Source: Candidatus Woesearchaeota archaeon (GTDB lineage: Archaea; Nanobdellota; Nanobdellia; SCGC-AAA011-G17; GW2011-AR20). From it: a stretch of 32,641 nucleotides of DNA. Made by a program: the position numbers and the translations under genes. The notes beneath the pieces are model-generated. The model saw only the letters and a program-made list of their open reading frames with translations. It ran no database searches and was not told where the DNA came from. This document shows positions 1-32,641 of this stretch, in pieces. The stretch is taken from the NCBI GenBank assembly GCA_018302465.1, contig JAGVZQ010000017.1, positions 1 to 32,641 on the forward strand. The letters are read 5' to 3'. Position 1 is the first letter of the stretch, and every line of letters starts with the position of its first letter.

Positions 1-147
1 AAAGGAAGGAAAGAAACACAGAGGTTTAGTAAAAATAAAACCCAATATTCATGACATGGAATATAAAATTCATCACTACTATCAGAAATACCTTTAATTT
101 CCTCATTTGAAACAAACCAATCTATTCTATGACTAAGGCAGTAAAGA
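1..147 (-). other. Open reading frame without a start, possible gene fragment
   Basis: On the minus strand one frame stays open from inside the following gene to the window edge and reads like protein (for example LYCLSHRIDWFVSNEEI). It has no ATG, GTG or TTG in the visible part. It could be the 5' part of a truncated gene or chance. No plus-strand gene is seen here. I do not recognise a family. Confidence 0.2.
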
Positions 148-156
148 TTTATATAA
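148..156 (+). promoter_or_regulatory. TATA box of the Doc-like gene
   Basis: TTTATATAA is centred about 26 bases before the ATG at 178. This is the archaeal TATA-to-start distance, so the transcript probably begins at or next to the start codon (leaderless). Confidence 0.6.
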
Positions 157-177
157 TTAAAAAGTATAGGATAATCA

Positions 178-579
178 ATGAAGAAAAAAATAATATACCC
201 AACAATAGAAAAGATAATCGAATTTAATCTAATGGCCCTAAGTTTAATCAAGGTTAAGAAAGCAGACAAACCAGAAGTATTGAGCAGACAGAAAATTAAA
301 GAAGTTATTGAAGAATGTCAAAAATCCAAAGGAGGCACATATGACAAAGCAGTAATTTTATTAAAAGGTATAGTTCAAAAACATTCATTTGCCTCTGGAA
401 ATAGAAGAACTGCATTCATAGTAACCAAAGACTTTGTAATTTCCAATAGCGAAAGATTTAAAATAAAGGATGATCCCAAGTATGCTAGAGTAATGATAGG
501 CATAAGAGAAGGCTATTATTCAGATAAAGAGATTAATGAATGGATTAAAAATGGCAAAATTAAAAAATTCAAAAGATAA
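178..579 (+). CDS. Doc/Fic-family (death-on-curing-like) protein
   Basis: A 133-residue protein with the Fic/Doc core motif HSFASGNRRTA at residues 69-79, compared with HxFx(D/E)xNKRTA in Doc. Doc proteins transfer phosphate from ATP to EF-Tu and Fic proteins AMPylate targets; which chemistry applies here cannot be read from sequence. The acidic metal-binding residue expected two positions before Asn is Ser (S73), so activity may differ from classical Doc. The length fits Doc (about 125-135 aa). The ATG is supported by a TATA box 26 bases upstream. A 40-codon ORF overlaps its 3' end in another frame and may be its partner. Family call is good; toxin role is inference. Confidence 0.7.
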   Translation: MKKKIIYPTIEKIIEFNLMALSLIKVKKADKPEVLSRQKIKEVIEECQKSKGGTYDKAVILLKGIVQKHSFASGNRRTAFIVTKDFVISNSERFKIKDDPKYARVMIGIREGYYSDKEINEWIKNGKIKKFKR

Positions 580-673
580 ACTAAAATTAGAAATAATTTC
601 TCAGGAGTTAAAGAAGTTTAATAAGCTAGTAGAAGGTCATGAAAAGTTATTAATGGCAATAGGAAAATTGTAA
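551..673 (+). CDS. Small charged helical protein overlapping the Doc-like gene
   Basis: A 40-codon ORF, MAKLKNSKDKLKLEIISQEL onward, begins 29 bases inside the Doc-like gene in a different frame and ends at a TAA at 671. It is too short for the ORF track. Composition is Lys/Glu/Leu-rich and predicted helical, with a hydrophobic repeat spacing compatible with a short coiled coil. Overlap with a toxin-like gene is typical of two-component toxin-antitoxin operons, where translational coupling sets stoichiometry; a role as antitoxin or cofactor is inference. Short ORFs also arise by chance, so this rests on context. Confidence 0.4.
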   Translation: MAKLKNSKDKLKLEIISQELKKFNKLVEGHEKLLMAIGKL

Positions 674-693
674 ATTCACTTTTTGATAAACTT

Positions 694-912
694 CTAGTAC
701 ATGATTTCCAATAAATCCACTCCATCATTTACAACAATAACCTCTGTTTTAGAAATCCTCCCATTAACCTCAGGAATTGATTTAATAACACTTCCAATAG
801 TTAATTCTTCATTATACGCTGGAATTATAACAATTAGTTCATTAGTTTGTGCCAAAAGTAAGTTATAATTTTTGAAGGAGTTTATTACATTTTTTCTATA
901 GATTGTCTCCAT
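694..912 (-). pseudogene. Truncated family-2 glycosyltransferase (N-terminal remnant)
   Basis: 72 residues that include ELIVIIPAYNEELTIGSVIK and TEVIVVNDGV, the nucleotide-sugar-binding start of GT-A family-2 glycosyltransferases such as dolichyl-phosphate mannosyltransferases. Intact members are 230-400 aa and continue VNDGSxDxT; here the frame ends a few residues after VNDG and the following bases show no continuation in another frame. A good Shine-Dalgarno (GGGAGATC) lies just before the ATG and a TATA-like ATTATAAA further upstream, so the 5' end is preserved while the catalytic domain is lost. The break lies next to the Doc-like module, consistent with a deletion or insertion there. Probably non-functional. 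Confidence 0.65.
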
Positions 913-966
913 CAGAAGATCTCCCTTTATAATTTATTTATGTCTGCAACTATAAAAACAAAAAGG

Positions 967-973
967 TTATAAA
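967..973 (+). promoter_or_regulatory. TATA box of the lipoprotein gene
   Basis: TTATAAA is centred about 26 bases before the ATG at 996, and only 14 before the ATG at 984. It therefore supports the second ATG as the real, leaderless start. Confidence 0.55.
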
Positions 974-995
974 CAATTCTTATATGCTTAGCCCA

Positions 996-1361
996 ATGTC
1001 AGTTAAAAGAACGCTACTTGAAATCCTCTTAGCAGGAGCGCTGCTAGGTAGCTCTGGATGTAACAGGACAGACCATTCTCAATATGATTACCATGGAACA
1101 ATTGATAATAACATCGTAACATTTTATGAACGAAAATATATGGGTAATAGGGATGAAAATATTCTGATTGTAACAGAACCAGACAGCACAACCACAGAAT
1201 ATGTAGACGATATAGGCGACGACTTAAAGATAGAATATTCTAATACCTCTAAGCATGATCAAATAACTAGACATAGTCCTAATGGTGAAACCCAAAAAAA
1301 ATTTGATTATTATTTGAGAAGAATTAAAGAAACCAAAATAGGCAAACCGGAAAAAAATTAA
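996..1361 (+). CDS. Small predicted lipoprotein, function unknown
   Basis: About 121 residues starting MSVKRTLLEILL. A short hydrophobic signal segment ends in a lipobox, LLGSSGC, so the Cys is probably lipid-modified and the mature domain anchored outside the membrane. The rest is polar, with no motif I recognise. The ORF track starts 4 codons earlier at 984; I prefer 996 because the TATA box places transcription start there. The last 4 bases overlap the convergent orphan gene at 1358. A lineage-specific surface lipoprotein is the most that can be said. Confidence 0.6.
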   Translation: MSVKRTLLEILLAGALLGSSGCNRTDHSQYDYHGTIDNNIVTFYERKYMGNRDENILIVTEPDSTTTEYVDDIGDDLKIEYSNTSKHDQITRHSPNGETQKKFDYYLRRIKETKIGKPEKN

Positions 1362-1837
1362 CTTAAATCTGCTTTTCTGGCATAAAATTTCCTTCCTTTT
1401 CTAGCTTGTCCAATCAGATAGTCTCCTTCCACTTTCTTCATCTTTCCTCTTTTAACAACTACCCTTCCATCATTAGAATAAAGACTATAAGGCAAGCTAT
1501 ATGCAACCACCTCTAGTTTCGAGCTGGTTCTATCGCTCCTAATTATTGGAAACTTAATAGGCTCTAAATACAATTCATCTAACACCACTAATTCTAATTC
1601 ATCCGGCTTGAACATTCCAAATGTTTCCCATCCAGAATATACTCTTCTAAGATCAAAATCTCCAGCATAAAGTCTTCCCCCTTCTAACATTCTTGTTAAT
1701 TTTATATTAATCCTCCCCCCCCAAGAACAAACTAATCTAAACTCTTCCCCTACTCTCTCGTAAATATTATACATAGAAGTACCCTTTCCCTCACTTAGAA
1801 GATGAATTGTATCTAACTGCCCATATCCTTCAAACAT
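1358..1837 (-). CDS. Hypothetical protein, 159 aa
   Basis: A soluble protein of unknown function, beginning MFEGYGQLDTIHLLSEGKGT. It is rich in beta-type residues and charged, without signal peptide or membrane segment. A TATA-like TTTTAATAA sits about 28 bases before the ATG on the minus strand. Its stop overlaps the end of the lipoprotein gene by 4 bases in convergent orientation. It belongs with the other 100-180 aa orphans of this window; no family recognised. Confidence 0.5.
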   Translation of the reverse strand: MFEGYGQLDTIHLLSEGKGTSMYNIYERVGEEFRLVCSWGGRINIKLTRMLEGGRLYAGDFDLRRVYSGWETFGMFKPDELELVVLDELYLEPIKFPIIRSDRTSSKLEVVAYSLPYSLYSNDGRVVVKRGKMKKVEGDYLIGQARKGRKFYARKADLS

Positions 1838-2019
1838 AAACTTAATTAAATAAGAAAGTTATTAAAATCTAATTAAAAACTTCAATTTTCTTTGAAACAT
1901 CTCTTTTAGTTAATATCCAATCCAATTTTATTAAATTAACCGCATAATTTGAAAACTATATCTCTAAATAATCTTTTCTCAATATAAATGTTTAAATAAA
2001 AATTTTAAATAACATAATC
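1838..2019. other. AT-rich divergent promoter region
   Basis: Between the divergent genes at 1837 and 2020 there is only AT-rich sequence. The one clear element facing right is TTTAAATA at 1991-1998, centred 25-26 bases before the folA ATG, which marks a leaderless promoter. No ORF or RNA seen. Confidence 0.5.
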
Positions 2020-2520
2020 ATGGATTTTGAACTAAGAATAATTGTTTCTTACGCTGAAGGAAGAGTTATGGGTAATAAAGGAAAGATCCCATGGAGTATT
2101 GAAGCAGACAGAAAAAGATTTAGAGACCACACAAAAGGCAAAGCAGTAATAGTTGGAAGAAGAACATCCCAATTCCTAGAGCCCCTTCCTGGGAGAGAAA
2201 GAATAGTTCTTACTCATGATACAACTCTTGATACCAAAGGAGAAGGTGTAGTCTATGATTTTGAAGAAGCCGTTAGAACTGCCAGATTTATAAATCCTGA
2301 AGTTGCTTATATTGGTGGAGGACATAGTCTTTACATGTTAGCTCTGGCTCATAACTTAACCAAGAGAATAGAAGCAACTGAAATTCATAGGTCCTATCAA
2401 GGAGATACTTTCTTTCCTGAATTAGGGAGTGAATGGAAAGAAATAACCAAGAGAGAAAGAAGTTATACGAGAACAAATGGAGAAGTAGTAACATACTCTT
2501 TTGTTGATTATGAACGGTAA
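2020..2520 (+). CDS. folA: Dihydrofolate reductase
   Basis: 166 residues, the usual DHFR length. DHFR reduces dihydrofolate to tetrahydrofolate with NADPH, for thymidylate and one-carbon metabolism. Visible motifs in order: VMGNKGKIPWSIEADRKRF near residues 17-35 (Met20-loop GxxGxxPW and active-site acidic helix), VIVGRRT (NADPH site), AYIGGGHSLY (the conserved GG turn) and GDTFFPEL near the C-terminus. The ATG follows a TATA box by 25-26 bases, so translation is probably leaderless. The end overlaps tmk by 11 bases, giving a folA-tmk-hydrolase operon for nucleotide metabolism. No thymidylate synthase gene is in the window. Confidence 0.93.
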   Translation: MDFELRIIVSYAEGRVMGNKGKIPWSIEADRKRFRDHTKGKAVIVGRRTSQFLEPLPGRERIVLTHDTTLDTKGEGVVYDFEEAVRTARFINPEVAYIGGGHSLYMLALAHNLTKRIEATEIHRSYQGDTFFPELGSEWKEITKRERSYTRTNGEVVTYSFVDYER

Positions 2521-3148
2521 ATTTATCACATTTGAAGGCTCAGACAAAGCTGGAAAAAGTACACAATTTTACTTAACTGTAAATTATTTAACATCTGAAA
2601 GAATTGACTTCACTTCTATTAGAGAACCAGGAGGAGATCCTTTATCAGAAAAAGTAAGAACTCTTTTATTAGACCCGGAAAATGAAATAGAAGATTTAAC
2701 AGAATTATTTTTGTATGAAGCTGCAAGAGCTAATTTAGTAAGAAGAGTTATAATGCCTAGTCTAAGGGAAGGAAAAGTAGTCATATGTGACAGGTATACT
2801 GATTCAACTACAGCTTATCAGGCATATGGAAGAGGATTAGATTTAGACATTGTAACTGCTCTTAACGATTGGGCCACTGATGGAATATACCCTGAATTAA
2901 CTTTGCTTTGCCTAGACAGATTCGCTCAAGAAGACGGTACAAGACTTGAAAATGCGGGTGATGGTTTTAGAAGAAGGGTTGAAGAAGGCTATCAAATATT
3001 AGCTGAAAGAGAGACTCAAAGAATTAAGATAGTAAGGACAATTCCAGGAGCAACTGCTGAAGAAAGTATTCAAAGAACTTTTGAAGAATCCACATTGCCT
3101 TATATTAAAGAATGCTTAAAAACTTTCCTAAATAATTCTCCTTTATGA
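2510..3148 (+). CDS. tmk: Thymidylate kinase (dTMP kinase)
   Basis: Phosphorylates dTMP to dTDP with ATP. From the ATG at 2510 the protein is 212 aa, standard for Tmk. It begins MNGKFITFEGSDKAGKST, the P-loop, followed by REPGGDPLSEKVR (dTMP-binding, residues about 38-50), the DR motif in ICDRYTDSTTAYQAYGRG, and a basic LID-like stretch (GDGFRRRVEEGY). The ORF track uses an upstream TTG at 2501; the ATG at 2510 begins right before the conserved strand and is preferred. Overlaps folA by 11 bases and the next gene by ATGA, so all three are translationally coupled. Confidence 0.93.
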   Translation: MNGKFITFEGSDKAGKSTQFYLTVNYLTSERIDFTSIREPGGDPLSEKVRTLLLDPENEIEDLTELFLYEAARANLVRRVIMPSLREGKVVICDRYTDSTTAYQAYGRGLDLDIVTALNDWATDGIYPELTLLCLDRFAQEDGTRLENAGDGFRRRVEEGYQILAERETQRIKIVRTIPGATAEESIQRTFEESTLPYIKECLKTFLNNSPL

Positions 3149-3618
3149 AATGTTTAGTAGTTATTCACACAGAAATGAACTATGTAAGAAACGGAGCCAG
3201 GTATATTTCTGATATTTTTGATAGAATTGCTCTAGCAATCATAGAAGCACCAATAGTTTATTATCTTCCTGGAGGGGAAGAAATCTACCCCAGAATTGGA
3301 GTATTAATCCCAAGGATGAAGGTAATGCCTGAATTAACAACTAGAAGTTATGCATCACAATTTCTCGCAGCAAAAGAAAGAGCTATTGCAGAAGGAATAA
3401 CAGAAACAGTAATAAGTGGTATAGCTTATGGATGCTGTGTACAAGCCGTGCATCGTCTATTCCAAGGTGGACCTGTCTTGCAGGGGATAGCATATTTTAG
3501 AAGAGAGCATTACAAAGATGCAGCTGAGCTGATGAGATGGGATGAAGAAAGATTTGAAAGAGTAATAAAAACAAGGATAAGCTCAAGCATTGATAGAATC
3601 TTGACTGACGCAAAATAG
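3145..3618 (+). CDS. Isochorismatase-like cysteine hydrolase, divergent
   Basis: 157 residues. The segment TETVISGIAYGCCVQAVHR resembles the block with the nucleophilic Cys of isochorismatase/nicotinamidase proteins (GxxTdxCV). The N-terminal strand CLVVIHTEMNYV stands where the family has LLVIDMQNDF, so the catalytic Asp is replaced (His/Thr) and the triad is not complete by eye. The gene starts inside the tmk stop (ATGA) as the third gene of the folA-tmk operon, so a role in nucleotide, folate or NAD-related metabolism is possible but inferred. It could be an inactive or repurposed member. Confidence 0.45.
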   Translation: MKCLVVIHTEMNYVRNGARYISDIFDRIALAIIEAPIVYYLPGGEEIYPRIGVLIPRMKVMPELTTRSYASQFLAAKERAIAEGITETVISGIAYGCCVQAVHRLFQGGPVLQGIAYFRREHYKDAAELMRWDEERFERVIKTRISSSIDRILTDAK

Positions 3619-3625
3619 AATAACT

Positions 3626-3634
3626 TTAAATATA
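3626..3634 (+). promoter_or_regulatory. TATA box of the surface-protein gene
   Basis: TTAAATATA, followed by AAG, is centred about 24 bases before the GTG at 3654. It supports that GTG as a leaderless start. Confidence 0.5.
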
Positions 3635-3653
3635 AAGTGTTATTTATTACCTT

Positions 3654-5447
3654 GTGGTATTAAAAAGAAGTAGGAAAAAGAATATAATTAAAAATCTGTT
3701 AAGTATTTTATTCACAGCAGTTATCATTTCTCTTTTGATTTTAGCAGGTCCTGTAAGAGCTATTAGTGTTAACTTAGACATAGAAGATATTGACATAAGC
3801 ACAGAAACAGAAAAAGAATTTACCTTAAAAGTTAACTACAATGATGGAGAAACCCCGCATATCAGTCAGATAGATTTAAAATTTAATAATGAGGTAACCT
3901 GTCAGGTAAATAATGATATAGTCTCAGGTTGTAACTTTTTAGAATTTAAAAATAAAGAAGTTTCAGGTTTCTCACCAGGATTTGGGTATGGCTACGGTTA
4001 CGGCTATGGATACGGATACGGGTATGGTTATGGCAGTACTTTCACAACCTCAGGCTCAGTTACATATACCTTCTTAATTAAAACCCCTTTACTTCCTTCA
4101 TCCTTCATAGGGAATGAAATAGACATAGAAGCTGTAATAACAAATAATAACCAGTTAATAACAGAATCAGAATCTATAACAATAACACAGTCACAAGCAA
4201 ACATAGATGAAATCTTAGTAGATGAAGCATATAATGCTCTAACAACTAAAAGAGTATTAAACGGAAATCCTTCATTGGATAAAATTGTAAGTAATGTATA
4301 CCTTCCTGAAAACTTGAAAAGCTTGGAAAGCGTCTCAATTTCCTGGGAATCAAATAACACTAATGTAGTCTCATTAAACGGCTCAGTTACAAGAAATTCA
4401 GTAGACAAAGATGTAAAGTTAACATCAACAATAAAGAAAGGTTTAAGTGAAAAAACAAAAGTTTTCGAAGTTACAGTCAAAAAAACAATACCTCCGGCAG
4501 TAGTAGATAACACAACTGGAAAAATAGATGTAACAAATCCAGATGAAGATATTGTTATTGACCAGTCTAATGTAAATAATTTAAAAGAAATTGAAATTAA
4601 TGATGATGGAGAAAAACCAGTAGTATTAAACTTGATGTCATTGGTAACAGTAAATAAAACATTAAACTTGAGCACTAATAAATTAACATTAACAAGAAAT
4701 ACCGGCTCTGTAACATACTCAGTAGAAATACCTCTTGGAACAATAATCCAGGGCAATGATGACTGGAACGGTTTAATCACATTGCCGACAGTGAAAGAAA
4801 ATTCAGGAAAGAATGTAACTAACGGAAATGCAGAATTAGTAATTGAAGTTGGAAGTGAAAATGTAATGCTGACATTTGATAAATCTGTTAAAATAACATT
4901 GCCAAATCAGGCAGGGAAGAACGCAGGTTACATATTTAATGAAGCATTCAATGAAATAACTGCATGCTCAGCCTCAGAATTAGCAGATCCAAACAGCATA
5001 GTAAGTGAGGGGGATTGTTATACAACATCAGGAGCAGACATGATAGTATGGACTAAACACTTCACTGAATTCGTTTCATACACTCCAACATCTTCAAGCC
5101 CATCAAGTGGAGGAAGTACAAGCAGTGCTGGAATTTCATCTGGAGGAAGCTCAAATATCTACTCACCAAATCCCCCTCAGGAAATAGAAGAAGAGATTAT
5201 AGAAGAACAACCTGTAATACCAGAAGAAGCTCCAATAGCAGAAACACCACAGCAGGAAGAACAAAAAGGATTCTTCAATGCCTTAACAGGTGCAGTAATA
5301 GGTGGTATAGGAAGTGTCAAAGAGTTCTTGCCAGTAGCTGCAGGTATATTAATCATAGGTGGATTCCTTGGTCTTTACTACAGAAATAAAAAGATTGAAG
5401 AGCAGAAAAGAAAAGAAGAAATAGAAAAAATGATGAAAAAAGAATAA
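3654..5447 (+). CDS. Large secreted/membrane-anchored surface protein with Ig-like domain and Gly-Tyr repeat
   Basis: 597 residues, GTG start. A basic N-terminus and hydrophobic segment (about residues 15-38, ending GPVRA) form a signal peptide. A beta-rich domain with two Cys follows, interrupted by GYGYGYGY-type repeats around residues 111-127. Residues about 185-280 (SLESVSISWESNNTNVVSLN) look like an atrophied bacterial Ig-like domain. A Ser/Gly-rich and Pro/Glu-rich linker leads to a C-terminal membrane helix (VAAGILIIGGFLGLYY) and a short basic-acidic cytoplasmic tail. Topology: outside with one C-terminal anchor. Probably a cell-envelope or adhesion protein; this is inference from architecture. 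Stands alone with its own promoter. Confidence 0.65.
   Translation: MVLKRSRKKNIIKNLLSILFTAVIISLLILAGPVRAISVNLDIEDIDISTETEKEFTLKVNYNDGETPHISQIDLKFNNEVTCQVNNDIVSGCNFLEFKNKEVSGFSPGFGYGYGYGYGYGYGYGYGSTFTTSGSVTYTFLIKTPLLPSSFIGNEIDIEAVITNNNQLITESESITITQSQANIDEILVDEAYNALTTKRVLNGNPSLDKIVSNVYLPENLKSLESVSISWESNNTNVVSLNGSVTRNSVDKDVKLTSTIKKGLSEKTKVFEVTVKKTIPPAVVDNTTGKIDVTNPDEDIVIDQSNVNNLKEIEINDDGEKPVVLNLMSLVTVNKTLNLSTNKLTLTRNTGSVTYSVEIPLGTIIQGNDDWNGLITLPTVKENSGKNVTNGNAELVIEVGSENVMLTFDKSVKITLPNQAGKNAGYIFNEAFNEITACSASELADPNSIVSEGDCYTTSGADMIVWTKHFTEFVSYTPTSSSPSSGGSTSSAGISSGGSSNIYSPNPPQEIEEEIIEEQPVIPEEAPIAETPQQEEQKGFFNALTGAVIGGIGSVKEFLPVAAGILIIGGFLGLYYRNKKIEEQKRKEEIEKMMKKE
3984..4034 (+). repeat. In-frame Gly-Tyr repeat
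   Basis: Seventeen codons alternate Gly and Tyr (8 GY pairs plus Gly). Codons vary (GGG/GGC/GGT/GGA with TAT/TAC), so the DNA is not a simple hexamer repeat; the amino-acid pattern appears maintained by selection rather than by recent slippage. Confidence 0.9.
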
Positions 5448-5460
5448 TTGAGTTGTAAAA

Positions 5461-5802
5461 TTACATTCCTAGTCTTGAACGCCAGTCTAAATCTTCCCCT
5501 CTCCCTCTTCTTTCATTTTCAAATCTTAAAAAATAAAAAAGGGTTTCATCATGAAAAAATCCATCAGGGTCTCTTGTTTCTAGCTCCCATAATCCAAGCG
5601 CAGCGCCATTCTCATGAGTAATTCCCCATATTCCCTCTGCTTTCTCCTCAAAAACTAAATCAATACCTATTAAATTATTAGAAGAAGGTAATATATAATG
5701 TCCTCTTAGTCCCCTTGAACAGCCCAACGCTAGTAATTCCCGCTCAAACCAAGGATATAATGCAATTTCTATATATCCCTTATCTACAAAATAGACCCCC
5801 AT
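5461..5802 (-). CDS. Hypothetical protein, 113 aa
   Basis: Starts MGVYFVDKGYIEIALYPWFE. Soluble, mixed alpha/beta composition, rich in aromatic and acidic residues. No recognisable motif. A minus-strand TATA-like TTAAATATTAG lies about 26 bases before the ATG, so the start is supported and the transcript likely leaderless. It is convergent with the surface-protein gene and ends 13 bases from it. Orphan; function unknown. Confidence 0.5.
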   Translation of the reverse strand: MGVYFVDKGYIEIALYPWFERELLALGCSRGLRGHYILPSSNNLIGIDLVFEEKAEGIWGITHENGAALGLWELETRDPDGFFHDETLFYFLRFENERRGRGEDLDWRSRLGM

Positions 5803-5950
5803 AGACTAATTCAAGAAAAACTAATATTTAATTAATTGTGTAATAAAAAGAGGATTTCAAAGTATATTAATTCAATTCTCATTTATATGGCCCTTCCGTC
5901 TAATACAGTGTTTAAGATAAATTTATAAGCTTTTTTCAATCAAAATTCAA

Positions 5951-6292
5951 ATGGCAGGATGGAAATTATATAAATGGGTTACACCTTTTGGAACACAGGA
6001 AGAATGTCGAGCAACAGTATTCTCTTTATCTGAAAAATTAGGCTATTCTCAAAAAAGTGACCCGATAGTTAGTATTAGAGAAGGGGAATTAATGAAAATT
6101 GAAGTTGCAGCATGGGACAGAAGATATGTTCAAGCAATGTATGCATCACAACACAAAAGCCCTTTTCTTAGAACAATAAGGCTCGCACTTGGAGAACCAG
6201 AAGAAGTAGAAGATTTATTAGAATCAATACCGATAAGAAACTATATGGGACCTAAAATAGAGAAAAAAACGGTTTTCCCAACAGCATTTTAA
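5951..6292 (+). CDS. Hypothetical protein, 113 aa
   Basis: Starts MAGWKLYKWVTPFGTQEECR. Small soluble protein, without signal or membrane segment and no family recognised. The ATG is 25 bases after the TATA element TTTATAAGC (5922-5930), a strong leaderless start. The end overlaps the convergent gene at 6289 by 4 bases. One more orphan of this region. Confidence 0.5.
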   Translation: MAGWKLYKWVTPFGTQEECRATVFSLSEKLGYSQKSDPIVSIREGELMKIEVAAWDRRYVQAMYASQHKSPFLRTIRLALGEPEEVEDLLESIPIRNYMGPKIEKKTVFPTAF

Positions 6293-6504
6293 TCTCCTCT
6301 TTTATAATAAACAATTCCGGACCGAATGCTCACTTCCAGTAAGCCTATCCTAAAATCAGACAAAATTGTGCCTTCTAAAATAGGTTCAGAAACACAGCCA
6401 TCAATTATAAAATACAAATCATAAAGTAAAAGTCTTTTTTTAGAAGAAACAAAATCCTCTTCTCTCTTGACTCTGGTATATGCTTCTCTAATTGCTTTAG
6501 TCAT
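6289..6504 (-). CDS. Hypothetical protein, 71 aa
   Basis: Starts MTKAIREAYTRVKREEDFVS inside the last codons of the upstream coiled-coil gene (8-base overlap), so the two form an operon and are probably translationally coupled. Predicted helical N-terminus and beta-rich C-terminus (SIRSGIVYYKRGD). No motif recognised. The coupling suggests a partner or accessory of the coiled-coil protein, but that is inference. Confidence 0.45.
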   Translation of the reverse strand: MTKAIREAYTRVKREEDFVSSKKRLLLYDLYFIIDGCVSEPILEGTILSDFRIGLLEVSIRSGIVYYKRGD

Positions 6505-7729
6505 CTTCTTCAGCTAAAAAGTCTACAATCTTCTCAAATATGCCCTTTCCTTCTTTTTTCTCTTCCTTCACTTCTTCTTTTCCGTCTTTTCCATCTTTCT
6601 TTACTTCTTTTTTCTCTTCTTTCTTTTCTTTTTTAACTTCAACCCTATTAGCAGATTTTATAGCATCTCTCAAGCTCTCAATAGATTCTTTTATCTCATC
6701 TATTTCATCTTTAAATTTATTATTAACATCTTTAGATTGTTTTTCAAGTTTCTTTCCAATTTCATTGTTAAATTCTCTAACCTGCTTTTCTAATTTTTTC
6801 TCGACTTCATTATTGTCAAGATTTTCTAATTTATCTCTTAAATCATTAATCTTTTGCTCTACTTTGCTCTTATCAATATTTTTTAATTTATCCTCAATCT
6901 TTTTATTAACTCCATCTATCTCATATTCAAATTTATTATTAGCATCTTTAATTTGCTTTTCTAGTCTTTCTCTAACCTGTTTTTCAAGTTTCTTTTCAAC
7001 GTCATTATTAAATTCTTTAATCTGTTTTTCTAGTCTTTCTTTAATTTGTTTTCCCAGTTTCTTTTCATTCTCAGCATTAGCATCTTTAATCTGTTTTTCT
7101 AACCCGGTTTTACTATTTGCAATTTTATCTTTTAACTCATCAACTTCCTTCTTTAAATTAATCTTATCAAATTCTTTTAATTTATCCTCAACTTTTTTAT
7201 TCAGCTCTTTAGACCTATCACCTAAATTGTAAACATCATTATCAATTTCATTTTTATAATCCTCAATATCCTTCCTTATCCCAAAAACTTCTTTTTCTAA
7301 TAAAGAAATAGAATCGCTAAAAGTTTTAATATCCCCTTTAATAACTATTTTCCTGTCAATTTCAGTTAAAGACCTCTCAAATTCTTTTATCTTGTCCTTT
7401 ATATCATCAACATTGATTTTCCTTGAATCATTTACTCTTTCTCTGATCTCAGAAACATTGCTCAAAAGCATATTAATCTCTTTATTCCTCTCATTAATTG
7501 CCTTCTCCATATCCTTTCTTAAGCTGCTCAAACTCTCAGTATAATCTGCTAAATCTGCTAAATTATCCTGCAATTCTATAATATCTTTTTTAATCAGCTC
7601 AAAGGAATTGCCCACTACCTTAGTTATCCTGTTCTCAACCCCATTTAATTTAGAAAACCCGTCTTTCAGGCTATTTATGTCCTTTCTTACTAAGCCAAAA
7701 GAATTTCTCACAGCTTTTTCGTCAATCAT
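6497..7729 (-). CDS. Long coiled-coil protein, 410 aa
   Basis: Almost entirely Lys/Glu/Asn/Leu/Ile heptad-like sequence. The N-terminus holds two related copies of NSFxLVRKDI / NSFELIKKDI. The centre has repeated units such as EKKLEKQVRERLEKQIKDAN, repeated three or four times with variation. A highly charged Lys/Glu linker (about residues 365-395) leads to a conserved-looking tail GIFEKIVDFLAEEDD that could be an amphipathic docking helix. No signal peptide or membrane segment, so cytoplasmic. The closest functional guess is a structural or scaffold coiled coil; no enzyme motif is present. Shares a 58-base divergent promoter with the gene at 7788. Confidence 0.6.
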   Translation of the reverse strand: MIDEKAVRNSFGLVRKDINSLKDGFSKLNGVENRITKVVGNSFELIKKDIIELQDNLADLADYTESLSSLRKDMEKAINERNKEINMLLSNVSEIRERVNDSRKINVDDIKDKIKEFERSLTEIDRKIVIKGDIKTFSDSISLLEKEVFGIRKDIEDYKNEIDNDVYNLGDRSKELNKKVEDKLKEFDKINLKKEVDELKDKIANSKTGLEKQIKDANAENEKKLGKQIKERLEKQIKEFNNDVEKKLEKQVRERLEKQIKDANNKFEYEIDGVNKKIEDKLKNIDKSKVEQKINDLRDKLENLDNNEVEKKLEKQVREFNNEIGKKLEKQSKDVNNKFKDEIDEIKESIESLRDAIKSANRVEVKKEKKEEKKEVKKDGKDGKEEVKEEKKEGKGIFEKIVDFLAEEDD

Positions 7730-7750
7730 ACCACTTTAAAGTAAGGAAAA

Positions 7751-7763
7751 GCATATAAATATT
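7751..7763. promoter_or_regulatory. Shared bidirectional TATA element
   Basis: GCATATAAATATT is near-palindromic and is the only TATA-like element in the 58-base gap. It lies about 28 bases before the minus-strand ATG (7729) and about 31 before the plus-strand ATG (7788), so one element may serve both divergent genes. Confidence 0.45.
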
Positions 7764-7787
7764 ATTGTTCCAGATTGTATAATCAAA

Positions 7788-8213
7788 ATGTTGAGTCAAG
7801 AAGAACTAGAAGGGGAAGCACGGTACCTTAACCAGGCTATAGGCTCAAACAATAGGTTTTATGATGCTATGAATGCACCAGACCCACTAGATTTATTAGA
7901 AGCTTCAAGAACGGCATATTATGATTTAACCTCAGCCCTTATTTCATTAGACAGGTTAGAATTGCACGGAGTATCAATAGATCCAAGGGAAGGATGTGAA
8001 AATACAGACCTCAGAAGCTTACTTGAGTCAAGACTAATATTCCTTGTTTATGTAGCTGTAAGTGAAGATATAGATCCAGGGATGAAAACTAAATTATTGC
8101 AAACACCGTGGGGAAAGAAAGCAAGAAATCCAGAATACACAAGAAAATTATTTGAAGGCGACTCCGCAATGGAAGAAATCCATGAAATAAGAAAAACCTT
8201 AGACTTAGATTAA
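7788..8213 (+). CDS. Hypothetical helical protein, 141 aa
   Basis: Starts MLSQEELEGEARYLNQAIGS. Acidic, mostly helical and soluble; no motif recognised. The start is supported by the TATA element about 31 bases upstream. Its stop codon (TAA, 8211-8213) is only 2 bases before the tRNA-end repeat at 8216, so it forms the left chromosomal flank of the proposed HEPN-MNT island. Function unknown. Confidence 0.5.
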   Translation: MLSQEELEGEARYLNQAIGSNNRFYDAMNAPDPLDLLEASRTAYYDLTSALISLDRLELHGVSIDPREGCENTDLRSLLESRLIFLVYVAVSEDIDPGMKTKLLQTPWGKKARNPEYTRKLFEGDSAMEEIHEIRKTLDLD

Positions 8214-8215
8214 TT

Positions 8216-8232
8216 TTGCGGGAACTAGAATT
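8216..8232. repeat. Copy of the tRNA-Leu-like 3' end (candidate attachment site)
   Basis: TTGCGGGAACTAG here (8216-8228) is identical to 9248-9260, the 3' acceptor end and half T-stem of the minus-strand tRNA gene. The next four bases match at three positions. The two copies are direct repeats 1,032 bp apart and enclose only the MNT-HEPN operon. This is the layout left by integration at a tRNA 3' end. Confidence 0.6.
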
Positions 8233-8242
8233 TAACAGAAAC

Positions 8243-8251
8243 ATTTAAATA
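8243..8251 (+). promoter_or_regulatory. TATA box of the MNT-HEPN operon
   Basis: ATTTAAATA is centred about 29 bases before the ATG at 8276, inside the proposed island, so the operon carries its own promoter. Confidence 0.5.
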
Positions 8252-8256
8252 CCAGT

Positions 8257-8274
8257 TGATAATATAAATTATCA
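8257..8274. promoter_or_regulatory. Inverted repeat, candidate operator of the MNT-HEPN operon
   Basis: TGATAAT-ATAA-ATTATCA is a perfect 7-bp inverted repeat with a 4-base spacer. It lies between the TATA box and the start codon, ending one base before the ATG. Its position over the transcription start and the helix-turn-helix domain of the first gene product suggest autorepression. Confidence 0.5.
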
Positions 8275-8275
8275 T

Positions 8276-8803
8276 ATGAAAAATAATAATATCAAAGATA
8301 AAATAAAAGAATACTTTTTCTTAAATCCTACTATAAAATTAAGAGTAAGGCAAATAGAAAGAATTGTAAAAGTTCCTTTGCCTTCAGTAATCAGATATAC
8401 AAAAGAATTAGAAAAAGAAAGTATACTCACTAGTTCTGAAATTGCCAATATAAGGGTATTTTTAGCCAACAGAGCTTCAAAACAATTTTTATTAGAGAAG
8501 AGGCTATTTAATATAAAAAATATCTCCACACTAACAGATTTTCTCATAGAAGAATTAAGCAATCCAAATATTGTAATTTTTGGTTCATACTCCAAGGGGG
8601 AAGATTTAGAAAATTCAGACATTGACATTTATATAGAAACAGCTTCAAAAAAGAAACTTAATCTGGAGAAATTTGAAAAACTATTACAGAGGAAAATACA
8701 TGTTTTTGTTTATAAAAATATTAATACTATTGAAAACAAGGAATTAGCTAATAATATTTTAAATGGGATCATAATTAACGGATTTGTAGAGGTGTTTAAA
8801 TGA
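8276..8803 (+). CDS. MNT-type nucleotidyltransferase antitoxin with N-terminal HTH domain
   Basis: 175 residues. The N-terminal 75 or so (LRVRQIERIVKVPLPSVIRY) resemble a winged helix-turn-helix. Residues about 100-125 hold the minimal nucleotidyltransferase signature GSYSKGEDLENSDID, an exact GSx10DxD. MNT proteins of HEPN-MNT modules neutralise the HEPN RNase, in studied cases by adding AMP to it. The gene overlaps the HEPN gene by ATGA, the usual operon order and coupling. The HTH fusion plus the palindrome before the start suggest it also represses its own operon. The start is supported by a TATA box. The module sits between direct repeats of a tRNA end. Confidence 0.8.
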   Translation: MKNNNIKDKIKEYFFLNPTIKLRVRQIERIVKVPLPSVIRYTKELEKESILTSSEIANIRVFLANRASKQFLLEKRLFNIKNISTLTDFLIEELSNPNIVIFGSYSKGEDLENSDIDIYIETASKKKLNLEKFEKLLQRKIHVFVYKNINTIENKELANNILNGIIINGFVEVFK

Positions 8804-9222
8804 AAGAAAGCTCATGGAAAGATTGTATTGAAAGTAATTCATCTATTTCAGTAAGTAAGGATAAAGCTAAAGCTAAATCATTAATTGATACTGCTTCTGG
8901 AAGAAATCAATTTTTAAGCAGGAATAAAATAGATGAAAATAATGCCAATTATATTTTTGAGGGTTATTATTCCTCTCTTGTAGAATTAATGCATGCTTTG
9001 GTTTTGCTTAACGGCTATAAAGTTGGAAATCATATTTGTTTAGGTTTCTATTTAAGAGACGTTATGAATAAAGATAGTCTATTTAGAATTTTTGATGACT
9101 GCAGGTTTAAGAGAAACTCTTTAGTTTATTATGGAAGAAAGATGGATTTTGAAACTGCCAAAGAAGCTGTTAAAAGATGTAAAGAATTAATTAAAGAAAT
9201 TAACAAAATGCTTGAAAAATAA
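8800..9222 (+). CDS. HEPN-domain protein, putative toxin of the HEPN-MNT pair
   Basis: 140 residues, all helical, with YIFEGYYSSLVELMHALVLL in the middle and the HEPN helix segment RFKRNSLVYYGRKMDFETAK near residues 107-126. HEPN toxins are RNases that use Rx4-6H; here the position expected to be His in RNxxVH is Tyr (RNSLVYYG). The canonical catalytic His is therefore absent, as in some archaeal HEPN proteins, and RNase activity is uncertain. Overlaps the MNT gene by 4 bases. Ends 26 bases before the tRNA-end copy that closes the proposed island. Family and pairing are well supported; activity is not. Confidence 0.75.
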   Translation: MKESSWKDCIESNSSISVSKDKAKAKSLIDTASGRNQFLSRNKIDENNANYIFEGYYSSLVELMHALVLLNGYKVGNHICLGFYLRDVMNKDSLFRIFDDCRFKRNSLVYYGRKMDFETAKEAVKRCKELIKEINKMLEK

Positions 9223-9248
9223 TACTCCCTCTATACTTTAAGACATAT

Positions 9249-9353
9249 TGCGGGAACTAGGATTCGAACCTAGGTAGACACTAAGTCACATGGTCCTTAG
9301 CTTGGCAGTTTTTTGCAAAACTCATGCCCGTTTGACCACTCCGGCATTCCCGC
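9249..9353 (-). tRNA. Class II tRNA, probably tRNA-Leu, with an extra segment in the anticodon arm
   Basis: Acceptor stem GCGGGAA/TTCCCGC with discriminator A, T-arm CTAGG-TTCGAAT-CCTAG, D-loop AGTGGTCAAA, and a long variable arm ending GACTTAGTGTC point to a class II tRNA; A73 and the acceptor fit Leu. It is 105 nt, about 21 more than normal, and the excess lies between the anticodon stem halves (CATG...CATG). That insert can fold as AGTTTTGCA/TGCCAAGCT with one mismatch. Removing 21 nt after the third loop base would give anticodon UAG (Leu), but I cannot find a strict bulge-helix-bulge, so anticodon and splice sites are unresolved. Follows rpo3 in the same direction. No CCA encoded. Confidence 0.7.
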
Positions 9354-9382
9354 ATAAAATTAATAAGAGAAATAGCTTTAAT

Positions 9383-10159
9383 TTACTTTGCTTTAGAAAA
9401 ACTCTTTTCAAAATCTATTAATTTCTTATCTAAAATATCTAAAGCAGTCATAACAATTTCTTTTGGTTCTAATTGCCCCCAGCTTTCTAAGAAAAATATA
9501 AATTTAGTATCGCTGTAGTTTATCTTAACTCCATTCTCCTCGCAAAACTGCTCGCATGCATCATTCCATTTCATAAAATCAGTAATCTCAACTTTGTCTC
9601 CTTTCTCAACTAATAGACCTTTGCACAATTTAATAGCTTCTTTAGCTTTACTTTTATTCTCAATATTAAATTCAGGATATCCTTTATAGTAAATATGACC
9701 TGGGCTGAATTTCATGTGCTCTTTTCCTCTTCCCAAAACAGCAGTAGCAACAAATTCTAATTTCTGCCCCTTATTTAATTCAACAATAGGAATCTCAGCA
9801 ATAGCAGGTTTAATTTTAGGATCTTTGCTATCAATATCTTTAGAATAGACCATGCCCTCTTCTTTCAAAAATAAAAACAATTCGACCTGGCATAGCGCGC
9901 ATCCCTCTCCTTTACATTTACATTCATCAGGTAAATTATAAGATTTTAAATCAGTAGTTAAAGGAACTAACCCAAGTCTATGAGAAAGAATTTCATCAAA
10001 TAAAGCTGAACTGTTCTTTCTGAATTCAACTTCTTTTATTGCCATAACCGGGACTTCAACAAAGATTGTTCTTCTAAGAGTATTTGCTATTACAGGATTA
10101 ATATTATCAATAGTAAAAACAAGTTCATTCTCTGATTTATTTATAACTTCTACTTTCAT
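9383..10159 (-). CDS. rpoD: DNA-directed RNA polymerase subunit D (Rpo3)
   Basis: 258 residues. Rpo3 dimerises with Rpo11 to form the alpha-like assembly platform of archaeal RNA polymerase. Seen: INPVIANTLRRTIFVEVPVMAI (the alpha-like dimer helix, residues about 20-42), SHRLGLVPL, and a Cys-rich insertion CKCKGEGCALCQ (residues about 80-92) matching the Fe-S or metal-binding region of some archaeal Rpo3 proteins. The ATG overlaps the uS11 stop by one base (10159), so it is the last protein gene of the uS13-uS4-uS11-rpo3 cluster. The usual archaeal followers eL18, uL13 and uS9 are absent; a tRNA and the HEPN-MNT island come next. Confidence 0.93.
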   Translation of the reverse strand: MKVEVINKSENELVFTIDNINPVIANTLRRTIFVEVPVMAIKEVEFRKNSSALFDEILSHRLGLVPLTTDLKSYNLPDECKCKGEGCALCQVELFLFLKEEGMVYSKDIDSKDPKIKPAIAEIPIVELNKGQKLEFVATAVLGRGKEHMKFSPGHIYYKGYPEFNIENKSKAKEAIKLCKGLLVEKGDKVEITDFMKWNDACEQFCEENGVKINYSDTKFIFFLESWGQLEPKEIVMTALDILDKKLIDFEKSFSKAK

Positions 10160-10440
10160 TATACTCTCCTTCCTCTTCTAAAATGCTTCTTTCTGCATCC
10201 ATCATGTGGAATTGGTGTAACATCTTCTATAACCCCTATTCTAAAGCCGCTTCTTGATAATGTTCTTACAACAGCCTGCGCTCCAGGTCCGGGGTTATGT
10301 GGTCCTTCATGTCCTCCAGGTGCTTTTATTTTGATGTGTAAGGCATTTATCCCTGCATCTCTTGCAAGATCGCTTACTTTCTTAGCCGCAGACATTGCAA
10401 TAGTGGGGCTACTTTCTAATCTATGAACTTTAGTCATCAT
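10159..10440 (-). CDS. rps11: Small-subunit ribosomal protein uS11, start uncertain
   Basis: The first ATG gives 93 aa with the uS11 core [20 protein letters not shown] and C-terminus [19 protein letters not shown]. uS11 lies on the platform of the small subunit. Family members are about 125-135 aa and carry a conserved N-terminal strand. That strand is present here upstream and in frame: [20 protein letters not shown], encoded between 10441 and 10530. The frame is open back to the uS4 stop (TAA at 10531) with no ATG, GTG or TTG. So the real protein probably starts near 10525 at a non-standard codon, or there is a sequence error or frameshift. The coordinates given are the minimum. Confidence 0.85.
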
Positions 10441-10530
10441 TCCACCACTAGCAATCCCTATAGTTTCGCTTCCTGTAACATCCGTAATATGAATGAGAGT
10501 ATCATTGTAAAATAGCTTCCTTGTCTTGGA

Positions 10531-11169
10531 TTACTTATCGGCCTTTGGTCTTTCTTTTCCATGTTTCTTTATTTCTTTTTCTTTTTTAACTTTTATCTCT
10601 TCCTTCTCTTCATTTTTTATTATTGTGCTTTTCCTTTTTAATTCATTTTCTTTTGTTTCCTTAGGTCTTTCAGGATGATCTTCCTTGCTTAATGGAGAAC
10701 CAGGTTTAAAACCAATTTTCCCCTCTTCATCTTTTTTAACAATGTAGGAAGGAACTGTCAATTTATTCCCTCTTACTGTAACATGCCCATGTATTATAAG
10801 CTGTCTTGCCTGTTTAACAGTTCTTGCTAAATTCTTTTTAAATAAAATAGTCTGAAGTCTCCTTGAAAGAATATCTTTTGTTGTTAAAGTCAAAGCATCA
10901 CTCATTTTTGCATCATTACCAACTAATCCAAGACTTGCTAATCTCTTTAACAATTGTGTCTGCTCTTTTTTTGATTGCTCAGTATCCAAAGTTGCAAGTC
11001 TCTTTATTTGTTTTGTAACTCCTCTTAAAAGAGACTGCATCTTCCACAATTCTTTTTTATTTTTTAATCCAAATTCATTAACATATACTTTTTCAGCTTC
11101 TATTCTTTCTCTCTTCCATGGGTGCATAGGTGTTTCATACTTCTTCCTTATTTTTTTAATAGAACCCAT
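10531..11169 (-). CDS. rps4: Small-subunit ribosomal protein uS4
   Basis: 212 aa from the ATG at 11169 (MGSIKKIRKKYETPMHPWKR), the normal archaeal uS4 start; the 30 extra N-terminal residues in the ORF track lie inside uS13 and are not coding in this frame. The S4 RNA-binding domain is at about residues 105-160 (ARTVKQARQLIIHGHVTVRG). A Lys/Glu-rich C-terminal tail (EEKEEIKVKKEKEIKKHGKE) extends beyond the usual end. uS4 is an early 16S rRNA binder in small-subunit assembly. Separated from uS13 by one base; its stop is directly followed, in the same frame, by the uS11 coding region. Confidence 0.95.
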   Translation of the reverse strand: MGSIKKIRKKYETPMHPWKRERIEAEKVYVNEFGLKNKKELWKMQSLLRGVTKQIKRLATLDTEQSKKEQTQLLKRLASLGLVGNDAKMSDALTLTTKDILSRRLQTILFKKNLARTVKQARQLIIHGHVTVRGNKLTVPSYIVKKDEEGKIGFKPGSPLSKEDHPERPKETKENELKRKSTIIKNEEKEEIKVKKEKEIKKHGKERPKADK

Positions 11170-11170
11170 T

Positions 11171-11671
11171 TTACTTCTTGCCTCCTGCTTTCTTAGCAGG
11201 TGCTGCTTCTTTCTTCTTAGCTGGCTGAACTTGTGATTTCTTTGATACTCCAACTGCACTGCCCTTTCTGAAGTGTGCTCTTGTTCTCTGACCTCTTAAT
11301 GGTAATCCCCATGCATGTCTTAATCCTCTGTAAGATTTAACTTGTTTTAATCTCTTAATATCCATCTCATGATTTAATTTAAGTTTTGAAGACATTAAAT
11401 GTAAATTATTCCCAGATTCATAATCATTTCTTCTGTTCAGCATCCACACAGGAACTTGCTTGGTAGGATCTTCTAAAACCTTGTTTATGCTCTCAATCTC
11501 TTTCTCGCTCAGTTCCCCTATTTTTTTATCCTTATCTAGCTCTAAAATATTACAAATAGCATTTGAAAACATAAAGCCAACGCCTTTAATCTTCATTAGA
11601 CCCTTAAAAACAGATTTATTCCCATCTAAGTAATCTTGGTATATCTTCACAATCTGTTTAAGTTCTGCCAT
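11171..11671 (-). CDS. rps13: Small-subunit ribosomal protein uS13
   Basis: 166 residues. Contains the helix-two-turns-helix start (LKGLMKIKGVGFMFSNAICN-like region, residues about 23-43), the S13 signature SYRGLRHAWGLPLRGQRTRAH and an Ala/Lys-rich tail (KKKEAAPAKKAGGKK) typical of basic archaeal extensions. uS13 sits in the head of the small subunit and contacts P-site tRNA. First gene of the uS13-uS4-uS11-rpo3 group, 42 bases downstream of uS7, so the str-type and alpha-type clusters are joined here. The gap holds a TATA-like TTTAAAATCTATAAAT region read on the minus strand. Confidence 0.95.
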   Translation of the reverse strand: MAELKQIVKIYQDYLDGNKSVFKGLMKIKGVGFMFSNAICNILELDKDKKIGELSEKEIESINKVLEDPTKQVPVWMLNRRNDYESGNNLHLMSSKLKLNHEMDIKRLKQVKSYRGLRHAWGLPLRGQRTRAHFRKGSAVGVSKKSQVQPAKKKEAAPAKKAGGKK

Positions 11672-11713
11672 TCTTATTTAAAATCTATAAATACCCTTTT
11701 TAAAGTTTTTTAT

Positions 11714-12301
11714 TTACCTGCTACCATCTGCTTGTCTTTCAAGCTCTAATTTCCTAGAAATAGCAGCACTTCCCTGTTCCATGTTATAAGCAGCCATTAT
11801 CTCTTCTGCCAGTGCATCCACCATTTTCTTCTTCTTCCCATAAGACTTCTGATATGCTCCCTGAACCATCATTCTTAAGGAAATATCTATTCTCCTTTGA
11901 GGAGAGCAGTCAACAGCCTGAGGATATTTAGCTCCTCCATACTCTATTGTAGTTATTTCTTCTCTAGGTGCTGAATTTTCTATAGCTTTGACAAAAACTT
12001 CAATAGGATTTTTCTTTGTTTTATTTTCAATGATTTTAAAAGCGTCAAAAACAATGTTATAAACAGTATGGCTTTTTCCAGTGCATTTTCCAGAAGTTAA
12101 TTTATGCTTCTTTCCCTTATGTCCAGGAACCATTAGCTTGTTCATTAATCTCTCAACAATTGAATATTTGCTTTTCCAGAATCTAACAACTGTATTTTTT
12201 CCGCCTGTTTTAGGGACTAAAATCGGAGAAAGATTGACATAGTTGACTAAGCCTCTATCTTCAATTCCAATGTTTGTATCCCAAGTATCAAATAGTTTCA
12301 T
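11714..12301 (-). CDS. rps7: Small-subunit ribosomal protein uS7
   Basis: 195 residues, archaeal-type uS7, the head-nucleating protein of the small subunit that lines the mRNA exit/E-site region. Seen: ERLMNKLMVPGHKGKKHKLT, NPIEVFVKAIENSAPREEIT and YPQAVDCSPQRRIDISLRMM, the conserved rRNA-binding core, with C-terminus EIMAAYNMEQGSAAISRKLE. The ATG overlaps the stop of the preceding 109-aa orphan gene by 4 bases (12298-12301), so its translation is coupled to an unknown gene rather than to uS12 directly, which is unusual. Confidence 0.95.
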   Translation of the reverse strand: MKLFDTWDTNIGIEDRGLVNYVNLSPILVPKTGGKNTVVRFWKSKYSIVERLMNKLMVPGHKGKKHKLTSGKCTGKSHTVYNIVFDAFKIIENKTKKNPIEVFVKAIENSAPREEITTIEYGGAKYPQAVDCSPQRRIDISLRMMVQGAYQKSYGKKKKMVDALAEEIMAAYNMEQGSAAISRKLELERQADGSR

Positions 12302-12627
12302 GGTCCCATCACCATTTTTGGATCGTAAGCATTATATGGTTTTTCCTTAACTTCTCTATAAACAAATAAACTTTTTAATCCACTCGACAAATCTACTTTA
12401 ATCTCTACTCTATATCCTTGAGGTAAACGTCTCTCTAACACCTCCCTAGATTTTTTAAGTCTTAAGTCTTCTTCAGAATAAGCTCTTACACCTCCTCTAA
12501 TAAAACATTTTTGACCAGGTAGCATATGGCTTAAGTCAGTAACTAATGTACTTAAATCACCATACATTAACATATCAGCTTCTGCATCAGTACTCATATG
12601 ATATTCAACCCCCCCTACATTACTCAT
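12298..12627 (-). CDS. Hypothetical protein inserted between uS12 and uS7, 109 aa
   Basis: Starts [21 protein letters not shown] soluble protein with a Gly/Arg-rich turn (MLPGQKCFIRGGVRAYSEED) and a basic beta-type C-terminal half. I recognise no ribosomal-protein or other family. It overlaps the upstream 28-codon ORF and the downstream uS7 gene by ATGA on both sides, so it is embedded in the operon and very likely translated. Its place in the str operon suggests expression with ribosomal proteins; a ribosome-related function is inference only. Confidence 0.6.
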   Translation of the reverse strand: MSNVGGVEYHMSTDAEADMLMYGDLSTLVTDLSHMLPGQKCFIRGGVRAYSEEDLRLKKSREVLERRLPQGYRVEIKVDLSSGLKSLFVYREVKEKPYNAYDPKMVMGP

Positions 12628-12710
12628 TTTTCCACATACTCCGCTCTTCCTAAAGATTCTCCATGAGCACTTTCATCTCCTCCAGATTTTCCTCTCTCAA
12701 ACCCGTTCAT
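12624..12710 (-). CDS. Microprotein ORF of 28 aa in the str operon
   Basis: Not in the ORF track. [20 protein letters not shown] then GRAEYVEK and stop. Its ATG overlaps the uS12 stop (ATGA) and its TGA overlaps the ATG of the next orphan (ATGA). Hydrophilic and Gly/Ser/Glu-rich, likely unstructured. It may be a real microprotein, or a short ORF that passes terminating ribosomes on to the 109-aa gene. The double overlap is the evidence. Confidence 0.5.
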
Positions 12711-13144
12711 CTTCTACCCTTCTCTATCTTTCCTCTGATTAAGGCATTTAAACTTTGATCATTAACTTTTATAACCTGCCATCTAATCCCTGGAATATCT
12801 CCTTTAGATTTTCCCATTGGCCCTCCGATGCATTCAACAACAACTTCATCATGCTCATTTATCATTTTGATAGCATTATATCCAGGAACAAAAACTCCAA
12901 TTTTCTTTCCATTCTTAATTAATTGAACGATAACACATTTTCTCATCGCTGAGTTAGGCTGCTTAGCTTCTCTTTGTGTTTTTTCCAGAACAATAGCTTT
13001 AGCCTGAGGACTTCCTTTTAATGGATCAGACTTTGCTTTAAGATTTAAAGTACTTCTTGTATACCATTTATTATTCCATCTAAACTTCTTCCTTTTATCT
13101 CTAAGCTTCTTTCCTGCATTCAATCCATTTGATTTGTTTCCCAT
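12707..13144 (-). CDS. rps12: Small-subunit ribosomal protein uS12
   Basis: 145 residues, archaeal/eukaryotic-length uS12 (RPS23 type), at the decoding centre. Seen: [20 protein letters not shown] at the N-terminus, [20 protein letters not shown] (the conserved loop with the PNSA turn near the A site) and [21 protein letters not shown] in the middle. Starts one base after the nusA stop region and overlaps the following 28-codon ORF by ATGA. Confidence 0.96.
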
Positions 13145-13145
13145 T

Positions 13146-13538
13146 TTAAACTACTTTCATTTCAATATTGAAATATTTCTTTAATAGGGTATTATAAAAC
13201 TTTAGGTTTTTGCCATCCCTGCCTATTAACAAGGCTTTTGTCTTTGTATCTCCTTTAGCTTCTAAAAAACTTCCTTTGTCTGTAATTTCAGCCTTCAAAG
13301 GGTAAATTAGGCTATTTATAAAATTAACCTTATTTTCTGTATATTCAACTATTTTTATTTTTTTCTTCATTAAATAAGATATCTTTTTTACATTTTTCCC
13401 TTCTTTTCCTATAGCCTTTGCCCCATTATCAACTATAAAGACTAAAATTTCATTATGAGAATGCATATCCTTCACTTTAGAATGTGTCAATTTTTCAAAC
13501 AAATTTATTTGCTGAATTGTGTCATTAGAATATATCAT
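13146..13538 (-). CDS. nusA: Archaeal NusA-like KH-domain transcription factor
   Basis: 130 residues with two KH-type RNA-binding domains. KH1 is around residues 28-70 ([20 protein letters not shown], with GKEGKN as the GxxG loop) and KH2 around 75-130 ([26 protein letters not shown] loop). Archaeal NusA lacks the bacterial polymerase-binding and S1 parts; length and the position between eL30 and uS12 match the standard archaeal cluster. Probably binds nascent RNA or RNA polymerase in elongation and termination. Spacing to neighbours is one base on either side. Confidence 0.9.
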
Positions 13539-13539
13539 T

Positions 13540-13788
13540 TTAAAAGCTCAAAACACTGATAGAAAAAGGTTTTTTGCATATAACTCCGAGTTCCTCATTA
13601 GTCTCTTTTACTTTATTCAATTTTGCATTAAACACTTTGCAGTAATGCTCTATATCTCCTCTAACCTCTTCAGGACAGTTGCTGGAGATGTAAACATTTT
13701 TTACCTCTCCCTTCTTTAATTTCTTTAGAGTTTTCTCTGTCCCAACTACTATTTTTCCTTCTTTCAAAGCTTCTCTTAAATCTTTCAT
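13540..13788 (-). CDS. rpl30e: Ribosomal protein eL30 (L7Ae/L30e family)
   Basis: 82 residues, slightly short for eL30 (about 95-100). MKDLREALKEGKIVVGTEKT with the following KNVYISSNCPEEVRGDIEHY and GVICKKPFSISVLSF match the L7Ae/L30e fold that binds kink-turn RNA in the large subunit. Gene order rpoA2-eL30-nusA-uS12 is typical for archaea. The ATG overlaps the rpoA2 stop by 4 bases. Confidence 0.92.
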   Translation of the reverse strand: MKDLREALKEGKIVVGTEKTLKKLKKGEVKNVYISSNCPEEVRGDIEHYCKVFNAKLNKVKETNEELGVICKKPFSISVLSF

Positions 13789-16364
13789 TTTTTCATATCC
13801 CTTATTTTAGCAATTAAACTTGGTAATCCTGTTCCAACAGGTATTTCCTGGTTTAACATTACGTTCTCAATTACTGAATTTAATTTATCTTCCTCTCCCT
13901 TAAGAGTTGCATTAACTATATGTTTTATAGGCGTTTCAAAACTGGCTCTTGCCAGCACACTTTCTTTCTCACCAGTTATACCGCTTCTTGTTATACCTTT
14001 TATAGATCCAACAGAGGTCATAACATCTGCTAATAACATAATATGTCTTATATCTATATCTAGCCCTTGATTTTCAATAACTTCAATTGCTTCATTCATT
14101 ATTGCTTGTCTTGCTGCTTCAACCCCAAGTATAGTTTGTGTCATAAACACATCATTTGTTACTGTCTTTTTAAAATCCACACCCTCTACATTCATTACAT
14201 CTTTAAGATTATTACCAACGCATATAATTATAAATTCATTATCCCTCTTTATAGGCAATACTTGTTTTATTCCTTTAACTCCTTTAGTATGAAGTTCCCT
14301 TACCTTTTCTCTTAATTGATATAACTCTTTTAATTCAAACTGCTCTGCTTTTAGTTTTATAGATATGAAATCCTTGTTTGCTCTCACATCAATATTTTTT
14401 AAAGAATCACCTATTATTTTTACAAGCTGCGCTTCAGTAATAACAAAATCTTTCATCTTCAGTTTGTTAAGATAAATTTCTATTCTTGACTGGGACATAT
14501 TTACAGAAAACTCATCAACAACTTCTGCTAGTTTAGTTTCTTTAATAGTAGCTGCAACTTTCTTTACTTTAACTGGATCTTTTGCAATTTCTTTGTCTAA
14601 ATGAACTTCTATTCTCGGAGTGCTTGGCTCTTTTCTCGCATCTAACAACTCAATAAGTCTTGGCAGACCTAATGTAACAGCAACTTCAGCAACACCTGCA
14701 AAGTGGAATACATTTAATGTGTTATGAGTTATAACTCCTTCAAATGTGGTAAATGTTTCCAACCCCGGAACAGACAAATCATATACAAAACCGTCATTCT
14801 GAACCTGCTCAATTTTCTCTATTGCATCCCAGACAACATCAGAATTAAACATTCTGTTCATAACGACTAATTCATTGGAAATATCAACATTATTTTCTTT
14901 AGATAATAATTCAAATTTCTTGATATATCTGAATAAAGCAGTTCTCCCTATTTTTTGCCTCTTAGTAAAGTTATTGACATACCTCGTGCTCATTCCGACT
15001 TTTTTGGCAGTATCATAGAATAAATTTCCAAATCCTGAAATCATATCTGTATAATCCTGGGAAGTTTCATTCCAAAATTTCCTGGCCATTCCAGCTAGTT
15101 TCTCCAAATCTTCTCTTTTATATTCTATATCGCTTCCAATATATTGCAAAAATAGCGGAGCATACTTGTAAGGAATTAGTAGCCAGTATTGATTATCTTC
15201 AGTTTTATAAGAAAAAATGTTAAACCTATTTAAAAGTAAAGCTATACCGTCTCTTAATTCTCTAGAATTAGAAGAAACTCTGATCATTTTCCCAGACACA
15301 TGAAAATTTGCATCTCCATCAAAATATCCTTTTAATAGCCCAGAGACAAATTCTTCTTCAGCACTATAAGCAAATTCAGGAACAATTTTCATTGCTGAAC
15401 CAGTTTTGCATGAATTTATTAAGAAATTTGCTAATAGAGAAGAATTTATCTTTAAATCTCTTGAAAGAGAAAATCCTCTTTGATTATACTCTTCTTTATA
15501 TCTTAAGTTTAAAAAAGAAACGAATTCCTTAGCGTTATTCATAAAATTATCATCCATATTAGATAATGAAACTTGCCCATTTGTAGCATTGCCTTCAGCT
15601 AAATAAGCCCCAATAAACCATCCGAATTTATTATCTAATTTTATAACATCAGGTATGCGCTTTGAATGTGTCTTTTCCCTAAACAATAATCCGTTATCCT
15701 CTATCAATTTAAATCTCGAATTCTCAGAAATTTTAATATAGTCGGATGTTTTAATCTCCTTAATACAGTGTTCTGGAAGATATTTAATAACAGGTATCCT
15801 GTCTCCGACATTTAAAATTTTTCCCATAATTGGAACTATTTGATTATCCTTCCTTACAACAAAAGAATGGTTATCCGTTGCTGTTATCTCTCTTCCAGAA
15901 GAAGTTGTCAATTTCATTAAATTTTTTTTGCATTTATGCCTGCTGCACTCAACAACTTTTTTCCATTCAATTTTTTCTTCCTGATTTATGCTTGGAACAT
16001 AAAGTTCATAATCATTTAAAGGAAGTATTTCAGTGTTATTAAAGCTAAAAGCGCCATTTGCATTCATTAAACCATCTAAAAATTCTCCAATTCTAACAAT
16101 CTTTATCCTGTCTTTAATTTTTATAATTATTCTCTCATTCTTTGAAAGACTCATCTGTGTACCTGGCTCACCAATACTTTCAGCAGTAACAATTCCTATT
16201 GCTTCTCCTGGGCTTATTTTTGAACTTTCAAATGAATCCCTGACTCTGTCTAATACTTTCTTTACTTGATCCCCTTTGAGCTTGTTATCTTCTACTCCTT
16301 TTCTAACTTCGTCTAGTAATTTCTGATGAAGTTCTGGATATTCATCATATATCGATTTAGCCAT
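13785..16364 (-). CDS. rpoA2: RNA polymerase subunit A'' (Rpo1C) containing an intein
   Basis: 859 aa from the ATG at 16364; the ORF track starts 3 codons earlier at a TTG. Exteins total about 382 aa, the normal A'' size: the N-extein has ISPGEAIGIVTAESIGEPGT, the trigger-loop/bridge region shared by the C-terminal part of all largest RNA polymerase subunits; the C-extein has NVFHFAGVAEVAVTLGLPRL and ends in the conserved GLPSLIAKIRDMKK. An intein of 477 aa interrupts GTQM^T. Correct polymerase assembly requires protein splicing. Overlaps rpoA1 by 8 bases and eL30 by 4. Confidence 0.95.
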   Translation of the reverse strand: MAKSIYDEYPELHQKLLDEVRKGVEDNKLKGDQVKKVLDRVRDSFESSKISPGEAIGIVTAESIGEPGTQMSLSKNERIIIKIKDRIKIVRIGEFLDGLMNANGAFSFNNTEILPLNDYELYVPSINQEEKIEWKKVVECSRHKCKKNLMKLTTSSGREITATDNHSFVVRKDNQIVPIMGKILNVGDRIPVIKYLPEHCIKEIKTSDYIKISENSRFKLIEDNGLLFREKTHSKRIPDVIKLDNKFGWFIGAYLAEGNATNGQVSLSNMDDNFMNNAKEFVSFLNLRYKEEYNQRGFSLSRDLKINSSLLANFLINSCKTGSAMKIVPEFAYSAEEEFVSGLLKGYFDGDANFHVSGKMIRVSSNSRELRDGIALLLNRFNIFSYKTEDNQYWLLIPYKYAPLFLQYIGSDIEYKREDLEKLAGMARKFWNETSQDYTDMISGFGNLFYDTAKKVGMSTRYVNNFTKRQKIGRTALFRYIKKFELLSKENNVDISNELVVMNRMFNSDVVWDAIEKIEQVQNDGFVYDLSVPGLETFTTFEGVITHNTLNVFHFAGVAEVAVTLGLPRLIELLDARKEPSTPRIEVHLDKEIAKDPVKVKKVAATIKETKLAEVVDEFSVNMSQSRIEIYLNKLKMKDFVITEAQLVKIIGDSLKNIDVRANKDFISIKLKAEQFELKELYQLREKVRELHTKGVKGIKQVLPIKRDNEFIIICVGNNLKDVMNVEGVDFKKTVTNDVFMTQTILGVEAARQAIMNEAIEVIENQGLDIDIRHIMLLADVMTSVGSIKGITRSGITGEKESVLARASFETPIKHIVNATLKGEEDKLNSVIENVMLNQEIPVGTGLPSLIAKIRDMKK
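14721..16151 (-). mobile_element. Intein with LAGLIDADG homing endonuclease in Rpo1C
   Basis: Codons for residues 72-548 of the host protein. N-terminal splicing block begins with Ser1 (SLSKNERIIIK), block B is GREITATDNHSF (TxxH), and the end is VYDLSVPGLETF...GVITHN followed by Thr as the +1 residue. All splicing residues (Ser1, TxxH, His-Asn, +1 Thr) are present. The endonuclease part has both LAGLIDADG helices, FIGAYLAEGNA and GLLKGYFDGDANF, each with its acidic residue, so homing may be active. A basic helix-turn-helix-like tail (KVGMSTRYVNNFTKRQKIGR) may bind DNA. The site GTQM^T is a highly conserved active-site position. Confidence 0.93.
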
Positions 16365-18858
16365 ATGTCGCAACCTCTTTCACAATTTTCTGCACATTAA
16401 TTTTTCCACCCTCGCTCTTGTGAACATCAATTCCATCATCACCATACTTGAACTGCACTATGTTTCCATTTGCATCTCTAACAGTTGAATCATATTCTAT
16501 CTTTAAATCCTGTAAAGCATTTGATAATCTTCTATACAAATATCCGGATTTAGGTGTTCTTAGAGCAGTATCCATCAGAGAATCCCTTCCCGTCATTGCA
16601 TGGAAAAAATATTCAGTTGGTGATAACCCATCTCTATAACCCCCATAAACAAAACCTTTTGCAGAAGGGCTTAAACTTCCTTTTTCAAAAGCAACAATAG
16701 TTCTGTCTCTATATCCGTTTCTTATTCTGCTTCCACCTAAAGCTTGCTGTCCTACAGATGCTGCCATCTGTGCAACATTCAATATATTTCCAGTAGCTCC
16801 TGATTTAGCCATTAATATTGTTGAATTCTCTTCAGGTATTGATTCAAATACAACTTCTCCAATCTTATTTCTTAAGCTGTTTAAATTCTGTAGTATCATT
16901 TTCTCTAATGTCTCTTTCACAGTCAATCCAGGCATTGCATCTAATTTTCCATTCTTAAACTGCTGGATTAATTCATCAACTTTCTTCTCAGTCTGCACAG
17001 TTAAACTCTTATTTTTCTGCAAAACATCTTCTGGCAGATCAGTATCTGAAATAGAAGTTGTAAATCCTGTCCTTAATAAAACTGCAATTCCTAGTCTGAA
17101 TAACTTTCCAAGTAAATCAATCCCAATGTCTTCCCCATACTTGGCATATAATGCTCTTATTAAAGTACCATTGTCCTCTCCAATAGTTGATTTATCAATA
17201 ATTCCCTCTACTAATTTTCCTCTCTCTATCTTCACCGTTCTTCCATCTTTTGAATTGCCTATAAAATCAAAGTCTCTGGGTAATAAAGCGCTGAATACTT
17301 CCTTTCCATCTAATTCTTTTGATTTGCTCAGGTTAAATTCTTTAACACCAATAGAATACAGTAGTTGAATTGAATCTTCCCTCGATAACTTCAAATCTCT
17401 TGTTAATAAATAATTTCCAGTTATAGCATCATTTGTGCATCCAATAACATTAAACCCATTCTTTGGAGTAATAATATGGCTTTGCACCTGCATTAAAATC
17501 TCAGCTTCTGCTCTTGCTTCCTCTGTCTGAGGAATATGTAAGTTCATCTCATCCCCATCAAAGTCAGCATTATACGGAGTACATACCCCAGGATTTAATC
17601 TGAATGATCTTCCAGGCAATACTCTTATCTTATGGCACATGATGCTCATTCTATGCAAACTTGGCTGCCTGTTAAACACGCAAACATCTCCATCCATCAA
17701 ATGCCTTTCAACAATGCATCCAGGAACTAAATCAGTAAGTATCTGCTCTTTTGTTTCTTCTGTAATCTTTCTTTTCTTTTTATCAGCAGTTATAACATAA
17801 TTAGCACCAACATAGTTTTCAGGTCCATTTTCTATAAGTTTTTTCAGCCATTCTGTATTCCACGACGTAACTTTCTCAGGAACCGTTAGTTCCATTGCAA
17901 TTATCTTAGGAATTCCAACTTCATTGAACTTTATTTTAGGATCTGGACTGATAACAGTTCTTGCAGCATAATTAACTCTCTTTCCTGCCAGGTTATATCT
18001 AAATCTTCCCTCTTTACTTTTAATTCTCTCGGACAATGTCTTCAATGGCTGTCCTGACCTATGTCTTGCAGGCGGCACTTGAGAAATAGCATTGTCAAAA
18101 TATGTAGTAATGTGATATTGCAGTAAGTCCCATAAATCTTCAATAATAATTTCAGGAGCTCCAGCATTTATATTTTCAAACAATCTCTGGTTAATTCTTA
18201 CAATATCTCCCAGTTTATGTGTTAAATCATCTTCTGATCTTTCTCCAGACTCTAAAGTAATACTTGGTCTCACAGTAACTGGAGGAATAGGTAATAATGT
18301 AAGAACCATCCATTCAGGTCTTGCATACTCTGGATTAATCCCTAACATTCTCACAGAATCATCTGAAATTTTTTCAAGTCTTGCTCTTATCTCAATAGGG
18401 CTTAATCTTACATCATTCTCAACATAGTTATTTGGTTTTTCAAGTTTAATCTTAAATTGTTTTGCCTGACAGTGTGGACACTTCCCTGTTTCTTTCAAAG
18501 TCTTCTTTTTCTTAATGTCTTCCTCATTCATCAAAACATTTGCACATTCTCTGCATGTATATTTCAAGAGTGTTAATATTGGTCTTACATATTTTATATG
18601 AATAACCGGTCTTGCAAGATCCATATACCCAAAATGGCCAGGACATTCCTTTAATTTTCCATTGCAAGTTTTACATCTTAAACCAGGATCAATAACGCCA
18701 AGTCTTACATCCATTAAACCACCGTCAACAGGATATCCCTCTTTATCATAAAGCTCTGGTGTAACAATCTTTACACTTCCTATCTTCTTTATTACGGTAG
18801 GTCCTAGTAAGCCGAAAAAAATGCTTCCTACTTTCTTGTAAATATATTCTTCTGCCAT
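16357..18858 (-). CDS. rpoA1: RNA polymerase subunit A' (Rpo1N)
   Basis: 833 aa from the ATG at 18858, two bases after the rpoB1 stop; the 14 additional residues in the ORF track would lie inside rpoB1 and are unlikely. Seen: zinc site CKTCNGKLKECPGHFGYMDL near residue 60, second zinc site CREC...CPHC, RYNLAGKRVNYAARTVISPD, and the catalytic magnesium loop NADFDGDEMNLHIPQ around residues 430-445. Ends in the region preceding the A'/A'' split, as usual in archaea. The largest catalytic subunit of RNA polymerase. The end overlaps rpoA2 by 8 bases. Confidence 0.96.
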   Translation of the reverse strand: MAEEYIYKKVGSIFFGLLGPTVIKKIGSVKIVTPELYDKEGYPVDGGLMDVRLGVIDPGLRCKTCNGKLKECPGHFGYMDLARPVIHIKYVRPILTLLKYTCRECANVLMNEEDIKKKKTLKETGKCPHCQAKQFKIKLEKPNNYVENDVRLSPIEIRARLEKISDDSVRMLGINPEYARPEWMVLTLLPIPPVTVRPSITLESGERSEDDLTHKLGDIVRINQRLFENINAGAPEIIIEDLWDLLQYHITTYFDNAISQVPPARHRSGQPLKTLSERIKSKEGRFRYNLAGKRVNYAARTVISPDPKIKFNEVGIPKIIAMELTVPEKVTSWNTEWLKKLIENGPENYVGANYVITADKKKRKITEETKEQILTDLVPGCIVERHLMDGDVCVFNRQPSLHRMSIMCHKIRVLPGRSFRLNPGVCTPYNADFDGDEMNLHIPQTEEARAEAEILMQVQSHIITPKNGFNVIGCTNDAITGNYLLTRDLKLSREDSIQLLYSIGVKEFNLSKSKELDGKEVFSALLPRDFDFIGNSKDGRTVKIERGKLVEGIIDKSTIGEDNGTLIRALYAKYGEDIGIDLLGKLFRLGIAVLLRTGFTTSISDTDLPEDVLQKNKSLTVQTEKKVDELIQQFKNGKLDAMPGLTVKETLEKMILQNLNSLRNKIGEVVFESIPEENSTILMAKSGATGNILNVAQMAASVGQQALGGSRIRNGYRDRTIVAFEKGSLSPSAKGFVYGGYRDGLSPTEYFFHAMTGRDSLMDTALRTPKSGYLYRRLSNALQDLKIEYDSTVRDANGNIVQFKYGDDGIDVHKSEGGKINVQKIVKEVATYG

Positions 18859-18860
18859 TT

Positions 18861-20663
18861 TCAATATTTGCTCTTTAACACTAGTCTTGGATAAACGCAC
18901 AATGACTTTAATTCATCCATTAATAATTTGAAAGCATAACTTAGCTCAACAGATGTTATTTCTACATTACTTCCGCATTTCAGGCAATGTCTTACTCCCT
19001 TAAATGTATCATTGATTGCAAGCATACCGCACTTCTCGCATACATGAACAATTGTCTTGTCTGAATCAAATCTTTCCTTCAGCATCAAACTAGCCCCATG
19101 TGCAACAAAGCAGTCCTTCTCCATTTCTCCAACTCTCAATCCTCCACCTCTTGCTCTACCTTCAATAGGCTGTCTTGTTAACAGTTGGATTCTTCCTGAT
19201 GCCCTTGCATGTAGTTTATTAGCAACCATGTGCTTTAATCTTAAATAATACATACTTCCAACAAATATTCTGGCTCTGAATTTCTCTCCAGACATTCCAT
19301 TATAAAAGATCTCAGTTCCATTTTCTTTGAAACCCAGACTAACAAGCTCTTTTCTCAGGTCAGCCTCATTCTCAACATCAAATGTTGTTCCATCAACATA
19401 TCTTCCACCTAAACTTCCTACTTTTCCGGCAACTACTTCGATAAGATGGCTGATAGTCATTCTACCTGGAATGCTGTGTGGAGAGAAAATAATATCCGGT
19501 CTTATACCTGTAGCAGAAAAAGGCATATTCTGCTCATCAACAATCATTCCTACTACTCCTTTCTGTCCGTGTCTTGATGCAAATTTATCTCCAAGTTCAG
19601 GAATTCTTTGCTCCCTTAATCTTATCTTAACAATCTTATTCCCCTCTTCATTTTCTGTAATAATAACCATATCAACTACTCCGCCTTCTCCATGTCTTAT
19701 TGTTGCAGAGCTTTCTCTTCTCGTGCTTGCAGCAATGCTGAATTCTTCTAGCTCTCCTAAAAATCTTGGCGGGCTTGTTCTTCCGATTATAACATCATCT
19801 TCTCTTAATTCTGCGCCATTATACACAACACCATCTTTCTCTAAATATTTGTAATCTTTCTCAGCCCTATAGCCTTTTACTTCCTTATCAGGAATATGGA
19901 TCTCATCAGTTAAACCACCGCTATATCTTAACTCTTCTGCATCATAAGGTCTGAAATAAGTGCTTCTTGCAAGTCCTCTCTGCACAGATCCCTTGTTAAG
20001 GATAATAGCATCCTCCATATTATAACCTTCAAAACTCATTAATGCAATAACAACATTATGCCCTGCAGGATGCTTATCATATTTCATAACATCATGCATG
20101 AAAGATTTAACAACAGGTCTCTCAGGATAATGAAGAACACTAACATCAGTGTCCATTCTCATCAAGAAATTGGAAGCATATAACCCAACGCTCTGTTTCT
20201 GAATCTTGCTGCCTCTTATAAGTCTTGAGGAGCTTCCAAAGTTAGAATAAGGAATTAAACTTGTTGTTAATCCAAGTATTACAACTGGGCTTATCTCAAG
20301 GTGAGTATGTTTATTTGTTAGGTCTTCTTCCTTTAAGGCTATTAAGGTATCTTCTTCCTCTAATGCATCTAGATATTCAATTATTCCGTCATTTACTAAG
20401 TTGTCCCAAGTTATCTCTTTGTTGATTAATTTATTAAGATGCTCATCAGTAAAGGAAGATTTTCCGTTTTTAGCCCTTATCAAAGGTCTTCTTAATCTTC
20501 CCTTAGAACTCTCAATATAAATTTCATCTAATCTTTCTTCATAACTCAAATTAATACTTCCAAGTAGCTTATCTCCTACTCTTTTATCTCTTACATTAGC
20601 AATGAACTCTTTAGGACTATCTACATTTCCTATATACCTATTATCTAAAAATACATCAGCCAT
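18861..20663 (-). CDS. rpoB1: RNA polymerase subunit B' (C-terminal half of Rpo2)
   Basis: 600 residues covering the C-terminal half of the second-largest subunit. Seen: SFEGYNMEDAIILNKGSVQR, GDKFASRHGQKGVVGMIVDE (conserved active-site/hybrid-binding region), RPDIIFSPHSIPGRMTISHL and a C-terminal zinc ribbon CEKCG...CLKCG around residues 540-570. The B subunit is split into two genes, as in many euryarchaeal and DPANN genomes. Start MADVFLDNRYIGNV overlaps the rpoB2 stop by 8 bases. Confidence 0.96.
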   Translation of the reverse strand: MADVFLDNRYIGNVDSPKEFIANVRDKRVGDKLLGSINLSYEERLDEIYIESSKGRLRRPLIRAKNGKSSFTDEHLNKLINKEITWDNLVNDGIIEYLDALEEEDTLIALKEEDLTNKHTHLEISPVVILGLTTSLIPYSNFGSSSRLIRGSKIQKQSVGLYASNFLMRMDTDVSVLHYPERPVVKSFMHDVMKYDKHPAGHNVVIALMSFEGYNMEDAIILNKGSVQRGLARSTYFRPYDAEELRYSGGLTDEIHIPDKEVKGYRAEKDYKYLEKDGVVYNGAELREDDVIIGRTSPPRFLGELEEFSIAASTRRESSATIRHGEGGVVDMVIITENEEGNKIVKIRLREQRIPELGDKFASRHGQKGVVGMIVDEQNMPFSATGIRPDIIFSPHSIPGRMTISHLIEVVAGKVGSLGGRYVDGTTFDVENEADLRKELVSLGFKENGTEIFYNGMSGEKFRARIFVGSMYYLRLKHMVANKLHARASGRIQLLTRQPIEGRARGGGLRVGEMEKDCFVAHGASLMLKERFDSDKTIVHVCEKCGMLAINDTFKGVRHCLKCGSNVEITSVELSYAFKLLMDELKSLCVYPRLVLKSKY

Positions 20664-22146
20664 CTTGTTTCAATCCGCATGATTCTAAAACTTTCCTTAA
20701 TTTGTCTTCAGGAACATCCTCTTGTGATATGCTTGCCAGCATTGCTAAATTCTTCCTAAGCCCGATTGGAGTACCTTCAGGAGTTTCAATTGGTCCCAAT
20801 CTTCCCCAATGTGTGCTATGCAATGCTCTCGCATCAAAATTTTCCTGTGTAGTTGACAATAAACTTACAACTCTCTGTAAATGTGAAATAGTAGCGCTAA
20901 AATTAGTTCTGTCAATGTTCTGGCTTATTCCTTTTCTCCCCCCAACCCATACTCCAGTTGCCATTGCACTCTTTATTCTTGATGTTAATAGCTGATCTCT
21001 TATAATTATTCTTACTGACTGGAACTTTCCCCTTTTCACAAGTCTCTGGAAATTATAAAGCATATCTTGTATTAATGTTCTTAAATTAACTCTGAATAAA
21101 TCAGCCAATAAATCCCCGCTTAATTTTAATCTCTTGTCCATGTAGTGATCTTTATCGCTTAAAGTTAATCCCTCTTTGCTCACTGTAAGAAATCTCTTTA
21201 TGTATTTGCATAATGTATAAGCTTTCTTAAGCCTGTCTTCCTTCGTAACCCCAAGATGAGGGAATAAATACTTATCAATCATTTCAGTTGCCCTTTCAAT
21301 TTTCTCTTCTCTTGATTGTGTAATGCCTATCTTTTTAGCAATGAACTCCAAAGCATCATCTTGTGTTTTCAGCTCAATGCATTCATAAAGGTTAATAAAA
21401 ATATCATCATAAACTTTTGTTTTAGAAATAGCCTCTGAAATTTCCTGGTCTTTAATCAAACCAAGAGCCTTAATAATCGCAACAGCAGGAATCCTCTTGA
21501 ATCTTGTAAATGAAAAGTAAATAACTCCGTCTTTCATCTGCTCTATTAAATGAGGAATCCTATAGCTTCCTCTTTCAGAATATAATCTCGCAGTATACTT
21601 GCTCGGTCCCGTTTTTGCCTTGTCAATAAATAATTTGTTTGAGGCTAAATCCTCAACAACAATAAGAACTCTTTCATTTCCATTTAATATAAAATACCCA
21701 CCAGGGTCATTAGAATCTTCATACACCTCTGCAAGTTTATCTTTGTCTAACTTATGTAAATGGCAGTATTTTGATTTCAGCATTACAGGAATCTTTCCTA
21801 TTGTTACAGTAAATGTTTCCCTTTCAACACCATCTATATAAGTGCTCACGCTTAAATTAACTGGAGCAGAATAAGTTAGTTTTCTCAACCTGGCTTCCAT
21901 AGGATAAACATCTCTCTTGCTTCCGTCTGCTTCAACTAGTTGTGGCTTCTCAACTTTTATTTTTCCTAATTTAATTTTAAAATCCTGAACCTCACTTGGA
22001 ATAATTGTAGGTATAATCTCATTAGCCTCATCAATAATTTCCTGCATTCTTCTTTCCATGAAATTATTAAAAGACTTTATGTTAGACTCAACAATAGAAT
22101 GCTCTGCAAAATAATCTCCAATTAATTCTTTATATCCCTTTACCAT
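20656..22146 (-). CDS. rpoB2: RNA polymerase subunit B'' (N-terminal half of Rpo2)
   Basis: 496 residues. N-terminal half of the second-largest subunit: IIPSEVQDFKIKLGKIKVEK, GYFILNGNERVLIVVEDLAS (protrusion/lobe) and, near the C-terminus, THWGRLGPIETPEGTPIGLR, the conserved fork-region motif that precedes the B''/B' split. Length fits the archaeal B'' subunit. One base separates it from rpoH upstream and it overlaps rpoB1 by 8 bases downstream. Confidence 0.96.
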   Translation of the reverse strand: MVKGYKELIGDYFAEHSIVESNIKSFNNFMERRMQEIIDEANEIIPTIIPSEVQDFKIKLGKIKVEKPQLVEADGSKRDVYPMEARLRKLTYSAPVNLSVSTYIDGVERETFTVTIGKIPVMLKSKYCHLHKLDKDKLAEVYEDSNDPGGYFILNGNERVLIVVEDLASNKLFIDKAKTGPSKYTARLYSERGSYRIPHLIEQMKDGVIYFSFTRFKRIPAVAIIKALGLIKDQEISEAISKTKVYDDIFINLYECIELKTQDDALEFIAKKIGITQSREEKIERATEMIDKYLFPHLGVTKEDRLKKAYTLCKYIKRFLTVSKEGLTLSDKDHYMDKRLKLSGDLLADLFRVNLRTLIQDMLYNFQRLVKRGKFQSVRIIIRDQLLTSRIKSAMATGVWVGGRKGISQNIDRTNFSATISHLQRVVSLLSTTQENFDARALHSTHWGRLGPIETPEGTPIGLRKNLAMLASISQEDVPEDKLRKVLESCGLKQDG

Positions 22147-22147
22147 C

Positions 22148-22393
22148 TTACACTACAACCCTGTAAAAAAATGTCTCCCCCACAGTTGGACTCTTTCTTA
22201 AAATTTTAATAACATCCCCTTTTTCAATTTCCATGCCTTCAATAGCAGGATCTGTCTTCTTGATTTTAGGTAACTGTTTTTTCTTAATGTTGTAAGTTTG
22301 AAGTAACTCATCTACTTCTTCCTTCTTCATTAAAAAATGTTTTGGCACAAGTATGTGCGTCTTCACATCAAATTTTATTTCTGTTTTTGCCAT
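22148..22393 (-). CDS. rpoH: RNA polymerase subunit H (Rpo5)
   Basis: 81 residues, archaeal RpoH/eukaryotic Rpb5 C-terminal domain: THILVPKHFLMKKEEVDELL, KKQLPKIKKTDPAIEGMEIE, then KGDVIKILRKSPTVGETFFY. It is the jaw subunit that contacts downstream DNA. First protein gene of the rpo run; the start is 15 bases downstream of tRNA-Lys, so operon transcription may begin upstream of the two tRNA genes and the tRNAs be processed from it. No clear TATA box of its own fits in the 15-base gap. Confidence 0.95.
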   Translation of the reverse strand: MAKTEIKFDVKTHILVPKHFLMKKEEVDELLQTYNIKKKQLPKIKKTDPAIEGMEIEKGDVIKILRKSPTVGETFFYRVVV

Positions 22394-22408
22394 TTTTTAT
22401 TAAAAGGT

Positions 22409-22509
22409 TGGGCCGAGCAGGACTTTCCGTAATATTGTCCATATCCCTTTTGAACCCGCGACCCCTTGGTTAAAAGCCAAGTGCTCTAGCCAAGCTGAGC
22501 TACCGGCCC
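22409..22509 (-). tRNA. tRNA-Lys (UUU) with an intron in the T-loop
   Basis: GGGCCGG...TCGGCCC acceptor, D-stem GCTC/GAGC, anticodon arm CTTGG-CTTTTAA-CCAAG (anticodon UUU), T-stem GCGGG/CCTGC. The gene is 101 nt because 26 extra bases interrupt the T-loop between TTCAAA and T. Removing them restores a normal TTCAAAT loop, placing the intron at 59/60. The insert supports a relaxed bulge-helix-bulge: T-stem, TTC/GAA central pairs, AAA and AGT bulges, and an inner helix GGGATAT/ATATTAC with one mismatch. Four bases from tRNA-Asp; no CCA encoded. Confidence 0.9.
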
Positions 22510-22513
22510 AATC

Positions 22514-22603
22514 CGCCCTGACCGGGAGTCGAACCCGGGTCCCGGCCTTTCTATGTTATTGAACGCGACAGGGCCGGATGATAGGCCACTACACTATCAG
22601 GGC
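22514..22603 (-). tRNA. tRNA-Asp (GUC) with a canonical 37/38 intron
   Basis: Acceptor GCCCTGA/TCAGGGC, discriminator G, T-arm CCGGG-family stem around GTTCGACTC, anticodon loop CTGTCG with anticodon GUC. It is 90 nt; a 17-nt intron follows G37 and ends before A38, leaving a 73-nt tRNA. The precursor folds as a strict bulge-helix-bulge: anticodon stem CGGCC/GGCCG, central helix CUGU/AUAG, bulges CGC and AAA, and an intron hairpin GUU-CAAU-AAC. Confidence 0.92.
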
Positions 22604-22723
22604 ATTTAAGAGCATGATAACAATATGAATCTGAAATTTTAATTGAATTTTGATTATTTCCCCACATTTTAAGAAAGACTTGTCCCAGTGCACATGGAGA
22701 AATGGATAGATATTTAAGCATTT
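22604..22723. other. Intergenic region upstream of the tRNA-rpo cluster
   Basis: 120 AT-rich bases with no ORF. They must hold the promoter for tRNA-Asp and possibly the whole rpo run, but I cannot single out one TATA box. GAAATG...CATTTC near 22700-22726 can form a weak 6-bp stem beside the end of the upstream gene and may serve in its termination. Confidence 0.3.
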
Positions 22724-24523
22724 CTATTTAAACCCCATCATTGATAAACTTACCTTTTTTCCAAGGACTTTCTCAAGTTCTTTTATATGTTTTTCAGTAA
22801 TTTCCCCTATTTTAGGGTTTCTAATCTCTGAAATGTAATCATAGAATTCCTTTATGTCTACTTTTTTAGCCTCTTCAAAGCTGTTTTTGCTTATCCCAAC
22901 CCTCATTACATCTTTCTTTTCATTCCCTTCTGCAACAATAAACATCACATTTTCAAATAAATACAGCCTGCTTTTCTTATCACCGTGTTTAATCAAAAAG
23001 CTTGAATTTTCTATCTGCCCCGATTTCCTGCTCTGTATATTCTGCCCTGCATTCTTGATGAATATCTTTGCAACTCTTCTTATTTTCTGCGACTCTGCCT
23101 TGTTCATCTTTTTCTTCCTCATATCCTTTAATTCAACATATCTTTCAAATTGCTTCTTGGAAATCTTTTTTTCCTGTAAAAGCTTCTTCAAACCTGAATT
23201 AATGTCTGCTGATTTAACCTCATAAAATTCAAGCAGTTCTTTTGCACTTGACTCAACTTCATCCGCAACATCTTTCATCTTCTTTGTATCAAATCTCGTT
23301 TCAAGAACAGTAAATAATTTCTTTATTCTCTGCAAGTATTCATTTGCTCCCTTTAACAGCCTATCAATCTCTGCCCCCTTAACATCCTTGACAGTTCCAT
23401 GCTCTATATCTTTGTAATATTTTCTGATTTCCTCTAAATTCTTTACATATTTTTCTTCTAATATTTTTTCTTTTTGAACAAAAATTTCTCTCAATAGATT
23501 AATAGTTTCTTTGGGTGTTGGAGGATTTAAACCATACAACATCAAAGCTGCCTGTGCAGGATTAAGCATTGCATAATAAAGATCCTCACCAACAACGCTT
23601 AATAATTTCCCTCTTGTTCTCTCCAATAATTTTTCTCCAAGATCCATCTGCAAGTCTATTGCCTCTGAACTGGGCTTTATCCTTCCCATCTTCAGCAATA
23701 GCTTCCAAGGCATAAATACTCCTCTGTCATACAATGGAACTCCATCTCTTAAGAAAGTAAATATAACAGGATTAGCATCTTTAACACTCTCCCAGAAATC
23801 AGTTAATATGTAAGTCTGTACATGAAATTGTTTATTAACACCTGTAACTCTTGAAGCTTCGCTTCCTTGTCCAATAATAATTGCTCTTAGCTTATCTTTT
23901 AGCTCAAACCTTGACATTCTTTTAACATCAGTGTCATCAACAACAACATAAACATCAATATCATTGCTCTTTTTATCCCCTCTGAACAAGCTTCCCGCAG
24001 CAACATAACTTACAATGTACTTGTCAAACTTTCTTAGTACCATTGACTTATGAACTTCAGCAATTCTTATTGCCGCTAAGAAATCTTTCGGATCATATAT
24101 TGTAGCGCCCATTGCTATTAGTTTTAATAGCTCATATTTTCCGTCAAAGCAGTTTTCCTTTAGCTCATCCAATAAAAGAACTTGAGGTTTAATTTTATCA
24201 TTGACATCTTTAACCATCTTTCCTGCTTCAATACTCACCTTGTCTGCAAAATCATACTTGTTAACTTTCTTATCTGCAGGATTGCTCAATAAAACCAGAA
24301 CATCAATAGCATCTTTGTCAACAACCTCAGGTTTCTCTCCAGGATACAAAGGTTGAAAATTTTTATCAATCTGCTTTGGCGGCAATAATGCAACACCAAC
24401 AAGATTTTTCCTATAATCTTTTAATAATAAGTCCTTAAATTTGTCAAGATCTTTTTTTATTTGGTCAAATTTTTTCTTGATTTCTTCCTGTATACTAGAA
24501 TCGAGAGGAGGTTGGGATATCAT
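22724..24523 (-). CDS. Nucleotidyltransferase-fold protein, 599 aa
   Basis: The N-terminal third has a nucleotidyltransferase-like core: YIVSYVAAGSLFRGDKKSND continuing IDVYVVVDDTD around residues 168-200, the GSxxRG...DIDVY pattern of pol-beta-type transferases with two acidic metal ligands. An upstream segment with DAIDVLVLLSN may be a second related strand pair. The rest is helical and Lys/Glu-rich (for example KILEEKYVKNLEEIRKYYKD), HEPN- or coiled-coil-like. No membrane segments. Substrate unknown. Four bases separate it from the membrane-protein gene at 24528, so the three genes 22724-25507 form an operon. The family is probably lineage-restricted. Confidence 0.6.
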   Translation of the reverse strand: MISQPPLDSSIQEEIKKKFDQIKKDLDKFKDLLLKDYRKNLVGVALLPPKQIDKNFQPLYPGEKPEVVDKDAIDVLVLLSNPADKKVNKYDFADKVSIEAGKMVKDVNDKIKPQVLLLDELKENCFDGKYELLKLIAMGATIYDPKDFLAAIRIAEVHKSMVLRKFDKYIVSYVAAGSLFRGDKKSNDIDVYVVVDDTDVKRMSRFELKDKLRAIIIGQGSEASRVTGVNKQFHVQTYILTDFWESVKDANPVIFTFLRDGVPLYDRGVFMPWKLLLKMGRIKPSSEAIDLQMDLGEKLLERTRGKLLSVVGEDLYYAMLNPAQAALMLYGLNPPTPKETINLLREIFVQKEKILEEKYVKNLEEIRKYYKDIEHGTVKDVKGAEIDRLLKGANEYLQRIKKLFTVLETRFDTKKMKDVADEVESSAKELLEFYEVKSADINSGLKKLLQEKKISKKQFERYVELKDMRKKKMNKAESQKIRRVAKIFIKNAGQNIQSRKSGQIENSSFLIKHGDKKSRLYLFENVMFIVAEGNEKKDVMRVGISKNSFEEAKKVDIKEFYDYISEIRNPKIGEITEKHIKELEKVLGKKVSLSMMGFK

Positions 24524-24527
24524 TATA

Positions 24528-25289
24528 CTATTTTCCTTTATTACCCTTTTTTAAATCTTTCTCTTTAAGGTAATAAAACACAATTCCTAGGATTACAAAA
24601 ACCACAGTTAAAACCAGGCAAAGAATAAACATTTTATTAAAAACAGGGTTTACCCAGCCAGCTAAAAAGTCTTTTATTGGTGCAAGAGGAAACCCCCCTA
24701 GATTAATCTTATTCACTAATAAATCTCCAATTAATAATTTCTGTATAAGTTTATAATAAATAGCTGCAAGCCCTGTCAGTATTGCTGCCTTAACAGAAAC
24801 CTTGTAAGATGCTTTTTTCCAGTCCATATAGCCTAGAAATATAAAAACTAAACCAAGGACAATTAGTGCAGAACTTCCAACTAAAATAGCTTTAGAAGCA
24901 GGTTTAAAATTATTTAGCCCATCAACTAAGCCATCTATCTGCTTATTTAGGTCATCAATTCCTTTTTTAAAATCAGGATTACTTTCAACAAAAGCTTTTG
25001 GGTCTTCTTCTAATTGTTTCAGAATTTTGCACTCCTCAATCTCAGGATTGCTTTGGCAAAGAGCTTTAACATCTTCTAATGTTTTTCCTGAATTCTCCCC
25101 TCGCTGCATTAAAGATTCTAAAAACTCAGGAGAAGAAAACATTCCAACAATTATCTCCCCTCCTCTCCCTCTTAATACTTCTGCATCATCAATAACAAAA
25201 CCAGCAAATATCCCAAATAATAAAAGTGTTAATCCAATTCCAAAAAAAGCCCCACCAAAAAACTTGCTTATCCTTTTCAATAACTCCAT
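24528..25289 (-). CDS. Membrane protein with an extracytoplasmic helical domain, 253 aa
   Basis: One N-terminal membrane segment (FFGIGLTLLLFGIFAGFVI, residues about 14-32), then a soluble helical domain of about 90 residues with two Cys (LCQSNPEIEECKIL), then further membrane segments around residues 135-155 (AILVGSSALIVLGLVFIFLG), 165-185 and 220-242 (LCLVLTVVFVILGIVFYYL), ending in a Lys-rich cytoplasmic tail. No enzyme motif. Its ATG overlaps the stop of the upstream small membrane protein (TAATG). Possible membrane partner of the nucleotidyltransferase-fold protein in the same operon; inference. Confidence 0.6.
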   Translation of the reverse strand: MELLKRISKFFGGAFFGIGLTLLLFGIFAGFVIDDAEVLRGRGGEIIVGMFSSPEFLESLMQRGENSGKTLEDVKALCQSNPEIEECKILKQLEEDPKAFVESNPDFKKGIDDLNKQIDGLVDGLNNFKPASKAILVGSSALIVLGLVFIFLGYMDWKKASYKVSVKAAILTGLAAIYYKLIQKLLIGDLLVNKINLGGFPLAPIKDFLAGWVNPVFNKMFILCLVLTVVFVILGIVFYYLKEKDLKKGNKGK

Positions 25290-25507
25290 TATCTTCTCCT
25301 GAATAAAAAATAAACTATTATTACAATTATAACCAGAACGGCTAAAGGTATGTCAGGAAGTAAATCATATCTGCTCATCAACCACACTGCAATTAACAGA
25401 ACAAGTAAAGTTCCTAATCCCCATCCTTCTTTTTGATGCTCTAAACTTCTTTCAAATTCTTTTCTGAATCTTTTATCCTTAAAAAGTTTCTTCATTTCCT
25501 TGTTCAA
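25289..25507 (-). CDS. Small membrane protein with two helices, 72 aa
   Basis: KLFKDKRFRKEFERSLEHQK forms a basic N-terminal helix, followed by two closely spaced membrane helices (GTLLVLLIAVWLMS and IPLAVLVIIVIIVYFLF) and RRR at the end. The ORF track begins at a TTG at 25561, but a TATA box (ATTTATATAA) lies inside that extension, so the true start must be downstream. A Shine-Dalgarno-like GAGGTGA sits 7 bases before the TTG at 25507; the ATG at 25495 is the alternative. First gene of the three-gene operon. Confidence 0.5.
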   Translation of the reverse strand: MNKEMKKLFKDKRFRKEFERSLEHQKEGWGLGTLLVLLIAVWLMSRYDLLPDIPLAVLVIIVIIVYFLFRRR

Positions 25508-25582
25508 GAAGCCATCACCTCTAAAATAATCTATATATTTCGTTATATAAATGTTTCTCAATCATTTTAAACAATATAAATT

Positions 25583-25590
25583 CTTAAAAA
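25583..25590 (+). promoter_or_regulatory. TATA-like element
   Basis: TTAAAAAC is centred 25 bases before the ATG at 25612, consistent with a leaderless start. Confidence 0.35.
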
Positions 25591-25611
25591 CTTAGCTTAA
25601 TTTACACTTTT

Positions 25612-26145
25612 ATGGCAACTTCAATGATTTACTTAGTCGAGGATAATATACGCCATTGGGAAACCCCCCTACACAAAGGAACTGTTAGATTCCAACCATT
25701 ATTTGATCTTTCAAGAACAGAATTAATTGAACCATTAGGCATAGAGTCAGTAGAAGAAAGGGGTATAACATATCTAGTTAACGCATCAGCTGCAAAATAC
25801 CTTGTAAGAATATTACGTAGAGGCTCATCTGAAGAAGAGGAAAGAATTCTTTTTGAAGGTGTTATGGGAATATATCAAACAGGAAAAGTTCCAGGAACAG
25901 ATGTATCTGGCTTCCATTTGAAAATAAATGGAAGAATCTGGGTAGCCCGACAAAATATTCCAAGGTTTAGAGAAAAAAGTGAGTTGTATAGAAAGGGGTT
26001 ATGTAGGGTTATTTTTGGAGAAACAACGACTGGAAGGGGGAGAGATGAAAGAGTAAGAGCAATTATAAGAGGCTATGAAGAAATAGTCAGTCCTGAGACA
26101 GTAATAAGTGGAAATTACGGAAGATCTCCATCAGATCCTATATAG
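25612..26145 (+). CDS. Hypothetical protein, 177 aa
   Basis: Starts MATSMIYLVEDNIRHWETPL. A soluble, beta-rich, Arg/Glu-rich protein with no signal peptide and no motif I recognise. Its stop (TAG, 26143-26145) directly abuts the stop of the convergent gatD gene. A TATA-like element 25 bases before the ATG supports the start. Codons look like those of the neighbouring orphans. Function unknown. Confidence 0.5.
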   Translation: MATSMIYLVEDNIRHWETPLHKGTVRFQPLFDLSRTELIEPLGIESVEERGITYLVNASAAKYLVRILRRGSSEEEERILFEGVMGIYQTGKVPGTDVSGFHLKINGRIWVARQNIPRFREKSELYRKGLCRVIFGETTTGRGRDERVRAIIRGYEEIVSPETVISGNYGRSPSDPI

Positions 26146-27447
26146 TTAAAAACTCTCATCTAAAAATTCATCACTCATTAACCTTTCATTAATTTCTCCT
26201 TTCAAATTCTCAAATAATAAATCTTTAGCATCTTTCTTATAATTACTCAATAACCAGCTTAACTTAACGAAAGTAGTTTCAGGAGTCATATCATTTAAAT
26301 GGCCTAATACTCCAATCTCCTGCATTTCTCTTTGATTAGAATAAACATTCATATTTAATCTGCCAAAAATTGTCTGGGCAGCTAATACAACGACAGTTTT
26401 TTTAGTTAAAATTTTCAAAGCATTGAAGATTTTCTTATGGTCTTTAGTATATCTATCCAAAACACTTGTTGGTAAATTCCCAATGCCAGAAGCTTCTATA
26501 ACTAAACCATCATAATTTTTAAAAAATAAAAACTGCTTAGCATCCATGTTAATTGTAGACTTCAATAAACCAATTTTTAATTTCTCATTAAATAGATTTA
26601 ATTCTAACTTTCCATTAACTTTTTTATTAAAACTTTTGTCAACATATTTTATCTCTCCTTTTCTATAGTCAACTAAAGCCCAAGGTTTTGTATTAATAGT
26701 TTTGAAAGCATCTCTCCTAGAGGTATGCATTTTTCTCGTCTTCAAACCAGGCAAGATAGCACAATAATCATCATTCATGTTGTTATGCATACAAATTCCT
26801 ACATCACACATTTCAGAATTAACAGCAAAGTAAACCGCATTTATCAGATTCATTCCAGCATCAGAACTTCCTCTGTCAGAGCTTCTTTGTGATCCGACTA
26901 GTAAAACAGGAACAGGTAAATTCTTTAAAGCAAAAGATAAAGCAGCAGAAGTATAATGTAAAAAATCAGTGCCGTGAGTTATTATAATTCCCTTTGCTCC
27001 ACTTTCAATTTCTTTTTTAATTTCTCTTGCTAAAATATTAAAATGAACAAATCTGATATCCTGGCTCCAGATATTTCCTATTAATCTTGAGTTTATTGTA
27101 GCTATCTCATTTAACTCAGGAAACATATTAATAATTTCCTCAGGATCAAACCGAGGAGAAACAGCCCCCGTTTTATAATCTACTGTAGAAGCAACAGTAC
27201 CACCAGTATGTAATATAGAAATTTTTTTCAATCCTTTATTCACATTTAAAACCTTCACAGTTTTCTCTTTTTTATTTTTTTTGACTAATTTTATTTTCTT
27301 AACTTCTTTTTTATTAACACCAATATTATATCCTGAACTTAGTTTAATAGTCACAACATCTTTTTTGTTTGATTCAATGTAAATTCCAGAAAAAGTTTTG
27401 TCTTTTGTAGTAACTTCTACAGAATCACCATTGGTAAACTTAACCAT
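26146..27447 (-). CDS. gatD: Glutamyl-tRNA(Gln) amidotransferase subunit D
   Basis: 433 aa from the ATG at 27447. GatDE converts Glu-tRNA(Gln) to Gln-tRNA(Gln) in archaea; GatD is the asparaginase-like subunit that releases ammonia from glutamine or asparagine. An N-terminal small beta-barrel domain of about 75 residues precedes the asparaginase domain with ISILHTGGTVASTVDYKTGA, IIITHGTDFLHYTSAAL and LLVGSQRSSDRGSSDAGMNL, which carry the catalytic Thr, Thr-Asp and Lys/Ser-type motifs. The track's TTG at 27459 is rejected because a TATA box (TTATATAAT, minus strand) is centred 24 bases before the ATG. Partner gatE is not in the window. Confidence 0.93.
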   Translation of the reverse strand: MVKFTNGDSVEVTTKDKTFSGIYIESNKKDVVTIKLSSGYNIGVNKKEVKKIKLVKKNKKEKTVKVLNVNKGLKKISILHTGGTVASTVDYKTGAVSPRFDPEEIINMFPELNEIATINSRLIGNIWSQDIRFVHFNILAREIKKEIESGAKGIIITHGTDFLHYTSAALSFALKNLPVPVLLVGSQRSSDRGSSDAGMNLINAVYFAVNSEMCDVGICMHNNMNDDYCAILPGLKTRKMHTSRRDAFKTINTKPWALVDYRKGEIKYVDKSFNKKVNGKLELNLFNEKLKIGLLKSTINMDAKQFLFFKNYDGLVIEASGIGNLPTSVLDRYTKDHKKIFNALKILTKKTVVVLAAQTIFGRLNMNVYSNQREMQEIGVLGHLNDMTPETTFVKLSWLLSNYKKDAKDLLFENLKGEINERLMSDEFLDESF

Positions 27448-27488
27448 GTAAAGAATCAATCATCAATTATATAAAAAACTTGTTAAAA

Positions 27489-27860
27489 TTAAGCGGTTAC
27501 ATCAATAATATTCCCGAGATGATTTGCAGAAGATCCATGATATCCCCTAGTTTCCATATAAGTATCCGCAACTCTTGCACCTGTCTGCTCAGCATAAGCT
27601 CTGGCACCAACACTATTATCTCCTTTTACCCTTTCAGAAGCAGCTTCTGCCGCAATCTGTGCTAAAAAATCTAAATCCCATGGAGGAAGTTCATGACTTA
27701 TAGATTTATGCCCTTCTACCCCTCTAGTTAGCTCAGACTCCCTTATCTTTTGTAGCCTAGCTTCCATAACTTCTGGTTCAGTTTCCCCTTCAACAGCCAT
27801 CGCTCTAGAAGCAGAATTTACATTATTAGCAAGTGATATTTTAAGCAAGTCTATTCCCAT
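27489..27860 (-). CDS. Hypothetical protein, 123 aa
   Basis: Starts MGIDLLKISLANNVNSASRA. Ala/Glu-rich and mostly helical, with a Gly/His-rich C-terminal part (ETRGYHGSSANHLGNIID). No signal peptide or recognised family. A TTTAAAAATG element lies about 28 bases upstream of the ATG on the minus strand. It is divergent from ftsZ across a 355-base gap. Confidence 0.5.
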   Translation of the reverse strand: MGIDLLKISLANNVNSASRAMAVEGETEPEVMEARLQKIRESELTRGVEGHKSISHELPPWDLDFLAQIAAEAASERVKGDNSVGARAYAEQTGARVADTYMETRGYHGSSANHLGNIIDVTA

Positions 27861-27900
27861 CTATTTAAAAACTAAATTTAATCATTTTTAAACCTTGTGA

Positions 27901-27925
27901 AGCAGTTTATCGACGATAAACAGCT
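27901..27925. promoter_or_regulatory. 25-bp near-perfect palindrome
   Basis: AGCAGTTTATCG-A-CGATAAACAGCT: the 12-base arms match at 11 of 12 positions around a single central base. A one-base centre makes an RNA hairpin unlikely and a dimeric DNA-binding site likely. It lies about 40-65 bases upstream of the minus-strand orphan start and far upstream of ftsZ, so which gene it serves is unclear. Confidence 0.5.
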
Positions 27926-28018
27926 AGTTTACTAAAAACCCTATTATATACTGTAAAATATATATTATTCCTGATAAAAGTTTATATATAAGAATTACAT
28001 AAAAAGAATAATAAATAT

Positions 28019-28050
28019 TTATGATTTTAATTTGGGCGTTAAAATCATAA
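28019..28050. repeat. 12-bp inverted repeat with 8-base loop
   Basis: TTATGATTTTAA (28019-28030) and TTAAAATCATAA (28039-28050) are perfect complements around TTTGGGCG. TTTGGGC occurs again at 28052, 21 bases (two helical turns) after the first copy at 28031. Confidence 0.65.
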
Positions 28051-28070
28051 GTTTGGGCTTACGAATATAC

Positions 28071-28108
28071 AAAACGTTGAACGTCAAGTTGAGCAAAACG
28101 TAAAACGC
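28071..28108 (+). repeat. Two direct copies of an AAAACGT(N2)AACG motif
   Basis: AAAACGTTGAACGT (28071-28084) and AAAACGTAAAACGC (28095-28108) share AAAACGT and AACG at the same spacing and are 24 bases apart, with CAAAACGT fully conserved at the start. They look like tandem regulator-binding sites or iterons upstream of ftsZ. Confidence 0.5.
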
Positions 28109-28160
28109 TTTTTCTTAAAAGAGATATATGTAGAACTATAATATAAATATTACTATAGTA

Positions 28161-28170
28161 AAATATATAT
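28161..28170 (+). promoter_or_regulatory. TATA box of ftsZ
   Basis: AAATATATAT predicts a transcription start near 28190 and a leader of about 25 bases. Unlike its neighbours, ftsZ is therefore not leaderless. Confidence 0.45.
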
Positions 28171-28200
28171 CTTGTAGAATAACAATCAAAGTAAATAAAC

Positions 28201-28207
28201 GAGGGGG
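28201..28207 (+). promoter_or_regulatory. Ribosome binding site of ftsZ
   Basis: GAGGGGG lies 8 bases before the ATG at 28216. A three-codon ORF, ATG GCC AAA TGA, starts at 28208 and its stop overlaps the ftsZ ATG. Confidence 0.55.
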
Positions 28208-28215
28208 ATGGCCAA

Positions 28216-29310
28216 ATGAATTTTTTAATACAAGACGCTTTGCAAGAAGCAAAACAAGACAAGGGCTTCAATAACTTTGAAGTCGGAAAAGCTAACATAA
28301 AAGTTATAGGTGCTGGAGGAGCTGGTACCAATATGACATCATGGTTATATAAGAAGGGAATACAAGGTGCAGAAATCTTTGCCGTTAATACTGATAAACA
28401 GCATTTAGATATTTCTGAAGCTGATAATAAAATCCTAATTGGTAGGGAATTAACAAAAGGACTTGGAGCAGGAGGTTATCCTAATGTAGGAAGTGAAGCT
28501 GCTAAAGAGAACTTACAAGACCTTAAAGAAGTGATCTCAGGTTCTGATATGGTATTTGTATGCGCAGGAATGGGAGGAGGAACAGGAACTGGAGCTGCAC
28601 CAGTAATAGCTAAACAGGCTAAAGAGACTGGAGCTATTGTTATAGGAACAGTTACAATGCCTCTAAACATTGAAAAAGCCAGAATAGACAAGGCTGAATT
28701 TGGTTTACAACAGCTAAGACAAGTTTGTGATACAGTAATTGTTATTGATAATAACAGGTTAGTAACAATTGCAGGAAACCTTCCATTAAAACAGGCTTTT
28801 GCTGTAGCAAATGAATTAGTTTCCACAATGATAAAAGGTATTGTAGAAACAATTGCTGTACCTAGCTTAGTTAACCTAGACTATGCAGATGTAAAAGCAA
28901 TCATGTCTAACGGAGGAGTCTCCATTATTGGTATAGGAGAATCAGACACAGACAACAGAGTTGAAGAAGCAGTAAAGAGAGCATTAAGCAATCCTTTACT
29001 TGACGTAAGCTACTCTGGAGCAACAGGAGCTTTAATCCACATAACTGGTGGAGAAGACCTAACCCTAGATGACGTAAGCAGAGTAGGAGAGGTTGTAACA
29101 GAAGCTCTTGACCCAGATGCACAAGTTATCTGGGGAGCAAGAATCTCCGAAGATATGAACAATAAGCTAAGAGTTATGGCAATCATAACTGGAGTTAACT
29201 CTCCATACATCTTAGGAAGACAAAGCTCATCACAATCATCCGAATCAAGTAGAAGGCTCGGAAACGAGCTTGGTATCGAGATGGTAAAGGCGCATAAAGG
29301 ATTTCTCTAA
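28216..29310 (+). CDS. ftsZ: Cell division protein FtsZ
   Basis: 364 residues. Tubulin-like GTPase that forms the division ring. Seen: IKVIGAGGAGTNMTSWLYKK near residues 28-48, the GTP-binding tubulin signature GMGGGTGTGAAPVIAKQA around residues 117-135, and the T7 synergy loop NLDYADVKAIM near residue 220, whose Asp residues activate GTP hydrolysis in the next subunit. A short Ser-rich linker (SSSQSSESSRR) leads to a C-terminal tail ending EMVKAHKGFL. The start has a strong ribosome binding site and an unusually complex upstream region, and a hairpin with T-tract follows the stop. Monocistronic. Confidence 0.97.
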   Translation: MNFLIQDALQEAKQDKGFNNFEVGKANIKVIGAGGAGTNMTSWLYKKGIQGAEIFAVNTDKQHLDISEADNKILIGRELTKGLGAGGYPNVGSEAAKENLQDLKEVISGSDMVFVCAGMGGGTGTGAAPVIAKQAKETGAIVIGTVTMPLNIEKARIDKAEFGLQQLRQVCDTVIVIDNNRLVTIAGNLPLKQAFAVANELVSTMIKGIVETIAVPSLVNLDYADVKAIMSNGGVSIIGIGESDTDNRVEEAVKRALSNPLLDVSYSGATGALIHITGGEDLTLDDVSRVGEVVTEALDPDAQVIWGARISEDMNNKLRVMAIITGVNSPYILGRQSSSQSSESSRRLGNELGIEMVKAHKGFL

Positions 29311-29329
29311 CCCCCTTTTTGCCTTTAGG

Positions 29330-29371
29330 CTAATGCTTTCCCCAAGCATTAGTCCCCCTTTTTCTTTTTTT
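29330..29371 (+). terminator. Terminator after ftsZ
   Basis: CTAATGCTT-TCCCC-AAGCATTAG is a perfect 9-bp hairpin 20 bases after the ftsZ stop, followed by CCCCCTTTTTCTTTTTTT. The T-tracts are the signal archaeal RNA polymerase uses; the hairpin adds a bacterial-like intrinsic terminator shape. Confidence 0.7.
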
Positions 29372-29395
29372 AAAAAAATTTAGAATAATAAAGAA

Positions 29396-29695
29396 CTATT
29401 CGCAATATTCTTTTAAAAACCTTAACTTTTCTGCAACAACCCCTGCTTCTTCTTCTAAACTAGATATTAACCATTCCAATCTTTCAGGAGTTGCTAATTC
29501 ATATCCCTCTAATAATTGCTCTTGAGTCTCTCCAGGTGTGGTTACTGGAGAAAATTGCATACGGGTATTTAAAGAACTGGTATCTCTATAACTAAAAGAA
29601 CCATCATCTCTAACCTCGTGAATTATAAGGGCATAGGTAATAGTCCTATTTCTCTTATTAATATAAACTTGCCCAGGTTTTAATCCCTCACTCAT
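29396..29695 (-). CDS. Hypothetical protein, 99 aa
   Basis: Starts MSEGLKPGQVYINKRNRTIT. A beta-rich first half followed by an acidic helix (PERLEWLISSLEEEAGVVAE). It overlaps the nitroreductase gene by 8 bases, so both form an operon and are coupled. No family recognised. It could be a small binding-domain protein; nothing in sequence links it to redox chemistry. Confidence 0.5.
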   Translation of the reverse strand: MSEGLKPGQVYINKRNRTITYALIIHEVRDDGSFSYRDTSSLNTRMQFSPVTTPGETQEQLLEGYELATPERLEWLISSLEEEAGVVAEKLRFLKEYCE

Positions 29696-30359
29696 CTTCC
29701 TTCTTCAACTCATCTCTAACCTTAGAAAACTTTTCTTTTAATTTTTCAAAGAAGCCTTTGCTTTCTTTAGCCGCTTCTTTAACTGCCTTAACATTCTCCT
29801 CTTTTACTAAAGGAAAAGCATTTGATTGAGAAGTTGAACTCCCATATTCATTATAGTAAGTTAAAGTTTTTATATCATGTCTCTGTTTTTCATCTAGTTT
29901 TTCTTCAGAATAGCCTATAGCAATAACACTAATTACCTTGTAACTATCTGGAGTCCTTAATACCCTCATAACCTCACCTTCATCAAATGCACTAACCCAT
30001 GTGCTATTTAACCCCATATCTGTAGCTTTTAATAAAATATTCTCAGTGGCAGCTGAGCAATCCTCTATTCCGTAAATCTCTGCTCTATCTTCATAAAATC
30101 TCCTTAAATTAGTTAAATCACTGCAAACCACAATTAAAACAGGAGCTTGCCCTATCCATACCTGCTCCATACAAGCACTTGCAATCTCATCTTTCTTACC
30201 CTCATCTGTTACAACAATAAATCTCCAGTCCTGTAAATTTCCTGCAGAAGGAGCCTTTCCTCCAGCCCCCAATAATTGTGTAACAGCATCTAACCCTACC
30301 TTCTTATCAGTAAAAGATTTTACTGAAAATCTCTGATTAATTGAGTTATCTAGTTCCAT
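29688..30359 (-). CDS. Nitroreductase-family flavoprotein
   Basis: 223 residues. The first 160 or so match the FMN-dependent nitroreductase fold: NQRFSVKSFTDKKVGLDAVT (the R-S-x-R/K-x-F opening that binds FMN phosphate), GGKAPSAGNLQDWRFIVVTD (the P-S-x-x-N-x-Q-x-W flavin motif), AATENILLKATDMGLNSTWV and SVIAIGYSEE. It would transfer electrons from NAD(P)H to an unknown acceptor. An extra C-terminal basic/acidic amphipathic stretch (FFEKLKEKFSKVRDELKKED) is not part of the fold. Divergent from DNA ligase across 44 bases. Confidence 0.85.
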   Translation of the reverse strand: MELDNSINQRFSVKSFTDKKVGLDAVTQLLGAGGKAPSAGNLQDWRFIVVTDEGKKDEIASACMEQVWIGQAPVLIVVCSDLTNLRRFYEDRAEIYGIEDCSAATENILLKATDMGLNSTWVSAFDEGEVMRVLRTPDSYKVISVIAIGYSEEKLDEKQRHDIKTLTYYNEYGSSTSQSNAFPLVKEENVKAVKEAAKESKGFFEKLKEKFSKVRDELKKEDE

Positions 30360-30370
30360 TTTACAAAAAC

Positions 30371-30394
30371 TTTAAATTCGATAAGATATATAAG
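30371..30394. promoter_or_regulatory. Interleaved divergent promoters of nitroreductase and DNA ligase
   Basis: TTTAAATT (30371-30378) is 29 bases before the ligase ATG at 30404. GATATATAAG (30385-30394) is about 30 bases before the nitroreductase ATG on the other strand. The two TATA elements thus cross over in the 44-base gap. Confidence 0.45.
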
Positions 30395-30403
30395 AATTTC
30401 CAA

Positions 30404-32077
30404 ATGGAATACTCTTCTTTAGTAAAAGTGTATATTGCACTAGAATCTACTTCAAAAAGGCTCGAAAAGACAGAAATAATCTCTGATTTCTTAAAAAAAA
30501 CCCCAAAAAGAGAGGTAAAAACAGTGATTTATCTGCTGGAAGGGAGGGCATTCCCGAAATATGATGAAAGAAAAATAGGTTTTAGCACAAGAATGATGAT
30601 TAAAGCTTTATCATCCTCAACTGGAACATCAGTAAAAGACATTGAATCTAAACTAAATAAACTAGGAGACCTTGGCTTAGTTGCAGAAGAATTATTAAAA
30701 ACAAAAACCCAGTCAACTCTAGCTAAAAAAGAATTAGACATAGAAAAAGTATTTTCAAATATCCAAAAATTATCAACATTAGAAGGTCAGGGAACTGTAA
30801 ATAAAAAAGTTTCATTAGTAGTTGAATTACTAACACATTCTTCATCAGAAGAATCTAAATATATTGTAAGGACTATTTTAGAAAAATTAAGAGTCGGAAT
30901 AGCCCAAGGAATTATAAGAGATTCAATAGCAAAGGCATTTTCTTTAGATGTGAATGAAGTAGAAAGAGCAGCAGATATCTCAGGGGATTATGCAGAAATA
31001 GCAGAATTAGCTAAACACTCTAAATCTTTAAACGAAGTAAAGCTCTCTACTGAACGACCTGTAAATTCAATGCTCGCTTTATTGGCAAAAAACATAGATG
31101 AAATCTTCGAGGCCTTAGGAGAACTAGTGCAGTTTGAATACAAGATAGATGGTTTTAGATTGCAGGCAGTAAAAGGGAAGGAAATAAAATTATACACAAG
31201 AAGATTAGAAAATGTAACAAAACAGTTTCCAGAAATTATTAATTTTTTAAAAACAGTAACAGCAAAATCTTTCATAATAGATGCAGAAGCAGTAGCTTAT
31301 GATCTAAAAACAGGGAGACACAAGCCATTTCAGACTGTTTCTCAGAGAATAAAAAGAAAGTATAATATCGAAGAGATGGCTAAAAAATTCCCAGTTGAAT
31401 TACAGATATTTGACATAATGTATTATGATGGAAACTCATTAATGAATTCAACTTTAAAAGAAAGAAGAAAACTCCTGGAAAAAATAATCAAACAAACTAA
31501 AAGAAAAATTCAATTAACAAAAAAATTAGTTACCTCTGACAAAAACAAAGCAAAAAAATTCTTTAAACAATCAATTAAAGAAGGGTATGAAGGTCTGATG
31601 GCTAAAAATACAAATTCTTTTTACAGGCCCGGAAGATATGTTAACGGTTGGATGAAGTTAAAAAAGATTCTTGACCCATTAGACTTAGTTATCACAAAGG
31701 CAGAATACGGAGAAGGAAAAAGAACAGGCTGGCTTACAAGTTACACTATTGCATGTAAAAACAAAAATAAATTATTAGAGGTCGGAAAAGTCTCAACTGG
31801 GGTAAAAGAAAAATCAGAAGGATTAACATACAAAGAATTAACTAAACTGTTAAAGCCTTTAATTGAATCTGAAAAAGGAAAAGAAGTCATAGTAAAACCA
31901 AAAATAATAATTGAAGTAGGCTATGAAGAAGTTCAGGAATCAAAAACCTATAATAGTGGATGGGCGCTTCGTTTTCCAAAAGTTATAAGATTAAGAACTA
32001 ATGAAAAAACAGTAAAGGATATTGATAATTTAGAAAAAGTAATAAAGGTTTACAACTCACAGAAAGGTAAAAAATAG
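30404..32077 (+). CDS. lig: ATP-dependent DNA ligase
   Basis: 557 aa from the ATG at 30404 (MEYSSLVKVYIALESTSKRL). Seals nicks in replication and repair. The N-terminal DNA-binding domain spans about residues 1-225. The nucleotidyltransferase motif I EYKIDGFR has the AMP-accepting Lys at residue 247; further motifs include FIIDAEAVAYD (motif III region), EGLMAKN (IV) and WMKLKK (V). The C-terminal OB domain includes DLVITKAEYGEGKRTGWLTS. Length and order fit archaeal Lig1. The track's TTG at 30341 is inside the divergent gene and lies upstream of the promoter, so it is rejected. Confidence 0.96.
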   Translation: MEYSSLVKVYIALESTSKRLEKTEIISDFLKKTPKREVKTVIYLLEGRAFPKYDERKIGFSTRMMIKALSSSTGTSVKDIESKLNKLGDLGLVAEELLKTKTQSTLAKKELDIEKVFSNIQKLSTLEGQGTVNKKVSLVVELLTHSSSEESKYIVRTILEKLRVGIAQGIIRDSIAKAFSLDVNEVERAADISGDYAEIAELAKHSKSLNEVKLSTERPVNSMLALLAKNIDEIFEALGELVQFEYKIDGFRLQAVKGKEIKLYTRRLENVTKQFPEIINFLKTVTAKSFIIDAEAVAYDLKTGRHKPFQTVSQRIKRKYNIEEMAKKFPVELQIFDIMYYDGNSLMNSTLKERRKLLEKIIKQTKRKIQLTKKLVTSDKNKAKKFFKQSIKEGYEGLMAKNTNSFYRPGRYVNGWMKLKKILDPLDLVITKAEYGEGKRTGWLTSYTIACKNKNKLLEVGKVSTGVKEKSEGLTYKELTKLLKPLIESEKGKEVIVKPKIIIEVGYEEVQESKTYNSGWALRFPKVIRLRTNEKTVKDIDNLEKVIKVYNSQKGKK

Positions 32078-32190
32078 ATTGTAAAATAACAACTAACCAA
32101 TAACAATCTTTATATATAGAAATGTTTTTACATCTAAATAATAAATAATCAAAAAAAAGAGGTGTGCTATCACCAGGAGAGTGGTTTTAC
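32078..32190 (+). promoter_or_regulatory. Promoter and leader of the TrmB-family gene
   Basis: TTTATATATA at 32109-32118 predicts a start near 32140 and a leader of about 50 bases with AGAGGTG and, closer to the ATG, AGGAGA. GGTG-TGCTAT-CACC can form a small hairpin in the leader. A GTG at 32164 is in frame with the gene, so a start 9 codons earlier is possible. Confidence 0.4.
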
Positions 32191-32641
32191 ATGATTGTAA
32201 AAGAGGAGTTTCTAAACAAACTAAGGCAGTTCTTTGGATTGAACCTATATGAGGTAAGAATTTGGACTGCTTTACTTTCAAGAGGAGTCTCCACAGCAGG
32301 AGAATTATCAGATATAGGAAACGTTCCAAGATCAAGAGCATATGATATTCTAGAATCATTAGAAAAAAAAGGGTTTGTAGTTATGAAACTAGGAAAACCA
32401 ATAAAATATATTGCAGTTGAACCAAAAGAAGTTGTTGAAAGAGTTAAAAAATTAGTAATGGAAGATGCAGGCGAATCTGTTAAAAGATTAGAAGAACTAA
32501 AGACCACAGATGTTCTTAAAGAATTAGATCTTTTACACAAGCAGGGAATTGAATTTATTGAACCTACAGATTTGTCAGGTGCAATAAGAGGCAGACATAA
32601 TATCTATGCGCATATGGAATCATTAATCAAGAATGCAGAAA
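32191..32641 (+). CDS. TrmB-family transcriptional regulator (partial, runs off the window)
   Basis: The visible 150 residues begin MIVKEEFLNKLRQFFGLNLY. Residues about 15-80 are a winged helix-turn-helix of the TrmB type: YEVRIWTALLSRGVSTAGEL with NVPRSRAYDILESLEKKGFV as the recognition helix and wing, then KPIKYIAVEPKEVVERVKKL as the linker to a coiled-coil. TrmB proteins regulate sugar transport or metabolic genes by ligand-dependent DNA binding; the ligand domain is beyond the window. The ATG at 32191 is preferred. The gene is missing from the ORF track because it has no stop in the window. Confidence 0.85.
   Translation, partial: MIVKEEFLNKLRQFFGLNLYEVRIWTALLSRGVSTAGELSDIGNVPRSRAYDILESLEKKGFVVMKLGKPIKYIAVEPKEVVERVKKLVMEDAGESVKRLEELKTTDVLKELDLLHKQGIEFIEPTDLSGAIRGRHNIYAHMESLIKNAE

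Follow-up and report, generated by a model that had tools for sequence, protein, structure and literature searches.

The window, i.e. the whole stretch of 32,641 nucleotides analyzed here, belongs to a genome of the DPANN group, Woesearchaeota, order Woesearchaeales, as judged from its RpoB'' protein, which is up to 92% identical to those of other Woesearchaeota genomes (RIFCSPLOWO2_02_FULL_34_11, NC_groundwater_1252, NC_groundwater_210); the DPANN-like affiliation given in the original prediction is thereby borne out. Positions 22509-22409 on the minus strand comprise a tRNA-Lys gene with the anticodon UUU and a 26-nt insert between A59 and U60 (Table 1). It reads GGGCCGG-TA-GCTC-AGCTTGGCTA-GAGC-A-CTTGG-CTTTTAA-CCAAG from its start through the anticodon arm and GGGTC-GCGGG-TTCAAA [AGGGATATGGACAATATTACGGAAAG] T-CCTGC-TCGGCCC-A in the remainder. 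Without the insert, the acceptor, D, anticodon and T stems are fully paired (two G.U pairs among them) and the T-loop assumes a 7-nt form, TTCAAAT. The exact joint is fixed by this loop length together with the bulge-helix-bulge (BHB) geometry described below, and shifted joints obtain clearly poorer scores than 59/60. Rfam matches only a truncated tRNA (22451-22509, 31.2 bits), while ARAGORN misses the 101-nt gene and calls the spliced 75-mer as tRNA-Lys(ttt). Thus, at the sequence level, the predicted 26-base intron between TTCAAA and T is confirmed as a genuine observation, and by itself it adds one more case to a known kind of intron. A group I intron or a mobile element can be ruled out, as the insert is too short.

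Table 1. Positions of the features discussed in the text (window coordinates unless another locus is given)
Feature	Position	Strand	Remarks
tRNA-Lys(UUU) gene with T-loop intron	22409-22509	-	101 nt; 75 nt once spliced
tRNA-Lys(UUU) 5' exon	22449-22509	-	nt 1-59; 3' terminus ...GCGGGTTCAAA
tRNA-Lys(UUU) intron	22423-22448	-	26 nt, AGGGATATGGACAATATTACGGAAAG, joint 59/60
tRNA-Lys(UUU) 3' exon	22409-22422	-	T-CCTGC-TCGGCCC-A
Central helix, exon side	22451-22454	-	UUCA, nt 54-57
Central helix, intron side	22425-22428	-	GGAA; 3 pairs plus A.G
Inner intron hairpin	22431-22445	-	GAUAU-GGACA-AUAUU
tRNA-Asp(GUC)	22513-22603	-	just upstream of tRNA-Lys; 17-nt canonical 37/38 intron at 22549-22565
rpoH (RNA polymerase subunit H)	22148-22393	-	directly downstream of tRNA-Lys
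tRNA-Leu	9249-9353	-	21-nt intron at 30/31, perfect central helix
RpoA'' ORF	13785-16373	-	862 aa, intein-like insert
Host rtcB (L175)	G000:C1:3621-4965	-	coding sequence with BHB-type intron
Host EndA	L031:1474-2040		188 aa
tRNA-Gly(GCC) (L028)	G000:C30:19394-19445	-	5' acceptor strand unpaired with own 3' end

The gene order tRNA-Asp - tRNA-Lys - rpoH is common to several relatives, and in dozens of relatives tRNA-Lys lies immediately 5' of rpoH; owing to this conservation, tRNA-Lys could be compared cleanly across relatives, with rpoH as the synteny anchor by which their genes were located. A second, uninterrupted Lys(UUU) gene, which together with the lack of a spliced product would have refuted the original prediction, was not found in the genome (G000; 748,631 bp, 97.7% complete) of the host, a small archaeon of symbiotic type, by a tRNA search extended to E = 10, and AAA codons are frequent (243 of 3750 in seven genes of the window). 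Alternatively, the gene might be a pseudogene in decay that received its insert at random, AAA being read by another tRNA, and the silence of ARAGORN would agree with that; however, no other Lys(UUU) gene was found, Lys(CUU) (L015) is unable to read AAA under normal wobble rules, the exon stems are intact, and 28 distinct genes preserve the motif around an interruption at this joint (see below), which makes decay a very improbable explanation. Elsewhere in the window, GTQM and TLNVFHFAG of the RpoA'' ORF are separated by an insert that resembles an intein: it contains the LAGLIDADG-type motifs GAYLAEGNA and KGYFDGDAN and terminates in HN, with T as the next residue.

Geometry of the intron and the 59/60 joint in relatives

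The insert fits a BHB with two 3-nt bulges, cuts between AA and A and between AG and U, and an inner hairpin. The predicted relaxed BHB on the T-stem holds: the central helix consists of UUC/GAA plus an A.G mismatch, i.e. 3 of 4 pairs, and is mildly relaxed, while the two 3-nt bulges, the spacing of a 4-bp helix and the cut after the second bulge base are exact. For the window intron alone, at least three of four central pairs together with at least five consecutive inner pairs are expected by chance in about 0.8% of shuffled sequences. In free folding of the T-arm a near-degenerate alternative (-8.5 kcal/mol) is better than the BHB form (-7.1 kcal/mol) by 1.4 kcal/mol, and for this reason the evidence for the BHB is comparative and not thermodynamic.

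The comparative evidence comes from 79 distinct Woesearchaeal tRNA-Lys(UUU) genes, 28 of which are interrupted at 59/60; the other joints in the same set are 53/54 (one gene), 30/31 (23 genes) and 37/38 (47 genes), and 13 genes are intronless. Six tRNA-Lys genes with implausible fitted joints (AC1/AC2) were excluded from interpretation. Four genes (L048, L056, L073, L076) possess three introns each, at 30/31, 37/38 and 59/60. The introns at 59/60 range from 16 to 122 nt and for the most part show no sequence relationship, but their 3' ends converge on (U)GAA-NN. All 28 retain at least three of the four central pairs; in 15 the helix is complete, compared with 3.3 +/- 1.7 in shuffles that allow the joint to slide, and in 13 there is one mismatch. 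Position by position, the central helix is paired in 27, 25, 28 and 19 of 28 introns, and the inner stem has a mean run of 6.3 pairs vs 2.7 in shuffles. Covariation in the central helix is weak because the T-loop bases hardly vary; only L083 (UCCA/UGGG) and L099 (UUCG/CGAA) are informative, and in both the altered T-loop is matched by an altered intron. The intron of the congeneric L033/L060 follows the same plan, with the inner helix GAUGUUA/UAACAUC in place of the window's GAUAU/AUAUU; among the differences is an A-U pair changed to G-C. The comparison with relatives advised in the original prediction therefore upholds the intron, whereas the statement that T-loop joints are known mainly from Thermoproteales fails for 59/60, which is common in Woesearchaeales. 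The patchy distribution, as read from these sequences, indicates frequent gain, loss or replacement of introns at fixed joints.

That the mature tRNA retains the insert and so has a larger T-loop is suggested by nothing beyond the DNA itself; such retention is hardly credible, given that the insert is absent from many relatives, varies from 16 to 122 nt in the others, and in every case leaves a standard 7-nt T-loop on removal.

Introns in other host tRNA genes and in rtcB

The tRNA set of the host was assembled from Rfam hits and a purpose-built intron/joint solver. Among the 28 resolved genes 21 are interrupted, with 26 introns altogether (about 0.93 per gene): 12 at 37/38, 6 at 30/31, two each at 53/54 and 59/60, one at 33/34, one at 35/36 and two in the D-arm. 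Two introns apiece are found in Ile(GAU), Lys(CUU), L017, L020 and L022. Besides tRNA-Lys(UUU), the 59/60 joint is interrupted in Arg(UCU), by a 12-nt intron with a perfect central helix, UUCA/UGAA. Nearly every host intron obeys a common rule: counted back from the cut and from the 3' end of the intron, respectively, exon bases 3-6 form pairs with intron bases 3-6; both 3-nt bulges are cut behind their second base, and the intron supplies the inner hairpin. All four central pairs are present in 22 of the 26 introns; the solver selects joints partly by BHB score, which inflates raw helix counts, and the slide-allowing shuffles that correct for this give 2.1 +/- 1.4, while introns exchanged between host genes yield 1.6. 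No intron sequences common to different genes were seen. The 14 introns outside 37/38 include 13 with the full canonical 4-bp helix. Hence a position other than 37/38 does not by itself call for a relaxed enzyme, as most such introns are canonical in structure, and the step from the T-loop position to a broad-specificity endonuclease, taken in the original prediction, is not supported.

Two tRNA genes of the host merit separate mention. The tRNA-Leu of the window displays the anticodon AAG once its 30/31 intron is removed; A34 is unusual in archaea, and an erroneous base or a wrongly placed joint could be responsible. The tRNA-Gly(GCC) gene (L028) overlaps, on the opposite strand, the apparent start of a FAD/NAD-binding protein (LVVIGGGSAGY); its unpaired acceptor strand leaves a split gene, an acceptor-stem intron or a remnant as options.

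The host genome also encodes the RtcB ligase, and rtcB itself is interrupted by 31 nt between PDGHW and GYGFPIGG (...CCATTG, then ATGTGATAAAGACATTCTTTTCACAGTGGTA, then GGGTTAC). Removal of the intron restores the frame and the motif seen uninterrupted in G020 and others. The same joint in the single-contig genome G003 exhibits the central helix H CCAU/AUGG and the inner helix UGCAG/CUGCA vs UGUGA/UCACA in the host, a difference of three compensatory pairs. In total, 19 BHB introns of 28-33 nt were identified in the rtcB genes of 16 Woesearchaeales genomes (host L175; relatives L206-L219 and L202), at PDGHWG-YGFPIGG and/or between GFD and INCG, with both sites occupied in G003, G021 and G034. 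Their BHB geometry is the same as that of the tRNA introns, and 15 of 19 combine a complete central helix with at least four inner pairs, vs 0.2 in slide-allowing shuffles. As of 2009, cbf5 provided the only experimentally confirmed BHB introns in pre-mRNA (PMC2738675); no prior report of such introns in rtcB was found in a limited search of the open-access literature. In G013, G015, G025, G004 and others the rtcB ORFs are about 880-1010 aa long, with an intein-sized insert at the INCG site, which is the BHB-intron site in other relatives.

The splicing endonuclease

The host genome contains a single EndA of 188 aa with the invariant catalytic residues Y124, H134 and K165. It aligns with the enzyme of Methanocaldococcus jannaschii over residues 25-188 with single-residue gaps only, and the AlphaFold model of the monomer (pLDDT 85.8) finds the latter's structure (1a79) as the top fold match (E 2.5e-17, 38% identity). 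Exactly one PF01974 gene occurs in 67 of the 71 genomes of the order that are at least 85% complete, single- and two-contig ones included. No PF01974 endonuclease was found in G008, G015, G032 and G048 (89-100% complete), owing either to an assembly gap or to a divergent or interrupted endA. When five genomes, including two assembled as a single contig, were searched with a profile of 14 Woesearchaeal EndAs, no paralogue emerged at E <= 10; searches with PF01974 and the EndA profile found no gene for a separate structural subunit in Woesearchaeales. As a positive control, two genomes of the same class (G086 and G096) have two adjacent EndA subunit genes, an alpha of 141-142 aa without the acidic L10 loop and a beta that carries it, which demonstrates that a second subunit of the Nanoarchaeum equitans type is detectable.

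Woesearchaeal EndA possesses an acidic L10 loop (D173 and E175 invariant, D177 nearly so; position inferred from the alignment with 1a79), a loop with a role in tetramer contact (PMC6379350). A single chain carries both this loop and the catalytic residues, which is the alpha4 arrangement; judging from the single gene and the conserved loop, EndA is most likely an alpha4 homotetramer. No CSL or ASL insertion, a Lys-bearing loop next to the active site, is present relative to 1a79, and there is no extra length between GEP and REGK, where the ARMAN-2 loop would be inserted; the nearby Lys52 is nearly invariant. In reviews, enzymes of the (alpha-beta)2 and epsilon2 types that bear a loop are credited with broad specificity and alpha4 enzymes with a narrow one (PMC6379350, PMC12397907), and intron-rich groups are noted to possess (alpha-beta)2 enzymes (PMC4090602). 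The inspection of subunit type and specificity loop proposed in the original prediction thus turned up one alpha subunit without CSL or ASL and no detected partner, and the broad-specificity type expected there is not borne out.

Might a heteromeric (alpha-beta)2 or another broad-specificity endonuclease nevertheless remove the intron, with a second subunit too divergent for our searches? The conserved C-terminal Trp185 of Woesearchaeal EndA coincides in the alignment with a Trp at the C-terminus of N. equitans alpha and of ARMAN-2, and an Arg/Trp recognition pair is known for (alpha-beta)2 and epsilon2 enzymes (PMC6379350); moreover, a phmmer search with the host EndA listed no crenarchaeal beta chains, and a beta subunit of the crenarchaeal type might escape PF01974. 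We nevertheless consider a hidden subunit unlikely, in view of the single PF01974 gene in nearly all genomes of the order, the detection of an N. equitans-like beta within the same class, and the retention of D173/E175/D177 in a chain that in the two-subunit genomes has lost L10 to beta.

Proposed mechanism and its implications

We propose, with a probability of roughly 0.93, that the insert is a BHB tRNA intron at 59/60, cut by a probable alpha4 EndA and joined by RtcB. In the precursor, the central helix would arise from UUC(A) of the T-loop and (G)GAA close to the 3' terminus of the intron, flanked by the T-stem on the outside and by the hairpin of the intron on the inside; in each 3-nt bulge EndA would cut behind the second base, and RtcB would ligate A59 to U60 to yield a standard 75-nt tRNA-Lys(UUU). 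Introns of Woesearchaeales tRNAs would occupy a few recurrent joints (30/31, 37/38, 53/54, 59/60, D-arm), where they would often be gained or replaced, and a homotetramer of one 188-aa subunit would recognize the BHB wherever it is located. The tolerance that we infer for EndA is modest, a single central-helix mismatch, as seen in the window intron and in 13 of the 28 T-loop introns. Tentatively, and at somewhat less than even odds, the Woesearchaeales may have built intron-rich splicing on a single-gene, loop-less alpha4 EndA, the substrates being tRNAs with many joints and the rtcB mRNA, in which BHB introns split catalytic motifs of the ligase; RtcB would then join its own message, with a feedback between splicing capacity and ligase synthesis.

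Known systems resemble this one in part. Non-canonical introns of Thermoproteales and of other Crenarchaeota and Thaumarchaeota share the BHB, the T-loop and other positions outside 37/38 and the occurrence of several introns per gene, at a reported density of 0.84 per tRNA gene in Thermoproteales vs 0.93 per resolved gene here (PMC8450103, PMC6379350), but our host is a DPANN woesearchaeote with a one-gene endonuclease. The alpha4 enzyme of M. jannaschii (1a79) aligns end to end and shares the catalytic triad and the acidic L10; unlike it, Woesearchaeal EndA has Trp185 and the near-invariant Lys52, and is encoded in a genome full of non-canonical introns. The (alpha-beta)2 enzyme of N. equitans (3iey) likewise has a DPANN host, a similar catalytic subunit (E 3.4e-32) and the C-terminal Trp, whereas in Woesearchaeales no beta gene is detected and alpha retains the N-terminal domain and the acidic L10. 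ARMAN-2 epsilon2 (4fz2), of the same superfamily and also from a DPANN host with a broad intron repertoire, is a triple unit of about 390 aa, in contrast to the 188-aa single unit without the ASL insertion.

According to the accepted rule, a diverse set of tRNA introns is accompanied by an (alpha-beta)2 or epsilon2 enzyme that bears a special loop, and a one-gene alpha4 enzyme by few, canonical introns (PMC4090602, PMC6379350, PMC12397907). No literature on tRNA introns, the splicing endonuclease or RtcB in Woesearchaeota was found among open-access papers. Woesearchaeales appear to be an exception to this rule: the host genome has about 0.9 introns per resolved tRNA gene, more than half of them outside 37/38, and one loop-less EndA. 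In practical terms, such tRNA genes are missed or truncated by tRNA finders, and rtcB would be annotated as broken. Seen in its context, an intron-rich clade whose EndA has one subunit and no specificity loop and whose ligase gene is interrupted too, the tRNA-Lys intron is a variant that deserves testing. Either the diversity of intron positions needs no relaxed specificity, or alpha4 gains tolerance via other residues, for which Trp185 and Lys52 are candidates.
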